Assembly (NCBI RefSeq): GCF_000745235.1 | Contig: NZ_JQNL01000001.1 | Coordinates: forward strand, 496,001-560,000 | DNA from: Luteibacter mycovicinus | GTDB taxonomy: Bacteria; Pseudomonadota; Gammaproteobacteria; Xanthomonadales; Rhodanobacteraceae | DNA: 64,000 bases | Reading direction: 5' to 3' | Shown: positions 1 to 64,000 of the stretch, one piece after another | Layout of the letters: each line of letters begins with the position of its first letter | How positions within the stretch are numbered: the stretch's first letter is position 1 | Made by a program: the position numbers and the translations under genes | Notes under the pieces: generated by a model | Told to the model about the DNA's origin: nothing | Database searches by the model: none | The model's input: the letters and a program-made list of their open reading frames with translations, nothing else

Positions 1-870
1 ACCCGTTTCCGTGTGCTGCGTCCGCTGTACCGCGCGGGGGCGTCGATCTGGGAGCTGGGCATCGATGTCGGCGAGGTGTCCATCCACATCGGCGACGTCG
101 TCGTCTTCGTGTTCGCCACCTGGCTCGCGTTCTGGTCGGCCCGGGGCTTGCGCATGCTGTTGCGGGAGGAACTGCCCCGGTATGCCTCGCTCCCACGCGG
201 CGCCGGCAACAGCATCGCCTCGCTCACCTACTACGCGATCCTCATCCTGGGGTTTCTCCTGGCGCTCTCCGCCGCTGGCTTCAAGCTGAGCCAGCTGGCT
301 CTCATCTTCGGCGCGCTGGGCGTGGGTATCGGCTTCGGATTGCAGACCGTGGTCAACAACTTCGTTTCCGGCCTGGTGTTGATGGTCGAGCGCCCCATCC
401 AGCCGGGTGACGTGGTCGATGTGGCCGCGAGCTCCGGTACGGTTCGCGCCATCGGCCTGCGCGCCACGGTGATCCGAACCTTCGAAGGTGCCGACGTGGT
501 GGTACCGAACGGCCTGTTACTCAGCGGCAACCTGACCAACTGGACGATGTTCGATCGCACCCGGCGCATCGAGGTCATCGTCGGCGTCGCCTACGGAGCC
601 GACCCCGGCAAGGTCATCGAGGTCCTGCTTACCGCCGCCGGTAGCACGCCGGGTGTCTCGGAAGACCCGAAGCCCTCCGCGCAGCTCATCGGATACGGCG
701 ACAGCGCCCTGCAGTTCGCGCTGCGCGCCTGGACCCACGACCTCGGCGCGCTGGGCGATGTCCGCAGCGACCTGCTCGCTCATACCCTGGTCGCTGTCGA
801 CGCGGCGGGCATCGAGATTCCGTTTCCACAAGTCGAGGTCCATCTGCGCGACCCGGCGGCGCCAGAATGA
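1..870 (+). CDS. MscS-family mechanosensitive channel, 5' end outside window
   Basis: The reading frame is open from base 1, so the N-terminus lies before the window; 289 codons are visible. The visible part begins with membrane segments, followed by the hallmark MscS pore-lining helix (GALGVGIGFGLQTVVNNFVSG, about residues 103-123) and the beta domain that follows it (ERPIQPGDVVDV, then VVVPNGLLLSGNLTNW). MscS-type proteins are inner-membrane channels that open under membrane tension to release solutes in hypo-osmotic shock. The glycine/alanine pore helix and the PN motif are intact, so the channel looks functional. The extra upstream membrane segments suggest a larger multi-TM MscS subtype rather than minimal MscS. 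It converges on the MFS gene with 24 bases between the stops. Confidence 0.93.
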   Translation, partial: TRFRVLRPLYRAGASIWELGIDVGEVSIHIGDVVVFVFATWLAFWSARGLRMLLREELPRYASLPRGAGNSIASLTYYAILILGFLLALSAAGFKLSQLALIFGALGVGIGFGLQTVVNNFVSGLVLMVERPIQPGDVVDVAASSGTVRAIGLRATVIRTFEGADVVVPNGLLLSGNLTNWTMFDRTRRIEVIVGVAYGADPGKVIEVLLTAAGSTPGVSEDPKPSAQLIGYGDSALQFALRAWTHDLGALGDVRSDLLAHTLVAVDAAGIEIPFPQVEVHLRDPAAPE

Positions 871-894
871 CAACCACCGATTCACGGCGGAGGC

Positions 895-2118
895 TCACCC
901 GCCTGTACGCACCTCATGGAGGCGCGCGCGGCCGCCCCACCACAGCCCAAGCGATCCCATCGAAACGGCGCCGAGACACAGGAACGCGCCGTGGAATCCG
1001 ATCGTCTCGGCAAGCCATCCGCCCAGTGCGGGACTGAGTGCCGCGCCGACGCCCTGCATCGTCATCACCGCGCCCTGCGCGACGTTGACGCGCCCGGTGC
1101 CCTGCATCAGACGCGCTACCAGCGCAGGCACGGCCACGCTCTGCAAACCCGCGCCGATACCATCGAGCACCTGTACCGGAAAGACGCCCCAGCGGTTGAT
1201 GAAGAACGCGGCAAGTGCTCCGCGCAGCGGCAACGCAAGGAAGGTCACGAGGATGACCTGCCAGTAGCCCCGCGTGCGGATCAACCGCATCGCCAGCAGT
1301 GAGGTTCCCACCATCACCAGTTGCGCCACGACGATGGTCAGCGCCGTGAACGAGCTGGGCTCGGCCTGGTGCGCGGCGACCACCGCCATACCGTAGAGCG
1401 GCAACATCGCCGCGTTGCCGAGGTGAAACAGCGCGAGCGCGGCGGCCAGGATCAGCAGCGGCCGGCAGGTCACCAGGATCGATACGCCCGAAGGCGCGTC
1501 GTCGTTATCCCCGTCGTCCGATTCGAGGCCACGCGCGGCACGGTGATCGATCGCATCGGCCGGAATCAGCAGCGTCGACACCACCGCCAGCACGCCGAAT
1601 ACGCCTGCAACCAGGAATACACCACCGAAACCGAAACGCCAGCCGATGAACCCGGAAACACCGGCGCCGACGACGTTGCCAGCGTGGTTGGCCACCTGGT
1701 TGCGGCCGAACTGCCGGTCGAAGCCCCGCGCGCGGGCTATGCCGAGGGTGACGCCCGCGATCGCCGGCCCGAGCAGCGCGCCGGCGATCGCCGTGGCCAC
1801 CTGCGAGAGCACCACCATCGGAAACGAATGCGCGTACCAGACGATGCACGACGCGATCACCGTGCAGATCGACGACACGACGATCGCCAGCCGCTTGTAA
1901 CGCGTCGCATCGACCACGGCACCCGCCGGCGCCGTGACCAACAGGCCCGCGACGCCACCGATCGTCATCACGGTGCCGATGGCTCCGGTCCGCCAGCCGG
2001 CGGACTGCAAAAACACGCCCAGGAACGGACCGATGCCGGCCTGCACGTCGGCCACGAAGAAGTTGAGTGCTTCGAGCGGTCGTCGGCCGCGCATGGTTCG
2101 TTCCTGAGCGAGTGCCAC
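895..2118 (-). CDS. MFS transporter
   Basis: A 407-residue protein with about twelve hydrophobic segments and the loop signature of the major facilitator superfamily (GAVVDATRYKR after TM2; a repeat in the second half). It is an inner-membrane secondary transporter; the substrate cannot be read from sequence, and drug or metabolite export is the usual role of this length class. The GTG at 2118 has a good ribosome-binding site (GGGAGA, 6 bases away). An ATG eight codons later (2094) also has one (AGGAA), so the start is uncertain by eight residues. It lies 15 bases downstream of the two-repeat hypothetical gene and may be co-transcribed with it. Confidence 0.85.
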   Translation of the reverse strand: MALAQERTMRGRRPLEALNFFVADVQAGIGPFLGVFLQSAGWRTGAIGTVMTIGGVAGLLVTAPAGAVVDATRYKRLAIVVSSICTVIASCIVWYAHSFPMVVLSQVATAIAGALLGPAIAGVTLGIARARGFDRQFGRNQVANHAGNVVGAGVSGFIGWRFGFGGVFLVAGVFGVLAVVSTLLIPADAIDHRAARGLESDDGDNDDAPSGVSILVTCRPLLILAAALALFHLGNAAMLPLYGMAVVAAHQAEPSSFTALTIVVAQLVMVGTSLLAMRLIRTRGYWQVILVTFLALPLRGALAAFFINRWGVFPVQVLDGIGAGLQSVAVPALVARLMQGTGRVNVAQGAVMTMQGVGAALSPALGGWLAETIGFHGAFLCLGAVSMGSLGLWWGGRARLHEVRTGG

Positions 2119-2133
2119 GTGCGTCTCCCGGCG

Positions 2134-2703
2134 TCAGTGCTTCGGCTTCTTCGGCATCGGCTTCAGCGAGTCCGCACTCGTACCGATCGCTTCCGCATGA
2201 ATGACCGCGCCATGGGCGGTATCGGTCCAGCGACCTTCCACCGCGATGGACTTGCCCGGCGCGAGCATCCGTCCGAGTTCGGTCGCCGCGTGCGGCGGAA
2301 AGCGCACGATCACCCCGTCATCGAGCAGCACGCCGTGCGCATTGCCCTTGGGACCATGCAGCAGACGCGCGATCTCGCCCTCGTACGACCAGCGGGAACC
2401 ATCGTCATGCGGTTTGGGCTTTTCTTCGCCGGGTTTCGGACCCTCATCGACAATGCGCTTGCCTTTCGCGGGATCGATCGCCACCGCGACGATCACGTCG
2501 GCGCCGCGCACGGCCACGCCGCGTACCTCGAGCCGGCTACGTGGTTTGAGAGCTCGCGCCAGCGCCCGTGACAGATGGGGCGGCGTGTGGATTTCGGTGC
2601 CGTCGGTCAACAGCAGTCCATCGATATCGCCGTGCGGGTTGAGCAGGAAGCGGTCCAGCGTGCCGCGGGTAACGGGAAGGTAATCGGGATCGAGCCAATG
2701 CAT
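2134..2703 (-). CDS. Hypothetical protein with two internal repeats
   Basis: 189 residues, not recognised. It contains two copies of a roughly 65-residue unit. Copy 1 has FLLNPHGDIDGLLLTDGTEI then PP (about residues 19-42); copy 2 has LLHGPKGNAHGVLLDDGVIV then PP (about residues 113-136). Each is followed by a short beta-rich stretch (LEVRGVAVRG; IAVEGRWTDT) that suggests a small OB-like barrel. No signal peptide is visible, and a charged Lys/Pro/Glu/Asp linker separates the repeats. The neighbouring gene 2778-3539 carries the same two-repeat design plus a signal peptide, so the two are paralogues. Its position downstream of a terminator-like hairpin suggests partial read-through or its own promoter. 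Confidence 0.75.
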   Translation of the reverse strand: MHWLDPDYLPVTRGTLDRFLLNPHGDIDGLLLTDGTEIHTPPHLSRALARALKPRSRLEVRGVAVRGADVIVAVAIDPAKGKRIVDEGPKPGEEKPKPHDDGSRWSYEGEIARLLHGPKGNAHGVLLDDGVIVRFPPHAATELGRMLAPGKSIAVEGRWTDTAHGAVIHAEAIGTSADSLKPMPKKPKH

Positions 2704-2737
2704 GTGCTACTCCAGGGATAAAAAAGTCGGCAGGAAA

Positions 2738-2765
2738 CGCCACCGCCCATGGACGGGCGGCGGCG
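2738..2765 (-). terminator. Putative intrinsic terminator or attenuating hairpin
   Basis: In the minus direction an 11-bp stem (CGCCGCCGCCC / GGGCGGTGGCG, one G-T pair) with a 6-base loop is followed by TTT, with a further T6 run about ten bases on. It lies just after the stop of the secreted paralogue and before the cytoplasmic paralogue, so it probably limits transcription into the latter. Confidence 0.5.
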
Positions 2766-2777
2766 CCTGGATCGGGG

Positions 2778-3539
2778 TCAGGGCGTGGGAACGGGCGGCG
2801 TGGGAGCCGGTGCTCCGCCCAACGCGACACCCGGTTGCGGCGGCACCGGCGGGCGGGGTGCCATCGGGCCAGGCTGCGGCGGTGCGGCGACCGGCTGTTC
2901 GTTACCGGGGGTCGTGCCGAGAGCGGTCACCTGGATGGAACGGCCGTAAGGCGTGTTCACGCCGAATCCTTTGACGGCGATTCGTGCATGCGGCTGCATC
3001 AGCGCGCCGGCACGCACCGCCGCTGGAGGCGGCACGCGCAGGATCGAGCCCTCATCCAGCAGCACACCGGCCACGTCACCGCGCGGGCCGTACAGCGGCT
3101 GCTGCACCAGGCCGTGCGCTTCCATCGGCTGCAGCGCCGGTGCCGCTGGCGGAGCCGGTGGCGCGGCCGGCGGCGCGTCGCTCAGCTCCATGCCGCCCGC
3201 CGTGATCGATTCAGCCTGAAGCAGCGGCAAATCACCCACGCGGAAGCCCCGGGCGGTGAGACGATCGCCCCGATGGAGCTTGCCCGCCAGCGCGGCGCCC
3301 ATCGTCGGCGGCATGCCGACCTGCGTGTGATCGTCGAGCAACACGCCGTCCACGTCGCCATTGGGATTGACGAGAAAACGGGCGACGGTGCCGGTCACCT
3401 GGGTGCGATGCGCATCGGCAAGCGGTGCCGGCGGCGCGGGCGGCGGCGGCGGGATCGCCGAGGGGGACGGTCGATCCTGGGCGACGGCGCTGCCGATGGC
3501 CAGGGCGAGTGCGCAACCGAGCAAGGGAAAACGATTCAT
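2778..3539 (-). CDS. Secreted two-repeat protein, candidate sigma-54 target
   Basis: 253 residues. The start at 3539 is chosen because an AGGAG site sits just upstream and the encoded N-terminus (MNRFPLLGCALALAIGSAVA) is a clear Sec signal peptide. The frame extends upstream only across promoter sequence. After a proline/alanine-rich linker come two repeats of the unit seen in the neighbour: FLVNPNGDVDGVLLDDHTQV, and PLYGPRGDVAGVLLDEGSIL, each followed by PP. It ends in another Pro/Gly-rich tail. The function is unknown; an exported small-barrel protein is the most that can be said. A -24/-12 promoter match and two palindromes lie between it and the sigma-54 activator gene, which suggests it is the local output of that two-component system. 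Confidence 0.8.
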   Translation of the reverse strand: MNRFPLLGCALALAIGSAVAQDRPSPSAIPPPPPAPPAPLADAHRTQVTGTVARFLVNPNGDVDGVLLDDHTQVGMPPTMGAALAGKLHRGDRLTARGFRVGDLPLLQAESITAGGMELSDAPPAAPPAPPAAPALQPMEAHGLVQQPLYGPRGDVAGVLLDEGSILRVPPPAAVRAGALMQPHARIAVKGFGVNTPYGRSIQVTALGTTPGNEQPVAAPPQPGPMAPRPPVPPQPGVALGGAPAPTPPVPTP

Positions 3540-3583
3540 GATGAACTCCTGCATCGCGGTGGGGAGGCCGCGATGAAAACCGC

Positions 3584-3599
3584 TGCATCGTTCGTGCCA
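3584..3599 (-). promoter_or_regulatory. Sigma-54 (-24/-12) promoter
   Basis: Read on the minus strand the site is TGGCACG-N4-ATGCA, a near match to the RpoN consensus TGGCACG-N4-TTGCA with the obligatory GG and GC ten bases apart. Transcription would start about 12 bases downstream, giving a leader of roughly 35 bases before the ATG at 3539. A sigma-54 activator gene is encoded immediately upstream. Confidence 0.7.
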
Positions 3600-3650
3600 G
3601 CCGCGAAAGCGCTGAAAAACAGTCCTGTCGACACATCCGCGTCGATGGAA

Positions 3651-3691
3651 GTGTCCCCATCGGGGACACACGGTGTCCTCGCCACGGACAC
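3651..3691. promoter_or_regulatory. Tandem palindromic enhancer (UAS) sites
   Basis: Two 19-bp inverted repeats: 3651-3669 (GTGTCCCC-ATC-GGGGACAC, perfect) and 3673-3691 (GTGTCC-N7-GGACAC). Their centres are 22 bp apart, two helical turns, and they lie about 65-105 bp upstream of the -12 element. This is the usual geometry for a pair of NtrC-type activator dimers. The second site touches the stop codon of the activator gene. Confidence 0.65.
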
Positions 3692-5031
3692 TATTCGAGA
3701 CCGTGGTCCAGTAGCTTGCGGTAAAGCAGCTGGCGACGGATGCCAAGTCGACGTGCCGCCTCCGCGCGATTGCCCTGCGCAGCTGCCAGCGCCTGTACGA
3801 TCATCGCGCGCTCCAGCCGCGCCAGCGCGACAGGCAGCGACTCGCCCTCGCCGACCTCATCGCTCCCGCCTTCCGCCGCCGGGAGCGCGCCATCGGCAAG
3901 CATGCCGTCGAGGTCGGCCGCGTCGACCACCGGTCCGGGCACCAGCACCCGGCAGCGCTCCATGACATTGCGCAACTCACGGACGTTGCCGGGCCAGCGA
4001 TGTCGCTCCAGCCGCGCTACCGCGGCGGTCGACAGCCGCTTTGGCCGCGACTGGCCCGCATCGAGGAACGCCGTCGCCAGCACCGCGATGTCTTCGACGC
4101 GCTCGCGCAGCGGCAACAGTTCGATCGGCAGCACGTTGAGACGGTAGTAGAGGTCCATCCGGAACTCACCGGCCGTCACGCGTTCGTCGATGTGCCGGTG
4201 CGTCGCCGCGATCACGCGCACGTCGATCGGCACCGGCTGGCTGCTTCCCAACGGGGTGACCTCGTTTTCCTGAAGCACGCGCAGCAGCTTCGCCTGCATC
4301 GCCAGAGGCATGTCGCCGATTTCGTCCAGCAGCAGCGTGCCGCCATCGGCCTCGCGGAAGTACCCCTTGCGATCCGCCGTCGCACCCGAGAACGCCCCTT
4401 TGCGATGCCCGAACAATTCGCTCTCGAGCAGGTCCGGCGGTATAGCCGCGCAGTTGACGGCGACGAACGGCCGCTCGGCACGCGCGCCGGCGCGATGCAA
4501 GGCGCGCGCGACCATCTCCTTGCCGGTTCCGGTTTCGCCCGTGATCAGCACCGGAACATCGCTGGCGGCGGCGAGGCCGATGCGCTTGTGGACCTGATGC
4601 ATCGCCTGGCTGTGGCCCAGCATGTCGCCGTCGTCCGCCACGGAGGCGCCCGCCGGTTCGACCGGGCCCGCCGCCATGGCGCGTGCCACGGCGTCGGCGA
4701 GATCCTGCCTGCCGATGGGTTTGACCAGATGGTCGAACGCGCCCAGCCGCATCGCCTCGATGGTGTTCTGAGCTGACGCGAACGCGGTGAGCATGATGAT
4801 CGGGACGGGTGACGCGGGCGCGTCGGCGTGACGTGAGCGCAACAGCGCAAGGCCATCCATCCCCGGCATCCGGTAATCGACGAACGCCATATGGACATCC
4901 CCGGCGCGTAGCCTGGCCAGGCCTTCCTCCGCATTGCGCGCCATGGCGACGCCGTGGCCGAGCGACGTCAGCGTCGCGGCCATGGTCGCGCGGAAATCGT
5001 CGTCGTCGTCGATGATCAGGACCTGCGCCAT
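3691..5031 (-). CDS. NtrC-family sigma-54-dependent response regulator
   Basis: 446 residues with three domains. The receiver domain (about 1-120) has the acidic pocket IIDDDDD, phospho-acceptor D52 and K104. The AAA+ domain (about 138-370) has Walker A GETGTGKE (165-172), Walker [11 protein letters not shown] (231-240) and the sigma-54 contact loop GAFSGA (212-217), where serine replaces the usual threonine. A Fis-type helix-turn-helix closes the protein ([20 protein letters not shown]). It should activate RpoN promoters when phosphorylated. ATG at 5031 has a GGAGA site. It overlaps the histidine kinase gene by 16 bases, so the pair is co-translated. The palindromes just past its stop are the likely binding sites. 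Confidence 0.95.
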
Positions 5032-6446
5032 GGGATCTCCAGGCTAAAGGCGTGGACGCCGTCGTCGCGCTCGTAACGCGCATGGCCGCCATGACCCTCC
5101 GCGATCTCGCGCACCAGGGCCAGGCCCAGGCCGTTACCGTCGACCCGGCCGCTTGCGAACGGTTCGAACAGGCGCTCCTCGATCTCCGGATCGAGCGACG
5201 GACCCGCATTGGTTACCGTGATGCGCAAGGTATGGCCATCGTGGACGACCGCCATCCCGACGTCGGCCGCGTGCTGAAACGCGTTGCGTAAGAGGTTTTC
5301 CACGGCGCGGCTGAGCTGCTCGCGGTCGATCGCCCAGTGAAGGTCAGGAGCGTAGCGGCGCTCGACGGTGACCGGGCCGACATCTTTCCAGGTCGCCCGC
5401 TCGATCGATGCGACCCATGCCTCGATCGCGGTATCTTCCAGACGCAGGCGGATCGGCTGCACCATGCCGAGCAGGCTTTCGACCAGGTCGTCCAGTTTCC
5501 TTACCTGCGCCAGCACCATGGTCAATGGAGCGCGTTGCTCGTCGGACACGACGGGTGCGGCCAGCGCGTTCTCCGCCGCCAGACGCATGGTCGCGATGGG
5601 GTTGCGAATCTCGTGAGCCACGGTGGCCGTCATTCGTCCGAGACCGACCAGGCGCTCGTGTCGGCGCAGCTCCGTCGACAAGGCCTCTGCCTCGCGATGG
5701 CTGGCGTCGAGCCGGGACGCATAGGCGACCACGGCATCCGCCAGACGATCCACCTCCGGCGAACCGGTCCGCGGCAACGCGGGCACACCGGAGGACCGCG
5801 TCAGCGCATCCTCCACGGCGTCCAGCTTGCGCCGCCAGCGTCGCATGATCGCCACCAGGCCGATGGCCGAGGCCAGCGCCAGGGCGAACGGGAGACCGAT
5901 CCCGGCGGCCAGCAGGCTCGACGACCGCCCTGGCGCACGGGCCAGACGGGTCATCGTCCATACCGCACGCGTCGTGTCCAACGGGCACGCGGTGATGAGC
6001 ACGGTCTCGCGCTCGCCCTGACGCACGTAGGACTGCTCCCGCCGCGAGCTCACGGCCGCGCTGGCGGTGGTCACGATGTTGCCGCTCTCGGCCTCGGGCA
6101 CGTCGGTCTTGTCGCCCGAGCCTTCATACGTGGGATAGGCGTACGCGGTAAATCCCCGATCCGATTGCCATGCCCCGCCCTCGACGCCGCTGGCGTCCTG
6201 CAAGACCAGCTGCAGGACGACATCAAGCAGGCCGTTGGACGGCGACGAGGCACGCGCGGCGGGACTGGCGCCGCGGTAACGACTGACCACCGCTGCGCAG
6301 TCCGCGGACAACGCCTGCCGGGCATGCGCGACCTGCACCGATCCGGTCTGCCGCCAGGCCACCAGCAGCAGCACGCCCATGCCGACGCAGGCCAGCGCGA
6401 CGAGGGCCCAGATGACGAAGAGCTGGCGGGAAAGCGCGTTGAACAC
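5016..6446 (-). CDS. Sensor histidine kinase
   Basis: 476 residues. TM1 (about 9-31) and TM2 (about 177-201) enclose a roughly 145-residue periplasmic sensor region with no domain I recognise. A HAMP-like linker follows, then the HisKA H-box (VAHEIRNPIATMRLA, phospho-His 278) and a HATPase domain with N-box (ENLLRNAFQHA) and G-box (GNGLGLALVREIAEGHGG). This is the NtrB/AtoS-like layout typical of kinases that pair with sigma-54 activators. It starts at GTG 6446 with only a weak ribosome-binding site, so the start is less certain. The divergent kdsA gene begins 145 bases away. Confidence 0.93.
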   Translation of the reverse strand: MFNALSRQLFVIWALVALACVGMGVLLLVAWRQTGSVQVAHARQALSADCAAVVSRYRGASPAARASSPSNGLLDVVLQLVLQDASGVEGGAWQSDRGFTAYAYPTYEGSGDKTDVPEAESGNIVTTASAAVSSRREQSYVRQGERETVLITACPLDTTRAVWTMTRLARAPGRSSSLLAAGIGLPFALALASAIGLVAIMRRWRRKLDAVEDALTRSSGVPALPRTGSPEVDRLADAVVAYASRLDASHREAEALSTELRRHERLVGLGRMTATVAHEIRNPIATMRLAAENALAAPVVSDEQRAPLTMVLAQVRKLDDLVESLLGMVQPIRLRLEDTAIEAWVASIERATWKDVGPVTVERRYAPDLHWAIDREQLSRAVENLLRNAFQHAADVGMAVVHDGHTLRITVTNAGPSLDPEIEERLFEPFASGRVDGNGLGLALVREIAEGHGGHARYERDDGVHAFSLEIPWRRS

Positions 6447-6504
6447 CGGTGTCGGCCTGAACGGGGTGCGGCATCGTAGTCACGACATGAGCACGACGCC
6501 GTGA

Positions 6505-7437
<933 letters not shown>

Positions 7438-7482
7438 AGCGCGACTCTACGCGCTGACGTCCTCACGAAGCGCTCAAGACAA

Positions 7483-7514
7483 CGGTGGCCGCCACGATCG
7501 TCTGGTGGCCACCG
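7483..7514. terminator. Inverted repeat between convergent genes
   Basis: CGGTGGCC and GGCCACCG flank 16 bases, in the short gap between kdsA and the convergent antitoxin-like gene. There is no T tract, so it is only a possible bidirectional terminator. Confidence 0.3.
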
Positions 7515-7536
7515 ACAGCGAACTTTCGCAATCCGC

Positions 7537-8073
7537 CTAGCGCGCGATAGCTTCCAGCCACGAACCCTGAGCCAGAGCAGCCTGATGTGGCGACAGCGCT
7601 CCGATGTCGCGCGCGGTATTCAGCGTCTGGCTGGCGAGTGCGACGGCTCGGCTTTCGGTATCGACCCGCTTTCCCCTTTCATCCATCCATCGATAGACGT
7701 CTGCAAGATGGAAGAGCGCTGAAATCCCTTCGTGCACAGCACGCGGGAACGCTTCGTCCGTCTGCAGAATGCGCCTCGCGTTCTGTCGCGTCTGGCCCAA
7801 CAGCGCGGCGATCTCCGTCAGACCAACGAGATCCGGCGCCGCCTCTACCAGATGAATTCCCGGAATGGCGCGGCGTACATCTGCGACAGCGCTATAAAGC
7901 GCCTCCTCCGCCGTTGCCGCTTCTCGCCCGAAGTCGAGTGCGATGCGTCCGAGCTTACCAATGCCTACGACTGCGTCGTCGCAGCCACTTTCTTCCAGCA
8001 CCTGCACGTAGTTCGCTGGGTCGGTGTCCGGATGATCGAAAGCGAATTTCAGTACGAAGTTGAACTCAGGCAT
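7537..8073 (-). CDS. HTH DNA-binding protein, likely antitoxin
   Basis: 178 residues if started at MPEFNF (8073), preferred because a GAGGA element lies upstream; an in-frame ATG nine codons earlier (8100) lacks one. The N-terminal half (about 1-85) is a compact alpha/beta domain (SGCDDAVVGIGKLGRIALDF). It is followed by a MerR/excisionase-like HTH (LVGLTEIAALLGQTRQNARRIL, about 95-116) with PRAVHEG and LFHLADVYRWM after it. I recognise this as a widespread family annotated simply as a helix-turn-helix DNA-binding protein. It follows a small basic protein gene by 29 bases, toxin first and antitoxin second, as in hicAB loci. Function as an antitoxin/autorepressor is inference. Confidence 0.7.
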   Translation of the reverse strand: MPEFNFVLKFAFDHPDTDPANYVQVLEESGCDDAVVGIGKLGRIALDFGREAATAEEALYSAVADVRRAIPGIHLVEAAPDLVGLTEIAALLGQTRQNARRILQTDEAFPRAVHEGISALFHLADVYRWMDERGKRVDTESRAVALASQTLNTARDIGALSPHQAALAQGSWLEAIAR

Positions 8074-8102
8074 GTCTGCTCTGTCCTCAATGCAGTCCAT
8101 CG

Positions 8103-8369
8103 CTAGAAGGCGCCGCGCTCATGGCGAGCCGCTTGCGCCGCCAGGCAGCGATCTACGATACGTCGCAGCTTTCTCGCGTGCGTCTCGGGATTTTGGGGAG
8201 TACCCGCGATGCTCGTCATGCAGAATTCGCCACAGGCGCACAACCGATTGTTGGCTGGGCAGTACATCACCCCCCAGTGCGATCGCTGACTGTCGACTCG
8301 CCAACCGTTGCTCTCGGCATATCGCAAGGCGTCTTCGACTTGCCGCTTGCTGTGCGTATTCCGTGGCAC
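8103..8369 (-). CDS. Small basic protein, possible HicA-like toxin
   Basis: 88 residues from a GTG start with GGGAG upstream. It is basic and contains QVEDALRYAESNGWRVDSQ followed by RSHWGVMYCP and a cysteine-rich turn (CACGEFC). The layout of a first helix, then GW(R/x)V and a strand with SH, resembles the HicA/YcfA dsRBD-like mRNA interferase fold, in which a histidine in the SH motif is catalytic. The cysteine cluster is unlike standard HicA and could bind metal. The size, basic charge and pairing with the HTH protein support a toxin-antitoxin-type module; the biochemical assignment is a guess. Confidence 0.6.
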   Translation of the reverse strand: MPRNTHSKRQVEDALRYAESNGWRVDSQRSHWGVMYCPANNRLCACGEFCMTSIAGTPQNPETHARKLRRIVDRCLAAQAARHERGAF

Positions 8370-8758
8370 TCCGCGCTCCCATGTAAATTAGGCTCCCGAC
8401 CCCTGATTGTCAACTGACAATAAGAGGTCGCCAAGGCGCACGCCGACGATTTTTGCCGCGTGGCGCACCTGGAAAATTTGCCTCAACACACAGCGGGCGT
8501 CTGTCAGATTCGCCTGCGCGATGGCAGTGACTAACCTTACGCGAACCCTGCCGCGCGAGCGCACGTATGGACGTCCGCGCCGGTCACGTGACATTGCGAT
8601 GACGCGTTTACTTCTTAAGTAATTGCCGCGAAACAGCAACACGCAATTTCGGCAAGAGTGGCCCATACGCCAAATCCGTCAAGCTTCCTGTCCCCTTCCC
8701 GCTTTTCGATCGTGTCATCCTCGCCGAAATTCTCATAACTCGGACAAGGAGCAGGGGC
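8370..8758. other. 389-base intergenic region with a doubtful ORF
   Basis: It separates the toxin-like gene from the MASE1 gene and should hold both divergent promoters. A 92-codon open frame on the minus strand (8388-8666) ends in a stretch resembling the last helices of an XRE-type HTH (HAAKIVGVRLGDLLLSV), but its N-terminal half is arginine-rich with no recognisable HTH. It may be a decayed regulator or chance. Nothing else is evident. Confidence 0.3.
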
Positions 8759-9703
8759 GTGAACGGAAGCACGGCACTAAGTCACAGGACCAGCGAGGTC
8801 TGGTACAGATGGGGTCAATACGTTGCGGTGGCCGCAGCGTACGAAGCGGTCTACGAGATCGCCTATTACCTTTCGTTTCAGCAGTTCCTGCTCACCACGG
8901 GGCTGCGGCTGGCCTGCATGCTGCTGTTACCTTCCCGCTTCTGGCCGGCGCTGGCCATAGGCGAGGCCGTTCCGCTTGTCGAGACCGCTGCATTCTGTGC
9001 AAATCAGTTCGGGATGCTGTGGGCGATCCTCGTTTCCGTTCCGACGGTTGTTCTGTGGTGGCCGTTACTCAAACCTCTCCGTAAGCGCTGGGCTCTGCAC
9101 GATGCCAGTGGTCGCATAAGCATGCCGGTCATCATCGGCGCGACCGTCAGCGCCGCGCTGATCACGGCCACCATCACGACACTCGCACTGGTCGCCGCCC
9201 TGGCACACACGCCGGAAAAGTGGTCTGTCACGTCGCCCACGCCGTTCTTCTTCGGCTACCTTCTGGGCGCCTATCTGGGCGCGCTCACATTGACTCCCGT
9301 CATTCTTGCGCTGCAGGAACGCTACCGGGCACTCCCGCAACCTCTCCGGGTCAATCTGATCTGGCGAAGCACCCTGGCTCGCGACATGCTCGCCTGGGTA
9401 GTTCCCGCTCTCGTGGTGCTGACCTGTCTTGCGATCGTGACGGACAATGAAAGCATTCGGCAGATAACCCGTCTCGCCCTGCTCTGGCCGATGGTCGGGC
9501 TGGCATCCCGACATGGATGGCATGGAACCGCTCTGGGAGGCATGGCGGCCAGCATGGCCCTGGCGCTTACGGCGACGGGACAGCTTGATGAGGGCGCACT
9601 CGTCATACAGGCGTTACTGGCGTCATCGCTGACCGCCATGTTGTTGTGGAAAGCCCGGACGCCCGCTTTGGAACAGCAAGGCGTCCGGGTAAAACGTTTC
9701 TGA
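8759..9703 (+). CDS. Stand-alone MASE1-like integral membrane protein
   Basis: 314 residues, GTG start with AAGGAG well placed. The protein is almost entirely transmembrane (about eight segments) and matches the MASE1 sensor-domain pattern: AAYEAVYEIAYY in TM1, TTGLRLACMLLLPSRFWPALAIGE, then a large central aromatic/Gly-rich core. MASE1 normally precedes a histidine kinase, GGDEF or EAL output domain. Here the frame stops about 15 residues after the last TM, so no output domain exists. A paralogue of the same design is encoded at 25471-26442. It may signal through a partner protein or act as a transporter; unknown. Confidence 0.75.
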   Translation: MNGSTALSHRTSEVWYRWGQYVAVAAAYEAVYEIAYYLSFQQFLLTTGLRLACMLLLPSRFWPALAIGEAVPLVETAAFCANQFGMLWAILVSVPTVVLWWPLLKPLRKRWALHDASGRISMPVIIGATVSAALITATITTLALVAALAHTPEKWSVTSPTPFFFGYLLGAYLGALTLTPVILALQERYRALPQPLRVNLIWRSTLARDMLAWVVPALVVLTCLAIVTDNESIRQITRLALLWPMVGLASRHGWHGTALGGMAASMALALTATGQLDEGALVIQALLASSLTAMLLWKARTPALEQQGVRVKRF

Positions 9704-9711
9704 CGCGTGGC

Positions 9712-10155
9712 TCAGGGGCCGCGGATAGAGCACTTCGTCGGATCGTTGCACTCCGTGACGAGGAGCAGTGAAGCGGCACCATCAGGCTGCGGAGCCACGA
9801 CCACCTTCATCGCATCATCGCTGTACACGGACGTACTTTCAGCGGGGATCGCCGCCGTCTCGCTCACCCTCTTCCAGCGTGACGCATCCACACCGATGGG
9901 CAGATCGAGCGTTTCGCCGTCCACAACGGCAATCGCCCCACGCACCGTACCGGCCGCGTCGTTGACCTGCACATAACGAACGCCCGCACGGTCAAAGAGG
10001 TAAACGTGATACTGCGAACTTGCACTGACGTCCGTCGTATTCGGCCAGGACTGACCGAGGCCGACCGCCGTGGAAGACGGCGTGCTCGCAGCGGCCGTAC
10101 CGCAGCCGATGACCAGGGCGACAGACAGGAGGGTACGGTTGTATATCGAGCGCAT
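9712..10155 (-). CDS. Small secreted protein of unknown function
   Basis: 147 residues. The start at 10155 (AAGGAA upstream) gives a signal peptide, MRSIYNRTLLSVALVIGCGT, with a likely cut after AAAS. The mature part is about 120 residues, beta-rich, with two cysteines near the C-terminus (ECNDPTKC) that could form a disulphide. The frame continues upstream without homology. No family recognised. It converges on the MASE1 gene, with 8 bases between the stops. Confidence 0.75.
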   Translation of the reverse strand: MRSIYNRTLLSVALVIGCGTAAASTPSSTAVGLGQSWPNTTDVSASSQYHVYLFDRAGVRYVQVNDAAGTVRGAIAVVDGETLDLPIGVDASRWKRVSETAAIPAESTSVYSDDAMKVVVAPQPDGAASLLLVTECNDPTKCSIRGP

Positions 10156-10279
10156 ATGAATTCCTTGTCGAGCGTTGATGGGAGTGCCAAGACTAGCCGA
10201 ATATCGTGACCGGCCGCGTGTGCTGTAGTGCAAAAAAACCGATGCACACCCAGCCGTCAGCCATGACGGCGCCGCGCGC

Positions 10280-10421
10280 TCACTGCAACGCTGCAAGCCA
10301 CTTCGACAGCGCATGCGACAGCTCTTCACGTCGGTCCGAATATGCATGATCGGTAGAAAAGTGAAGCGTGCTCACCTTCGTATCGCCGGCCTCATGCGTC
10401 GTGGTGACGCCCTTGCGGAGA
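10280..10421 (-). pseudogene. C-terminal remnant of an alpha/beta hydrolase
   Basis: About 46 codons before a stop at 10280 read like the end of a hydrolase: STLHFSTDHAYSDRREELSH then KWLAALQ. The histidine in TDHAYSD sits where the catalytic-triad His lies in dienelactone-hydrolase-like proteins. There is no start codon or upstream domain; the frame runs straight into the end of the TPR gene. This looks like the residue of a deleted gene rather than a small protein. Confidence 0.4.
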
Positions 10422-12383
10422 TCACTCGCGCGAGGGAGGTACCGCTTCCACCGGAAACGCCGCGGCCACGCGCGCGCACCACGCCGCATAGGCTTCGTCA
10501 CCTGTGGGCTTGGCGGAAGCCAGCAGGTCGCCCAGCTCGGCGTTGTTCGGGTACACCGCGGCCAGCAGTGGAAGCAGCCGGGTCGAGAAGCGCCCCGCCT
10601 GAACCAGCTCGCGCATACGTTGCACGGCCGGCTTTTCAAACTCGTCGACCAGCGGGGAGCCCATCCGGCGGCCCTTGCCCAGTGCGGTGAAATACATGAA
10701 CTGCGCCGGCTCGCTGTCAGGCACTGAAACCGCAAGCGTTTGCAGCCAGCCGTAGATGTTGCGCTCGCCAAACAGCGTCTCGCGCGCTTTCGCCACACTG
10801 GCGAGGGTCAGTGCGAGGTACTGCGCCAGACCGCTGACGTATTCGTTGACGTCGGTACCGGGCAGCGCATACATCGGGACCCGGGGCTCGACGATCGCGC
10901 CTGTCGCTTCGGCTAGGGAGGCGAGCAACTCACCCGACAATACGACCAGCGCGTTGCCGACCTCGCGTTCATTGAACCGCCGTTCCACCCGTTTCAACGT
11001 GACGCGGTCGCTCAGACGACGCAGGCGGCAGACGACATGGAAACCGTCCTGCCCTGCGCTGACCTCACCCTCGACCGCCAGGTCGAAATCCTGGCCGAGA
11101 TAGTCGAGCTCATCGTCCGACAAAGGTTGCCCGAACAGGACGAAATTGTGCTGATCGGCCACCGGGAGATTCATGGCGACCCTCAGATCGCTGCAATAGA
11201 CCAACTGCTCGAGCAGCAGGAGCGGCAGTGCGCGCGACAGCCGCCCCCGGTCGTCCTCGCGCCCGCTGCGAGCCACACCGCCTGCCGCATCGTCCACGGC
11301 CGCCAGGGGTAGCAAGACGATGCGCGGACCATCGCCGGAGCGCGGCGGCGCGGCCCACTCCATGCCGTGCATATCGAGCAGCCAGGGCGGCTGCACCATC
11401 TGGAGGAGCGAAATCTCCGGGGTGTGATCGAGTGGCTTCGACGGTTCCACCGTCATCTCGTCGAATGCCTGCGCGAAGTGCTGGAGGTTCTGGGCATACG
11501 CCGGCTGACCCAGCGCGAAAAGCTTGCCGAGCAGGAGCTGACCCCGTTCCGCGTCGCCGAGTTCGACATAGGCTTGCAACAAGTTGAAACCCACCCGGAC
11601 GTCATCGCGCTGTGGATCGAATAAGGGTGCCACGCGCGTCACGAGATCGTTGAGCAGGCCGTGCTGGCCCAGCGTACCGGTGACGGCGAGCATCACGTCC
11701 GTCCCGTGCGGAGCCTTCGCCAGTGCCCGGTCGAACCATGCAAGCCCGTCGTCGCGCAGGCCGGCCTGGATCGCTGTCTGACCCAGCAGCAACTGCGGCC
11801 GGAACGCATCGTCGCGCTCGGCCAGCGCCCGCAGGAAAGCGTCCGCTGCTTCGGGGCCCGCAACTTCGGTCCGTTCAGCGACGCGCCAGCCAAGGCCGTT
11901 GTCCTGATTGGGATCGAGCTGCAGCGAGCGGTCGAGGATCGCCATGGCCTCGGTGTCGTTACCCTCCGCGCTGGCCACCTTCGCGAGATTGGTCAGCAGC
12001 GTCGGCGTCTCACCGACCTTGTCGATCGCCTTGCGCAGCGTACCTTTCGCATCCCGTGTGCGCCCCAGCTTCAACTGGACGATCGCCCGCGTAACGAAGC
12101 CGCGCTCGATTATTGGATCGATCTCGAGCAGATGCGCACTGGCTGCGTCGACGTCGGATGCGAGATCGTCGCCAAGAGCCGAGATGACGAGCGAGTAAAG
12201 CGCGTCCGGCTCGTCCCACTTGGACTGGAGGTTCGGCTGCAGTACCTCCCGACGCCATTGCTCGAACGGAATCTGATAGGAGCGGCCGTATGTGTCGACG
12301 AAGGAAACCATGCGCCCGTCATTGGCCGGCGCCGCAGCGGGCGCCTCAGCGGCCTTTTTGCGCTTCCTGAAAAATCCAAACAT
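10422..12383 (-). CDS. TPR-containing cytoplasmic protein
   Basis: 653 residues from the ATG at 12383 (MFGFFRKRKK, basic and aromatic). Residues about 60-330 contain tetratricopeptide-like helical repeats (ALYSLVISALGDDL; AKGTLRKAIDKVGETPTLLT; AMAILDRSLQLDPNQDNG; AWFDRALAKAPHG). These suggest a protein-protein interaction scaffold. The C-terminal half is a globular region with a Rossmann-like IVLLPLAAVDD strand and LVYCSDLRVAMNLPV, without a family I recognise. There is no signal peptide or TM segment. The long upstream open frame is rejected because the MFGFF start begins the conserved-looking part. It is a single gene, divergent from the GH35 gene. Confidence 0.8.
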   Translation of the reverse strand: MFGFFRKRKKAAEAPAAAPANDGRMVSFVDTYGRSYQIPFEQWRREVLQPNLQSKWDEPDALYSLVISALGDDLASDVDAASAHLLEIDPIIERGFVTRAIVQLKLGRTRDAKGTLRKAIDKVGETPTLLTNLAKVASAEGNDTEAMAILDRSLQLDPNQDNGLGWRVAERTEVAGPEAADAFLRALAERDDAFRPQLLLGQTAIQAGLRDDGLAWFDRALAKAPHGTDVMLAVTGTLGQHGLLNDLVTRVAPLFDPQRDDVRVGFNLLQAYVELGDAERGQLLLGKLFALGQPAYAQNLQHFAQAFDEMTVEPSKPLDHTPEISLLQMVQPPWLLDMHGMEWAAPPRSGDGPRIVLLPLAAVDDAAGGVARSGREDDRGRLSRALPLLLLEQLVYCSDLRVAMNLPVADQHNFVLFGQPLSDDELDYLGQDFDLAVEGEVSAGQDGFHVVCRLRRLSDRVTLKRVERRFNEREVGNALVVLSGELLASLAEATGAIVEPRVPMYALPGTDVNEYVSGLAQYLALTLASVAKARETLFGERNIYGWLQTLAVSVPDSEPAQFMYFTALGKGRRMGSPLVDEFEKPAVQRMRELVQAGRFSTRLLPLLAAVYPNNAELGDLLASAKPTGDEAYAAWCARVAAAFPVEAVPPSRE

Positions 12384-12625
12384 CCCTACTGATTCCTGTC
12401 GAAATGAATTATTGGCCGGGCGGCACGCGCCGGATGGTCTGCACGTAAATATGCAAGGTCGCGCTTCCGCCGTCGAGCGCCAGGTGGTCATGGGGTGTAC
12501 TCCCATGGGCGCGCGACGCAGCGCCGATCGGCAGGAGTCAGATCGCCCAAACTTGCATAAATACCCAGTTTGCCCCACGCTCTGCCCGATGCCGCATCGG
12601 GCGCCGTGGTCGACTGGAGGTGGGG

Positions 12626-15559
12626 ATGAGTACTGTCCGTGGCCGTTACGGCCGCCGTGTATCGCGGATGCTCAGCCTCGCGGCGCTTACCCTCGGCGCG
12701 CTGAATCCGCTGCCCGGCCTCGGGGTCGACGCGCCGCCCGGGCACACGGTCACCTACGACCGCTACTCCCTCATCATCGACGGCAAGCCTACCTATCTAT
12801 GGTCGGGCTCCTTTCACTACTGGCGCCTGCCCTCGCCCGATCTCTGGCTCGATGTCCTGCAGAAGATGAAGGCCGCGGGCTTCAACGCGGTCGAAATCTA
12901 CTTCCACTGGGGCTACCACTCGCCTGAGCGTGGGGTTTATGACTTCAGCGGCATCCGCGACGTCGACCGCCTGCTCGACATGGCCCGCGACGTCGGTATC
13001 TACGTCATCGCGCGCCCGGGCCCGTACATCAACGCCGAAACCGACGCCGGTGGATTCCCCGCCCGGCTCGTGACCACCGCCGGCAAACCGCGCACCACAT
13101 CGCCGGAATACACCGCGGCGTACCGCGAGTGGATGACGCAGATCGATCGCATCGTCGCGCGGCATCAGATGACCGACGGCCGCGGGACGGTGCTGCTCTA
13201 CCAGGTCGAGAACGAGCTGTATGACGAGAACCCCGATACCCGCCGTTATATGCAAAACCTCGAAGACGAGGCGCGCGCCGATGGCATCACCGTGCCGCTC
13301 ACCGGCAACCACAACGGCAATTTCGTCGAGGGTCTGGGCGCCACGGACATCCCCGGCCAGGATTCGTACCCGCTCGATTTCGACTGCACACGTCCCGACC
13401 GCTGGAACGGCATCTACGACTTCAGCGAGGAGCGCCGTGAGCTGAAGCATGCGCCGCTGTTCTTCCCCGAGTATCAGGGCGGCGCGTTCGATACCTGGGG
13501 CGGACCGGGCTACGAAGCCTGCCGGAAGTTCACTGGCCCCGCCTTCGAGCGCGTGTTCTACGAGTCGATGATGGCCGCCGGCTCGACGATGCAGAACTTC
13601 TACATGACCTATGGCGGGACCAACTGGGGCTGGTTGTCGTCACCGGGCGTGTATACGTCGTACGACTACGGCGCGGCGATCACGGCAAGTCGCCAGCTGA
13701 CGAGTAAGTACGACCAGCAGAAGCTCCTTGGCTTCATGACGCGTGCCGTCGCACCGCTGGCACGGACCGATGCCACCGGCACCCATGTGCCGACCAATCC
13801 GCGACTGAAGGTCGTGGCGCGGATCAATCCCGACGACGGCACACGCTTTTACATCCTGCGACACGCCGAGCCGCAGGACACCACGAACGACGCCACTCAC
13901 CTGACGATCGCCACCGATCCATCGGGCGCCCACGAGACAACGATTCCCCAGCAAGCGGGAACGGCCATCCATATCGATGGCCGGGATTCGAAGATCTTGC
14001 TGGCCAACTATCGGTTCGGTCGCCAGGATCTGGCCTACTCCACCTCCGAACTGATGACCGACCTGACCATCGGCGATCGTGACATCGCGCTGCTCTACGG
14101 TCGTCACGATGAAGACGGCGAAACCGTCCTGCGCTACGCCTCGGAGCCGAACAGCGAGGTCATGACGGGCAAGGTCGCCACGCATTGGGACCCTGCAACG
14201 CACACGCTCCGGCTCAACTATCGGCATGACGATCTTGCCCGCGTGCTCATAAAAGATGGCGACAGACCGCTGCTGCTCCTGATCGGCGACAACGATGCGG
14301 CGAAACGCTTCTGGCAGGCAGATACGAAGGATGGCCCCGTTCTCGTGCGTGGCTCCTATCTGGTTCGCCATGCCAGGGCCGAAGGCGACCGTGTCGATCT
14401 CAAGGGTGATACGGAAAAGGCGGGCGACGTCGAATTGTTCGCGCCGGCGACCACTCGCGGCCTGTCGTGGAACGGCAAAACGGTTCCGGTAACCACGACA
14501 CCATCGGGCAGCCTGCTCGGCCACCTCGATGGCCCGGCACCCGTGACGCTGCCGGCACTGACCACGTGGCATGTCTCGAACGGTTGGCCGGAGATCGATC
14601 CCGGGTTCGACGATGCCGACTGGCTTCCCACCGATCGCACCAGCTCGCCCAATCCTTACTGGGCGCACACGCTGCCGATCCTCGACAGCGACGCGTACGG
14701 TTTCCATCACGGCAACGTGTGGTACCGCGGCCATTTCCGAGCTACCGGGAAAGAAACCGCCATCCGTTTGTCCGCCAGCATGGGTGTTCACCTGGGTAAC
14801 CGCGGCGTCTTCACCGCCTGGCTCAATGGGCATTTCCTTGGCAACAACCCCAGTGGCGCACAGCAGTTCGCCATCGATCCCGACTGGCTCAGGAAGGACG
14901 GAGACAACGTGCTTGCCGTGCTGGTCGACAACCAGGGGCATCTCCAGGAAGAACGCAGCGGCACGTTCCGCGAGCCGCGCGGCCTGATCTCGGCGACCTT
15001 CGCCGGGCCTGCGGACGACATCCACTGGAAGATTCAGGGCAACGTCGGTGGCGAAACCCTGCCCGACCCCGTGCGCGGTCCATTCAACGCGGGGGGCCTT
15101 TACGGCGAGCGGATGGGCTGGCAATTGCCCGGATTCCCTGATGGTCAATGGGCCAGGACGACACTGCCAGCGAGCACCGATAAACCTGGCGTCGACTGGT
15201 ACCGGACCTCGTTCCGGCTCGATCTCCCCTCCGATCAGGACGTACCGATCGCCCTGCGCATCCACGATATCGCGCCGCATCACTACCGTGCCGTCGTCTT
15301 CATCAACGGCTGGCAGATCGGGCGCTACATCAGCGACGTAGGTCCGCAGACGGAATTCGAACTGCCCTCCGGGCTGCTCAACCAGCGCGGCGAAAACACC
15401 ATCGCCATCGCGTCATGGAGCACGGCGCACGATGGCGGCCTCGGCGATGTGTCGCTCGTGATGCAGGGAAACTACCGTACATCGCTCGATTCGAAGACGG
15501 TCAAGGCGCCGGATTATCGGGACGTCATGCGGGCACAGAAGTCCGGCAAGGCGCGCTGA
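12626..15559 (+). CDS. Secreted GH35 beta-galactosidase
   Basis: 977 residues from the ATG at 12626, with GGAGG five bases upstream; a GTG two codons earlier is less likely. An N-terminal signal (RRVSRMLSLAALTLGALNP) is followed by the GH35 (beta/alpha)8 barrel: SGSFHYWRLP, FNAVEIYFHWGYHSPERG, RPGPYINAE. The acid/base lies in QVENELYDEN (second Glu, about E197) and the nucleophile in FFPEYQGG (about E282). C-terminal jelly-roll carbohydrate-binding-like domains follow (W-rich, NVWYRGHF; VDWYRTSFRLD). The enzyme releases terminal beta-galactose from plant or microbial glycans outside the cytoplasm. The family usually has EF(Q)GG; a tyrosine replaces that Phe here. Family assignment is strong; substrate preference is not resolved. 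Confidence 0.94.
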   Translation: MSTVRGRYGRRVSRMLSLAALTLGALNPLPGLGVDAPPGHTVTYDRYSLIIDGKPTYLWSGSFHYWRLPSPDLWLDVLQKMKAAGFNAVEIYFHWGYHSPERGVYDFSGIRDVDRLLDMARDVGIYVIARPGPYINAETDAGGFPARLVTTAGKPRTTSPEYTAAYREWMTQIDRIVARHQMTDGRGTVLLYQVENELYDENPDTRRYMQNLEDEARADGITVPLTGNHNGNFVEGLGATDIPGQDSYPLDFDCTRPDRWNGIYDFSEERRELKHAPLFFPEYQGGAFDTWGGPGYEACRKFTGPAFERVFYESMMAAGSTMQNFYMTYGGTNWGWLSSPGVYTSYDYGAAITASRQLTSKYDQQKLLGFMTRAVAPLARTDATGTHVPTNPRLKVVARINPDDGTRFYILRHAEPQDTTNDATHLTIATDPSGAHETTIPQQAGTAIHIDGRDSKILLANYRFGRQDLAYSTSELMTDLTIGDRDIALLYGRHDEDGETVLRYASEPNSEVMTGKVATHWDPATHTLRLNYRHDDLARVLIKDGDRPLLLLIGDNDAAKRFWQADTKDGPVLVRGSYLVRHARAEGDRVDLKGDTEKAGDVELFAPATTRGLSWNGKTVPVTTTPSGSLLGHLDGPAPVTLPALTTWHVSNGWPEIDPGFDDADWLPTDRTSSPNPYWAHTLPILDSDAYGFHHGNVWYRGHFRATGKETAIRLSASMGVHLGNRGVFTAWLNGHFLGNNPSGAQQFAIDPDWLRKDGDNVLAVLVDNQGHLQEERSGTFREPRGLISATFAGPADDIHWKIQGNVGGETLPDPVRGPFNAGGLYGERMGWQLPGFPDGQWARTTLPASTDKPGVDWYRTSFRLDLPSDQDVPIALRIHDIAPHHYRAVVFINGWQIGRYISDVGPQTEFELPSGLLNQRGENTIAIASWSTAHDGGLGDVSLVMQGNYRTSLDSKTVKAPDYRDVMRAQKSGKAR

Positions 15560-15785
15560 CACCGGCGAGGTGTGATGCCGTCGGCTAAAGACGATCGACA
15601 ACAGCGCAAGATATTTCGAACAAAGTACCCCGAAAATGGGACGTCGTACGCAATTCCGCACGGACGACGCATGTGACGATCCGAAGACAGAGTTCATACA
15701 CAGGAGGAAACGCCAGCGGACGATACTGCGGCGCGTCCGATGGCTACAGGGGGATTCAGCCGCCCAGTCATCCAGAGGGACCAAC

Positions 15786-17504
15786 ATGCAGAACCACGGG
15801 CAGCGTGCAAAGCATCATGGCGAGCGTCGTTTGCTTGCCACTTCACTGATACTGGCTTTGAGTGTTCCATTCGCGGCAAGCGCGACGGATTCGTCGACGC
15901 AGGCATGGGCATCCACCCGCACCGAGGCGTTCCACTCCGGTGCCGCACAGTTCCAGGGTTACGCCGAAGACGGCCAGACCGTATCGATCGCGGTGTCGCT
16001 CAAGGTGCGCGATCCCGACGCCTTGAACAACTACACGCGTGAACTGTTCCGACCCAACAGCCTCGTTTACCACCGCTTCCTGACGAAGGAGCAGAGTGAG
16101 GCCACCTTCTCCCCCACCGCCGAGCAGGCTGAAGCGGTCGCGGCGTACCTCAAAAAACAGGGTTTCACCAACGTCGAAATCGCACCGAACCGCCTGATCG
16201 TCACCGCCGATGGTGACGTGGGCAAGGCACGTTCCGCCTTCCGTACGACGATCGCTCGCTTCAACGTGCAAGGCGTGAACGGCATCGCCAACGACAGCGC
16301 CGTGCAGGTACCGGCGGAACTGAGCCAGATCGACCAGGTGGTCGGCCTCGACACCACCCGGAAGATGCAGACCTATTCCTTGCCGGCCGCGCAGCTGAAA
16401 CCGGCGTACGTGACCACATCCAGTGGCGGCCATGGGTACTACCCACAGGAATTCGCGACGGTCTATCACGCGGGCACCGTGGCCCGCGCCAGCAAAACCG
16501 CGGCCGCCGTCATCGGCTGGGGCAGCATGACCAACGCGCAGGCCGACCTCGCCCACTTCATCTCGGACAAGGGCCTTCCCGCCGTCCCCAGTTCCATCGT
16601 CGCCACCGCGTCGAGCAGCGATGATTCGGGCCAGGTGGAATGGGCCATGGACGCTCAGGCGATCACCGGCGTGAGCGGCGGCGTCAAAAGCCTGACCTTC
16701 TACACGTCGGGCACCAACTCCAACTCGGCGATCCTCAAGGCGCTCAACCGCGCGGTCAGCGACAACACCGCCAAGGTGCTCAACATGTCGTGGGGTGCGG
16801 CGGAATGCGGCAGCACCACCAAGGGCTTCGCGGATTCCGTCTTCCAGCTCGGTGTCTCGCAGGGTCAGACATTCGTCGCGTCGTCGGGCGATAACGGCTC
16901 GTATCCCTGCAACGCCAGCGAAAACGGTGCCTACGGCAGCAAGACCATCCTGAGCGTGTCTTACCCTGCGAGCTCACCGTACGTTGCCGCGATCGGTGGC
17001 ACGACGCTCAACACCGACACCTCCGACAACTACGTGTCGGAAACCAGCTGGCCGTACAGCGGCGGCGGAACCAGCACCGCGGAAGCGACGCCATCCTGGC
17101 AGACGGGTGCGCACCGCCAGGTGCCTGACCTTGCGTTCGATGCGGACTGGGACAACTCGCCCATCATCTTCTACCTGACCAAGAGTTCGACCTCGGGTGT
17201 GGGCACGTCCGGCTATTACGCCAACGGTGGCACGAGTCTGGCCGCGCCGCTGTTCAGCGGATCGTGGGCACGCCTCGAAAGCGCGAACGCAAACGCCATC
17301 GGCTTTGCGCCGCCGGCGATCTACGCCTATGCCAGATCGACCACCACCCCGCTGCCGTTGCACGACGTCGCCAGCGGCACCAACGGAGGCTATTCCGCCA
17401 CCAAGGGCTACGACCTGGCGACCGGCTGGGGAAGCTTCGACATCCAGGCGGTGGCTAACTTCATCGCCGCCAATCCCGGCTTCATCAACGCGAGCAATCC
17501 GTAA
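15786..17504 (+). CDS. S53 (sedolisin/pseudomonalisin-type) serine-carboxyl protease
   Basis: 572 residues from ATG 15786 (GAGGGA upstream). A signal peptide (LLATSLILALSVPFAASA) is followed by a pro-kumamolisin activation domain (about 45-190: LYHRFLT-type motif VYHRFLTKEQSEATFSP). The catalytic domain has the S53 set: E285 and D289 in QVEWAMDAQAI, oxyanion D369 in SSGDNGSYP, and nucleophile S484 in NGGTSLAAP. A Ca2+ site is expected near the C-terminus (DVASGTNGGY; GYDLATGWG). These enzymes are secreted, self-processing and active at acid pH. About 225 bases of leader separate it from the GH35 gene; it ends at a terminator hairpin. Confidence 0.95.
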   Translation: MQNHGQRAKHHGERRLLATSLILALSVPFAASATDSSTQAWASTRTEAFHSGAAQFQGYAEDGQTVSIAVSLKVRDPDALNNYTRELFRPNSLVYHRFLTKEQSEATFSPTAEQAEAVAAYLKKQGFTNVEIAPNRLIVTADGDVGKARSAFRTTIARFNVQGVNGIANDSAVQVPAELSQIDQVVGLDTTRKMQTYSLPAAQLKPAYVTTSSGGHGYYPQEFATVYHAGTVARASKTAAAVIGWGSMTNAQADLAHFISDKGLPAVPSSIVATASSSDDSGQVEWAMDAQAITGVSGGVKSLTFYTSGTNSNSAILKALNRAVSDNTAKVLNMSWGAAECGSTTKGFADSVFQLGVSQGQTFVASSGDNGSYPCNASENGAYGSKTILSVSYPASSPYVAAIGGTTLNTDTSDNYVSETSWPYSGGGTSTAEATPSWQTGAHRQVPDLAFDADWDNSPIIFYLTKSSTSGVGTSGYYANGGTSLAAPLFSGSWARLESANANAIGFAPPAIYAYARSTTTPLPLHDVASGTNGGYSATKGYDLATGWGSFDIQAVANFIAANPGFINASNP

Positions 17505-17508
17505 CGTG

Positions 17509-17535
17509 ACGGGGCGGCTCAGGCCGCCCCGTTTC
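17509..17535 (+). terminator. Intrinsic terminator after the S53 protease gene
   Basis: A 10-bp stem ACGGGGCGGC / GCCGCCCCGT with a TCAG loop, followed by TT. It starts five bases after the protease stop and also lies just beyond the convergent CLC gene, so it may serve both. Confidence 0.7.
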
Positions 17536-17544
17536 CGAGCGCGC

Positions 17545-18831
17545 TCAGCGGTTGCGTCGACGCCACTCGGCCACGTCACCCAGGCGCAGATCTTCCGGCA
17601 ACCGGCGTGGGTATTTGGAACGGCCCAGCCGCTGCGCATGATAAATCCCGGTATGGCCTGAAAACAGATACGCCGCCACGCACGCCAGCGCGGCGAACGG
17701 AGCGATCTGCGGACCGAAGAGCTCGATCGCCATCACGGTGGTCGCCAGCGGCGTATTGGCCGCGCCGGCGAATACGGCGACGAAACCCAGTCCCGCCAGC
17801 ATGGCGAACGGGAGGTGCAGCAAAGGTGCCAGGCTGTTGCCAAGCGTGGCGCCGATGAAGAACAGCGGCGTGACCTCGCCACCCTTGAAGCCGGTGCCTA
17901 ACGAGAACACGGTGTAGCCGAACTTGCTGACACTGTCCCACCAGGGCAGCGGGTGATCGAACGCGGCCACGATGGTCGGAATGCCGAGCCCTATGTAGGC
18001 CTCGGTGTGCAGCAGGTACACGGATACCGCAATGACGATGCCGCCAAAGAAAGGGCGCAAGGGCGGATACGCGATCAACGACTTCACCAGCGCACCGAAG
18101 CGATGTGTCGCGGTGGCGAACAGCATGCCAACGACGCCGAAGACGAGCCCCGCCACGAGGACGGAGAGCACGGTCCAGACGTTCAATGGCGCCACGGCGC
18201 CGACCACGTACGCCGTATGATGCACTCCCCACGCGACGCACACGCGATCGGCGACGATGCCCGCGATCATGCAGGGCAACAGCGCGTCATAGCGCAGCTT
18301 GCCGATCGCCAGAACCTCCAGGCCGAACAACGCACCCGCCAGCGGCGTACCGAAGACCGCCGCGAATCCCGCACTCATGCCGGCCATCAGCAAGACACGC
18401 CGATCCTCGTGCCGCAGGCGGAGCACGCCAGTCAACTGATCGGCGAGCGCACCGCCCATCTGCACCGCCGTGCCTTCACGCCCGACCGATGCACCGAACA
18501 GATGCGAGGCGATGGTGCCGGCAAAGACCAGAGGCACCATGCGCAAAGGCACGACCTTTCGCGGGTCGTGGATCTCGTCGATAAGCAGGTTATTGCCTGC
18601 TTCCACCGGCTTGCCCAGCCGAAAGTACACCCAGCCAATCACGAAGCCCGCGACCGGCAGCAACGCCGGCAGCCACGGCGTGATCTCACGCGTCCGCGTC
18701 GCCCACGCCAGTGCGATCAGAAACCAGGCGGACGCGGTTCCCGCGAGAACCGCGACGAACGAAGCGATCAGCAACCATTTGCCGATGTAGGGAAGCAGTT
18801 CCCACTGCTCGAGGGACCGAAAACCGCGCAT
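17545..18831 (-). CDS. CLC-F type fluoride/proton antiporter
   Basis: 428 residues from the ATG at 18831, which puts the fluoride riboswitch wholly in the 5' leader; the longer open frame up to 19002 reads through the aptamer and is rejected. It is an integral inner-membrane CLC protein with the GREGTAVQMG helix (gating Glu about 119). It also has VEAGNNLLIDEIHDP (about 76-90), the Asn-containing variant loop typical of fluoride-selective CLCs rather than the GSGIP of chloride types. It should expel cytoplasmic fluoride. No cystathionine-beta-synthase domain is present, as expected for CLC-F. The fluoride riboswitch upstream supports the assignment independently. Confidence 0.92.
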   Translation of the reverse strand: MRGFRSLEQWELLPYIGKWLLIASFVAVLAGTASAWFLIALAWATRTREITPWLPALLPVAGFVIGWVYFRLGKPVEAGNNLLIDEIHDPRKVVPLRMVPLVFAGTIASHLFGASVGREGTAVQMGGALADQLTGVLRLRHEDRRVLLMAGMSAGFAAVFGTPLAGALFGLEVLAIGKLRYDALLPCMIAGIVADRVCVAWGVHHTAYVVGAVAPLNVWTVLSVLVAGLVFGVVGMLFATATHRFGALVKSLIAYPPLRPFFGGIVIAVSVYLLHTEAYIGLGIPTIVAAFDHPLPWWDSVSKFGYTVFSLGTGFKGGEVTPLFFIGATLGNSLAPLLHLPFAMLAGLGFVAVFAGAANTPLATTVMAIELFGPQIAPFAALACVAAYLFSGHTGIYHAQRLGRSKYPRRLPEDLRLGDVAEWRRRNR

Positions 18832-18911
18832 GCGCTCATCCAGACGAATGAAAATCACCTGGGACGCAAGGGCGTAAGGCACATGCCTACAGCCCCGGGC
18901 AACCCAGGACA

Positions 18912-18963
18912 TGTAGGCATCATCAGCCCCGATGGGGCGGTTCGCGGAGGCATGCCATCTCCG
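18912..18963 (-). ncRNA. Fluoride riboswitch (crcB motif)
   Basis: On the minus strand the leader reads GGAGATGGCATGCCTCC, then AACCGCCCC, then GGGGCTGATGATGCCTAC. This matches the conserved core of the crcB RNA motif (GGxGATGGCAT, AACCGCC, GGCTGATGATGCCTAC). The final ATGCCTACA is repeated as TGTAGGCAT about 20-30 bases downstream, so an alternative hairpin could form around 18889-18919 as the expression platform. Ligand binding is known for this RNA class to turn on fluoride exporters; here it precedes a CLC-F gene. Confidence 0.93.
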
Positions 18964-19007
18964 TAAGGCATCGAGATTAGGGGCGTCCCTCCCCCGGGTC
19001 AACCGCG

Positions 19008-20957
19008 TCAGGAACCCGTGACAGGCAACTCGATATACGTGCCGTCCGGCCCACCCAGCGACAGCTTCTGCGTCGCCGGCTGGAAGTCCGCCGGCTGCGC
19101 GAACAGGATGTTGGGTACGAAGGTCTGCGGATTGCGGTCGTACAGGGGGAACCAGCTGGACTGTACCTGGATCATGATCCGGTGGCCGGGCTCGAACACG
19201 TGGTTGGCGTTCGGCAGACGGAAGTCATACGCCAGCGGCACGTTGGGAGTAATCGGCTTGCCGACGGTGAAGCCTTCCCGATAACGGCCGCGGAAGATAT
19301 CCATCGCGATCCCGAGTTCGTAGCCGCCCATCTCCGGCTGCTCGGCGACCTGATCGGGATAGACATCGATCAGCTTCACCACCCAGTCGCTGTCCGTACC
19401 GCTGGTGCTGGCCACGAGGTGAACGTTCGGCTCGCCGCTGATGCGGACCGGCGCGGTAAGCACCGGGGTCGTGAAGGTCAGCACATCGGGGCGCGATGCC
19501 GCCTCGCGCTGGTCGCTGGTCAGCCAGTGCTGCCAGCCCGTACCCGACATCGGACCGACCGGACGCGGACGGTACGGCACCGGATGTGCCGGATCGGAAA
19601 CGTATTGCGCCGTAGCGGACGGCTCTCCCGCCGCTGCGCCCAGCGCCAGGGTGCCATCCGGACCAGGCACGAGCCGCGTCGGCCGTGCACCGCCCGTCGC
19701 GTCCATCGGCCATGCCGGACCGGTCTCCCAACGGTTCTCGCCGGTGACATACGCGTTGACCGGCGCTGTCGTGGCCGGCGCGTCTTTCAGGTAGTGCGCG
19801 AGGAACGGACGGAGGATCTTCTGGCGGAAGTAGAGCCCGGTGTCCGTGCCGAAGCGGACTGCGCCAAGACTGCTGCCGTCGCGGACTTCCTGGCCGTGGA
19901 ACCATGGGCCCGCCACGAGGAAGAGCTTGTGCGCGTCGTCGTGCGGCTTCATCGCCTTGTAAACGGCAAAGGCACCGTAGATGTCTTCCTGATCCCACAG
20001 GCTCGCCACCAGCATCGTCGGCACCTTGACGGGTTCGCGGGCCAGCGCCTTGTCCACCGCCTGATCGGACCAGAACGCATCGTAGGCCGGATGCTGCGCC
20101 ACCTTGTTCCAGAAGCCCAGCTGTTCCATCCCGTAGCGCTTCGCGATCGCGCCGGCCGACACGCCTTCCAGGAAGAACTGGTAGTCGTCCGCGTAGTTGT
20201 TCCACCACTTGTGCGTGTTCTTGCGCGAGGCGGTCTGCTCGTAGATGTATTCGAGGTTCTGCTGACGGAACGCGCCGTGATGGAACCAGTCGTCGCCCAT
20301 CCAGCCATCGACCATCGGGTTCATCGGCACGGCCGCCTTCAGGGCGGGATGCGGATGCACGAGCGCCATCAGCGGTTCGAAGCCGTCGTATGAAATGCCG
20401 AGAATCGCCACACGGCCGTTGCTCTCCGGCACGTGTTTCACCAGCCAGTCGATGGTGTCGTAGGCATCGGTGGAATCGTCGACCGGAGTCGGGTTCTGCG
20501 GCCCGCGCAGCGGACGATTCATCACGTAATCGCCTTCCGAACCGTACTTGCCGCGAATGTCCTGCGCGACGCGGATGTAACCGTCCTGCACGAGCACATC
20601 GCTGGCGTCGTCGTCGTGACTGACCGCGACGCCGAGGTGACCGCTCTCGACCGCGCTGGTCATTTCGGACGCGTCGTAGGGCGTGCGTGTGAACAGGATA
20701 CCCGCGTTCTTCGCGCCCTTGGGCACCAGGATCACCGTGTGCAACTTGACCCCGTCACGCATGGGGATCATCACGTCGCGCGTCTCGTAGTCGAAACCGT
20801 CGTACGTCGGCTTGAAGTCGGCCGGCGTTTCGCTGGGCAATGCCGGATACGTGCCCCTGGAGGGCGGCGGAGCATCGCCGGCGAAGGTCGAGGTGGCGAT
20901 GACGGTGGACAAGGCGGTGACCAGCAGGGAGTAACGGAGCGTCGTGATGGCTTTCAA
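19008..20957 (-). CDS. Secreted CocE/NonD family hydrolase
   Basis: 649 residues starting at a TTG (AGGAA six bases upstream); the TTG gives a proper signal peptide (LRYSLLVTALSTVIATSTFA). The alpha/beta-hydrolase domain carries the nucleophile elbow GISYDGF (S189), the acid in SLWDQEDIYG and the His in GPWFHGQE. It is followed by the beta-sandwich PepX C-terminal domain (about 450-645, ending SLGGPDGTYIELPV). Relatives include cocaine esterase, alpha-amino-acid ester hydrolase and glutaryl-7-ACA acylase; the substrate is likely an amide or ester such as a peptide derivative. It begins 24 bases after the last gene of the zinc-type operon, so it may be part of it. Confidence 0.9.
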   Translation of the reverse strand: MKAITTLRYSLLVTALSTVIATSTFAGDAPPPSRGTYPALPSETPADFKPTYDGFDYETRDVMIPMRDGVKLHTVILVPKGAKNAGILFTRTPYDASEMTSAVESGHLGVAVSHDDDASDVLVQDGYIRVAQDIRGKYGSEGDYVMNRPLRGPQNPTPVDDSTDAYDTIDWLVKHVPESNGRVAILGISYDGFEPLMALVHPHPALKAAVPMNPMVDGWMGDDWFHHGAFRQQNLEYIYEQTASRKNTHKWWNNYADDYQFFLEGVSAGAIAKRYGMEQLGFWNKVAQHPAYDAFWSDQAVDKALAREPVKVPTMLVASLWDQEDIYGAFAVYKAMKPHDDAHKLFLVAGPWFHGQEVRDGSSLGAVRFGTDTGLYFRQKILRPFLAHYLKDAPATTAPVNAYVTGENRWETGPAWPMDATGGARPTRLVPGPDGTLALGAAAGEPSATAQYVSDPAHPVPYRPRPVGPMSGTGWQHWLTSDQREAASRPDVLTFTTPVLTAPVRISGEPNVHLVASTSGTDSDWVVKLIDVYPDQVAEQPEMGGYELGIAMDIFRGRYREGFTVGKPITPNVPLAYDFRLPNANHVFEPGHRIMIQVQSSWFPLYDRNPQTFVPNILFAQPADFQPATQKLSLGGPDGTYIELPVTGS

Positions 20958-20981
20958 GGCGATTCCTGGTTGGGCATTGAC

Positions 20982-21755
20982 TTACTGGCACGTGGGGGGC
21001 ATGCGTCCGACAGCCTCCCGGATCTGTACGGCGGCGGTGTCGGCCTCGCCGATCTGCTGGCAAAGGGCCCTCACCCGCGTTCGTCCCTGGGCCCGAAGCC
21101 CCGCGCATTGCCATGCACGGGGCGCATCGAGCGGCAGCACCGCGTAAGCCACCTTGCCACATTCGTCGTGTGCGCGGTCAGCGAGAGACCGCCCCGCGAA
21201 TTCTTGCGGCGTCGCGGTCATCGCGGGATCGAAGTAACTGTCCGGAAAAGCCGCCGCGTAGCGGACCACGTCGACCCGCTGCACAAAGTCACCGACGCTC
21301 ATATCGAAGGGTCCTGAGCAGGGTGCGCGCTGTGCGACGTCGCGCACGGCGGCCAGCAGATAATCACGCATATCGGTCTGCTCGCCGATCGCCTCGGTCA
21401 CTCCCGCCAGCATCGGCAGCCGGGCTTGCGCCGCCATGGCGGCGAGGTCATGCGCGTGGGCAGGGTCGCAGCGGGCACGCACGGAGGCGGCTACGAGGAA
21501 GACCGTGTCCTGAGCGAACGCCTCGTTCGCCCGCAGGAGTGGACCGAGCCGGTCCGTGCCGCTGCCCTGGGCACTTACAGCGACCACCCGTGCCGTCGCG
21601 TTCGTGGTCGCGGAGGCGGTCTTCCCAACCGCCTGCCGCCTTGCCGGCGGCATGTCGGGCGGTCCCGCGATCGAAAGCAACGCCACCAGCGCCGCCGTCA
21701 CGATACCCGCGACAAGCATCCACACCCGCGGTCGTCCCGCCCATGGCACCTTCAT
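20982..21755 (-). CDS. Membrane-anchored or secreted protein of unknown function
   Basis: 257 residues with one N-terminal hydrophobic segment (VWMLVAGIVTAALVALLSIAG) and an otherwise helical, alanine-rich body with about six cysteines (RARCDP; RAPCSG; DECGK; WQCAG; LCQQ; PPTCQ) that could form disulphides in the periplasm. No family recognised. Its ATG overlaps the stop of the DUF3299 gene by 4 bases (ATGA), so it is translationally coupled to the zinc-type operon. Confidence 0.75.
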   Translation of the reverse strand: MKVPWAGRPRVWMLVAGIVTAALVALLSIAGPPDMPPARRQAVGKTASATTNATARVVAVSAQGSGTDRLGPLLRANEAFAQDTVFLVAASVRARCDPAHAHDLAAMAAQARLPMLAGVTEAIGEQTDMRDYLLAAVRDVAQRAPCSGPFDMSVGDFVQRVDVVRYAAAFPDSYFDPAMTATPQEFAGRSLADRAHDECGKVAYAVLPLDAPRAWQCAGLRAQGRTRVRALCQQIGEADTAAVQIREAVGRMPPTCQ

Positions 21756-22477
21756 TCGAACGCACGCCTCAGGCGCTCTTCGTCATCGTTGCGATACGGC
21801 TCGATGGTGGCGCCGTCCATCGCGTACGCGGAAGCGGCCATCGCGTTCTCGGTCACCTGGGTGTGCATCACGCCCTTCAGCGTCACCGGGTCGTACAGGC
21901 TCGGCGTATCGATGCCCTTCGCCAGGCGCACGTGCACCAGCATGTTCGGTGGCGGCGGGGGGACGTGGATACACGCGCCGTAAAACGGCACGAAGAAGAA
22001 CTCGGTCATCCTGCCGTCGTCATCCGTCTCCAGTGGCACGACATAGCCGGGCAAGCGGATCTTCCTGCCGTCGAGCGCGGCTACGGTATGCAAGGTACCG
22101 ACCTGCTTCATGCGCTGATTACCGACGTGCAGCACCGGAGGTGCGTCCTCCAGCGCCTTGAAATCTTCCGGTGGCACCATCCGGCTCCAGTCGAGATCGG
22201 CGAACCCGTTTTCGTCGGGCAGGCCGAGCAAGGGTGCGGCGGGTGCTGCGGCCACGGCCGCGTTGCCACGCGACGCCGCGAAAGCATTCGCCGCAGCGAT
22301 ACCGTCAGCACCCGCTCTGGCTCGTCGCGCGCGACCTTCATCGGCAGCCGCCTGCGCACGCGCGAGCTCGGATGTCGCCGCCGTCGCCGGGCCCTGCGCC
22401 GCGGTGTCGTCAGTACCGTCGCGAGCACACCCCGCAACGCACACGGCAAAGGCGAGACAGCACAGGCGCGCGATCAC
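21752..22477 (-). CDS. DUF3299 lipoprotein
   Basis: 241 residues if translation starts at GTG 22477. That start makes a GTGA overlap with the permease stop and yields a lipoprotein signal ending in the lipobox VCVAGC. The C-terminal 150 residues match DUF3299: FADLDWSRMVPPEDF, IRLPGYVVPLE, EFFFVPFYGACIHVPPPPPN. The family is known from Zur-linked operons with DUF2796 and a MacB-like ABC transporter; its histidine and cysteine (GACIH) suggest metal handling, which is not proven. Likely anchored in a periplasm-facing membrane. Confidence 0.85.
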   Translation of the reverse strand: MIARLCCLAFAVCVAGCARDGTDDTAAQGPATAATSELARAQAAADEGRARRARAGADGIAAANAFAASRGNAAVAAAPAAPLLGLPDENGFADLDWSRMVPPEDFKALEDAPPVLHVGNQRMKQVGTLHTVAALDGRKIRLPGYVVPLETDDDGRMTEFFFVPFYGACIHVPPPPPNMLVHVRLAKGIDTPSLYDPVTLKGVMHTQVTENAMAASAYAMDGATIEPYRNDDEERLRRAFE

Positions 22478-23730
22478 AGGCGCACCTGCAGGCCATCGGC
22501 CAGGGAACGTCGATACGCGATCCATCCCGGAATGCATCCCGACAACGAACCGAGCACCAGCACGCTCAGCAGCAACCACCCTTCCTGCGCCGAGGGCGTG
22601 GCATTAAGCACGATGCCCGCGTTCGCCAGCAGATAATCGTGCGCCAGCAGTGTCACCGCAAACAGCAGGACCCCGCCCGCGACCATGCCGATAAGAGTCA
22701 GCAAGGTGCTCTCCGCGACCAGCAACGCGAAGACCGTGCGTGTGGATGCCCCCACCGCGCGCAGTACCGCCATTTCACGACGTCGTTCGTTGAGCATCGC
22801 CAGCAACGCCGTCAACATGCCCGAGATGCCGACCAGCACCACCATCGCGCTGACGACGCGCAGGGCATTCTCAGCGGTACCCAGCAAGTGCCACAGCTCG
22901 CCCAGCGCGACGCCCGGCAGCACCGCGAGCAGCGCCTCGTCGGGATATTCGTTCAGCGCACGCTGCACGGCGAAGGCCGACAGGCGCGAACGCAGCCCGA
23001 CCAGGCAGGCGGTGATCGCCTTGGGCGTCAGGTCCCTGTGTCGCGCCTGATCGGCGCTGGACGTCATTCCCGGCAGACGGACACCGGAGCGCCAGTCCAC
23101 GTGAATGGCCTCGATCGCCTCCAGACTCACCGCGATCGTCGCATCGACCGGTGTGCCCGTCGGCGCCAGTACGCCCGAGATACGAAACGGCTTGTCCGAA
23201 TGTAGCGCCGTTGCGGGGCCGCCCAGCCCGTGGGCGAGGACGATGGTGTCTCCAACACCATAGTGCAGACGACGCGCGACCTCCGCGCCGATCACCGCGT
23301 CATAAAGGTCGGAAAAGGCATGTCCGGCCGCGAATGCCAGCGGCTTGCGTGCCCCATAGCGGTAGTGCAGGAAAAAATCGGAGGTCGTGCCCGTGACCCG
23401 GAAACCGCGGTGCGAATCGCCCAGCGACAGCGGCACGGTCCAGGCCACTTCAGGCATCGCACGGATGTCCTGATAGGTCTTCCACGTGATGTTGTTCGTC
23501 GCCTCCCCCACATGAAATACCGCATAGAGCAGCAGATTCACGGGACCGGAGCGTGCGCCGACGAGCAGGTCGGTCCCGGAGACGGTACTGGCGAAACTCT
23601 GCCGCGCGTCGGTGCGGACGCGCTCGACGCCCAGCAGCAGAAAGACACTGAGGGCGATGGTGATCACGGTCAGCGCGACACCGGTGCGACGCTGGCGCAG
23701 GCTTTTCAACGTGATGCTGAAGACGTTCAT
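22474..23730 (-). CDS. ABC transporter permease, FtsX/MacB type
   Basis: 418 residues: a TM near the N-terminus (RTGVALTVITIALSVFLLLGV), a roughly 230-residue periplasmic MacB-PCD-like domain, and three C-terminal TM segments ending in a short tail. This is the four-TM topology of type VII (mechanotransmission) ABC systems. Its ATG shares one base with the ATPase stop (TGATG). In zinc-regulated operons of this kind (ZrgABC-like) the permease is thought to act with the DUF2796 protein in zinc acquisition; transport direction is not evident from sequence. Confidence 0.88.
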   Translation of the reverse strand: MNVFSITLKSLRQRRTGVALTVITIALSVFLLLGVERVRTDARQSFASTVSGTDLLVGARSGPVNLLLYAVFHVGEATNNITWKTYQDIRAMPEVAWTVPLSLGDSHRGFRVTGTTSDFFLHYRYGARKPLAFAAGHAFSDLYDAVIGAEVARRLHYGVGDTIVLAHGLGGPATALHSDKPFRISGVLAPTGTPVDATIAVSLEAIEAIHVDWRSGVRLPGMTSSADQARHRDLTPKAITACLVGLRSRLSAFAVQRALNEYPDEALLAVLPGVALGELWHLLGTAENALRVVSAMVVLVGISGMLTALLAMLNERRREMAVLRAVGASTRTVFALLVAESTLLTLIGMVAGGVLLFAVTLLAHDYLLANAGIVLNATPSAQEGWLLLSVLVLGSLSGCIPGWIAYRRSLADGLQVRL

Positions 23731-24434
23731 CAGGCGACCAGCTGGTGGGAAGGAAGGTTGCCCAGCGCCAGGGCACGATCGAAATGGCGCGCCAGTGACA
23801 TGTCATGGCTGACGAAAACCACGCCGGTGCCGTGCCGCGTGCACTCGCCCAGAAGGAGTTGCAAAAAGCTGTCGCGTGCGGCGATGTCCAGCGCCGAGGT
23901 CGGCTCGTCGGCGACGATCAGTTCAGGGCCACCGATGAGGGCACGCGCGGCGGCCACGCGCTGTTGTTGTCCGACGCTGAGCTCGCTGGTTTTTCGTCGC
24001 GACAGGGTGCGCCGATCGAGGCCAAGGGCGCCGAGCAGTCGCGACGCTTCGATACGCGCATCGCCTGCGCGTGCCGTACGCGCGGGCGACCACGCGCACC
24101 CGAGCAGTACGTTTTCGACCGGATCCAGAAAGGGCAGCAGGTTGAACTGCTGAAAGATGTAACCGAGGTGGTCCGCACGGAAGCGGTCCCGCGCCGAGGC
24201 GCTCAGCGACGACAAGGGCGTACCCAGCACATTCACTTCACCGGCGGCTGGCGAGAGGACGCCTGCGATGAGCCCGAGCAAGGTACTTTTCCCACTGCCG
24301 CTGGGCCCGCACAGGAACAGCCGCTCGCCGGAGGCGACGTGGAAATCGTCCAGCATCAGCACCGTATCGGAAGACGGCCACGCGAAACGCAGGCCTCTGC
24401 ACCGCAGCAGCGCCTCATCGCCGTAAGGAATCAT
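23730..24434 (-). CDS. ABC transporter ATP-binding protein (LolD/MacB type)
   Basis: 234 residues with Walker A GPSGSGKST, Q-loop FQQFNLLPF, signature LSVGQQQRVAAARAL (consensus LSGGQ; V replaces the first G), Walker B LIVADEPTSALD and H-loop SHD. It pairs with the adjacent FtsX-type permease. Its start overlaps the DUF2796 stop by 4 bases, so the operon is tightly coupled. Confidence 0.92.
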   Translation of the reverse strand: MIPYGDEALLRCRGLRFAWPSSDTVLMLDDFHVASGERLFLCGPSGSGKSTLLGLIAGVLSPAAGEVNVLGTPLSSLSASARDRFRADHLGYIFQQFNLLPFLDPVENVLLGCAWSPARTARAGDARIEASRLLGALGLDRRTLSRRKTSELSVGQQQRVAAARALIGGPELIVADEPTSALDIAARDSFLQLLLGECTRHGTGVVFVSHDMSLARHFDRALALGNLPSHQLVA

Positions 24435-24952
24435 GGCTGCACGTCCACCCGTACGACGCCGGGGTCGAGCACCTGCTGGTGACTACCGTTCGCGGACAGC
24501 ACGTTGACTACGACGGTCTTCAGCGAAGGAAACGTTTCGACCAGTCGCACATCGAGCGCGTTGAGCTTGTCCGGGTGCGCGCAAAGCAGCCGATAGTCGG
24601 CGTGCAGGTCGACGTGCGCGCCCGAGGTGTCCGTGGCATCGAAACCATGGGCGTCGACGTGTGCCTCGGCGACGTGGCAATCCGCGGCGCGTGCCGCTTC
24701 CAGCCAACGCCCCGACTGCAACACCGCCTTCGCACGAGCGAGTGCCGCCCGCTCCGGCGGTGTGCCCGGCGGATGCTCGAACCCGACGGCGTCGTGCCCG
24801 GCCAGATTGAGCTCGGCGGCGACCATGTTGTTCTCGATCGAGATATCGACCGTCGCCCGTCCGTGCACGTGCGCACCCACATGCCGGACTTCCGCGCCAG
24901 CGGCGCCAGTCACAAGCACGCTGCCCAGCAGCAACCACCAACGCACAGCCAT
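24431..24952 (-). CDS. DUF2796 (ZrgA-like) periplasmic zinc protein
   Basis: 173 residues from ATG 24952 (GAGGTGA upstream). The signal peptide ends at GAAGAEVRH, and the mature protein starts with a histidine-rich tract (HVGAHVHG) typical of DUF2796. More His follow (HVAEAHVDAHG; HVDLHADY). ZrgA in Vibrio belongs to this family and is zinc-repressed. First gene of a five- or six-gene operon. The 16-bp palindrome 18 bases upstream is the likely Zur operator. Confidence 0.87.
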   Translation of the reverse strand: MAVRWWLLLGSVLVTGAAGAEVRHVGAHVHGRATVDISIENNMVAAELNLAGHDAVGFEHPPGTPPERAALARAKAVLQSGRWLEAARAADCHVAEAHVDAHGFDATDTSGAHVDLHADYRLLCAHPDKLNALDVRLVETFPSLKTVVVNVLSANGSHQQVLDPGVVRVDVQP

Positions 24953-24969
24953 GCCATCACCTCTTAGTG

Positions 24970-24985
24970 TTATGTTATAACATAA
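24970..24985. promoter_or_regulatory. Zur operator candidate
   Basis: A perfect palindrome, TTATGTTATAACATAA, in the 38-base gap between the divergent DUF2796 and MerC-type genes. It resembles the proteobacterial Zur box (GTTATaatATAAC-type core). It overlaps -10-like hexamers on both strands, so a bound repressor would silence both genes. Confidence 0.8.
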
Positions 24986-24990
24986 GTTAC

Positions 24991-25440
24991 ATGACAAGCA
25001 TCGCGTCGCGCCAGCCCTCCTCGTCACTCGATCGTTTCGCCTCTTTCTGGGCGATCGGGTGCGCTATCCACTGCCTCGCCCTGCCCCTGGTCCTGTTCGC
25101 CGTACCGTCGCTCTACCTCGCGCTGTATTCGTTCGCATCGCCCCACCGCGAGCTCGCCATGGCACTGCTGCGGCTGATCAGTCTGGAGCCTTGGTTCATT
25201 GCGACCGGCGCGCTTATCAGCACGCTCGCCATGGTCAGGGCATGGCAGCGGCACCGGCGAGCCGGACCGCCCGCGCTGGCCGCAGCCGGCATCGCGACCT
25301 TGTTTGCCGCGTGGTACTTCGCCGCGTGGGCCGACGGGTGGATGCACACCGGCGGCGTCCTGATGGGCGGCGCGCTGCTCGTCACCGCACATACGTGGAA
25401 CGTGAAGTGCGTCCGATCGGTAAGGCGTGACGTTTTGTGA
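24991..25440 (+). CDS. MerC domain membrane protein
   Basis: 149 residues with four TM segments. TM1 carries the CxxxxC-like pair GCAIHCLALPL that matches the MerC family (mercury or other soft-metal uptake); His17-like residues and a later C near the end (NVKCV) may also bind metal. The ATG lies only five bases after the Zur palindrome with no ribosome-binding site, so the mRNA may be leaderless. No mer genes are nearby. Sharing an operator with the zinc operon suggests a role in zinc import rather than mercury resistance; this is inference. Confidence 0.8.
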   Translation: MTSIASRQPSSSLDRFASFWAIGCAIHCLALPLVLFAVPSLYLALYSFASPHRELAMALLRLISLEPWFIATGALISTLAMVRAWQRHRRAGPPALAAAGIATLFAAWYFAAWADGWMHTGGVLMGGALLVTAHTWNVKCVRSVRRDVL

Positions 25441-25470
25441 AGCCGCCGCTCCGCTCGTTACACTACGTGG

Positions 25471-26442
25471 ATGTCGAATGCGAGCCACACACGGACACAC
25501 TCTGCCCTGAGCACGGAACCCAGGTGGATCTCCGGCAGTGCGTTTCTTGCCGTCGCGGCGGCCTACGCCGCGGTATATGAGATAGCCCGTTACATATCGC
25601 CATCCAGCCAGTGGAATCTGATGGCCGGACTCCGCCTCGCCGCGATCCTGCTGGTTCCTCGTCGCTACTGGCCCGCCCTGATCGTGGGCGAGTGGGCGCC
25701 GCTCATTCAGAAATGCGCGATCAACGCCGGACGGTTCGGCATGGAGTGGGCCATTCTCGGCGGGATTCCCCTGATGATCGTCTGTATGCCGCTGGTCATG
25801 CTGGCCAGGCGACGGGGCCCGTTTCCGTTCCGTGACGGGGAAATCCACCTTCCCAGCGTCCTGCTGGTAGCCGCGGCATGCGCACTGGGCAGCGCCGTGG
25901 TCGATACGGCCGGACTCAGCGCGGCGATCGACGCCTCCCGCGGCGCATCGCCGGCCATCTATCTGCGCGACTCCTTCTACGCCTATCTGCTGGGTGACTT
26001 CTGCGGAATGGTCCCCGTCGTGCCGGCGTTGTTCGCCTTGAAGGATGTGTTCAACGCGGGACGGTCCGGTGCCTGGCGACGCGTGCGAAACATCCCGCTC
26101 ACCAGCGCGCTCGTCGCACTTTGCCTGGCCGGCTGGATCGGGATAGTGCTTATACAGGAACGTCTGCACCTGCACGGCGCGGAGCTGCAGGCACTTCGTC
26201 TGTGCGCGATGCTACCGGTGCTCGCCCTGACGCTGCGCTTCGGCTGGCAGGGCGGCGCGCTCGCCGGCGTCTTCGCCCTCGCGGCGGTGATGTCGACGGC
26301 AGGCGAGTCGACCGACGTGTCGATCATTGAGGCGCAGGTTGTCATGAGCATCGCCATGGCAGGCGCCTTGCTGATCGGCATGCCCATCGCGCGGCGTACG
26401 CGCGAACGCCACGCGGGCCGCGTCACGGCGAGGGCGGGCTGA
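25471..26442 (+). CDS. Second stand-alone MASE1-like membrane protein
   Basis: 323 residues, about eight TM segments, paralogous to the protein at 8759-9703: AAAYAAVYEIARYISPS, LMAGLRLAAILLVPRRYWPA, then the same GMEWAIL and LRDSFYAYLLGDFCG blocks. As in the paralogue, the chain ends a few residues after the last TM (arginine-rich tail), without kinase, GGDEF or EAL domain. The start lacks a strong ribosome-binding site. Its last 20 bases overlap the convergent LysR gene. Confidence 0.75.
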   Translation: MSNASHTRTHSALSTEPRWISGSAFLAVAAAYAAVYEIARYISPSSQWNLMAGLRLAAILLVPRRYWPALIVGEWAPLIQKCAINAGRFGMEWAILGGIPLMIVCMPLVMLARRRGPFPFRDGEIHLPSVLLVAAACALGSAVVDTAGLSAAIDASRGASPAIYLRDSFYAYLLGDFCGMVPVVPALFALKDVFNAGRSGAWRRVRNIPLTSALVALCLAGWIGIVLIQERLHLHGAELQALRLCAMLPVLALTLRFGWQGGALAGVFALAAVMSTAGESTDVSIIEAQVVMSIAMAGALLIGMPIARRTRERHAGRVTARAG

Positions 26443-27352
26443 GTGGATAGCCCCAGGGGGCCGGCGCCAACGCCTCCGCCAGCCACTCGACGAAGGCACG
26501 GGTCTTCGCCGGTGCGTGACGCGTCGACGCACGGATGACATAGATGCCTGTCTCGCCCTTCGCCCGCCACCCGTCGAGTACAGGGACGAGACGTCCATCC
26601 GCAAGCTCATGCGCCACGAGCCAGTCGGCGGCCATCAGCACGCCTGCCCCGGCGACGGCGGCACTGACGAGGGCGTGTATGTCGTCCGACTCGATACGTC
26701 CCGCCACTTTCACCGCCCGTTCCTCGCGGCCGCGCTGCAGATGCCATACGGGGTGCGTGAACATCGGCGTGAAACCGAGGCAGTCGTGCCGGGTCAGATC
26801 GTCGGGCGTCGTCAACGGCGGCCGTCGCTCCAGGTACGATGGCGCAGCGCAGATCATCCGACCGGCGGGTGCGACGCGCTGGCTGATCAGTCGGCTGTCT
26901 TTCATCTCGCCGATGCGCACCGCCACGTCGAAGCCCTCCGCGACCATGTCGACATAGCGGTCGCTGAAGCTCGCCTCGATACGCACGGAGGGATGCAGCG
27001 CCAGAAACTCCGTGAGTCGCGGCGCGACCCACATGCGTCCGAAAGCCGGTGCCAGGGTGACTCGCAGCAACCCCGATGGCGCATCGGCGAAATCGCGCGC
27101 CTCGTCCTCGGCCGTCCGCACCAGGTCCATCGCCTGCCGCACGCGCTCGCGAAATTGCATGCCCGCTTCGGTCGCGCTTACCCGCCGGGTCGATCGCTCG
27201 AGCAGGCGAATGCCAAGACGTGCCTCGAGGGCAGCCACACGGCGCGATACGACGGAGGCATCCCGCTCCAGCCGGCGGGCGGCGGCCGTGAAACTCCCCG
27301 TGTCGACCACGGCAAGGAAGGTGAGTAGCTGGTCGGCCTCGAGCGCGTCCAT
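26423..27352 (-). CDS. LysR-family transcriptional regulator
   Basis: 309 residues: N-terminal winged HTH (LLTFLAVVDTGSFTAAARRL, then SVVSRRVAALEARLGIRLLER) and a periplasmic-binding-protein-like effector domain (LLRVTLAPAFGRMWVAPRL; EGFDVAVRIGEM). It is divergent from the alcohol dehydrogenase gene, with 97 bases between the starts, the usual arrangement for LysR control of a neighbour. Confidence 0.93.
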   Translation of the reverse strand: MDALEADQLLTFLAVVDTGSFTAAARRLERDASVVSRRVAALEARLGIRLLERSTRRVSATEAGMQFRERVRQAMDLVRTAEDEARDFADAPSGLLRVTLAPAFGRMWVAPRLTEFLALHPSVRIEASFSDRYVDMVAEGFDVAVRIGEMKDSRLISQRVAPAGRMICAAPSYLERRPPLTTPDDLTRHDCLGFTPMFTHPVWHLQRGREERAVKVAGRIESDDIHALVSAAVAGAGVLMAADWLVAHELADGRLVPVLDGWRAKGETGIYVIRASTRHAPAKTRAFVEWLAEALAPAPWGYPLSPPSP

Positions 27353-27449
27353 TATTGCATCCGGTGCAGGAATGTCTTGTTTCTACCACCGATTTCGCGC
27401 ACCGGGAATCCCTCAGACTGATCGCATCCCCCAACCCGGAGACGCCGCC

Positions 27450-28454
27450 ATGCGAGCCTTTCAGCTGACATCCGCTTCCATCGACTCCCTCACCGCGAGC
27501 GAGCTGCCGACACCGCAGCCCGGCCCGGGCGACGTTCTCATCCGGCTACGCGCCGCGAGTCTCAACTTCCTGGACGTCGCGGTGGCCCGCGGCGACTTCG
27601 GCCCCGACCACTTTCCACGGATTCCCGTGGCCGATGGTGCCGGCGAAATCGCCGGGCTGGGCGATGGCGTGGAAGGCTGGGCTGTGGGCGATCGTGTCGC
27701 GCCCGCGCTGATGGCCCGGTGGCTCGCCGGCCCGATTCAGCCTTCGTCGCACGACGCCGTTCGCGGCGTCACCGTCCCGGGTTCCCTCGCGCAATACACG
27801 GTCGCCCCAGCGTCGTCGCTTGTCCGTATCCCGGATGGACTGACGTGGGAAGAAGCCGCGACCTTGCCCGTCGCCGCGACCACGGCCTGGAACGGCCTCG
27901 TCAGAGGCCACGTGCGCCCGGGCTCGACCGTCGCCCTGCTTGGCACCGGTGGCGTGAGCCTGTTCGCGCTGCCGTTAGCGAAGGCCGCCGGGGCTCGCGT
28001 GATCATCACGTCGTCGTCCGACGACAAGCTGGAACGAGCCCGGACGCTCGGCGCCGACGAGGTCATCAACTACACCACCACGCCCGCGTGGGACGAGCGC
28101 GTGCTCGAACTGACCCATGGCAGGGGTGCGGACCTGGTGATCGAATCCGTCGGTGCGGCCACGTTCCCCCGGTCCATGAATGCCGTCGCCTTCGCAGGCA
28201 CGATCTTCGTCATCGGTTTCGTCGGCGGCGCGGAACTGACGATCCCCGTGCTCCCCATCCAGCTGAAAACGATATCGATCCTCGGCAACAACACGGGATC
28301 GGTGAGCGACTTCGCCGCCGCGGTGCGGGCCATTGAGATGGCGGGGATCAAGCCGGTCATCGACAAGGTATTCGCTTTCGACGACGCGAAGGCGGCCTTT
28401 CACTACCTTGCCGATGCGGGACACGTCGGCAAGGTGGTCATTCGGATCGACTAG
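27450..28454 (+). CDS. Zinc-type medium-chain NAD(P)-dependent alcohol dehydrogenase
   Basis: 334 residues (ATG 27450; a longer frame runs back through the LysR gene). MDR/quinone-oxidoreductase fold: GroES-like N-terminus (RLRAASLNFLDVAVARGDFG), the nucleotide-binding GTGGVSLFALPLAKAAGARV, and the C-terminal hinge. The catalytic-zinc Cys/His pair of classic ADHs is not evident in the N-terminal domain (NFLDVAVARG replaces the usual CH(T/S)D), so it may be a zinc-free enal/quinone-type reductase. Likely target of the divergent LysR regulator. Confidence 0.88.
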   Translation: MRAFQLTSASIDSLTASELPTPQPGPGDVLIRLRAASLNFLDVAVARGDFGPDHFPRIPVADGAGEIAGLGDGVEGWAVGDRVAPALMARWLAGPIQPSSHDAVRGVTVPGSLAQYTVAPASSLVRIPDGLTWEEAATLPVAATTAWNGLVRGHVRPGSTVALLGTGGVSLFALPLAKAAGARVIITSSSDDKLERARTLGADEVINYTTTPAWDERVLELTHGRGADLVIESVGAATFPRSMNAVAFAGTIFVIGFVGGAELTIPVLPIQLKTISILGNNTGSVSDFAAAVRAIEMAGIKPVIDKVFAFDDAKAAFHYLADAGHVGKVVIRID

Positions 28455-28474
28455 GGAATAGGAACCCACCCTGC

Positions 28475-31400
28475 TTACAGAGGCTGCTCGCTCGGCTGGT
28501 GCTCAAGCGACGGCACAGCCCTCGGATCCACCCCGGCGTCAGGCTTGACCCGATACCAGAGTGCATAAAGTGCCGGCAAGAACACCAGCGTAAGCACCGT
28601 CCCGCCAATCGTCCCGCCGATCAGCGTGAACGCCAGCGAGCCCCAGAACACCGAGAACGTCAAAGGAATAAACGCGAACACCGCCGCCATCGCGGTAAGG
28701 ATCACCGGTCTTGCCCGTTGTACCGTCGCCTCGACCACCGCGTGGTATGTGCCCAGCCCCTGATGCTCGTTGGCATGGATCTGCCCGATCAGAATGAGCG
28801 TATTGCGCATGATGATGCCCGCCAGTCCGATCAGGCCCAGGATCGCGTTGAAGCCGAACGGCTGGTGGAACAGGATCAGCGTCGGCACGACACCGACCAG
28901 TGCCAGCGGCGCCGTGGCCAGGATCATCAACATCCCCGAGATCGACCTCACTTCGAAAACGATCACGATCATCATCAGCAGGATCATCACCGGGAAGACC
29001 GCGCCCAGTGCCTTGTTCGCCTTACCGGCCTCCTCGAGCGCGCCTGCCGTATCGATGGCGTAGCCCGGCTGTAGCTTATCGACCAGCGGTTTGATCTCCG
29101 CGATCAGCTTCATCGAGACATCCGGCGGCTGGAATTCCTCACCGATATCCCCGCGTACCGTGATCGTGGTCATGCGGTCGCGCCGGCGCAGGATCGGATC
29201 TTCCATGCGTACTTCCTGAGTGCCGATCTGCGACAGCGGCACGCGCTGGCCTGAGGAACCGACCAGCGTGAATCCATCCAATCGCGCCGGGTCGAGCCGT
29301 GCATCGCCCGCGCTCCGCGCGACGACGTCAACGGAACGGATGTCTTCGCGTACCTGGGTCACCGTCACGCCCGTCAGCAGGAACTGCAGCTGCTGGGAGA
29401 CGTCGTGCGAGCTCAGACCGATCGCGTGGAGACGATCCTGATCGAGCACGAAGTGCACTGTCGGCACGCGCTCGCCCCAGTCGCTATTGACGGTGCGCAT
29501 GGCCGGGTTCTTCAGCATGGTCTGCTTGACCTGTTCCGCGAGGTCGCGGACCCTGGCCTCGTCCGGTCCGGAAACACGGAACGCCACCGGGAACGGCGAA
29601 TACGGCCCGAACACGATCTGCGTCGCCCGGATGCGTGCCTCAGGTGCCAGCCCGTCCTGCACCGCATTGCGCACACGCAGCTTCAGCGCTTCGCGCGTCT
29701 TCTCGTTCTCGGTAAGCACCACGATCTTGGCGAAAGAGGGATCGGGTAGTTCAGGCGCGATGGCCAGGTAGAAGCGAGGTGCGCCCTGCCCGATGTAGCT
29801 GGTGACGATCTTTGCCTCGGGCTGTTTCTTCAGCCAGGCCTCGACCTCGCCGACCGCCTTGCTGGTCGCACCGATCGACGTGCCTTCGGGCATTTGTACC
29901 TCCACCAGCACTTCAGGGCGATCGGACGCCGGGAAGAACTGGTTGGTCACGAAGCCCATGCCGACGACCGCCACGGCGAACAGACTCACGACAGACACCG
30001 CAACGAGCAGCTTTCGCCGTACGGCCCATGCGATCAGCCCGCGCAACTGACGATAGCGCGGCGTGCCGTAGATCGCCGCATGACCACCGACGACCGGCCT
30101 GATGTCGGGCAGCAGCTTCACTCCGAGATACGGTGTGAACACCACGGCCACCACCCACGAAGTGAGCAGTGAGAACATCACCACCCAGAAGATGTTTCCG
30201 GCGTATTCACCCGCGGTGGACTTTGCAAAGCCTACCGGCATGAGGCCGATGGCGGTGACGAGCGTGCCGGCGAGCATCGGCGCCGCTGTATGACCCCACG
30301 CGTACGTTGCGGCCGCGACCCGGTCACGCCCCTCCTCCATCTTCACCACGATACTTTCGATAACGATGATGGCGTCGTCGACCAACAGGCCGAGCGAGAG
30401 GATCAACGCACCCAGCGTAATGCGATCGAAGTCGCGCCCCGTGGCAAGCATGATCACGAAGACACCGGCCAGCGTCAGTGGCACGGCGGCGGCAACGACG
30501 ATGCCCACGCGGAATCCGAGGCTGACCAGACTCACGGCAATCACCACCGCCAGTGCGACAAAGAACTTCAGCATGAACTCGTCGTACGCTTCGGCGATGT
30601 TGACCGCCTGGTCCGTGATCTTGGTAAACGACAGGCCCACGGGCAGTTCGCTGAAAATCGCGGATGCCTCTTTCTCGAGGGCTTTGCCGAGGTCGAGTCC
30701 GTTGTAACGCTCCTTCATGACGATGCCCAGCACCAGGGCGGGCTCGTCCTGATTGCGGATGAGGAAAGTCGGCGGGTCTTCATACCCACGACGCACCTTG
30801 GCGACATCGCCCAGGCGTAAGGTGTGCCCATTGGACACCACCGGGGTTTCTTCGATGCGACGGAGATCATCGAAGGCGCCATCCAGGCGCACCACAACCT
30901 GAGGACCGTGGGTATCGATCGATCCCGCGGGGGTGAGCAGGTTCTGGTCGTTCAACGCACCGAACAGCGCCGTGGGCGTGAGCCCCAGCGTGGCGAGACG
31001 GTCATGGGAGAACTCGACGAAAATCTTCTCCGGCCGCTCACCAATCAGGTTAACCTTTTTCACGCCCGGCACGTGCAGCAACCGCTGCCTCAACGACTCG
31101 CCTTCGCGCACCAGTGCACGGTGCGGCTCGCCGGGCGCCTTCAACGCATACAAGGCGAAGGTAACGTCCGCGTATTCGTCGTTGATGAGCGGTCCCACCA
31201 CGCCGGGTGGCAACTTCGCGGCCTCATCGCCAAGCTTCTTGCGGGCCTGGTAGAACTCCTCGGGCACGTCGCCGGGAGGTGTATCGTCACGAAGCGTCAG
31301 CGTGGTGAACGCGAGGCCGGGCCGCGTAAAAGTCTCGCTGCGGTCGTACCACTTCAGTTCCTGCAGTCGTTTCTCCAGCGGCTCGGCAACCTGATCCTGC

Positions 31401-31585
31401 ATTTCCTGCGCGGTGGCGCCCGGCCATGCCGTCACGACCGTCAGCACCTTGACCGTAAAACTCGGATCCTCCGCGCGGCCCAGATGAAGGAACGCGAAGA
31501 CGCCGGCAACCGATATGGCGACAATAAGGAAAAGTGTCACCGAGCGTTCGCGCACGGCTAGCGCGGACAGGTTGAAGCCACTCAT
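28475..31585 (-). CDS. RND efflux transporter permease (AcrB family)
   Basis: 1036 residues with the RND plan: TM1, large periplasmic domain, TM2-6, second periplasmic domain, TM8-12. The proton-relay pair is in LGLLVDDAIIVIE (two Asp in TM4). It exports hydrophobic or amphiphilic compounds using proton motive force through a tripartite complex. ATG at 31585 overlaps the adaptor stop by 4 bases. No outer-membrane factor is encoded here, so it must borrow a TolC-like partner. The TetR-type operator lies upstream of the adaptor gene. Confidence 0.95.
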   Translation of the reverse strand: MSGFNLSALAVRERSVTLFLIVAISVAGVFAFLHLGRAEDPSFTVKVLTVVTAWPGATAQEMQDQVAEPLEKRLQELKWYDRSETFTRPGLAFTTLTLRDDTPPGDVPEEFYQARKKLGDEAAKLPPGVVGPLINDEYADVTFALYALKAPGEPHRALVREGESLRQRLLHVPGVKKVNLIGERPEKIFVEFSHDRLATLGLTPTALFGALNDQNLLTPAGSIDTHGPQVVVRLDGAFDDLRRIEETPVVSNGHTLRLGDVAKVRRGYEDPPTFLIRNQDEPALVLGIVMKERYNGLDLGKALEKEASAIFSELPVGLSFTKITDQAVNIAEAYDEFMLKFFVALAVVIAVSLVSLGFRVGIVVAAAVPLTLAGVFVIMLATGRDFDRITLGALILSLGLLVDDAIIVIESIVVKMEEGRDRVAAATYAWGHTAAPMLAGTLVTAIGLMPVGFAKSTAGEYAGNIFWVVMFSLLTSWVVAVVFTPYLGVKLLPDIRPVVGGHAAIYGTPRYRQLRGLIAWAVRRKLLVAVSVVSLFAVAVVGMGFVTNQFFPASDRPEVLVEVQMPEGTSIGATSKAVGEVEAWLKKQPEAKIVTSYIGQGAPRFYLAIAPELPDPSFAKIVVLTENEKTREALKLRVRNAVQDGLAPEARIRATQIVFGPYSPFPVAFRVSGPDEARVRDLAEQVKQTMLKNPAMRTVNSDWGERVPTVHFVLDQDRLHAIGLSSHDVSQQLQFLLTGVTVTQVREDIRSVDVVARSAGDARLDPARLDGFTLVGSSGQRVPLSQIGTQEVRMEDPILRRRDRMTTITVRGDIGEEFQPPDVSMKLIAEIKPLVDKLQPGYAIDTAGALEEAGKANKALGAVFPVMILLMMIVIVFEVRSISGMLMILATAPLALVGVVPTLILFHQPFGFNAILGLIGLAGIIMRNTLILIGQIHANEHQGLGTYHAVVEATVQRARPVILTAMAAVFAFIPLTFSVFWGSLAFTLIGGTIGGTVLTLVFLPALYALWYRVKPDAGVDPRAVPSLEHQPSEQPL

Positions 31586-32685
31586 CGCACGGCACCGGCA
31601 TCATCGCCGACGCGCACACGCTCGCCTTCATGAAGCTGGTGTGCGCCAAGCGCGACGAAGCGTTCGCCGGGCTTCAAGCCGGAGGTTACCGCGACGCTCT
31701 CTTCGCCAAGGTCGCCGAGCGTGACCGGATGCCAGGTCACGCTGGCCTGTTTGCCATGGACGATCCACACACCCGGGCCCTTGCCGGCGTCGAAGATCGC
31801 CGCGACCGGCACCTGCATACCGGCAGCACCGGCGCGGGGGAGATGGACGACCACGGTCGCGCCGAGTGGCGCGGCAGCGGCTGCGCCCTCCAGGACATAG
31901 CGTGCCTCGAAGGTTCGTGTCGCGAGGTCGGCTGCGTCCGACAGGAGGCGCAGATGTGCGGCGCCGCCCTGCCCTTCGTCCCCGAAAATCGTGGCGCGGG
32001 CAACGGACCCGAGCGCGGGACGCATCGTCTCGGGAAGACTGACCAGTGCTTCGCGCGGCCCGGCATGGGCGAGGCGGATCACCACCTGCCCCGCCGTCAC
32101 GACCTGGCCGGGCTCGGCAAGCGTATCGACCACGGTGCCGTCGGCGTCGGCCCGCAGTATCGAGTAGCTGGCGGCGTTGGAGGACACCCGCGCGTCGGCT
32201 TCCGCGGCACGAAGCCGCGCGGCGGCGGCTTCGGAAGCGGCCTTCGCCTGATCGTAGGCCGACTTCGACACTGCCCCGACGCCAACCAGTCCACGGAAGC
32301 GCTTTTCGTCCGCGTCGGTCTGCAGCGCCTGCGCGCGCGCCGCTTCGACGGCGCCCGAGGAAGCGGTAATGGCCAGCGCGAGGTCCGTGCGGTCGATGCG
32401 CATGAGCGGCTGCCCTTTCGTTACGGTCTGGCCGGCGTCAACCAGCCGCTCGGTGACCTTGCCGGACACCCGGAAACCGAGGTCGCTCTGAACTCGTGCC
32501 GTCACCACGCCGGAGAACGCCCGCTCGCTGACCGACGACGGCGAGACGGCCTGGGTGCGAACCAGGGGCGGCTCAGTGCGCGGATCGGCTTGGGTGCGGG
32601 AACAGGCAGCCAGCGCCAGAATCACGAGGGCCACCGCTGAGGCCGCGGCGGTTCCGGAGAGGAGTGAACGGGACATGGCGAACAT
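31582..32685 (-). CDS. RND efflux periplasmic adaptor (membrane fusion protein)
   Basis: 367 residues: a lipoprotein-type N-terminus (VALVILALAACSRT), a split lipoyl domain (VSGKVTERLVDAGQTVTKGQPLMRID and DGTVVDTLAEPGQVVTAGQ), an alpha-hairpin (AVEAARAQALQTDADEKRF to ASEAAAARLRAAEA) and beta-barrel/MP domains. It bridges the RND pump and an outer-membrane channel. Either ATG 32685 or ATG 32676 may be used; both keep the lipobox. First gene of the pump operon, 33 bases from the upstream operator. Confidence 0.93.
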   Translation of the reverse strand: MFAMSRSLLSGTAAASAVALVILALAACSRTQADPRTEPPLVRTQAVSPSSVSERAFSGVVTARVQSDLGFRVSGKVTERLVDAGQTVTKGQPLMRIDRTDLALAITASSGAVEAARAQALQTDADEKRFRGLVGVGAVSKSAYDQAKAASEAAAARLRAAEADARVSSNAASYSILRADADGTVVDTLAEPGQVVTAGQVVIRLAHAGPREALVSLPETMRPALGSVARATIFGDEGQGGAAHLRLLSDAADLATRTFEARYVLEGAAAAAPLGATVVVHLPRAGAAGMQVPVAAIFDAGKGPGVWIVHGKQASVTWHPVTLGDLGEESVAVTSGLKPGERFVALGAHQLHEGERVRVGDDAGAVR

Positions 32686-32718
32686 TCCGGCGTAGGGATG
32701 GCCGTCACTGTTGTGGCT

Positions 32719-32744
32719 AGTGACCGATATGTCAACTGGTCACT
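32719..32744. promoter_or_regulatory. TetR-type operator before the RND pump operon
   Basis: AGTGACC-N12-GGTCACT, 26 bp, 33 bases before the adaptor start. The spacer contains TTGACA on the minus strand, a consensus -35 box, so binding should block the pump promoter. The same arms with the same spacing occur before the TetR gene at 35239-35264. Confidence 0.75.
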
Positions 32745-32788
32745 GGCAAAGAAATGTAAGTCTCACGATCCATCGAGATCACGGGTGC

Positions 32789-33639
32789 TCAGGGGCGTAA
32801 CGCTGAAAGCTGACGCGTATGCTCGGGTCCCACGGCGACCATGGCGTCAATCAGCCAACGCGTTTCGACAGGGCCAAACTCGCCGACGTCCTTGACCAGA
32901 TGGCTACGGCTGAATGCCCAGAGCAGGAAGGTACGGGGCAGCCTGGGCAGACCAGCGAGCGTACCGACGGCACGCGGGCGCAAGGTATGCCCCATGCGAA
33001 TCACCAGGTCGAACGCTTCCGTCCAGGCCCGGTCGAGTTGCCTCGCCTCGCGCCAGCTCAGCTCACTTTTGCGATCCCACGTCAGCAATCCCGACAGGAA
33101 CAGCGGCACCGCGAGCGCGGCGTGGCTGCGAAGAAAGGCGTCCATATCTGCTTCCCACTCACTCGGCAACCCGGCGTCCCTGAAGAGCGTCGCCAACGTA
33201 CTGGTCGACAACGTCGAGACCATGCCGACGCCATCGACGCGATAGCGAAGCCGCGGTCGACAAGAGCCGACGTCATATTCGGAAAGCCGAACGCGAAGCG
33301 CTCCGCACCGATGACCGATCGATATCGCGCCGTGCCCTCGAACGTGTTGAACATGAGCAGGATCGTCTTCGCCTGGCTGGCCGCCAACGATGGCAGCAGG
33401 TCCCCGATCTGGTGCTCCGGCAGCGTGGCGATGGCCAGGTCGTAGGGTGTGGCCGGATCGAGTTCCGCAAGCATGCTGACCGGAGCACGCCGCCCCTCGA
33501 CGGTGACGATGGCACCCTCGCGCCTCAAGGCGTCGAGGCGCTTGCCTCGTGCCACTACCGTGACGTCATGGCCGGCCCGGGCGAGGTGAAAGGCCAGCAC
33601 GCTGCCGATGCGCCCTGCTCCGATAAGAATGATCTTCAT
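32789..33639 (-). pseudogene. Ketopantoate reductase-like protein, frameshifted
   Basis: Two reading frames together encode one PanE/ApbA-type reductase. The first (33639 to about 33250) has the dinucleotide-binding IILIGAGRIGSVLAFHLARAG, EHQIGDLLPSL and FNTFEGTARYRS. The second resumes as YRVDGVGMVSTLSTSTLATL and runs to 32789. One missing base near 33244-33250 explains the break: restoring it gives an 851+1 base gene of 284 codons, typical length. If real, the gene is dead; if a sequencing error in a GC-rich run, it is intact. The divergent LysR 65 bases away probably controls it. Confidence 0.85.
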
Positions 33640-33704
33640 GCGCCGATTCTAGGCACGCGGAGCATTCCCGAATACGCAACATGGCGGTAATCTGATGCCC
33701 ATCT

Positions 33705-34571
33705 ATGGAAACACTTTCGTGGGACGACCTGCGCATTCTTCTCGCCGTGCATCGTGCGGGGAGTCTGCTGGCGGCAGGGAAGGCGCTGGGCCTGTCGACA
33801 TCCACGACGGCACGGCGCCTCGACGCGCTGGAGGCCTCGCTGGGGCACGCGCTCGTCTACAGGAGCCAGTCGGGCACCGAGCTGAAACCCGACGCCTTGC
33901 AGTTGATACGCTTGGCCGAGGGGCTTGAGCACGGCCTCGACGCGCTGCGCCGCGACCGTGCCATGCTGGCGGGAACGCTCCGGATCAGCGTGCCCGATGG
34001 GATGGCGCAGACCGTCGCCCGCTCATTGCTCGCCTTCCAGAGCAAGCACCCCCGCCTTGACCTCGAAGTGGTGGGAGAAAGCCGGATGAGCGACGTCGCC
34101 GCACGCGAGGCCGATATCGCGGTACGCCTGACCCGCTCAACCTCCAGCGTGCTGGTGGAAAAACATATGGGTAGCTACCGCTTCGGGCTCTATGCATCGG
34201 AAGATTATGTCCTGCGCCATCTACCCACCCGTCGCCTCGCCAAGGGAGAGGCGGCACGCCACGTCTTCGTCGGTCTGGACGAACGCTGGAAGGGCCTGCC
34301 CCACGAGCAATGGATGCGTAAACTGGGAGCGACACGCTTCGCGTTTCGCTCGAGTTCGATGGAAGCCATCATGGAAGCGGTTCGCCATGGCCTGGGGTTG
34401 GCCGCCTTCCTCGAGCAGGATCCGCGCTGCGCCGATCTCATTCGTATCGAAACGGACATAGACGGTCCATCGCAAGCGTTTTATCTCGTGTACCACCGCG
34501 ATCTGCGCCAGCTACCGCACGTACGCGCCGCCGTCGCCGCTATCGCCGACTACATGAGCGCCCGCCGCTGA
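33705..34571 (+). CDS. LysR-family transcriptional regulator
   Basis: 288 residues with an N-terminal HTH (WDDLRILLAVHRAGSLLAAG, STSTTARRLDALEASLGHAL) and a short LysR-type effector domain (GTLRISVPDGMAQTVARSL; ADIAVRLTRSTSSVLVEK). It is divergent from the broken ketopantoate-reductase-like gene and ends 9 bases before the convergent TetR stop. Confidence 0.92.
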   Translation: METLSWDDLRILLAVHRAGSLLAAGKALGLSTSTTARRLDALEASLGHALVYRSQSGTELKPDALQLIRLAEGLEHGLDALRRDRAMLAGTLRISVPDGMAQTVARSLLAFQSKHPRLDLEVVGESRMSDVAAREADIAVRLTRSTSSVLVEKHMGSYRFGLYASEDYVLRHLPTRRLAKGEAARHVFVGLDERWKGLPHEQWMRKLGATRFAFRSSSMEAIMEAVRHGLGLAAFLEQDPRCADLIRIETDIDGPSQAFYLVYHRDLRQLPHVRAAVAAIADYMSARR

Positions 34572-34580
34572 GGCGCACCG

Positions 34581-35201
34581 CTACGGCGCAAGGCTGCGCA
34601 AGGCGAGGTTCGTGACCTGATTCACCCCTTCAGTCGCGTTGTCGAGGTTGTACTGCAGCATCACGGGATGGATGAAGGGCGAGGCGGCAAGCCAGACACC
34701 GGTGACGACATCGTCGATCGGTGTCTTGCGCTCGAAATCGCCCGCCTCGCGGCCTTCGACGACGATCTCTCGCAGCATGGCCTCGAGCCGCTCGACGTAC
34801 GCCCTCGAACTGGGCCACTGCTCCGTGCAGGAATGCATCACGATATCGTAGAGCTGCCGGTCGGCGAAGAACTGCTCACGACTCTGTTCCATCACGCTGC
34901 GGAACAGCGCGCGCAGCTTCTCGTGCGCGCCCCGGGCCTGCGAGACCGCCGCGTCCACTTCGGCAACCTGGACGCCGAGGCAACGGGCGCAGATGGCCTC
35001 GCCGATCGCGCGCTTGGAATCGAAGAACTTGTAGATGTACGCCTTCGAGAAACCGATGGCTCTGGCCAGATCGGACACCGTGGTTTTCGCGTAACCGTAG
35101 CGGCTGAAATGCTCGTCGGCCGCCTCCACGATGTGATCGCGGATAGTCTCCGCGGGGGCGCCGCGGAGGTTGATCTCGGTGCGGGGGGACGAGGCGATCA
35201 T
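34581..35201 (-). CDS. TetR-family repressor, likely of the RND pump
   Basis: 206 residues from the ATG at 35201; the longer frame to 35285 would read through the palindromic operator. The TetR HTH is AADEHFSRYGYAKTTVSDLA then GFSKAYIYKFFDSK (about 20-66), followed by an all-helical ligand domain with a roughly 60-residue hydrophobic tail. The 26-bp operator 37 bases upstream is repeated before the RND operon, which suggests both autoregulation and pump repression. Two unrelated genes sit between it and the pump. Confidence 0.92.
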   Translation of the reverse strand: MIASSPRTEINLRGAPAETIRDHIVEAADEHFSRYGYAKTTVSDLARAIGFSKAYIYKFFDSKRAIGEAICARCLGVQVAEVDAAVSQARGAHEKLRALFRSVMEQSREQFFADRQLYDIVMHSCTEQWPSSRAYVERLEAMLREIVVEGREAGDFERKTPIDDVVTGVWLAASPFIHPVMLQYNLDNATEGVNQVTNLALRSLAP

Positions 35202-35238
35202 GGGGTGACGGTAACCGGGCTGGCTCTCGCGGACAACG

Positions 35239-35264
35239 AGTGACCCGTAGGTTATATGGTCACT
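35239..35264. promoter_or_regulatory. TetR-type operator before the tetR gene
   Basis: AGTGACC-N12-GGTCACT, flanked by one more complementary G/C base on each side (28 bp in all). Inside the spacer the minus strand reads TATAAC, a plausible -10 hexamer, so the repressor would cover its own promoter. Confidence 0.78.
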
Positions 35265-35281
35265 CGCTGGAAAAACCACCC

Positions 35282-36937
35282 TCACCCCAACCAGACCGCC
35301 GAATTCGCCGGCAACATGTGCCCACTGTCCAGTGGCACACTGGACACCAGAACCTCGCCGCCGGGCAACGCGACCGGATGATCATTGGTGTTCACCACCA
35401 CATGCACGCCGCCGTTGGCGAAAGCCACGACACCCGGCTCCGCATCGCGCCACAGCAACTCGCCGTTACCGAGATCCCGCTGACGACGCAGCCGCAAGGC
35501 CGAGCGATACAGCTCCAGCGTCGAGCCGGCATCGCCCTCCTGCCGATCCACCGCATAGCGCGCGAACGACACGGGCTGCGGCAGCCACGTCGCCGTGCCC
35601 GGACCGAAGCCGAACGCGGGAGCCGCGCTCTGCCACGGTAGCGGCACACGGCAGCCGTCGCGGCCGATCTCCTCGCCTGAGGTCCGGAAGAATGCCGGAT
35701 CCTGGCGATGCTCCGCCGCGAGCGTCGTGTGCTCGGGGAGACCGAGCTCTTCGCCCTGATAGATGTACGCCGAGCCCGGCAATGCCAGCGTCAGCAACGC
35801 CGCCGCACGCGCACGGCGCAGGCCGAGCGCCTCGTTCGGCTGCTCGCCGGCCGCGTCGATGCCCTTCGGTCGCGCACCCGGGACACTCAGGCCATAACGC
35901 GACGTATGCCGCACCGTGTCGTGGTTCGACATCACCCACGTCGTCGGTGCACCCACCTCGGCACTCACGGCCAGCGAGCGCGTGACCACGTCACGAAACG
36001 CCTGCGCATCCCAGTGGGTGAGCAGGTAGTCGAAGTTGAACGCCTGCTGCATTTCATCGGCGCGCACATAACGGGCGAGGCGTTGCGGCGGATGCACCCA
36101 CGCCTCGGCCACCATCATGCGGTCATTGTCGTACTCGTCCAGCACCTGACGCCAGCGGCGATACACGTCGTGCACGCCCTCCTGGTCCCACATCGGGCCG
36201 TTGTTGGAGTGCGCACCTTCCTCGCCTTCGACCATCGAGGTCTGCCCTGCCCAGTCGGGCAGGCCTTCGGCCTTGATCAGGCCGTGCGCCACGTCGACGC
36301 GAAAACCGTCGACGCCACGGTCCAGCCAGAAGCGCAACACGTCCTCGAAGTCGGAGCGCACTTCGGGGTGGTCCCAGTTGAGATCCGGCTGGCTGCGATC
36401 GAACAGATGCAGATACCACTGGCTGTCGCCGGGTGCGCGCGACCATGCGTTGCCACCGAAGATGCTCTGCCAGTTGTTCGGCGGCAGCTCACCGTCCTTA
36501 CCCTTGCCGTCGCGGAAGATGTAGCGCTGGCGTGCCGCACTGCCCGGCAACGTCGCGACCGCCTCCCTGAACCAAGCGTGCTCGGTCGACGTATGGTTGG
36601 GTACGAGGTCGACGATGATGCGCAGGCCCAGACGATGCGCCTCGGCCAGCATGCGGTCGAAGTCCGCCAGCGTGCCGAACAAGGGATCGACATCGCGATA
36701 ATCCGATACGTCATAGCCCGCATCGTGCTGCGGCGAACGATAGAACGGCGACAGCCAGATCGCATCGACACCGAGCTTCGCCAGATAAGGCAGCCGCGAG
36801 GCAATGCCGGGAAGGTCGCCTATGCCATCGCCATCGTTGTCGGCGAACGAACGGGGATACACCTGATAGATGACGGCGTGCCGCCACCACGTGGTCTCAT
36901 CCTGCGGAGCGGATCGTGCAAGATTCGTCTGCGTCAT
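35282..36937 (-). CDS. GH13 alpha-glucosidase
   Basis: 551 residues with the alpha-amylase-family barrel and no signal peptide. The catalytic residues are D215 (GVDGFRVDVAH), E278 (MMVAEAWVHP) and D340 (VMSNHDTVRH), with region I DLVPNHTS. This is the oligo-1,6-glucosidase/alpha-glucosidase subgroup, cytoplasmic, hydrolysing imported maltose- or isomaltose-type sugars. It begins 61 bases after the sugar porter gene (same strand), so uptake and cleavage are likely co-expressed. The C-terminal beta-sandwich ends at MLPANSAVWLG. Confidence 0.94.
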   Translation of the reverse strand: MTQTNLARSAPQDETTWWRHAVIYQVYPRSFADNDGDGIGDLPGIASRLPYLAKLGVDAIWLSPFYRSPQHDAGYDVSDYRDVDPLFGTLADFDRMLAEAHRLGLRIIVDLVPNHTSTEHAWFREAVATLPGSAARQRYIFRDGKGKDGELPPNNWQSIFGGNAWSRAPGDSQWYLHLFDRSQPDLNWDHPEVRSDFEDVLRFWLDRGVDGFRVDVAHGLIKAEGLPDWAGQTSMVEGEEGAHSNNGPMWDQEGVHDVYRRWRQVLDEYDNDRMMVAEAWVHPPQRLARYVRADEMQQAFNFDYLLTHWDAQAFRDVVTRSLAVSAEVGAPTTWVMSNHDTVRHTSRYGLSVPGARPKGIDAAGEQPNEALGLRRARAAALLTLALPGSAYIYQGEELGLPEHTTLAAEHRQDPAFFRTSGEEIGRDGCRVPLPWQSAAPAFGFGPGTATWLPQPVSFARYAVDRQEGDAGSTLELYRSALRLRRQRDLGNGELLWRDAEPGVVAFANGGVHVVVNTNDHPVALPGGEVLVSSVPLDSGHMLPANSAVWLG

Positions 36938-36998
36938 GAAGTCTCCTCTCGTGGCTGGTCGCAGTATTCGTGTAAGGACAACATCGCTCGCCAGCGGT

Positions 36999-38426
36999 TC
37001 ACGCGGCGCGCGTTTCGCTCTTCAAGGGTAGAAAAGTGCCGTCATGCAGCGATTCTTCAACCTCTTCGAGGGTACGGCCCTTGGTTTCGGGCAGACAAAC
37101 GAAGACGAAGAGAAAGCCGAGCGCATTCAGGCCCGCATAAACCCACATGGCGCCGCCCACGCCGAGCCAGTGCGTCATCGACAGCGCCGTGCCGGTCAGC
37201 AGCAGGTTCGAACCCCACAGCATCGCCGCGTGCGCGCCGGTGGCGCGATCGCGGATGCGCAGCGGATAGATTTCCGAACCCACCAGCCAGCCGATCACCT
37301 GGATGCCGCCGGAATTGAAGACCATGAAGGCGATGAGGCAGGCCACGACGAGCGCGCCGCGATGATCGCCACCGAGATTGAAATGAAACACCGCGCCCAG
37401 CAGCACCAGCGCGACGGCGGCGAACGGCATCATCCACAAGGTGAGCGTGCGGCGGCCGACATGATCGACCACCAGCTTGCCGAGCAGCGTCATCAACAGA
37501 TAGGTGATGGCAACGCCCAGCGCCGCGAGCAGCGCCGATGAGTGGCCAAAACCTGCCTGCGTCAGAAACGTGGGGGTGTAATAGATCATCATTTCGATGC
37601 CGGAAAGCTGTGTGAACGCAGCGACACCCAGCCCGGCGATCACGGCCGGACGGAGCCACTTCGCACCGAGATCGCGCCAGCGCGAAGCGCCACGCGCCTT
37701 CGAGCGATCGAGCACTTTCTCGATCTGCGTGACCTCGCGGCGCACCTGCGATTCGCTGTCGCGGATGCGCATCAGCGTGTCGTGCGCTTCATCGGCACGG
37801 CCCTGTTCCACCAGCCAGCGCGGGCTGAACGGTGCAAACAGCATGCCGGCGAACAGCAGGAACGCGGGAATCGCCGCGACGCCGATCATCCAGCGCCAGG
37901 TCCAGTCGTTCTGCAGCACGACGCCGACCATGGCGGCAAGAAGAATGCCGACACCGATCGACACGTTGAAGAACGTCACCAGTCGTCCCCGACGATCGGC
38001 AGGCGCCAGCTCGGCGATGTAGGTCGGCACCACCTGCGTGCAGGCGCCGACGGCGACGCCGAGGAAGACACGGGAAAACGCGAGTTCCCACGCGCCTCGC
38101 GATACCGCGGAGGCGAGCACGCCGACGACATAGAGAATCGCCACGGCGATGATCGTGCGGCGACGGCCGATGCTCACCGAGAAACGCGAACTGGCGAGGG
38201 CACCGATCACCGCGCCGAGCAGGATGGCCGCGGCGACGATTTCCTGTGCCTGCGCGTCGAGCTGGAACTCGGTCGATATCTGCAGCAGCGCACCGGAAAT
38301 GATGCCGGTGTCGTAACCGTAGAGACCACCGGAAATCGCCGCGAGCATGGCCACGAGAGTCATGCGCCACGAAGCGGCCTTTGAATTTAGATCGATTGAA
38401 ACTGAATTGACTTTACTGGTGTCCAA
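36999..38426 (-). CDS. MFS sugar porter
   Basis: 475 residues, twelve TM segments, of the sugar porter family: GYDTGIISGALL in TM1, SFSVSIGRRRT-type loop (RFSVSIGRRR), PTYIAELAPADRRG, QLSGIEMMIYYTP and the C-terminal PETKGRTLEEVE. It is a proton-coupled inner-membrane importer for a hexose or disaccharide. TTG start at 38426 with GGGGG upstream; the first 20 codons are AT-rich for this genome, so an internal ATG 21 codons later is the alternative. It pairs with the GH13 gene downstream. Confidence 0.92.
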   Translation of the reverse strand: MDTSKVNSVSIDLNSKAASWRMTLVAMLAAISGGLYGYDTGIISGALLQISTEFQLDAQAQEIVAAAILLGAVIGALASSRFSVSIGRRRTIIAVAILYVVGVLASAVSRGAWELAFSRVFLGVAVGACTQVVPTYIAELAPADRRGRLVTFFNVSIGVGILLAAMVGVVLQNDWTWRWMIGVAAIPAFLLFAGMLFAPFSPRWLVEQGRADEAHDTLMRIRDSESQVRREVTQIEKVLDRSKARGASRWRDLGAKWLRPAVIAGLGVAAFTQLSGIEMMIYYTPTFLTQAGFGHSSALLAALGVAITYLLMTLLGKLVVDHVGRRTLTLWMMPFAAVALVLLGAVFHFNLGGDHRGALVVACLIAFMVFNSGGIQVIGWLVGSEIYPLRIRDRATGAHAAMLWGSNLLLTGTALSMTHWLGVGGAMWVYAGLNALGFLFVFVCLPETKGRTLEEVEESLHDGTFLPLKSETRAA

Positions 38427-38773
38427 GAACTGCCCCCGTAGCGAGTGGAGTGTGGCGCGGCGAAAACACGCGCAGGAAGAATGTTCACGACCGCGGCGGG
38501 AAAGATAACGTCGAGCGCACGCGGGGAACCGATGAAACTGCGACCACCTTAGCTCAGCACCGTGGAAGGGTTCAAATTTCAGACGCGCTTTTAAGCGCTC
38601 AGGACGGGTTTAGACGTGTGGCGTTTGGTCGCGATTCGCCCCCGGAAGCGCCCACCAACTTACATGTAACTAACAAGTGAAGGCGCATGGTGGACGCACC
38701 TGTCCGGTGCGCCGGACAGCATCCCTTGCGCGTGCCTTCGCCAGGGCGGTCCCACGCCCCATCATGGAATGTC
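38427..38773. promoter_or_regulatory. Regulatory region upstream of the sugar porter
   Basis: About 350 bases without a credible gene on either strand. It holds two palindromes: GCGCTT-TT-AAGCGC at 38585-38598 and TTACATGTAA around 38662-38671. Either could be a regulator site for the sugar operon (LacI-type sites often have such symmetry); no regulator gene is adjacent. Confidence 0.35.
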
Positions 38774-38941
38774 ATGCCACCGCAGAAACCCGAAAATCGC
38801 TTTCCCAAGGGAGCCCCGGCCGACCGTTCGTCCGCCGCCTTCGTCTCTTACGTCTATTCGCATTCGCGTCGCGCGCCCCTGCCCGAAGTGCCCCGCGATC
38901 CGGCCAGGCCGGGCAAGGCCAAGTCGGGAGGCAACGCGTAG
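38774..38941 (+). CDS. Small proline-rich ORF, doubtful
   Basis: 55 codons, basic and proline-rich (MPPQKPENRFPKGAPADRSS), no ribosome-binding site worth the name and no recognised family. It sits directly before the hairpin that precedes the UPF0303 gene. Reported only because codon usage is GC-rich like real genes here. Confidence 0.25.
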   Translation: MPPQKPENRFPKGAPADRSSAAFVSYVYSHSRRAPLPEVPRDPARPGKAKSGGNA

Positions 38942-38953
38942 TCTCCCGTTAGA

Positions 38954-38988
38954 ATCCCACCTCATCCGTACAACGCATGAGGTGGGAT
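38954..38988 (+). promoter_or_regulatory. Perfect 12-bp inverted repeat covering a ribosome-binding site
   Basis: ATCCCACCTCAT and ATGAGGTGGGAT flank 11 bases. The right arm contains the GAGGTGG that must serve as ribosome-binding site for the ATG at 38991, so the RNA hairpin would hide it. It could be a cis-acting RNA switch, a thermometer-like element or the operator of an unknown dimeric regulator. Confidence 0.7.
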
Positions 38989-38990
38989 CC

Positions 38991-39455
38991 ATGAGCGACC
39001 CGACGCTCGACGAACTCGCGACCGAAGAGGCGCGACTGCAGTTCGACACGCTGAGCCTTGAACAGGTATGGGACGTCGGTTGCGCGCTGCGCGAGCTGGC
39101 TGTGCAGCGATCCGCGAAAGTCGCGATCGAGATCGCGTTGCGCGACCGCGTGCTGTTCCACACCGCACTGCCCGGCACGGATATCGCCAACGCCAACTGG
39201 GTGCGACGCAAGCGCAATACCGTGCTCGCCCTCGGTACCAGTACCCTCGTCGTCGGCATGAAACTCGCCAAAGCCAGTCAGACGCTCGAGGAGCGCTACG
39301 GCCTGTCGCCCGCGGAGCACGCTTCCGACGGCGGCGGCTTTCCGCTGCGATTGCGCGGCCTCGGCGTCATCGGCGCGATAACGGTATCCGGCATGCCGTC
39401 GTTGCAGGACCACCGGCTGGTCACGGACGTTCTTGCGCGTTTTCTCAACCGTTAG
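38991..39455 (+). CDS. UPF0303 / heme-degrading-domain family protein
   Basis: 154 residues from ATG 38991 (GAGGTGG upstream, within the hairpin). It is a compact alpha/beta protein of the UPF0303 (HbpS-like, GlcG-related) group: LRELAVQRSAKVAIEIALRD, FHTALPGTDIANANWVRRK, and GGGFPLRLRG...IGAITVSGMPSLQDHRLV. The family is described as small, often dimeric, with heme- or cofactor-binding members; the role here is unknown. Its end overlaps the remnant of an amidotransferase gene on the other strand. Confidence 0.88.
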   Translation: MSDPTLDELATEEARLQFDTLSLEQVWDVGCALRELAVQRSAKVAIEIALRDRVLFHTALPGTDIANANWVRRKRNTVLALGTSTLVVGMKLAKASQTLEERYGLSPAEHASDGGGFPLRLRGLGVIGAITVSGMPSLQDHRLVTDVLARFLNR

Positions 39456-39567
39456 GTGGACTCGCTCTCGCATAGTAGCGGACCCGATAGCCACGTCGTT
39501 CGAGGGCGGCCTCGAGATGGCCTGCGTCTTTGAAATGAACCTGACGCAGGGCAAGGGCCGTTGTCAT
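39445..39567 (-). pseudogene. N-terminal fragment of a glutamine amidotransferase gene
   Basis: 40 codons: MTTALALRQVHFKDAGHLEA then ALERRGYRVRYYARA before a stop overlapping the UPF0303 terminus. This matches the first strand and helix of GMP-synthase-like class I amidotransferases (TALAIRHVHFEDLG, GYxxRY). The nucleophile-Cys domain is gone, so the gene was cut off, probably by the deletion that joined it to the UPF0303 gene. Confidence 0.45.
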
Positions 39568-39772
39568 ACGTGAAAGGTTCCAAAAAAGGAGCTGTTTCAG
39601 TCTAACGCGTCGAAAAGCCAACGCCCGTCACATAACCCCGTGTGCTTTGTCCCGTCCTTCGCCGTATCCTTTCCGGACAGGGGTATTTTCGGCAACCGAT
39701 GGACCAAACGACGCTTCCTCCGGCCCGACCGGGGGGCGGCCCCTGCCCGACCACTTTCCGGGAACACCAGGT

Positions 39773-40207
39773 ATGGCGCAGACGTCGACGAAAAGCATCC
39801 TGCATGTACGGCCCGCACATTTCGTGTCCGCGGTCGCCACCGGGATAGCCGTCACAGGACCCACGGACGACGGCTTCGTCCACCTGCACTTCTTCCGGGA
39901 GACGCAGCGCATCACCAACGACGATGTGCCCAGCCGCAGCAGCGCACCGAACGAGGTGGAGCTGGCCTGGGGCCATGCGGAGCCCAATATCCATCTGGTC
40001 CGCGAGGAAGTGGCCGTGATCTCCATCCCCGTGGGACGGCTGCCGTTCGTCAGCACGGCGCTGAACAAGGCGGTGCGATTTGTGGCGCGGGTGATGGCAC
40101 CCAACGTGGGACACATGGCGGAGAGCCGGAGGACAGGGGAGACGATCGCCGAGTCTTCCCACGGGGCGGTGGGAACGATGCCTGCGCGGCCGGGGGTGAC
40201 GGCTTGA
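39773..40207 (+). CDS. Hypothetical protein
   Basis: 144 residues from the ATG at 39773; the open frame continues upstream but the homology-like part begins here. It has a beta-rich body (GFVHLHFFRETQRI; VELAWGHAEPNIHLVREEVAV; ISIPVGRLPFVST), a short helix and a disordered C-terminus. It resembles proteins annotated as DUF3467-like only in outline; I would not assign it. It ends about 30 bases before a strong GC hairpin. Confidence 0.55.
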   Translation: MAQTSTKSILHVRPAHFVSAVATGIAVTGPTDDGFVHLHFFRETQRITNDDVPSRSSAPNEVELAWGHAEPNIHLVREEVAVISIPVGRLPFVSTALNKAVRFVARVMAPNVGHMAESRRTGETIAESSHGAVGTMPARPGVTA

Positions 40208-40239
40208 CGGGAACGGCTCTCGCGTGAGCGTAGGCCACC

Positions 40240-40272
40240 CCGGGGCCCGCGACGACTGGTCGCGGGCCCCGG
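40240..40272 (+). terminator. 14-bp perfect GC hairpin
   Basis: CCGGGGCCCGCGAC and its exact complement with a 5-base loop, 33 bases after the hypothetical gene and 60 before the LacI gene. No T tract follows, so it is a terminator-like or mRNA-stabilising hairpin rather than a canonical terminator. Confidence 0.5.
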
Positions 40273-40332
40273 CGGCGGCGCCGGGACGGCGCTCCCGTAT
40301 GATGGTGCACTGCATCATGCCATCCGATTGCC

Positions 40333-41367
40333 ATGCCGAAACAGAAAACCCGCATCGTCGATCTGGCTGCCGCCGCACGTGTCAGTGCCGCGACGGTCGA
40401 CCGGGTGCTCAACGGGCGCGGGGGCGTCAGCGAGCGCGCGCAGTCCCGCGTGCTCGAAGCCGCCAAGCGGCTGAAGATCAACCGCGTGATCGAGGTACCG
40501 CCGGGTCGATGGCTGCACGTGCCGATCCTGATGCAGTCGCCCACGATTCCCTTCTACGATGAGCTCGGCCGACGCTTCGAGCACCATCGTATGGCCATGC
40601 ACGCGATGCGTGTGCGCAGCCAGGTGCATCACCTGTCGGAGATCGCGCCCGAAGCGGTCGCCGCCGAGATCGACCATCACGCCGAAGGCGCCGATGCGCT
40701 GATCGTGACGACCCACGACCACCCGCTGGTGCGCGATGCCGTGCGTCGCGCGGCGGATCGCTGCCCGGTCGTCACCCTCGCTTCGGACCTGCCCGATAGC
40801 GGTCGCCTCGCCTATGTCGGCACGGATACGCATGCCGCCGGTCGTCTCGCCGGCGAGCTGATGGGCCGGTTTCTCGGTCCCGCGGGCGGCTCGATCCTGC
40901 TGATCAAGGGTTACCACCACTTCCGCAGCCACGAGCAGCGCGAGCGCGGTTTCGTGGAGGCGCTGCGCGAGCACTTTCCGGACGTGCAGATCATCCACCG
41001 CGCGGACAGCCAGGAAGACCCGGAGAGCACCGGGCGCATCGTCACCGACGTGCTCAACGCGGTGCCCGGCCTGCGTGGCATCTACAACACATCGGTAGGC
41101 GACGACGGGGTCGCCAGGGTGCTGACCGAGCGCACGCGTCCACGCGAGGTGGTCTTTATCGGTCACGACCTGACGGAAAGTAATCGCCGTCTGCTAGAAC
41201 TGGGCCTGATGGACGCCGTGCTCGACCAGAACCTGGCGGCGCAGGCTGCCCGTGCGCTGACCCACGTGCTCGCGCGTTTCGGTCGTGCGGCCGCGCCGCC
41301 GCCCCGTCCGCAGCCCACGGCCATCGTGATGCGCGAGAACCTTCCGGCGAGGCATCGGGACATTTGA
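40333..41367 (+). CDS. LacI-family transcriptional regulator
   Basis: 344 residues. The N-terminal HTH (TRIVDLAAAARVSAATVDRV, then LNGRGGVSERAQSRVLEA) is followed by a type-1 periplasmic-binding-protein fold for a sugar effector (IPFYDELGRRFEHHRMAM; IVTTHDHPLVRDAV; YVGTDTHAAGRLAGELMG). It precedes the FAD-dehydrogenase operon, and an inverted repeat 2 bases after its stop may be its operator or terminator. Confidence 0.9.
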   Translation: MPKQKTRIVDLAAAARVSAATVDRVLNGRGGVSERAQSRVLEAAKRLKINRVIEVPPGRWLHVPILMQSPTIPFYDELGRRFEHHRMAMHAMRVRSQVHHLSEIAPEAVAAEIDHHAEGADALIVTTHDHPLVRDAVRRAADRCPVVTLASDLPDSGRLAYVGTDTHAAGRLAGELMGRFLGPAGGSILLIKGYHHFRSHEQRERGFVEALREHFPDVQIIHRADSQEDPESTGRIVTDVLNAVPGLRGIYNTSVGDDGVARVLTERTRPREVVFIGHDLTESNRRLLELGLMDAVLDQNLAAQAARALTHVLARFGRAAAPPPRPQPTAIVMRENLPARHRDI

Positions 41368-41368
41368 C

Positions 41369-41403
41369 GTAAAACCATCAACTTTTGAGGTTGAGGGTTT
41401 TAC
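41369..41403. promoter_or_regulatory. 35-bp inverted repeat between lacI-type gene and dehydrogenase operon
   Basis: GTAAAACCATCAAC and GTTGAGGGTTTTAC (13 of 14 paired) flank 7 bases. A perfect -10 hexamer TATAAT lies at 41419-41424 just downstream. It could be the LacI operator for the operon or a terminator of the regulator gene; no T run follows the right arm, which favours the operator. Confidence 0.55.
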
Positions 41404-41418
41404 ATCAAAACCGCTTTC

Positions 41419-41424
41419 TATAAT
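41419..41424 (+). promoter_or_regulatory. -10 promoter element of the dehydrogenase operon
   Basis: TATAAT, an exact consensus hexamer, 149 bases before the first gene. Only weak -35 candidates (TTTACA, 14-base spacer) lie upstream, overlapping the inverted repeat, which suggests a regulated promoter. Confidence 0.5.
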
Positions 41425-41572
41425 TCGCGCCGTCGTGCCCCATGTGCCGCCGTGACGCAGCGCTTTTTGTTTCTGCTCCAGCTCCCCGTGATGGCCGATG
41501 CGTTCGGCTGACAATGCGCTCCGCATCTGTCGACGCTTCGCTTCTCCCGCCATCGCAAGAGGAAGCAGTCCG

Positions 41573-42151
41573 ATGACCGATATCCACGGGTCCCCTTCCC
41601 GTGCCGTTCCGCCGATCGATGCCGGCCGCCGCCGGCTGCTGATCTCCGCGGGCATGATCGCCGCCGCAGGCGCCCTGCTCCCCTGGACCCGCATGGCCTA
41701 TGGCCAGTCGCCCGCCCAGGCCAGCCCCGCCGAACTCGACGCGTTCCTGACCCTGGGTCGCCGCCTTACCGGCCATCCCGAGCTTCCCGCCGACGTCTCC
41801 GCACGGCTGTTCGCCGCGCTGGCCGCCGGTGACCGCAACTTCGGTCCGCAGGTGACCGCGCTCATCCGCGCCATGGATGCCGCCGGCATCGACGACATGC
41901 ACAAGTTCAAGGGCTCCGCCGTCGACGCCGACCCCGCCCTCAAGGCGCTTGCCGTGTCCATCGTCAGCGGCTGGTACCTCGGTTACACCGGCGAGCCCAA
42001 GGGCACCGGCAAGGACGACGGTACGCAGTTCATCACGTACACGGGGGCACTGATGTTCAAGCCCACGATCGACGTGACGGTGATCCCGACCTATGCCCGC
42101 GCCGGTACCGACTACTGGTCGGCCGCCCCGGCCAGCATCGCGACGGACTGA
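41573..42151 (+). CDS. Membrane FAD-dehydrogenase gamma (small, Tat-exported) subunit
   Basis: 192 residues from ATG 41573 (AGAGGAAG upstream). A twin-arginine-type signal (RRRLLISAGMIAAAGALL) and a helical domain typical of the gluconate-2-dehydrogenase-subunit-3/sorbitol dehydrogenase small-subunit family (LTLGRRLTGHPELPADVSAR; YLGYTGEPKGTG). In FAD glucose dehydrogenases this hitch-hiker subunit carries the catalytic subunit through the Tat system. First gene of a three-gene operon with order gamma-alpha-beta, as in the Burkholderia cepacia FAD-GDH operon. Confidence 0.9.
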   Translation: MTDIHGSPSRAVPPIDAGRRRLLISAGMIAAAGALLPWTRMAYGQSPAQASPAELDAFLTLGRRLTGHPELPADVSARLFAALAAGDRNFGPQVTALIRAMDAAGIDDMHKFKGSAVDADPALKALAVSIVSGWYLGYTGEPKGTGKDDGTQFITYTGALMFKPTIDVTVIPTYARAGTDYWSAAPASIATD

Positions 42152-42211
42152 CCGCGCGAACACGGCGCCACGTACGGGCGCTTGCGCCCCCACGCACACG
42201 CAGGACATACC

Positions 42212-43798
42212 ATGAACACGCAATACGACGCCGACGTCGTCGTCATCGGCTCGGGCGCGCTCGGCAGCAACGCTGCCTATGAGCTGTCCAGACAGGGCCA
42301 CTCGGTCATCATGTTGGAAGCCGGCTCGCGCATTCCGCGCTGGAAGATCCTCGAGAATTTCCGCAGTTCGTCGCGCAAGTCCAACTTCAACGATCCGTAT
42401 CCGAACGAACCGTGGGCACACACCACGTTCGAGCCGGACTATATCGAGAACACCGGCTCGTTCGAATTCCGGCCGGGCATGCTGAAGCTGGTCGGCGGCA
42501 CGACGTGGCACTGGGCGGCCGCCTGCTGGCGTTACCTGCCCAACGACATGAAGCTGAAGACGCTCTATGGCGTCGGTCGTGACTGGCCCATCGGCTATGA
42601 AGAGCTCGAGCCCTACTACCAGCGCGCTGAAGAAGCGCTGGGCGTGGCCGGCAACGGCGAGGAAGACCAGAGCGGCCAGGGCGGCAAGGCATGGCCGCCG
42701 CGTTCCAAGCCGTACCCGCTGCCGCCGGACGCGACGACCTACATGAATCAGGAGCTCAACAAGCGCCTGGGTCCCGCGGGTTACCACTACATCCATGAGC
42801 CCAATGGCCGCGTGACCAAGCCGTACGACGGCCGTCCCGCGTGCTGCGGCAACAACAACTGCATGCCGGTCTGCCCCATCGGCGCGATGTACAGCGGCGA
42901 CATGCATGCCACGCACGCCGAGCGCGCGGGTACGAAGCTGCTCACCGAATCCACGGCGTACAAGCTCGAGAAAGGCGCGGGCGGCAAGATCGTCGCCGTG
43001 CATTACCGCAAGCCGGACGGCACCGACGCGCGTCTGACCGCGAAGTACTTCATCGTGGCCGCGCACGGTCTGGAAACGGCCAAGCTGCTGCTGATGTCCG
43101 ACGTCGCCAACTCGTCCGACCAGGTCGGCCGCAACCTCATGGACCACACCGGCATCGGTCTGTTGATGATCGGCGACCAGCCCCTGTGGCCGGGACGTGG
43201 CGCCGTGCAGCAAGGTGGCATCTTCAACTGGCGCGATGGCGACTTCCGCAAGCGTCACTCGGCGGTCAAGCACTCGATGTCGAACGCCGTACCGAACCGC
43301 GTGGTCACCGAGCGGCTGCTGAAGAAGGGCGTGATCGGCCCCGAACTGGACGAGCGCATCCGTCACGACGCGTCGCGCTGGATCGACGTCGGTACCGTCT
43401 TCGAGATGCTGCCGAACCCGGCCAACCGCGTGACGCCGAGCGACAAGAAGGACGCCCTCGGCATCCCGATGCTGCGCGTGAATTACGACGTGGACGACTA
43501 CGCGAAGGCCGGCAAGGTCATCGCCAAGGAGGACTACGCCCGGTTCGCCAAGCTGTTCAACGCCGAGATCGTCGAAGACGAGAGCGGCTGGCAGAACCGC
43601 GACCACATCATGGGCACGGTGATCATGGGTTCGGATGCGAAGGATTCCGTCGTCAACGGCGAATGCCGCACCTTCGATCACGACAACCTGTTCCTGGCCA
43701 CCACCGGCGTGATTCCCGCCTCCGGTGTGATCAACCCGACGCTCACCGGCGTCGCGCTGTCGATCCGCATCGCCGACACGATTCACAAGGAAATCTGA
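42212..43798 (+). CDS. GMC-family FAD dehydrogenase catalytic subunit with 3Fe-4S site
   Basis: 528 residues from ATG 42212. The FAD-binding GxGxxG is near the N-terminus (VVVIGSGALGSNAAYEL), and the GMC signature is in the first third (GGTTWHWAAACWR). The cysteine cluster CCGNNNCMPVC (C211, C212, C217, C221) is spaced like the 3Fe-4S site of B. cepacia FAD glucose dehydrogenase. The catalytic region lies near the C-terminus (HIMGTVIMGSD; NPTLTGVALSIRIAD). It oxidises a sugar or sugar acid in the periplasm, passing electrons via the Fe-S cluster to the tri-heme subunit. TGATG couples it to the next gene. Confidence 0.95.
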   Translation: MNTQYDADVVVIGSGALGSNAAYELSRQGHSVIMLEAGSRIPRWKILENFRSSSRKSNFNDPYPNEPWAHTTFEPDYIENTGSFEFRPGMLKLVGGTTWHWAAACWRYLPNDMKLKTLYGVGRDWPIGYEELEPYYQRAEEALGVAGNGEEDQSGQGGKAWPPRSKPYPLPPDATTYMNQELNKRLGPAGYHYIHEPNGRVTKPYDGRPACCGNNNCMPVCPIGAMYSGDMHATHAERAGTKLLTESTAYKLEKGAGGKIVAVHYRKPDGTDARLTAKYFIVAAHGLETAKLLLMSDVANSSDQVGRNLMDHTGIGLLMIGDQPLWPGRGAVQQGGIFNWRDGDFRKRHSAVKHSMSNAVPNRVVTERLLKKGVIGPELDERIRHDASRWIDVGTVFEMLPNPANRVTPSDKKDALGIPMLRVNYDVDDYAKAGKVIAKEDYARFAKLFNAEIVEDESGWQNRDHIMGTVIMGSDAKDSVVNGECRTFDHDNLFLATTGVIPASGVINPTLTGVALSIRIADTIHKEI

Positions 43799-45225
43799 TG
43801 GCCACGAATTCCCTGTTTCGCGGCCTGCTGCGAGCAGCCGTCCTGGTCGGCGCCGTCGCCGTCTCCGCGCCGTCACTTGCCCAGGATGACAACGACGCGC
43901 TGATCGCCCGTGGCAAAGGCGTCGCCATCGCGGCCGACTGCGCCGCCTGCCATACCTCGTCGCCGGACAAGCCGTTCGCCGGCGGTCGCGGCATCGGTTC
44001 GCCGATGGGCAACATCTACGCATCCAACATCACGCCGTCGAAAGACGATGGTATCGGTGGCTACAGTGAGGCGCAGTTCGCCCGAGCGGTACGCGAGGGC
44101 GTCAACGCAAAAGGCGACCACCTCTACCCCGCCATGCCATATACGGCATATGCGGGCATCACCGATGCCGACATGCATGCGCTGTATGTGTACTTCATGC
44201 AGGGCGTGGCGCCGGTGGACAACAAGGTGAAGGAAACCCGCCTCGCCTTCCCGTACAGCATGCGCTGGACGATGGCCGGCTGGAACCTGATGTTCCTGCA
44301 CAAGCCCGCGGCCATCGACGCCACGGGCACTGAACGCGGTCGTTATCTTGTCGACGTGCTGGGTCACTGCAGCTCGTGCCACTCGCCGCGTAACCTGCTC
44401 ATGGCGGAACGCCAGGACGCGTACCTCGGTGGTGCCACGATCGACGGTTGGTTCGCCCCGAACATCACCTCCGATCCGGTCAGCGGCATCGGCGGCTGGT
44501 CGGAAGACGAACTGGCGGCGTATCTCAAGAACGGTCACGTGCACGGCAAGGGCCAGGCCGGGGGCGGCATGGCGGAAGCCGTGGAGCAGAGCCTGCGTTT
44601 CCTGTCAGACGACGACATCAAGTCGATGGCGACCTACCTGAAGACGGTCAGGCCGATCCGCGATCCGGCGGACACCAAAGCTTCGTATGCATACGAAGGT
44701 GGCAGCGCCCTGCCCCCGACGACGACGCTGGAGCCGCTGCGTGGGGATGCCGCCACCGGACCGGATGTGCGCGGCGTGCATGACACCGTGGACGGTGCCG
44801 CGCTCTACAGCGGCGCGTGCGCCAGCTGCCATCAGCCGAGCGGCAAGGGGACGGAGAATCAGTATTTCCCGTCGCTGAGCCACAACCGTGCGGTAGGTCT
44901 GTCGCGTCCGGACAACCTGATCATGGCGGTGCTTCATGGCCTCGACCGTCAGGGTGCCGACATGCATGTGTCGATGCCGGCGTTCGAGTACGACATGACG
45001 GATGCGCAGGTGGCTGCGGTCGTCAACTATGTGGAAGAGCACTTCGGTAATCCGGCGGTGCATGCGACGGCCGAGGATGTCGCGACGATCCGTGCGGGTG
45101 GGCCGAAGCCGTTGCTGCTTAAGCTGACGCCGTACCTGATGGTGGCGGGTGTGGTTGTCGCTGTCCTGGTGCTTTGGCTGGTTGTGTTTCTGGTCCGGCG
45201 TCGGAAGCGTAAGTCACGTCGCTGA
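43798..45225 (+). CDS. Tri-heme cytochrome c (dehydrogenase beta subunit)
   Basis: 475 residues; ATG shares a base with the preceding stop (TGATG). A signal peptide (LLRAAVLVGAVAVSAPSLAQ) is followed by three c-type heme sites CAACH (C48), CSSCH (C191) and CASCH (C341), and a C-terminal membrane anchor (about 440-465) with a basic tail (VRRRKRKSRR). It receives electrons from the GMC subunit and delivers them to ubiquinone or an oxidase. The long open frame that starts upstream inside the GMC gene is an overlapping shadow. Confidence 0.94.
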   Translation: MATNSLFRGLLRAAVLVGAVAVSAPSLAQDDNDALIARGKGVAIAADCAACHTSSPDKPFAGGRGIGSPMGNIYASNITPSKDDGIGGYSEAQFARAVREGVNAKGDHLYPAMPYTAYAGITDADMHALYVYFMQGVAPVDNKVKETRLAFPYSMRWTMAGWNLMFLHKPAAIDATGTERGRYLVDVLGHCSSCHSPRNLLMAERQDAYLGGATIDGWFAPNITSDPVSGIGGWSEDELAAYLKNGHVHGKGQAGGGMAEAVEQSLRFLSDDDIKSMATYLKTVRPIRDPADTKASYAYEGGSALPPTTTLEPLRGDAATGPDVRGVHDTVDGAALYSGACASCHQPSGKGTENQYFPSLSHNRAVGLSRPDNLIMAVLHGLDRQGADMHVSMPAFEYDMTDAQVAAVVNYVEEHFGNPAVHATAEDVATIRAGGPKPLLLKLTPYLMVAGVVVAVLVLWLVVFLVRRRKRKSRR

Positions 45226-45249
45226 TTTTTTGGTGATGTGGTGTCTGAG

Positions 45250-45280
45250 GGGTGCCGCAGTGATGCGGCGCCCTTTTTTT
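45250..45280 (+). terminator. Intrinsic terminator of the dehydrogenase operon
   Basis: GGGTGCCGC / GCGGCGCCC (one G-T pair) with a 6-base loop and a run of seven T. It lies 24 bases past the stop of the cytochrome gene. Confidence 0.9.
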
Positions 45281-45294
45281 GTGGACTCGGGGCG

Positions 45295-45388
45295 AGGGAG
45301 CCGTCGGCTGCCATGCCTGTCGCTAAGTCCTCCTACGGCCTTCGCCTTCGTGCGGAAGCGCTCCAGGCACGGCAGCCGACGACTCCCT
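45295..45388. repeat. REP-like inverted repeat
   Basis: Two 25-base arms (starting AGGGAGCCGTCGGCTGCC and ending CGACGACTCCCT) pair at 23 of 25 positions around a 44-base middle that can itself fold. It fills the gap between the terminator and the antiporter gene and looks like a REP/BIME-type intergenic element. Confidence 0.6.
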
Positions 45389-45429
45389 GCCAACATCTTC
45401 CGAAACGACCTGGTAGCACCTCCGAGGAT

Positions 45430-47025
45430 TCACACTGGACTCTGCCGATCATTCTCCGCAGCGATCTCCTGCAGATCCAGATCCCGCTCCAGATAATGCA
45501 GCAGATCGTCATGAATCCGCCCCGCCCGATGCAGCTTCAGCAGCTCCACGCGCCCCGCCGCGATCGCCGCCAGGATCACGTCATAATGTGATTCCCTACC
45601 GCCGGTAAAGTCCTGCGGCGCGGCAGCGAACCGCTCAGCGATCGTCGCGCGGTACGTGTACTGCTCCAGCAGACGCGGATGAATCAACGATCCATCCGCG
45701 CCATAGGCACGCGCCTTCACCGCCTCGAGCTGCGCGGCATCGATCAACGCACCTGCCTGCCCTTCGGTCAGATGCGCCATGTCGACATGCACCACACGGT
45801 CCAGGCCGAGCCAGCGAATCACCGGCCCCATCGTGCCGCCCTGCAACACCACGGTGACGAGAATCACCGCGAACGCAGCGGCCAGGGTCAGGTCGCGCCC
45901 GGGCATTTCCTCAGGCAACGACAATGCGATGGCCAGCGTCACCACCCCACGCATCCCCGCCCAGCTCAGCAAAAACGATTCACGTGGCGACGGCGGCGCG
46001 GCTCCACGTCCGATCAGATGTGCGAGCGGCCGACGCAGATAGTCCGTGGCATACACCCAGACAAACCGGGAAAGAATCACGGCGGCCACCACCGCGAGGA
46101 TGGGAAGGCCCAGCGCCTGCAGCGCATCGCCGAGGCCACCCAGCCGCTCCACCACACCGCGCAGCGAGAAGCCGATCAGGATGAAGACCAGCGCCTCAAG
46201 CAGGAAGATCATCACCGCCCAGAAGGTCGTCGCACGGACGCGGATGTTCGCCGAGAACACCTCGTGCTGGTACCAGCCGAAGATGATGCCGGTCGTCACC
46301 ACCGCCATCACGCCGGACACGTGCACGGCCTCACCGCCGATGTAAGCGGCCCATGGCGAGAGGCACGACGCGGTAATGGCGAGAAATACCTGATCCATCC
46401 GGCGCAGCACCAGGACGACGACCGCACCGATCAGCGCACCCACCGCGATGCCACCCAGCGCCAGGCCGGCGAAGCTCATCACCGCGCCCTGAGCGCTGAA
46501 GGCACCGGTCAGGGCGGCGGCCACCGCGAAGCGGAAAAGCACCAGCCCGGTCGCGTCGTTGAGGAGGCTCTCGCCTTCCAGCAACACCATCGGCCGACGC
46601 GGCAGCTTCACCTTGCCCAGCACCGCTTTCGCGGCGACAGCATCCGGCGGCGAAACGACGGCGCCGAGTGCGAAACATGCCGCCCATGGCAGCGACGGCA
46701 ACACCGCATGCACCGTGACACCGACGGCGAAGGTGGTGAACACGACCGCCCCCACCGCCAGCCAGAGGATGCCGCCGAGGTAGCGGCGGAAGTCCGACCA
46801 GACCGTATAGAACGCTCCGTCCATCAGCAGCGGCGGCAGGAAAACGATCAGCACGAGCTCGGGATCGAAGCTCACCGCCGGTATGCCAGGCAGGAAGGCG
46901 ATGCCGATGCCACCGGCCAGCAACGCCGCCGCGGTAGGCAGGCGAAGACGTCGCGCGATGAGCTCGAGCGCGACGATCGCGACCAGAAGGATCAGGACGA
47001 ATTTGAACGTTTCTGTCGATGACAT
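45430..47025 (-). CDS. CPA1-family Na+/H+ antiporter
   Basis: 531 residues with about twelve TM segments of the monovalent cation:proton antiporter-1 family: FLPPLLMDGAFYT, AVVSPPDAVAAKAVL and the conserved GESLLNDATGLVLFRFA, whose ND pair carries transport. The roughly 120-residue C-terminal cytoplasmic tail (LTEGQAGALIDAAQLEAVKA) is likely regulatory. It exchanges Na+/K+ for protons. Its start lies inside the end of the VOC gene. Confidence 0.92.
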   Translation of the reverse strand: MSSTETFKFVLILLVAIVALELIARRLRLPTAAALLAGGIGIAFLPGIPAVSFDPELVLIVFLPPLLMDGAFYTVWSDFRRYLGGILWLAVGAVVFTTFAVGVTVHAVLPSLPWAACFALGAVVSPPDAVAAKAVLGKVKLPRRPMVLLEGESLLNDATGLVLFRFAVAAALTGAFSAQGAVMSFAGLALGGIAVGALIGAVVVLVLRRMDQVFLAITASCLSPWAAYIGGEAVHVSGVMAVVTTGIIFGWYQHEVFSANIRVRATTFWAVMIFLLEALVFILIGFSLRGVVERLGGLGDALQALGLPILAVVAAVILSRFVWVYATDYLRRPLAHLIGRGAAPPSPRESFLLSWAGMRGVVTLAIALSLPEEMPGRDLTLAAAFAVILVTVVLQGGTMGPVIRWLGLDRVVHVDMAHLTEGQAGALIDAAQLEAVKARAYGADGSLIHPRLLEQYTYRATIAERFAAAPQDFTGGRESHYDVILAAIAAGRVELLKLHRAGRIHDDLLHYLERDLDLQEIAAENDRQSPV

Positions 47026-47783
47026 GGTGAGGCCGACGCGGCGGGACGTACCGCTTGCGGCAAGGATAGTCGAGGTGACCGGCCATCGGTCTTGGCCATC
47101 CGCGCGGTCAGCAACCAGCCGTTGGCATCGGCGAAGTGGCCGGTTGGCATCGCGCCTTCCAGCGTGACATGCAGGCCCAGTGCGCCGGGCACGCGACGCA
47201 GGTCGGGGAACCAGCGGCGGTCACGGTCGACGAGGATCAACAGGCCCTCGTGATCGCCCAGAGGGGCGAACAGGTCGGACGACTCGCCGAACGGTGCGAT
47301 GCGGAATCGCGTCACCATGTCCCGCACAAGCGCGGGCACATCGTCCGTGGGCAGGCCCACTTCGCTGACGCAGGCGATCTCCATGCCGTGGAACGGGCCA
47401 TCGACACCGTCCTCATAGGCGTCGTCGAAGGTGTCCGCCAGCGCGTCCCGCGCGATCAGCTCGAGCACCGCGTCATGCGGCCCGGCGAAGTAGACCGAAT
47501 CCGACCGCCAGGCACCGCCCAGCCGGAAACGCTCCTCGTCCATGGGATCCCGCAGCAGCAGGGCTCGCTCGCGCAGCCAGGAAAAGGCGGCTTCGAAGCG
47601 GCGAGGCGATACGTTGAACGCCAGATGGACCGAGCCCGTATCGGCCGTCGCAGGCACGATCTCGAGGGTCGTCCAGCCGACCCGCACGAGCCGCCCTTCG
47701 ACAGGGAGCTGCATGACGTCGCGATAAAAGGCCACACAGGCACCGACATCGACGGAAGGAAGGGTGATCCGGGTGATGCGCAT
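46992..47783 (-). CDS. VOC-family (glyoxalase/bleomycin-resistance fold) protein
   Basis: 263 residues from ATG 47783 (AGGAG upstream), rejecting an earlier in-frame ATG without a site. It has two betaalphabetabetabeta modules: VDVGACVAFYRDVMQLPVEG / VHLAFNVSPRRFEAAFSWL and a second half with DVPALVRDMVTRF. These are metal-dependent lyases, dioxygenases or resistance proteins; the metal ligands are not clear and the substrate is unknown. Its last 34 bases overlap the antiporter gene start, so the two are likely co-translated. Confidence 0.8.
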   Translation of the reverse strand: MRITRITLPSVDVGACVAFYRDVMQLPVEGRLVRVGWTTLEIVPATADTGSVHLAFNVSPRRFEAAFSWLRERALLLRDPMDEERFRLGGAWRSDSVYFAGPHDAVLELIARDALADTFDDAYEDGVDGPFHGMEIACVSEVGLPTDDVPALVRDMVTRFRIAPFGESSDLFAPLGDHEGLLILVDRDRRWFPDLRRVPGALGLHVTLEGAMPTGHFADANGWLLTARMAKTDGRSPRLSLPQAVRPAASASPCHRQKRSNSS

Positions 47784-47891
47784 GGGGGTCTCCTGCGATG
47801 TGCGAGACACCCATTGAACAACCTCAAGCGCGCTCGAGGTCAACCCCCTCCTTTACATGCGGCAGACACATCGTGGGGGTACGCTCCGTCC

Positions 47892-48110
47892 ATGACGAAC
47901 CGCGATGAACTCCGCCAGATGCTCGAACGCCTCGACAGCGAGGTGACCACCGGCTTGCGCGACAACCCCGACCGCGACGCTTTCTGGCCGGAGTTCGCGA
48001 TGCAGTCGAACGCCGTGCTCGAAGCCGCCGGCGACGAGCACTTCGACTGGGTCAGCGCGGAGATTGCCGACATGCTGCACCGGCACGGCATCCCGGCTCC
48101 GGAAGCCTGA
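47892..48110 (+). CDS. Small conserved hypothetical protein
   Basis: 72 residues, acidic and helical (MTNRDELRQMLERLDSEVTT; EIADMLHRHGIPAPEA). The predicted helices and a WPEF/FDWVSAEI core look like a genuine small protein rather than a shadow. No function assigned. It ends 3 bases before the convergent LysR stop. Confidence 0.65.
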   Translation: MTNRDELRQMLERLDSEVTTGLRDNPDRDAFWPEFAMQSNAVLEAAGDEHFDWVSAEIADMLHRHGIPAPEA

Positions 48111-48113
48111 GCT

Positions 48114-49010
48114 TCAGCCAGCGCTCCAGTCCACGTCCTTGAAGGACTCGGCGAGAAAGTCGACCAGTCGACGCACCTTCACCGGCAGGTGCTTGCGCGA
48201 CGGATACACGGCGTGGATGCCGATGACGCCCGCGGCGTGCCCCGGCAACACCTCGTGCAAGCGCCCCGCGCGCACGTCGTGTCCCACGATGAAGTCCGGC
48301 TGCAACGTGATGCCCTGACCGGCCAATGCCGCAATACGGCAGGTATCGCCGTTATTGCTTCGAATCACCGGGCGCACCGTGACGCGCTCTACCGCCCCCT
48401 CGTGCACGAACTGCCAGTCATCCGGCCAGTAGCTGTAGCCGAGTACGGCGTGACGGGCCAGGTCGGCGACACGCCCGGGCGCGCCGTGGGCGGCGAGGTA
48501 AGCGGGAGACGCGCACAGGATCATCCGCGTGGTCCCCAGCGTGCGACTGACCAGGGTCGAGCTGGCCAGCGTGGAGATGCGAACGGCAAGATCGTAGCCT
48601 TCCTCGACCAGATCGACCACGCGATCCGACAACGTGATGTCCAGAGACACCTTGGGATGCGCCTGCGCGAACCGCGCCCACAATGGCGCAAGATGCAGCA
48701 CACCGAAAGTCAGCGGTGCCGTGATGCGAAGCAGGCCACTGGCCTCGCCATGCCGGGCGGTGAGCTCCGACTCCGCCTCGGCGATCCCGGCCAGCAGCTC
48801 GCGCGCCCTTGCGTAGAAAAGACGTCCCTCCTCGCTCAGCGACAGCCGCCGGGTGGTCCGGTGGAGCAACCGCACCTCCAGCCGTTTTTCGAGGTCGGCG
48901 ACATGGCGCGAGATGGCGGCCTTGGTGAAGCCGGTGGCCTGAGCCGCGCCCACGAAGCTCCCGGCATCGACGACCGCCACGAAGCTGCTCATTTCCTGGA
49001 CCTTGTCCAC
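48114..49010 (-). CDS. LysR-family transcriptional regulator
   Basis: 298 residues: HTH (SSFVAVVDAGSFVGAAQATG, TKAAISRHVADLEKRLEVRL) and effector domain (SGLLRITAPLTFGVLHLAPL; EGYDLAVRISTLASSTLVSR), of the subtype common in Gamma/Betaproteobacteria. A GTG at 49010 is taken as start; an ATG six codons later is possible. It is divergent from the DODA-type dioxygenase gene, 126 bases apart, so it may regulate it. Confidence 0.92.
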   Translation of the reverse strand: MDKVQEMSSFVAVVDAGSFVGAAQATGFTKAAISRHVADLEKRLEVRLLHRTTRRLSLSEEGRLFYARARELLAGIAEAESELTARHGEASGLLRITAPLTFGVLHLAPLWARFAQAHPKVSLDITLSDRVVDLVEEGYDLAVRISTLASSTLVSRTLGTTRMILCASPAYLAAHGAPGRVADLARHAVLGYSYWPDDWQFVHEGAVERVTVRPVIRSNNGDTCRIAALAGQGITLQPDFIVGHDVRAGRLHEVLPGHAAGVIGIHAVYPSRKHLPVKVRRLVDFLAESFKDVDWSAG

Positions 49011-49136
49011 GTCCTACCCCGTATGCCGTGACATCCGGAGTGTCTCATAAAGCGCAACACTGGTTCGTTCAAAACGCCGTTTATCCGCGCCGGAGGAACC
49101 AATATCGTGACGATATCCGCAGAGGAACCGCCTGCC

Positions 49137-49919
49137 ATGTCCACCACTCCCGTCATCTTCATCTCCCACGGCGCGCCCACGTTCGCACTCGATCCCGGTC
49201 TGCTCGGGCCCGCACTGCAACGCTTTGGCGCCCGCCTGATCGATATCCGTGCGGTACTCGTCGTCTCGCCCCACTGGCAGGCCCAGGGACTGACCGTGAT
49301 GACCGGAGAGCGGCCGGCCACGTTGCACGACTTCCGCGGTTTCCCCGAGGCGCTGTATCGCCTGCAATACCCGGCTCCGGGCGCGCCCGACGTCGCGAGG
49401 GAGACGGCCCTGCTGCTGCAAGAGGCAGGCTATACGGTGCACGCCGATGCGACGCGCCCGCGGGATCACGGTGCCTGGTCGCCGCTGCGCTTCCTGTTGC
49501 CCGCCGCCACGCTGCCCGTCTTCCAGCTCGCCATGCCGTACGACCTCGACGCTGCCGGTGCGCTCGCGCTGGGTCGTGCGCTGCGTCCCCTGCGCGATCG
49601 CGGCGTGCTGATCGTCGGCTCGGGCAGCCTCACGCATAACCTCTACGACATCCGCATGACGGCAGATGTCGCGCCGTATGCTCAGGCCTTCGCGGACTGG
49701 ACGAGCAAACGCCTCGTCGCGCGCGATGCGGGTGCACTCGAAGACTATCGGCGGATCGCTCCGTCCGCCGAGCGCGCGCATCCGACGGAAGAACATTATC
49801 TGCCCTTGCTCGTGGCTTTCGGCGCCAGCGACGAGGCCGACCGGTTCGAGGTGCTGCACGGCGGAATGACCTACGGCGTGTTGTCGATGGATTCGTATGC
49901 ATGGAGCGCCGTGACGTAA
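49137..49919 (+). CDS. DODA-type extradiol dioxygenase (LigB family)
   Basis: 260 residues from ATG 49137 (GAGGAA upstream), not the GTG at 49107. The family pattern is clear: VIFISHGAPTFALDPG (His ligand), VVSPHWQAQGL (His), RDHGAWSPLRFLLP, and the late HPTEEHYLPLLVA. These zinc/iron enzymes (YgiD/DODA) cleave catechol-like rings such as DOPA. The partner LysR gene supports inducible catabolism or detoxification. Confidence 0.92.
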   Translation: MSTTPVIFISHGAPTFALDPGLLGPALQRFGARLIDIRAVLVVSPHWQAQGLTVMTGERPATLHDFRGFPEALYRLQYPAPGAPDVARETALLLQEAGYTVHADATRPRDHGAWSPLRFLLPAATLPVFQLAMPYDLDAAGALALGRALRPLRDRGVLIVGSGSLTHNLYDIRMTADVAPYAQAFADWTSKRLVARDAGALEDYRRIAPSAERAHPTEEHYLPLLVAFGASDEADRFEVLHGGMTYGVLSMDSYAWSAVT

Positions 49920-50073
49920 CCGGACTGGACACACTCATCGATGTCGGTCGCTTCGTGCGATCGCCGGCAGCGGACGTCTGCATGGCAGCCCGCCCCTGCC
50001 GGAAGTCATGCATTGTTCTGACCGGACCGTTTTGTCAGACTCGATGAACCGTCCCTGAAATAGGCTTCGCCAG

Positions 50074-52059
50074 ATGCGAACCCCGCGCCCTGCCCTCCAC
50101 TCTGTCAGGACCGCGCTGTCGGTCGGCCTGGCGTCCTGCTGTCTGGCTCTGATCGCGGCCCCTGTTGCCGCACAGCAGACGACGCTCACGCCGGAACAGA
50201 AGGCGACCATCGCCAAGCGCATCGAGACCGAGCAGCAACTCGAGGACATCGCCGTCGTCGACCGCAAGGTGATGGTGAAGATGCGCGACGGCAAGCGTAT
50301 GGCGGCGGACGTCTATCGTCCGAAGAACGCGACCGGTAAGGTGCCGACGATCTTCGTCCGTACTCCCTACAACTTCAACTTCTGGGACGTGAAGCTCGGC
50401 GCGCCGCGCGACATGACGCGCCAGCTCGCCGCCGTGAAGCGCGGCTACGCGTACGTCGACATGAACGAGCGTGGCCACTACTTCTCCGAAGGCAATTACG
50501 ACATCCTCGGCGCGCCGCTCAGTGACGGCGTCGACGCCGTGCGCTGGATGACCTCGCAGCCGTGGTCCAACGGCAAGGTCGGCACCACGGGCTGCTCGTC
50601 CACCGCGGAATGGCAGATGGCCGTGGTGGCCGAGAACGAGCCAGGTCTGGCCACGTTCAACGTCCAGGGCTTCGGTGCGGGCGTCGGTCGCGTCGGCCCC
50701 TACTACGAGCAGGGCAACTGGTACCGCGGCGGTGCGGTGCAGATGCTGTTCCAGGCCTGGATCTACGGTGAGCAGAACCAGGTGCGCCCGATGTTCCCGG
50801 CGAACACCTCGCAGGCCGATCTGATCCGTGCATCGAAGGCCTTCGACCTCGACCCGCAGATGCCGCCGGTGGACTGGGACCAGGCGTTCTGGCACCTGCC
50901 GGAAAAAGACATCCTCAAGGCGGTCGACGGCCCGAAGGGCATCTTCGCCGATGTGATGGACGTGCCGACCGGCGGCAACATGATCGCGCGCACGCCCAAC
51001 AGTCCCGCCTGGTACAAGGGCGGTCTGTGGCACGAGAACATGAATATCAACAAGCCGGGCCTGTGGTTCATGAGCTGGTTCGACGTGTCCGTGTCGCCCA
51101 ACCTGGCCGCGTACAACCACGTGCGTGCGACGGCGCCGAAGGAGATCGCGGACGAGCAGTACGCGGTGATCGCGCCGGTGCTGCATTGCGCATTCAGCCG
51201 CGCGACCGAGCACACCATGATCGGCGACCTCGACGTCGGCGATGCGCGCTTCGATTACGACAGCCTGGTCTACGGCTGGTTCGACAAGTTCCTCAAGGGC
51301 GTCGACAGCCCCGTCGTCGATAAGCAGCCCAAGGTCATGTACTACGTCATGGGCGAGAACAAGTGGCACAACGCGACCATGTGGCCGCCGGCGAACGCGA
51401 CCACGCGCGATCTGTTCTTTACCAGCGGCGGCAGGGCCAACACGCTTTACGGCGACGGCAAGCTGGTCACGGCGGCGGGAGGCACCGATCAGCCGGACCA
51501 CTTCCTCTACGATCCGATGAACCCGGTGACGACACTGGGCGGTGGCGGTTGCTGCCAGGGCAATGCCGTGAAGTTCGGCTCGTTCGACCAGAACCCGCAG
51601 CTCACGCGTAACGACATCCTCGTCTACGACTCCGAGCCGTTCAAGGAAGGCACGGAAGTCAGCGGTCCGATCACCGTGACGCTGTATGTGTCGTCCGATG
51701 CGAAAGATACCGACTTCACCTTCAAGGTGATGGACGTCGGCACCGACGGCAAGGCCTTCAACCTGACCGAAAACATCCAGCGCATGCGTTACCGCGAGGG
51801 CTACGACAAGCCGCCGGTGTGGATGAAGGATGGCGAGGTGTACAAGGTGACGTTCCAGCCGATCGACACCAGCAATTTCTTCTATCCGGGACACAAGCTG
51901 CGTGTGGCGATTTCGAGCAGCAACTTCCCGCGCTTCGACCGCAACCTGAATACGGGTGGGAACAACTTCGATGAGACCAGCGGCGTGATCGCGCATAACG
52001 CGGTGCACCACGACGCGGCACACCCGTCGAAGATCACGTTCACGGTCGTGCCGCGGTAA
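50074..52059 (+). CDS. Second secreted CocE/NonD family hydrolase
   Basis: 661 residues with a signal peptide ([20 protein letters not shown]). The alpha/beta-hydrolase half has [26 protein letters not shown] (nucleophile Ser in GCSS rather than the usual G-x-S-Y), MSWFDVSVS (acid) and APVLHCAFS (His). A PepX beta-sandwich C-terminal domain ends the protein. It is a paralogue of the hydrolase at 19008-20957 in family only; overall identity is low by eye. Likely hydrolyses ester or amide substrates outside the cytoplasm. The active-site context differs enough that activity should not be assumed. Confidence 0.88.
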
Positions 52060-52078
52060 TCAGCGTGTCGCGATCCAC

Positions 52079-52147
52079 GTAGGAGCGCGCCTCGCGCGCG
52101 ATGGGGCACGATCGAAACTTCCAGTCGCGCGCGAGGCGCGCTCCTAC
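52079..52147. repeat. REP-like perfect 23-bp inverted repeat
   Basis: Arms beginning GTAGGAGCGCGCCTCGCG and ending GCGCGCTCCTAC are exact complements over 23 bases with a 23-base loop. GTAGGAGCG... elements are a known intergenic repeat type in Pseudomonas and Xanthomonadales. Placed between convergent genes, it may also stop transcription from both sides. Confidence 0.8.
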
Positions 52148-52151
52148 GATT

Positions 52152-52481
52152 TCAGATGGCCTTGCAGGTCGGCGACATCTTTGCTCCGTCGCGCGTCACG
52201 CACTGCGCGAACCCACCGGGCAAGCCATCCACCCGCCGCTCTTCGCGCACCGCGAGCACGAAGCTCCGCAGCGGCTTATCCCCGTCGAACACCGTGTAAT
52301 GACACTGCCCCGAATCGCTCGCTTCGCAGGCGAAACGCGCGCGTCCCATGCGCACCTCCGTTCGGCTGTCCAGGTTCACGTGGCCGTTTTCCTTCGCGGT
52401 CACCACCATGACGCGGTTCTGCGAGTCCGTGCAACCGGCAAGATTCAGAAAGCAGTAAAAAATCGCGAGGAACCATCGCAT
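52152..52481 (-). CDS. Small lipoprotein of unknown function
   Basis: 109 residues from ATG 52481 (AAGGAG upstream). Lipobox FLNLAGC. The mature part has about four further cysteines (FACEASDSGQCHYTVF; AQCVTRDGAKMSPTC) suggesting disulphides. It follows the LytTR regulator gene by 14 bases and is probably part of that operon. Confidence 0.75.
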   Translation of the reverse strand: MRWFLAIFYCFLNLAGCTDSQNRVMVVTAKENGHVNLDSRTEVRMGRARFACEASDSGQCHYTVFDGDKPLRSFVLAVREERRVDGLPGGFAQCVTRDGAKMSPTCKAI

Positions 52482-52495
52482 GACGTTCTCCTTCG

Positions 52496-53263
52496 TCACA
52501 TGGCCCGGAAGATGGCCATGAAGGGCTGACTGACGCTCAGCGTTTCGGGACGACCGCGCAGGCGAAGACAGCCTTTACCGCTGTCGTCTCGCTCTACCGA
52601 TGCTACCTGGCGCAGATTGACGATCGTGGACCGGTGGATTTGCCGGAACGTCCTGGCATCCAGCTGACGCAGCAGGTCGCGGATCGGCCTCGTAAGCAAG
52701 GCATCGCCCTCCGCGGTGGCCACCAGCGTGTATTTGTTGTCCGCGCGGAAATAGATCACGTCGTCGACGAGAATCAGACGCGTGGCCTTCCCCGCTCCCG
52801 CCGTGATCCAGGTCAGCGGTTCGTCGGTGGGCTCATCGAAACGGCCGATCAGATCCTTCGCCAGGTCGCCCGTACGGCGTGAATGACGCTCCGCTTCGGC
52901 GAGCCGGCTGCGCAGGCGTCTCACGGTCTGCACCAGTCGATCCGCCACCACCGGCTTCAACAGGTAATCGACCGCGCCACGTTCGAAGGCATCGACGGCA
53001 TACTGGTCATACGCGGTCACGAACACGACGAGCGTCGTCGGGCTGGCATCCGCCGCCGCCGCGGCGACTTCCATACCGGTAAGACCCGGCATACGGATAT
53101 CGAGAAAAGCGACGTCGGGACGGTGCGTCGCGATGGCATCCAGCGCTTCGCCGCCATCTTCGCAGACCGCCACGATGTCCAGATCCGGCCATGCCTGTGC
53201 CAGTTCACGCTGGAGCGCGGCGGCGAGCAGCTTCTCGTCTTCGGCCACGATGCATTTAGGCAC
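52496..53263 (-). CDS. LytTR-family response regulator
   Basis: 255 residues. Receiver domain (1-120) with FLDIRMPGLTGME (phospho-Asp) and LLKPV. LytTR DNA-binding domain at the C-terminus (VDDVIYFRADNKYTLVATAE; TRPIRDLLRQLDARTFRQIH; VASVERDDSGKGCLRLRGR). It starts 8 bases inside the end of the kinase gene. LytTR proteins bind direct repeats upstream of target genes. Confidence 0.95.
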   Translation of the reverse strand: MPKCIVAEDEKLLAAALQRELAQAWPDLDIVAVCEDGGEALDAIATHRPDVAFLDIRMPGLTGMEVAAAAADASPTTLVVFVTAYDQYAVDAFERGAVDYLLKPVVADRLVQTVRRLRSRLAEAERHSRRTGDLAKDLIGRFDEPTDEPLTWITAGAGKATRLILVDDVIYFRADNKYTLVATAEGDALLTRPIRDLLRQLDARTFRQIHRSTIVNLRQVASVERDDSGKGCLRLRGRPETLSVSQPFMAIFRAM

Positions 53264-54509
53264 GGTCGTTCACTCCCCGGGCCGGCAGCATGATGGTCGC
53301 CGCGACGCCGTGCGGAAAATTGTTGCCGATAGCGAACGTGGCCAGGGCACCGTAGGTCAGGCGCAGTCGTTCACGCAGATTCTTCAGGCCGATACCGGTG
53401 CCCGAGCCCTCGCTGCGGAAGCCGACGCCATCGTCGGCCACGGTGAGCGACAGCGAGGGACCATCCAGCGTCGCGCGGATCCAGATGCCGCCGCCACCAG
53501 GCTTCGGCTCGAGCCCGTGCTTGATCGCGTTTTCCACCAGCGTCTGCAGCATCATCGACGGCATCGGCGTATCCGCGATAGGTGCCGGGACATCGACATG
53601 CACGGTGAGGCGCTCGCCCATGCGCAGCTTCATGATCTCCAGCCACGCCGTGGAACGTTCGAGCTCCTGCGCCAGCGTCGAGAGCGAACCATCGGTGCGC
53701 GGAAGCGAGCGACGCAGGTAATCGATGAGATGGCCCAGCATGCGATCGGCGCGCGCCGGGTCGGTACGGACGAGTTCCTGGGCACTGGCCAACGTGTTGT
53801 AGAGGAAGTGCGGTTCGACCTGTGCCTGCAGCAATCCCAGCTGCGCCGCGGTCAGTTCCTTTTCCATCGTGGTCTGGCGCACGTCGGCGCGTTCCCGGTT
53901 ACGACGTTCGGCCAGGCGCTGGGTCAAGGCGCGCACCAGGGTTTCCACGTACTCGAGCGAGGCGCCACGGTCGGGGTTGAACCAGTCGCTCCAGGCACCG
54001 GCATCCGGCTCACAGACGAACATGACGCTGCATGATCCGTCGGCGGGCGTGATGGTCGCCGAGATGCGCGTCTGGACGTCCATCGGCAGCCGGGGCATCT
54101 GGCGCCCACGAAGACGTGGCCGCTCGTGCTCCGGTCCGCGAATGACGGCGCGCACCTGCAGGCCGCCGCGGGCCGCCGCGACCTCGTGGACGTCAGGCAG
54201 ATCGCGCATAACGCTCTCGACGAGGGCGTAGGCTTCGTCGGCGGGATGAGGCACCTCGACACGACGGCGCTGACGGTTCGACAACGTCTCCGCATCGATA
54301 CGGCCGGCGATGGTCCGCACGCGGTAGAGATGCGTGACGCCCCTTCCGAGTGCGATCAGCAGACCGACGAACCACAGAAAGGTAAAGATCCACGGCAGCT
54401 CGCCATGGTTCCAGCCAAGCGCGTTCCAGACCACGAGCATGACGCACCATGCGGCGACCCACGCCACCGCGATGCGCCCCAGAAATCTGACACTCCTGCC
54501 CCATGCCAT
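53256..54509 (-). CDS. LytS-type sensor histidine kinase
   Basis: 417 residues from ATG 54509 with two N-terminal TM segments (GRIAVAWVAAWCVMLVVWNA; WIFTFLWFVGLLIALGRG) and no large periplasmic domain. The kinase core is of the His_kinase (LytS/YehU) type: phospho-His in LQAQVEPHFLYNTLASAQEL, ATPase N-box LVENAIKHGLEP and G-box GTGIGLKNLRERL. It pairs with the LytTR regulator. The middle region (about 130-210) is a cytoplasmic sensor of unknown ligand. Confidence 0.93.
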   Translation of the reverse strand: MAWGRSVRFLGRIAVAWVAAWCVMLVVWNALGWNHGELPWIFTFLWFVGLLIALGRGVTHLYRVRTIAGRIDAETLSNRQRRRVEVPHPADEAYALVESVMRDLPDVHEVAAARGGLQVRAVIRGPEHERPRLRGRQMPRLPMDVQTRISATITPADGSCSVMFVCEPDAGAWSDWFNPDRGASLEYVETLVRALTQRLAERRNRERADVRQTTMEKELTAAQLGLLQAQVEPHFLYNTLASAQELVRTDPARADRMLGHLIDYLRRSLPRTDGSLSTLAQELERSTAWLEIMKLRMGERLTVHVDVPAPIADTPMPSMMLQTLVENAIKHGLEPKPGGGGIWIRATLDGPSLSLTVADDGVGFRSEGSGTGIGLKNLRERLRLTYGALATFAIGNNFPHGVAATIMLPARGVNDRA

Positions 54510-54711
54510 CACAGCCACCCGCGTCCTGAAAGTGCGGCGAGCATACGACGGCCCCGGCGCCCGATGAGGGCCGATCCGACGAAACCGGCCATGGGCCGAC
54601 GAAACCCCGTTCCCGCGCCGCAGCATGACCTTGGCTGCGCGATGGGCCATGCTCGGGAAACGGCCCGGCGGTGGGGATCGCCGGCCAAGACAATGACAAA
54701 GGGGTTAACGC

Positions 54712-55053
54712 ATGGCTTTGTTGCTCGTCGTTTTCGCTGTCGCTGTTCTCGCCATTTTTCTCGGCATCAACATGCTGCCGAAGAATCACCCCGCCAACTG
54801 GCTGCTAGGCATTGTCGGAGGCGCCTGCCTCGTCCTTGCCTGGTACGCCATCTTCCGTCCGATGCTCATCGCATCCGGCGGTGGCGACCCCTCGCTCGTC
54901 GCGGTCGGACTCACCGCCGCGGGCATCGTTTCCTGCGTGCTTGGCCTGGTGTGTCTGGGCGTATGCGTGTGGCGCGACCCGGCACGCTTCTGGGTGCTGT
55001 CCATCGTTTTCATCGGTGTCATCGGCGCCACGCAGGTCACTGCGCTGGCGTGA
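54712..55053 (+). CDS. Small membrane protein, four TM segments
   Basis: 113 residues, almost wholly hydrophobic (VVFAVAVLAIFLGINML; LGIVGGACLVLAWYAIF; VGLTAAGIVSCVLGLVCLGV; FWVLSIVFIGVIGATQV). Start ATG with AAAGGGG upstream. No family recognised. Its stop abuts the convergent LD-carboxypeptidase stop. Confidence 0.8.
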   Translation: MALLLVVFAVAVLAIFLGINMLPKNHPANWLLGIVGGACLVLAWYAIFRPMLIASGGGDPSLVAVGLTAAGIVSCVLGLVCLGVCVWRDPARFWVLSIVFIGVIGATQVTALA

Positions 55054-56001
55054 TCAGGATGGCATGCGCGATCCGCCCGCGCAGTGGTATCCGCGGGCGG
55101 AGAGCAACGCGTTGCCGTCGACGATGCGCAGTTCGGCAGGCGCGCCGAAGGGAAGCGTGACCTTGTCCGGCCCGTGGCCGAAATGCAGACCGCGTACGAG
55201 CGGGGTCTCGGCAATGTCCGCGAAACGCTCGAGTGCGTGTTCCATGTCGTAGCCGTTGTCGTACTCGCTGACGCGTTGGCCGCCCAGGCCACCGATCAAG
55301 ATGGCCGACTGCCGGTCGATGACGCCGCTCAACTTCAGCTCGTAGAGCATTCGCTCGATACGAAAGGCCTGTTCGCCGCTCTCCTCGATATAGAGGATGC
55401 CGCCCTCGATGTCGGGCAGATAAGCCGTACCGGTGAGGCTGCACAGGGACGAGAGGTTACCGCCCCATAACGTGCCGCTGGCGCGCAGGTCGGTCTGGGT
55501 ATCCGGGCACAGCCACTCGAAATCCGCACGCGGCGAGAGCACCGTGAGCCAGAACTGCCGCCAGGTGGTCTCGCGCAGATAATCGGCGCCGAAGTCCGGC
55601 ACGAGCATGGGCCCATGGAACGAGCTGATTCCGCTACAGGCCAGCAGGGCGCACTGCAGCACCGTGAACTCGCCGTGGCCGACGAAGGCGCACTGCTCGT
55701 CGGCGAAGCGCTCCCGCAACCCGGTGTAGTCGAGGCGATCCAGCAGCGGCACGGCACCGTAGCCACCACAGGTGGCCATCACGATATCCGGGAGCGCCCG
55801 CCCCGCATCGGCCAGGCGATTGATCTCCGACGCGCGCTCGGCATCGCTCCCGGCGAAACGCAGCGAGACGCGGTCGAGCACATCGGTGCCCAGAATGGTA
55901 TGGCCTGCGGCCTGGAGACGTTCGATCCCGCGCTGACCAGCAGCGCGGTCTTCCGCATAACCAGAGGGTGCGATGAGCCGTATATCGAGTCGTTTCGGCA
56001 T
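55054..56001 (-). CDS. ldcA: LD-carboxypeptidase (S66) homologue lacking the nucleophile Ser
   Basis: 315 residues, of the LdcA/MccF family: APSGYAEDRAAGQRGIERL, GGYGAVPLLDRL, GGNLSSLCSLTGTAYLPDI (with the conserved Glu in ILYIEES), and the His in GLHFGHGPDKVTLPFGA. E. coli LdcA has GHSDFT at the nucleophile; here it is GHGEFT (G110), so the catalytic Ser is replaced by Gly and the next Asp by Glu. LdcA normally trims recycled murein tetrapeptides in the cytoplasm. This copy may be inactive or changed in function. A start with a weak ribosome-binding site was chosen by homology. Confidence 0.9.
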   Translation of the reverse strand: MPKRLDIRLIAPSGYAEDRAAGQRGIERLQAAGHTILGTDVLDRVSLRFAGSDAERASEINRLADAGRALPDIVMATCGGYGAVPLLDRLDYTGLRERFADEQCAFVGHGEFTVLQCALLACSGISSFHGPMLVPDFGADYLRETTWRQFWLTVLSPRADFEWLCPDTQTDLRASGTLWGGNLSSLCSLTGTAYLPDIEGGILYIEESGEQAFRIERMLYELKLSGVIDRQSAILIGGLGGQRVSEYDNGYDMEHALERFADIAETPLVRGLHFGHGPDKVTLPFGAPAELRIVDGNALLSARGYHCAGGSRMPS

Positions 56002-56099
56002 ATGAAGCAAAGTATGGACGCCCATACCAATACCCCTACGCCGACCGGAAGGCAACCCGGAGTTGGACGGACCGCCTCTGTCCGACGCTTACCCCTACG

Positions 56100-57080
56100 T
56101 CACCAGCCGTCGTACTCCTCGGCAACCGTGAGGTCTTCCGCCGGTGCGCTTCGGGTCAGTGTCTCGCGTGGCTGCTCGCCAAAGACGCTGCGGTATTTCT
56201 CAGCGAAGCGAGACAGATCCCACATGCCGCAGCTCAATGCCACCGACTTGACCGAACGACGCCCGGCTTCCGCGGTGACCAGGCTGCGATGGGCCGTGCA
56301 CAGCCGAAGCATCGCCAGATAGCGGTTGGGCGGGATCCCGAGCAGGTCGTCGAAGGCGTAGCGCAAGCCGCGCTCGCTGGCCCCTGCCGCCTGGCAGAGC
56401 TCCTGCGAGTAGATATCGCGGCGCAGGTTGGCCCGCATGAAACGTTCCGCCCGTCGCATGACCTGATAGTGCGCACGCCGCCCGCGCGAGGCCACCGGGC
56501 GGTCTTCCGGGGACGAACCGAGTGCGACACGGATGTGCTCGTCGAGGAGATCCTCGACCGGACCGAAAGCCACGTCGTCGGATTCACGCAGCCTGTCGGC
56601 GATTTGCCTGTAAGCCCGCTTGAGATGATCGGAGTTGACCGAAAACAGACGCAGTCGCTGGGCCGCCATGTCGACGTCGGCATGGTCGGAGGCGAGGAAC
56701 CGGGAGCGGAACCGTGCGTACGGGGCCACGACCAGGGTAAAGCGCGTGCCTCGCTCGAACATGAAATCTGTCGGTGTTCCCCTGAGCAGGGTCACCGCCA
56801 TTTCCGATTCCACGCTGATGCCCTGGCACCAGCTTCGTTCACCTGCCTCGTGCAGATATACGAGCATGCAGGCATCTTCAGGAACGGTCAGTGTCCCGCG
56901 CACGTCGAAGTCCAGGTGCGCGGTGACATAGGTGACACCGTCATGAGACTTCGAGGACAGCGCGGCGCGAGGTCGCGCCGGACTCAGAGTGAGAAGATCG
57001 ACGTCGCATACACCCAGGGCGGCGCCCAGCGTCACCAGGTCGTAATCCTCGAGCCCCTGTACATCGGAAGGACGATTCAT
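56100..57080 (-). CDS. AraC-family transcriptional regulator
   Basis: 326 residues with the AraC/XylS double HTH at the C-terminus (RDIYSQELCQAAGASERGLR; SRFAEKYRSVFGEQPRET) and an N-terminal effector domain (YVTAHLDFDVRGTLTVPEDA). GAGGAC ribosome-binding site. The neighbouring genes give no clear target. Confidence 0.92.
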   Translation of the reverse strand: MNRPSDVQGLEDYDLVTLGAALGVCDVDLLTLSPARPRAALSSKSHDGVTYVTAHLDFDVRGTLTVPEDACMLVYLHEAGERSWCQGISVESEMAVTLLRGTPTDFMFERGTRFTLVVAPYARFRSRFLASDHADVDMAAQRLRLFSVNSDHLKRAYRQIADRLRESDDVAFGPVEDLLDEHIRVALGSSPEDRPVASRGRRAHYQVMRRAERFMRANLRRDIYSQELCQAAGASERGLRYAFDDLLGIPPNRYLAMLRLCTAHRSLVTAEAGRRSVKSVALSCGMWDLSRFAEKYRSVFGEQPRETLTRSAPAEDLTVAEEYDGW

Positions 57081-57136
57081 GTGCGGTCCTCCCAGCGATT
57101 CATCGTAGCCATACGTCTACACCCCCACCGTCCCGG

Positions 57137-57157
57137 GGACAGGCACTCTGCCTGTCC
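57137..57157. promoter_or_regulatory. Hairpin upstream of the AraC gene
   Basis: GGACAGGCA-CTC-TGCCTGTCC, a perfect 9-bp stem 57 bases before the AraC start and on the leader side of the convergent-facing gap to the YegD gene. Without a T tract it is not a terminator; it could be a leader hairpin or operator. Confidence 0.35.
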
Positions 57158-57281
57158 GCAGCATCTCCCTAGCCAATCGCCCTCACACATTCGAGTGAGA
57201 CGACGTCAGACCGTATAACTACTCATGTAAGGCAAGAAATGCTAGTGGTGTGTGAATTTGCCGAATAGGCCTAACGTTCAC

Positions 57282-58658
57282 TCAAGCATTTGATGAAATT
57301 GGCAAAAGTGCCGCCTGGGCCAGTCCTGCGACAACGCCCAGCGAGGGGTCCCCATGCACCACCGCCACGCCGGGGAAGCTGGCGCCCACCCGCGCGCGCA
57401 CCTGTGGCGAACGCGAGGTGCCGCCGGTCAGGAAAACGCTGCGAGGCGCCTCGTCCAGATCCGCACTTGCCTCGCTCAGCAAACGCGCCATGCGATCGAG
57501 GAAGTCCTCGGAAGCCGCGTCGAAATCCGCCGACACCGCATGGATCGCCAAGCCTGGCTCGATGAAGTCCAGCGAAGCCGTTGTGGAGTCGCTGGCCGAC
57601 AACCCGATCTTTACCCGTTCCGCCGACTGGTTCAGGCGCGTCGTCGAGCCCGTGCCCTGCAGTGCCTGCAGGCGCGAGCGGAACGGCTCATCGACGAAGC
57701 GGTAGTCCTGTTTGCGGAACTCGCGCTGCTTGGGCAGGTTGTGCACGCTGGCCGCTTCGACGAAGTGGTGCACGGGAACGCCGGTGGTGTCCTTGCCGAA
57801 CAGAGGCATGAAGCTGTGCAGGCTCACGCCGACATCCAGATCGGTACCCCCGCGCGGCAAGCCCCAACTGCGATGCATGACCGGCGTCTCGCCCGCGCCC
57901 AGCTCGGCATAAGCCACGTCGGTGGTACCGCCGCCGATGTCGACGATGATGGCCCTCTGCCGCTCCGGCAGGGACAGGTGGTAATGCATGGCCGCCGCCG
58001 CGGGCTCCTCGAGAAACGAGACCTCGTCGAAGCCGGCCATGCCCGCCGCCTCGCGCAGGATCGAGAGCGCCTGCTCGCCACCCGCCGCGCCCATCGAACT
58101 GCGGAATTCCACGGGGCGACCGATCACGGCCGCCCGTACCGGGGTGCCGAACTGGCGGGTCGCCACCAGGCGGACGTGCTCGAGAATGTGCGCCGCGATG
58201 CTGACGATCGTCTTGCGGACACGGGGATCCAGCTTGTAGCCGAACATCGACTTGGGCGATTCGATCAGGTTGCCGGTGCCCTCTTCCAGGTAAGCCTCGA
58301 CCGCCTCCTCGCCGAACAGGGCGTCCTGGAAGCTGGCCACCGATGCCGAGGCCTCCCGGGTCCGCTCCTCCATCCACTGGCGGCGGACTACCCGGATCGC
58401 GTCGCGGCGCAGATCGCCTTCCGGGCGAGGGGTACGCCCTGACTGGCGTTCATCCGCACGCGAGGCGCGCACGAAAGCGTCCACCTGGGCCTCAAGGGCC
58501 GGCGTCAGCACGAAGTCGTCGATATTCGGGACGACCTCGGGGAAGAACACGGCGGTGCGAAATTGCTGGGCGTCGCCGAAGCGGACCAGTTCGAGCTGGC
58601 CGTCGACGACCGCGGCGGCGGCCGAGTAGCTGGTGCCGAAGTCGATGCCGATGCGCAT
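57282..58658 (-). CDS. yegD: Hsp70-family chaperone, YegD-like
   Basis: 458 residues, far shorter than DnaK (about 640). It has the actin-like ATPase signatures: phosphate-1 GIDFGTSYSAAAAVV, phosphate-2 AIIVDIGGGTTDVAYAEL and adenosine motif VFLTGGTSRSPQVRA. The substrate-binding lid is missing, as in E. coli YegD. The protein is an ATPase-only Hsp70 relative of unclear clients. ATG 58658; the divergent M28 peptidase gene begins 115 bases away. Confidence 0.92.
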   Translation of the reverse strand: MRIGIDFGTSYSAAAAVVDGQLELVRFGDAQQFRTAVFFPEVVPNIDDFVLTPALEAQVDAFVRASRADERQSGRTPRPEGDLRRDAIRVVRRQWMEERTREASASVASFQDALFGEEAVEAYLEEGTGNLIESPKSMFGYKLDPRVRKTIVSIAAHILEHVRLVATRQFGTPVRAAVIGRPVEFRSSMGAAGGEQALSILREAAGMAGFDEVSFLEEPAAAAMHYHLSLPERQRAIIVDIGGGTTDVAYAELGAGETPVMHRSWGLPRGGTDLDVGVSLHSFMPLFGKDTTGVPVHHFVEAASVHNLPKQREFRKQDYRFVDEPFRSRLQALQGTGSTTRLNQSAERVKIGLSASDSTTASLDFIEPGLAIHAVSADFDAASEDFLDRMARLLSEASADLDEAPRSVFLTGGTSRSPQVRARVGASFPGVAVVHGDPSLGVVAGLAQAALLPISSNA

Positions 58659-58773
58659 GTGGGCGTTTCCGGACAGGAAAACCGTCCATTATGACCATGC
58701 TTGAGGCCGGGCGACAGGGCCGACGATGCGGCTACACTCGGGGACCATCTCATCCACAAGGGTATGCCCGCCG

Positions 58774-60516
58774 ATGCGTCGACTCGCTCTCGCCTGCCTG
58801 ACCGCCCTGACCCTGGCGGCCTGCCAGTCCCACGATGAAGACAAGACCGCCGCGGCACCCGCGCCGGGCCCGGCCAGGGTGTCCACCTCCCCGCCCCCGC
58901 CGTTGCCCGCCGTCGCTAACGAACACCACGATTTCAGCCCGGAGATCACGGCCGGCGACTTCGCGTCTCACCTGCGCACGATATCCTCGGACGAGTACGA
59001 CGGCCGCAAGCCGGGCACGCTGGGCGAGCGCCTGACCACCAACTACATCGTCGAGCAGTTCAAGCGCATGGGCGTGGAGCCCGGCAACAAGGGCGACTGG
59101 CTGCAGACCGTGCCCGCGGTCTCCACGGCGTTGAACGACCAGGACACCCTGAAGCTCGATGTCGCCGAGGGCGGCGCCCAGGAGGACTTCGCCTTCGGCA
59201 AGGACATGGTCGTAGGCACGCTCCAGGCCAGGGCCGATGTGGAGCTGAAGGATTCGGACGTGGTTTTCGTCGGCTACGGCGTCAACGCGCCGGAGGCCCA
59301 GTGGAACGACTTCGACGGCGTCGACGTGAAGGGCAAGACCGTGGTCATCCTGGTCAACGACCCGGGCTGGAACGGCAACGACCCGAGGCTCTTCAAGGGT
59401 CGCGAGATGACCTACTACGGCCGCTGGACATACAAGTTCGAAGAGGCCGCACGTCAGGGCGCCGCCGCCGCGTTCATCGTCCACCAGACCGAGCCGGCCG
59501 CCTACGGCTGGAACGTGGTGCAGAGTGGCTGGACCATGCCGCGTCTGGATCTGCCCGAGAGCGAGGCGCCGGGCCCCCGACTGCCCGTGGCCGGCTGGCT
59601 CACGCATGAAGCGGCGCAACGACTGTTCGCGAAGGCCGGCAAGAATTTCGACGACCTGGCCAAACAGGCCGATGTACGCGGTTTCAAGGCCGTGCCGCTG
59701 GACGCGAAGGCGAACATCCACCTCAACAGCACCATCTCGCATTCGCTCAGCAACAACGTGATCGGCATGATCAAGGGCAGCGAGAAGCCCGACGAAGCCG
59801 TTGTCTACACCGCGCACTGGGATCATCTGGGCCACGATCCATCGTTGAAGGGGCACCAGATCTACAACGGCGCCGTCGATAACGGCACCGGCATCGCCGC
59901 CATGCTCGAGATCGCCGGCAAGTTCGCGCAGGAGAAACCGAAGCGCACCGTCGTGTTCGCGGCGGTGACGATGGAGGAATCGGGTCTGCTGGGCTCGCAA
60001 TTCTACGTCGCCCACCCGCCCTTCCCACTCGCGAAAACGGTCGCCGACATCAACATGGACGCGCTGCCGATCACGGGAGCGACGAAGGACATGGAAGTGA
60101 CCGGCCTGGGTCAGGGCACGCTGGAAGACATTTTCGCGGATGTGCTGAAAGCCGATGGCCGTGTCGTCAGTGGTGACGCCACGCCCGAGAAGGGCCACTA
60201 CTTCCGCTCGGATCACTTCAACTTCGCCAAGGCCGGCGTACCCGCCCTGGCCGCCGGTGGTGGCATCGACATGGTCCAGGGCGGCAAGGCCGCGGGTGAA
60301 GCGGCGGCCGAGGATTACACAAAGAATCACTACCACCAGCCCACCGACGCGTACGACATGCGCTGGAACTTCGACGGCGTGATCCAGAACGTCAAGGCGT
60401 ATTACGCGCTGGGCGAAAAGCTGGCCGACAGCGATGTATGGCCGGAGTGGAAGGAAGGCAGCGAGTTCAAGGCGATACGCGAAAAATCGCTGGCGGCGGG
60501 TACCAAGAAGAAATAA
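58774..60516 (+). CDS. Secreted M28 aminopeptidase (lipoprotein) with PA domain
   Basis: 580 residues from ATG 58774. Lipobox LTLAAC, then a Pro/Ala linker and PA (protease-associated) domain (VDVKGKTVVILVNDPGWNG). The M28 zinc centre has TAHWDHLGHD (His/Asp), GAVDNGTG (bridging Asp), VTMEESGLLGS (Glu catalytic and ligand), INMDALPI (Asp) and NHYHQPTD (His). It removes N-terminal amino acids from peptides at the cell envelope. Related enzymes are also seen near TonB receptors and porins. Confidence 0.94.
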   Translation: MRRLALACLTALTLAACQSHDEDKTAAAPAPGPARVSTSPPPPLPAVANEHHDFSPEITAGDFASHLRTISSDEYDGRKPGTLGERLTTNYIVEQFKRMGVEPGNKGDWLQTVPAVSTALNDQDTLKLDVAEGGAQEDFAFGKDMVVGTLQARADVELKDSDVVFVGYGVNAPEAQWNDFDGVDVKGKTVVILVNDPGWNGNDPRLFKGREMTYYGRWTYKFEEAARQGAAAAFIVHQTEPAAYGWNVVQSGWTMPRLDLPESEAPGPRLPVAGWLTHEAAQRLFAKAGKNFDDLAKQADVRGFKAVPLDAKANIHLNSTISHSLSNNVIGMIKGSEKPDEAVVYTAHWDHLGHDPSLKGHQIYNGAVDNGTGIAAMLEIAGKFAQEKPKRTVVFAAVTMEESGLLGSQFYVAHPPFPLAKTVADINMDALPITGATKDMEVTGLGQGTLEDIFADVLKADGRVVSGDATPEKGHYFRSDHFNFAKAGVPALAAGGGIDMVQGGKAAGEAAAEDYTKNHYHQPTDAYDMRWNFDGVIQNVKAYYALGEKLADSDVWPEWKEGSEFKAIREKSLAAGTKKK

Positions 60517-60555
60517 CCCGATCCAGGCGCGCCCCTACCCCGCGCGGCAGGAGCG

Positions 60556-61983
60556 TCAGTAGTTGACCTGCAGCTGCACCCTCAGCAGCTGCCCGTCGAT
60601 CCGCCGGTACGGCGCCGCACTCACATCGGTACGGCGCATGTTCGCCCACGCCACCGCCAGTTCCACGGCGCTCGACGGCTGCCACTCCACGCCCAGCTCC
60701 GTCTCGTCCACCGACATCTTCGGCGCGTTGTTATCGAACTTGGCCGCGCCGCGATACGTTTGCCATTTCGCGTAGGGAATCAGCGATCCATAGGCATCGC
60801 CATCGAACTTGTACATCACCTGCGCATAGCCGCCCCGCAAGGACTTCGTCCGGACGGTGCGGCTGGCCACATCGAGTTCCGGCCCCTTTCCGACCGTCCA
60901 CTCCGCCTGAAAACCGAACGGCTGCGGGTAATACACGACGTGCGCAGCGACGCGACGATCCGTCGAGCCTGCTTCGGGCGCGTCGACCACCGGCGTGAAC
61001 GTGCGGCCGTCGATCGTCGCCGACGCGGTGCTCACCTTGTAGCGACCCGAATACGCATCCGCGCCCACTTCGAGGAACTGCCCGTTGGCGAACTTGAACG
61101 GATACGAGAAGTGGATGACCGAGTGCAGCTGGTCGTTGCGATCCGGTCGGTTGGCGCCCTGCCCGTTATAGACGCCGATACCGAAGACACCGTAATCGCC
61201 GGAGCCCTTGAGCCCTGACTTGACCAGGTACGCGTAGCGCTCCTTGATCTCCTTCGGCGTCCAGTAGAAGAACACGCCCAGGTCACGCTCGTCGCGTACG
61301 CCGGAGTTGAGCGCGTCCGCGCGATCCAGCGCCAGACGATTCTGGCTCGACTGCAGGTCTTCCCAGCCGTACGGAATCTTCGACTGACCCGCGCGGATGC
61401 GGAAGGTCTTGTCCTTGTCGAGCCAGAGGTCCGCGTAGGCATCGCGCAACTGAGCGAAGTTGCCCGTGCTCGAGCCCGACGGCGTGCTGGCGAGGTCCGG
61501 CTGGATGTAGATCGACATCTTGTCGGTGACATCGCCGCTGATCACCACACGGGCCCGACGGATGCCAAAGCCCTGTTCGCGGCCGATGTAGCGATCGCCG
61601 GGCGACTTCAGGTCCTTCGCGTCATCGCCGAGTTCCTGGTTGTAGCGCATCTGCACGTAGCCGCGGATCCCGATCTTGTCGTACCAGGCTTTCGACGACG
61701 AAGCCGGCTTTGCGGCACTCGCCACGCTTGCCGACGCCGACGCGGCTCCACGTGGAGCGGCGATCCCCGCGTCCGCGACAGCGGGCGCCGTGACGGCGGC
61801 AGGCGCCGGGTTGTCGCTGACCTGGGCGAACCTGCCCAGACGCGTGCGACCCGGGCCGGGTTCCGCAAAGATCTGGCGGGTCTCCGAGTCCACATACAAC
61901 TCGATGGCTGCCTGAGGCACGCCCTCGGCGGCCGCGGTTCCGCACATGGTCCAGAAGGCGGCGGCAAGGGGAAGTCTCTTCAT
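60556..61983 (-). CDS. OprP/OprO-like outer-membrane porin
   Basis: 475 residues from ATG 61983. Signal peptide MKRLPLAAAFWTMCGTAAAE, a roughly 100-residue low-complexity/linker part, then a 16-strand phosphate-selective-porin barrel: KAWYDKIGIRGYVQMRYNQ, GIRRARVVISGDVTDKMSIY, FRIRAGQSKIPYGWEDLQSS, ending VQLQVNY with a C-terminal aromatic. The family forms anion-selective trimers; phosphate use here is inferred. The divergent TonB receptor gene shares its upstream region. Confidence 0.9.
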   Translation of the reverse strand: MKRLPLAAAFWTMCGTAAAEGVPQAAIELYVDSETRQIFAEPGPGRTRLGRFAQVSDNPAPAAVTAPAVADAGIAAPRGAASASASVASAAKPASSSKAWYDKIGIRGYVQMRYNQELGDDAKDLKSPGDRYIGREQGFGIRRARVVISGDVTDKMSIYIQPDLASTPSGSSTGNFAQLRDAYADLWLDKDKTFRIRAGQSKIPYGWEDLQSSQNRLALDRADALNSGVRDERDLGVFFYWTPKEIKERYAYLVKSGLKGSGDYGVFGIGVYNGQGANRPDRNDQLHSVIHFSYPFKFANGQFLEVGADAYSGRYKVSTASATIDGRTFTPVVDAPEAGSTDRRVAAHVVYYPQPFGFQAEWTVGKGPELDVASRTVRTKSLRGGYAQVMYKFDGDAYGSLIPYAKWQTYRGAAKFDNNAPKMSVDETELGVEWQPSSAVELAVAWANMRRTDVSAAPYRRIDGQLLRVQLQVNY

Positions 61984-62294
61984 TCCAGCATGCTCCGAAA
62001 GTATTGAGAAAAACCTCAAACGTCGTCGATCATGACGTTTAATGGTTAAAAACACCGACAAGGCGTCGGACGGGGCGCAAGGTATCGAGCCCTCGTTTCA
62101 CTTCCGTGACAGCCCGCGATTTCGTGACGCGGCAGTAAGTTTTTGCAATGCAACGCTTTCGTCATGACAGCGTCACAGGGGATAATTTGCGGGTTCGGGC
62201 CCCGCCAGGGGATTTGGCACCGTACGAACGGTTCGTACGTTGGCGAGGCTCGTTTTCCCACCCAAGTACCCCCACCCAGGCGGAAACCAACACC
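61984..62294. promoter_or_regulatory. Divergent promoter region with PhoB-box-like repeats
   Basis: 311 bases between the porin and TonB receptor genes. At 62160-62181 two units beginning CGTCAT and CGTCAC repeat with an 11-base period, the spacing of PhoB direct repeats, directly before a -10-like GATAAT (62181-62186) for the receptor gene. The linker is GC-rich, so it is a weak Pho box. Two CGTGAC motifs lie upstream (62104-62128). No gene or ribosome-binding site was found inside. Confidence 0.45.
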
Positions 62295-64000
62295 ATGTCC
62301 CATGCCAGCACGCGCCGCATGCCGCGTCGCCTCGCCATTGCCCTGAGCATCGCCACCGTCCTTGCGGCCGGTTCGAGCTTCGCCCAGGACGCCACGCCCA
62401 CCAGCCAGGCCCCCGGCAAAACCAAGTCGGCCACACTCGAGACGATCAACGTCACCGCCGAAAAGCGCACCGAAGACCTGCAGAAGGTGCCCATCTCGAT
62501 GACGGTGGTCACGGCCGAAAAACTCGAGTCGTTCGGCCAGGCCGGTGACGGCGTGCTGCAGCTCGCTTCGCGCGCGCCGAGCGTCTATGCCGAGACTTCT
62601 TACGGTCGCGAGTTCCCGCGCTTCTATATTCGCGGTCTGGGCAACAGCGACTTCGACCTCAACGCGTCGCAGCCGGTGTCGATGGTTTACGACGACATCG
62701 TCCAGGAAAACCCGATTCTCAAGGGTTTCCCGCTGTTCGATCTGGAGCAGGTCGAAGTACTGCGCGGCCCGCAGGGCACCCTGTTCGGCCGTAACTCGCC
62801 GGCTGGCGTGATCAAGTTCGAGTCGCGCAAGCCGACGCAGGAAACCGAAGGCTACGCCCGCGTGTCTTATGGCTCCTACGGCACGGCCAATGCCGAAGCC
62901 GCTCTCGGCGGCAAGCTCAGCTCCAGCTGGTCGGGCCGCGTCTCCGCACTCGCGCAGCACCGGGACGGCTGGATCGACAACGACTACAAGGGCAAGAAGG
63001 ACGACCTCGGCGGTTACAACGATCGCGCGGTCCGCCTGCAGGCGCTTTACAAGGCAACGGAAGATTTCGACGCCCTGATCAACGTCCACGCCCGCTGGCT
63101 CGACGGCAGCGCGATGGTCAACCGCGCCAACGCGATTACCCCCGGCGGCGATCAGTTCGTGCCCGGCTTCGATCGCGACTCCGTCTCGCAGGACGGCAAC
63201 AACAAGCAGCACCTGTTCACCTGGGGCAGCAACCTGCACCTGAACTGGCACTTCGGCGACCTGAACTTCGCGTCGATCACGGGCCTCGAGCGCGCGACCA
63301 CGTACAGCCTCGGCGACGTCGACGGCGGCTACGACGCCTCCGAAACCCCGGCCCGGAGCAGCTTCACGAACCGCACCACGCCGTTCTTCTCGGAAACGGC
63401 CGACGCCCTGCCGAAGGACCGCCAGATCACTCAGGAATTCCGCCTGTCGAACGACGCGTCGGATCGCCTGAAGTGGCAGGTCGGCACGTACTACTTCGAC
63501 GAAGACATCGCGATCAGCAACTTCTCGTACGACACGCTCAATAACCACGTGCTCAACGGCTGGGTGGATCAGAGCCAGCGCACGAAGGCCTGGGCGGTGT
63601 TCGGCTCGGCGGACTTCAACTTCACCGATACGTTCGACGTACGCGCCGGTGCGCGCTGGTCGCACGACAAGCGTGAGTTCAAGGCGGAGCGCTTCCTCGG
63701 CTTCACGGGCCCGGTGGGTCCGCTGACCTCCGATCCCACCGATGCGCGCTGGAGCGGCGACCTGACCGGAACGTGGCAGCTGTCGAAGAACGCCAACGTT
63801 TATGCTCGCGTGGCCAACGGTTTCCGTGCGCCCAGCGTGCAGGGCCGGATCAACTTCGCCAACAGCATCTCGACGGCCAAGCCGGAGACGATCACCTCGT
63901 ACGAAGTGGGCTTCAAGTCGACCACGGACGACCAGAAGCTGCGCTTCAACGCGGACGTCTACAAGTACAACATGCACAACCAGCAGCTGACGGCCGTCGG
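62295..64000 (+). CDS. TonB-dependent receptor, 3' end outside window
   Basis: 568 codons visible from ATG 62295; the frame runs to the window edge. A signal peptide (RRMPRRLAIALSIATVLAAG) is followed by a TonB-box-like TLETINVTAEKR and a plug domain (VPISMTVVTAEKLESFGQ; FYIRGLGNSDFDLNASQPVS; VEVLRGPQGTLFGRNSPAGV), then barrel strands of alternating aromatics (TSYEVGFKSTTDDQKLRFN). It transports a large substrate across the outer membrane with TonB energy; the substrate is not evident. It is divergent from an OprP-like porin and a weak Pho box, so phosphate-linked nutrients are one guess. Confidence 0.93.
   Translation, partial: MSHASTRRMPRRLAIALSIATVLAAGSSFAQDATPTSQAPGKTKSATLETINVTAEKRTEDLQKVPISMTVVTAEKLESFGQAGDGVLQLASRAPSVYAETSYGREFPRFYIRGLGNSDFDLNASQPVSMVYDDIVQENPILKGFPLFDLEQVEVLRGPQGTLFGRNSPAGVIKFESRKPTQETEGYARVSYGSYGTANAEAALGGKLSSSWSGRVSALAQHRDGWIDNDYKGKKDDLGGYNDRAVRLQALYKATEDFDALINVHARWLDGSAMVNRANAITPGGDQFVPGFDRDSVSQDGNNKQHLFTWGSNLHLNWHFGDLNFASITGLERATTYSLGDVDGGYDASETPARSSFTNRTTPFFSETADALPKDRQITQEFRLSNDASDRLKWQVGTYYFDEDIAISNFSYDTLNNHVLNGWVDQSQRTKAWAVFGSADFNFTDTFDVRAGARWSHDKREFKAERFLGFTGPVGPLTSDPTDARWSGDLTGTWQLSKNANVYARVANGFRAPSVQGRINFANSISTAKPETITSYEVGFKSTTDDQKLRFNADVYKYNMHNQQLTAV

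Follow-up and report, generated by a model that had tools for sequence, protein, structure and literature searches.

A putative single-target two-component sigma-54 module for an exported tandem OB-fold-like protein in Luteibacter mycovicinus and its relatives

Is the NtrC-type two-component system that precedes the gene of a secreted two-repeat protein in Luteibacter mycovicinus a switch dedicated to that protein? In the window (the 64,000-nucleotide stretch of DNA that was analyzed), the genes are collinear in the order histidine kinase, NtrC-type activator, and secreted protein, which we designate the effector (Table 1). The kinase and activator genes overlap by 16 bases, in agreement with an earlier note on this DNA. 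The gap between the activator gene and the effector ATG (3539–3537) holds the promoter and the palindromes that the note had placed there, and its length is 151 bases instead of the 152 claimed. Kinase, activator, tandem dyads, RpoN promoter, and exported effector very probably form a dedicated two-component sigma-54 module, which probably has a single target.

Table 1. Features of the module and its surroundings, in window positions.
Feature	Position	Strand	Basis
Sensor histidine kinase, 476 aa, GTG start	5016..6446	minus	Pfam HisKA, HATPase_c
NtrC-type response regulator, 446 aa	3691..5031	minus	Pfam Response_reg, Sigma54_activat, HTH_8
Distal enhancer palindrome (putative), GTGTCC-N7-GGACAC	3673..3691	minus	Genome scan and conservation
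Proximal enhancer palindrome (putative), GTGTCC-N7-GGACAC	3651..3669	minus	Genome scan and conservation
−24/−12 sigma-54 promoter (predicted), TGGCACGAACGATGCA	3584..3599	minus	Consensus match and conservation
Predicted 5'-terminal stem-loop of the leader, loop CCUCCCCA	3552..3575	minus	
Secreted effector, 253 aa: signal peptide (by eye), two repeats, Pro-rich tail	2778..3539	minus	
Effector repeat 1, OB-fold-like, residues 43–120	3180..3413	minus	
Effector repeat 2, OB-fold-like, residues 137–208	2916..3131	minus	
Terminator-like hairpin, then T run, between effector and paralogue	2728..2745	minus	Weak
Effector paralogue, 189 aa, without signal peptide by eye; optional	2134..2703	minus	
MFS transporter, 407 aa; optional	895..2118	minus	Pfam MFS_1

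The candidate promoter matches 11 of the 12 specified bases of the sigma-54 −24/−12 consensus used for scoring (TGGCACGN4TTGCW), with both GG and GC present in the −24/−12 frame, and is thus the near-consensus promoter that the earlier note had described; the effector transcript is predicted to start at about position 3573. Upstream of it, the two 19-bp palindromes were located 22 bp apart (start to start), as had been claimed. The distal one shares the last base of the activator stop codon, and the palindrome centres lie about 83 bp (distal) and about 61 bp (proximal) upstream of the T of the −24 TGG. In the suggested scan of the 4,625,266-bp genome, the exact 12-base dyad occurred at these two places only (each read on both strands), both at the effector promoter, where about 0.3 copies per genome are expected by chance (4.6e6/4^12). 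The exact double palindrome was confined to the window genome in a class-wide search (1 of 369), because the outer bases vary. A looser pattern (TGTC-N9-GAC, 45–75 nt, TGGCA-N7-TGC) gave 3 matches in the genome, one of them at the effector locus; since the backwards control also gave 3, only the match at the effector locus carries weight. The genome contains rpoN, the RpoN DNA-binding domain having one match in it. A consensus scan of positions 800–6700 returned no sigma-70-type site, which is weak evidence because only 0.5 sites were expected.

Conservation was examined in 88 loci, comprising 80 and 7 relatives (two sets) and the window. Thirteen loci without an activator match reaching residue 425 or without a same-strand downstream effector-family gene were skipped, which left 75; the site and promoter counts further exclude L018 and L038 and therefore refer to 73 loci (72 relatives and the window). 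These loci are not independent, as 19 are grouped as Bradyrhizobium (L055, titled Frankia sp. RB7, among them), 13 are from Xanthomonas, 8 from Pseudomonas, and 8 from Methylobacterium. Single-base shuffles served as nulls for the site, promoter, and leader counts. The core GTC-N9-GAC was present upstream of the effector in all 73 loci (137 copies, vs at most 23 for each of the other spacers from 0 to 20), so that the palindromes are kept in relatives, one of the points on which the earlier note had staked its reading. In a de novo dyad count, the four commonest 5-mer dyads (24, 16, 15, and 14 of the 73 loci) shared the GTC-N9-GAC register, and the fifth (10 of 73) lay outside it. Sites scoring at least 8 of 10 numbered 91 in 53 of the 73 loci (shuffle mean 5.2, maximum 12). 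At the base adjoining the core, the change was symmetric in 62 of 99 unique sites, compared with 34.4 expected, and the other variable dyad positions were at or slightly above independence (e.g., 53 vs 43.0 and 17 vs 19.2). The promoter, scored at 9 or more of 12 with GG and GC, was found in 66 of the 73 loci (shuffle mean 4.7, maximum 10); on the opposite strand, a −24/−12 match occurred in 4.

The distance between site and promoter is also kept. A site between −86 and −80, about 83 bp upstream of the −24 box, is present in 61 of the 73 loci, and 45 of these 61 carry a second site at −64 to −58, whereas the distance from the activator stop codon to the promoter ranges from 17 to 348 bp. The lineages differ as follows: (i) in the 8 Pseudomonas loci, a 21-bp pair spacing is kept and the pair lies about 10 bp (one helical turn) further out; (ii) in L070, the sites are about one turn closer to the promoter; (iii) in the 13 Xanthomonas loci, the core is present at the distal position only; and (iv) 7 of the 8 Methylobacterium loci have no GC at −12. 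The sites fall within the 3' end of the activator gene in many alphaproteobacterial loci, and coding constraint is therefore a partial confounder. The −24 box lies at least 89 bp past the activator stop in 30 loci; 21 of these carry a standard-position site (8 with both), and the remaining 9 are the 8 shifted Pseudomonas loci and L093. The loci form a natural set on how strictly NtrC-type enhancers hold their distance and helical phase to a −24/−12 promoter.

The 15 dropped loci and L036 were inspected separately. Sites were present in L028, L033, L038, L052, L076, and L080 (with no −24/−12 match of 10 or more in L038); L018 and L079 had the effector and no GTC-N9-GAC within 500 bp upstream; L098, L100, and L101 had the paralogue only and no sites; and L015, L068, L077, and L081 had too little or no upstream sequence for the sites to be judged. 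The loci come from members of the alpha-, beta-, and gammaproteobacteria and from one assembly of the Terriglobia. The sites are a kept layout of a putative DNA switch in these very different bacteria, which makes the module look like a real, so far unnamed cell-surface response. The conserved sites and promoter also support the set that the earlier note had assembled, consisting of kinase, activator, sigma-54 promoter with tandem enhancers, and secreted two-repeat protein.

The gene set, promoter, dyads, fixed geometry, and rpoN, together with the co-occurrence of sensor and effector (described below), are read directly from the sequence; from these we propose the following mechanism. A membrane kinase would detect a periplasmic condition and phosphorylate the NtrC-type activator, which would bind the two dyads, spaced by two helical turns and centred about 83 and 61 bp upstream of the −24 box; the AAA+ domain of the activator would then open the RpoN holoenzyme at the −24/−12 promoter. 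The product would be an exported tandem OB-fold protein, followed in some lineages by a cytoplasmic paralogue and an MFS pump. The signal may be an envelope insult (an oxidant, a metal, or another toxic compound) perceived via a two-cysteine periplasmic domain, and we put an envelope-stress physiology at somewhat short of an even chance. The fullest version is an undescribed single-target envelope-response system in which a redox-active cysteine pair in the kinase acts through a fixed-phase GTC-N9-GAC array on one exported tandem OB-fold protein, with a conserved mRNA 5' stem-loop as a second control layer; it is offered tentatively, being rather unlikely in all its parts at once.

At the N-terminus of the kinase, helices flank a periplasmic segment that contains the two cysteines, Cys50 and Cys154 (topology by eye). 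Among the 69 kinases extracted, the phospho-acceptor His278 is invariant, Cys50 is present in 65 and Cys154 in 66, and each cysteine position has a different residue in two kinases. According to the secondary structure of the kinase model (mean pLDDT 87.7, pTM 0.46), the segment is a mixed α-β domain; the Foldseek and VIA lists were taken up by matches to the catalytic core. Ligand-binding sensors are often mixed α-β domains, and an MFS gene lies downstream of the effector in many loci, which could point to a nutrient or substrate response, with kinase and activator sensing a small molecule for which the OB protein would be the periplasmic binding protein, and the MFS protein an importer or exporter. 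However, MFS matches were absent from the 8 Pseudomonas loci and from several others (e.g., L040, L043, and L078), the window gene set includes no catabolic gene, and the 50 matches listed per effector structure list include no solute-binding proteins; we regard this explanation as unlikely.

The effector is a protein named by no curated model, as neither Pfam (E up to 1) nor NCBIfam (E up to 0.1) had a model that matched it, and the literature matches listed, which papers using only locus tags would escape, included no account of the circuit; the earlier note had likewise failed to recognize the family. The protein has an N-terminal export signal recognized by eye. Its AlphaFold2 model (mean pLDDT 87.2) is mostly β, and an OB-fold is predicted for each repeat, which has the strand order E-E-E-H-E-E and matches OB proteins in structure. 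The family has a motif of the type PxGDxDG-L-DGT-PP. Among the matches listed, the best were mostly SSB and PriB chains, and the VIA matches covered mostly residues 39–117, with repeat 2 in PriB-type ones; those of the 50 listed Foldseek matches that spanned both repeats had TM-scores (query length) of about 0.2. Because of this resemblance to SSB and PriB among the matches listed, the exported tandem OB protein might be thought to bind nucleic acid outside the cytoplasm (in DNA uptake or as matrix DNA), which we consider quite improbable. We prefer an effector that acts in the periplasm or at the envelope, where it may bind a ligand or a damaged component. The exported OB-fold family is directly testable, because effector expression reports its own signal.

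Matches to other families were scattered among the 58 effector relatives. Cuticle_1 matched 23 (best E 4.7e-7) and FtsQ_DivIB_C matched 5, and both identities were set aside, without proof, as short-motif coincidences. The families DUF5666 (PF18914) and tRNA_anti-codon share the OB topology modeled for each repeat, and each matched one member (E 0.0015 and 2.5e-8, respectively); by contrast, the window protein matched neither these nor any other model of Pfam (E up to 1) or NCBIfam (E up to 0.1), and the effector family has its own motif.

Across 101 genomes, the kinase sensor half and the full-length secreted effector were found in the same 5, the own genome among them, in the co-occurrence scan that the earlier note had suggested; one further genome (G002) had a marginal sensor match (E 9.5e-4, one stop inside) without the effector. 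The activator comprises a receiver, an AAA+ sigma-54 interaction domain, and a Fis-type HTH (Pfam), the architecture of the NtrC family. The phospho-acceptor Asp52 is present in 72 of 72 activators, the loop reads GAFTGA in 29, GAFSGA in 26 (as in the window), and GSFTGA in 17, and in the HTH Gln434 is present in 71 of 72. A scan for site plus promoter in 10 genomes gave one match at the effector locus in 9 and no match in the other genome. The 5 matches outside the locus equaled the 5 of the backwards control, and with the same balance in the own genome (3 vs 3) a wider regulon was rejected. The circuit is almost fully readable from its sequence: a single sensor, a single activator, a single operator layout and, apparently, a single target are kept across classes, while the optional genes vary.

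That another regulator binds the dyads, with the adjoining activator acting elsewhere and the promoter standing beside the two-component genes by chance, is very improbable: activator–dyad binding is itself proposed from sequence, and L033, L052, and L080 have sites and a −24/−12 match without an activator in the fetched stretch (6 kb each side for L033, ending at contig ends for L052 and L080), but these three can be under trans control or truncated, and the co-occurrence in the same 5 genomes, the presence in 75 of the 88 loci of a same-strand activator match upstream of an effector-family gene, HTH Arg433 in 72 of 72 activators, and the lack of excess targets over the control in the 10 genomes argue against it. 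We infer that the dyads are bound by the adjoining activator.

Among known systems, the layout most recalls ZraPSR. According to PMC4987338, this enterobacterial zinc/envelope-stress system has an NtrC-family response regulator that acts on a sigma-54 promoter beside its own genes to drive a periplasmic protein, with zraP and zraSR divergent. The present module likewise has a two-component system with an NtrC-family regulator and an adjoining sigma-54 promoter of an exported protein, and the best structural matches listed for the kinase include the ZraS catalytic core (9jfj). Structural and sequence comparison also revealed differences: (i) the activator scored 371 bits against the ZraR cut-off of 760 (NF007689) and the kinase 103 bits against the ZraS cut-off of 479 (NF007688), which rules out membership; (ii) in place of a ZraP-type protein, the effector is predicted to be a tandem OB-fold, with a mostly β model and no Pfam match (E up to 1); and (iii) the genes are collinear rather than divergent, and the genome scan found no second dyad copy ahead of the kinase gene. 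The module thus appears to be laid out like ZraPSR and to stand outside that family.

GlrKR/QseEF, which acts on glmY, also combines a sigma-54 response regulator with TGTC...GACA-type dyads, for which PMC8745638 and PMC4987338 give the consensus TGTC-N10-GACA. By contrast, the spacer here is N9 (no copy of GTC-N10-GAC occurs in any of the 73 regions), the activator scored 359 bits against the GlrR cut-off of 763 (NF011695), and the target is a protein gene instead of an sRNA; membership is ruled out by the GlrR score and the operator spacing. The activator also differs from that of the PrsK/PrsR (PEP-CTERM) two-component system, with 339 bits against the TIGR02915 cut-off of 502.6.

The genes beyond the effector had been thought possibly to follow it under the same control. 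They would do so in some lineages; both the paralogue and the MFS gene are optional, neither being found in the 8 Pseudomonas loci, for example, and a terminator-like hairpin precedes the paralogue, a weak call because positions 800–6700 contain 4 such hairpins vs a shuffle mean of 2.5. On the leader side, the predicted stem-loop is followed by the Shine-Dalgarno sequence AGGAG, and no Rfam model matched positions 3400–3720 at E up to 1; L093 was left out of the leader stem-loop comparison. An in-frame ATG lies inside the hairpin of the window leader.

The genes on the minus strand follow the order kinase, response regulator, effector, paralogue, and MFS transporter, and the coordinates in the earlier note were correct to within 1 base. 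The effector, an exported protein with two predicted OB-fold repeats, has as its first organism-named relatives in a protein search Luteibacter and Dyella proteins (53–58% identity). The gap upstream of it holds a −24/−12 match and two GTGTCC-N7-GGACAC palindromes, 22 bp apart start to start. The genome scan that the earlier note proposed for this palindrome found the exact dyad only in these two copies in 4,625,266 bp; the same genome has one rpoN match.

Features of the candidate sigma-54 module in the window
Feature	Coordinates	Strand	Remark
Histidine kinase	6446-5016	minus	
NtrC-type response regulator	5031-3691	minus	16-base overlap with kinase gene
Activator-effector intergenic gap			151 bases
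−24/−12 match	3599-3584	minus	TGGCACGAACGATGCA; in the gap
Predicted 5'-terminal stem-loop of effector leader	3552-3575	minus	
Secreted effector	3539-2778	minus	253 aa
Terminator-like hairpin and T run	2728-2745	minus	weak; between effector and paralogue
Paralogue	2703-2134	minus	189 aa; signal peptide absent by eye
MFS transporter	2118-895	minus	

Relatives were collected by a protein search for the effector family (58 proteins, E up to 0.01) and a genome scan for effector loci (80 kept of 84), with 7 stretches added from related genomes. A same-strand activator match lies upstream of the effector-family gene in 75 of 88 loci, 73 of which entered the dyad and promoter analysis. The kinase-activator-effector order is kept in Xanthomonas, Rhodanobacter, Pseudomonas, Bradyrhizobium, Methylobacterium, Acidiphilium, and others; it deviates in L028 (divergent), L038 (MFS gene in between), and L076 (effector first). 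The paralogue and MFS genes, which the earlier note proposed as possibly following the effector, come and go between loci, and the weakly supported terminator-like hairpin precedes the paralogue. Therefore, we designate kinase, activator, promoter, and effector as the core; given the hairpin, the paralogue and MFS genes may be just partly co-transcribed with the effector.

Dyads at the 73 loci were counted first without a presupposed motif. The four commonest, GTCCG-5 (24 loci), TGTCC-7 (16), GTCAG-5 (15), and CTGTC-9 (14), all fall in the same register (GTC-N9-GAC), from which the fifth-ranked dyad, GCTGC-13 (10 loci), departs. The GTC-N9-GAC core is present in 73/73 loci (137 copies), that is to say, the palindromes are conserved in relatives, the absence of which the earlier note had named as refuting its proposal. 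Of the 20 alternative spacer lengths between 0 and 20, the most frequent reached 23 copies, and N10 gave 0. Sites scoring at least 8/10 numbered 91 in 53 loci, against a single-base-shuffle mean of 5.2 (maximum 12). The base adjoining the core covaries symmetrically (62 of 99 unique sites versus 34.4 expected), as would be the pattern for a dimer-bound dyad, and the remaining variable positions are close to expectation.

A −24/−12 element that has both GG and GC and scores at least 9/12 precedes the effector in 66 of 73 loci (shuffle mean 4.7, maximum 10 in 100 shuffles; opposite strand 4/73); at a score of at least 11 the count is 47/73 versus 0.08. The remaining 7 loci, all Methylobacterium (L065, L069, L072, L074, L086, L089, and L090), keep the −24 box as TGGCAY, with TTGAC (6) or TTGGG (1) at −12, where TTGC is expected. 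Measured from the T of the −24 TGG, a site centre falls at −86 to −80 in 61 of 73 loci, 45 of which have a second at −64 to −58. The activator stop codon lies anywhere between 17 and 348 bp from the promoter, so the sites keep their place relative to the promoter rather than to the end of the activator gene. Twelve loci depart from these positions: 8 Pseudomonas loci (−93, −72), L070 (−71, −50), L083 (−96, −74), L048 (−79, −57), and L093 (−102). The shift amounts to roughly one helical turn in Pseudomonas (outward) and in L070 (inward).

The paralogue-only loci L098, L100, and L101 are without such sites, which are found at effector loci in other arrangements (L028, L033, L038 [site only], L052, L076, and L080); at L018 and L079 the effector is present and sites were not found. 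In Roseomonas L028, two divergent effector-family genes, each with its own −24/−12 match, have four common dyads upstream of 5401 (minus) and 6001 (plus). In L033, from a Terriglobia MAG, the effector has a −24/−12 match of 12/12 and a dyad of 10/10, and an activator match is absent within 6 kb; possible readings are control in trans, transfer, or mis-binning. The kinase sensor half and full-length effector occur in the identical five of 101 genomes (G000, G005, G007, G015, and G031, the window's own included); G002 has a marginal sensor match, and G004 and G009 have the paralogue alone. The L100 and L101 genomes lack a sensor-half match, yet their cytoplasmic paralogue adjoins an MFS gene; these two genes may be an earlier pairing that the module joined. 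A search of 10 genomes for a site together with a promoter yielded 14 matches: 9 lie at the effector locus, in 9 genomes, and the other 5 at different places. The reversed pattern also gave 5; therefore, a single target promoter is probable for the activator.

In ZraPSR, according to PMC4987338, a response regulator of the same class drives an adjacent periplasmic-protein gene, and the window circuit shares this logic of an NtrC-type regulator acting on a neighbouring exported-protein gene. Membership in ZraPSR or GlrKR/QseEF was rejected, with scores far below curated cut-offs; moreover, the QseF/GlrR operator consensus, according to PMC8745638 and PMC4987338, is TGTC-N10-GACA, whereas the spacer here is N9. 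No description of the circuit was among the matches listed by full-text searches, which mostly leave out subscription papers and would miss papers using locus tags only.

In the proposed mechanism, a periplasmic condition would act on the kinase, which would pass phosphate to the activator; the phosphorylated activator would bind the tandem enhancer and open the RpoN complex, and the exported OB protein would be made. We prefer a role in envelope stress, which the analogy with ZraPSR and the kinase cysteine pair suggest; the main rival is that the system senses nutrients instead.

Leaders, taken from the predicted transcription start to the effector ATG, open with a perfect stem of at least 5 pairs in 37 of 56 unique cases, which are not independent, many being Xanthomonas or Bradyrhizobium with an identical stem (shuffle mean 3.7, maximum 10 in 300 shuffles; eight control segments, 1 to 15 of 56). 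The stem is absent from Pseudomonas and some Bradyrhizobium, and an Rfam search gave no match. Folding energy per leader is mildly below shuffles (mean z −0.79 over 66). Outside Bradyrhizobium the loops are often pyrimidine-rich and contain CUCC or UCCC, which could pair with the Shine-Dalgarno sequence.
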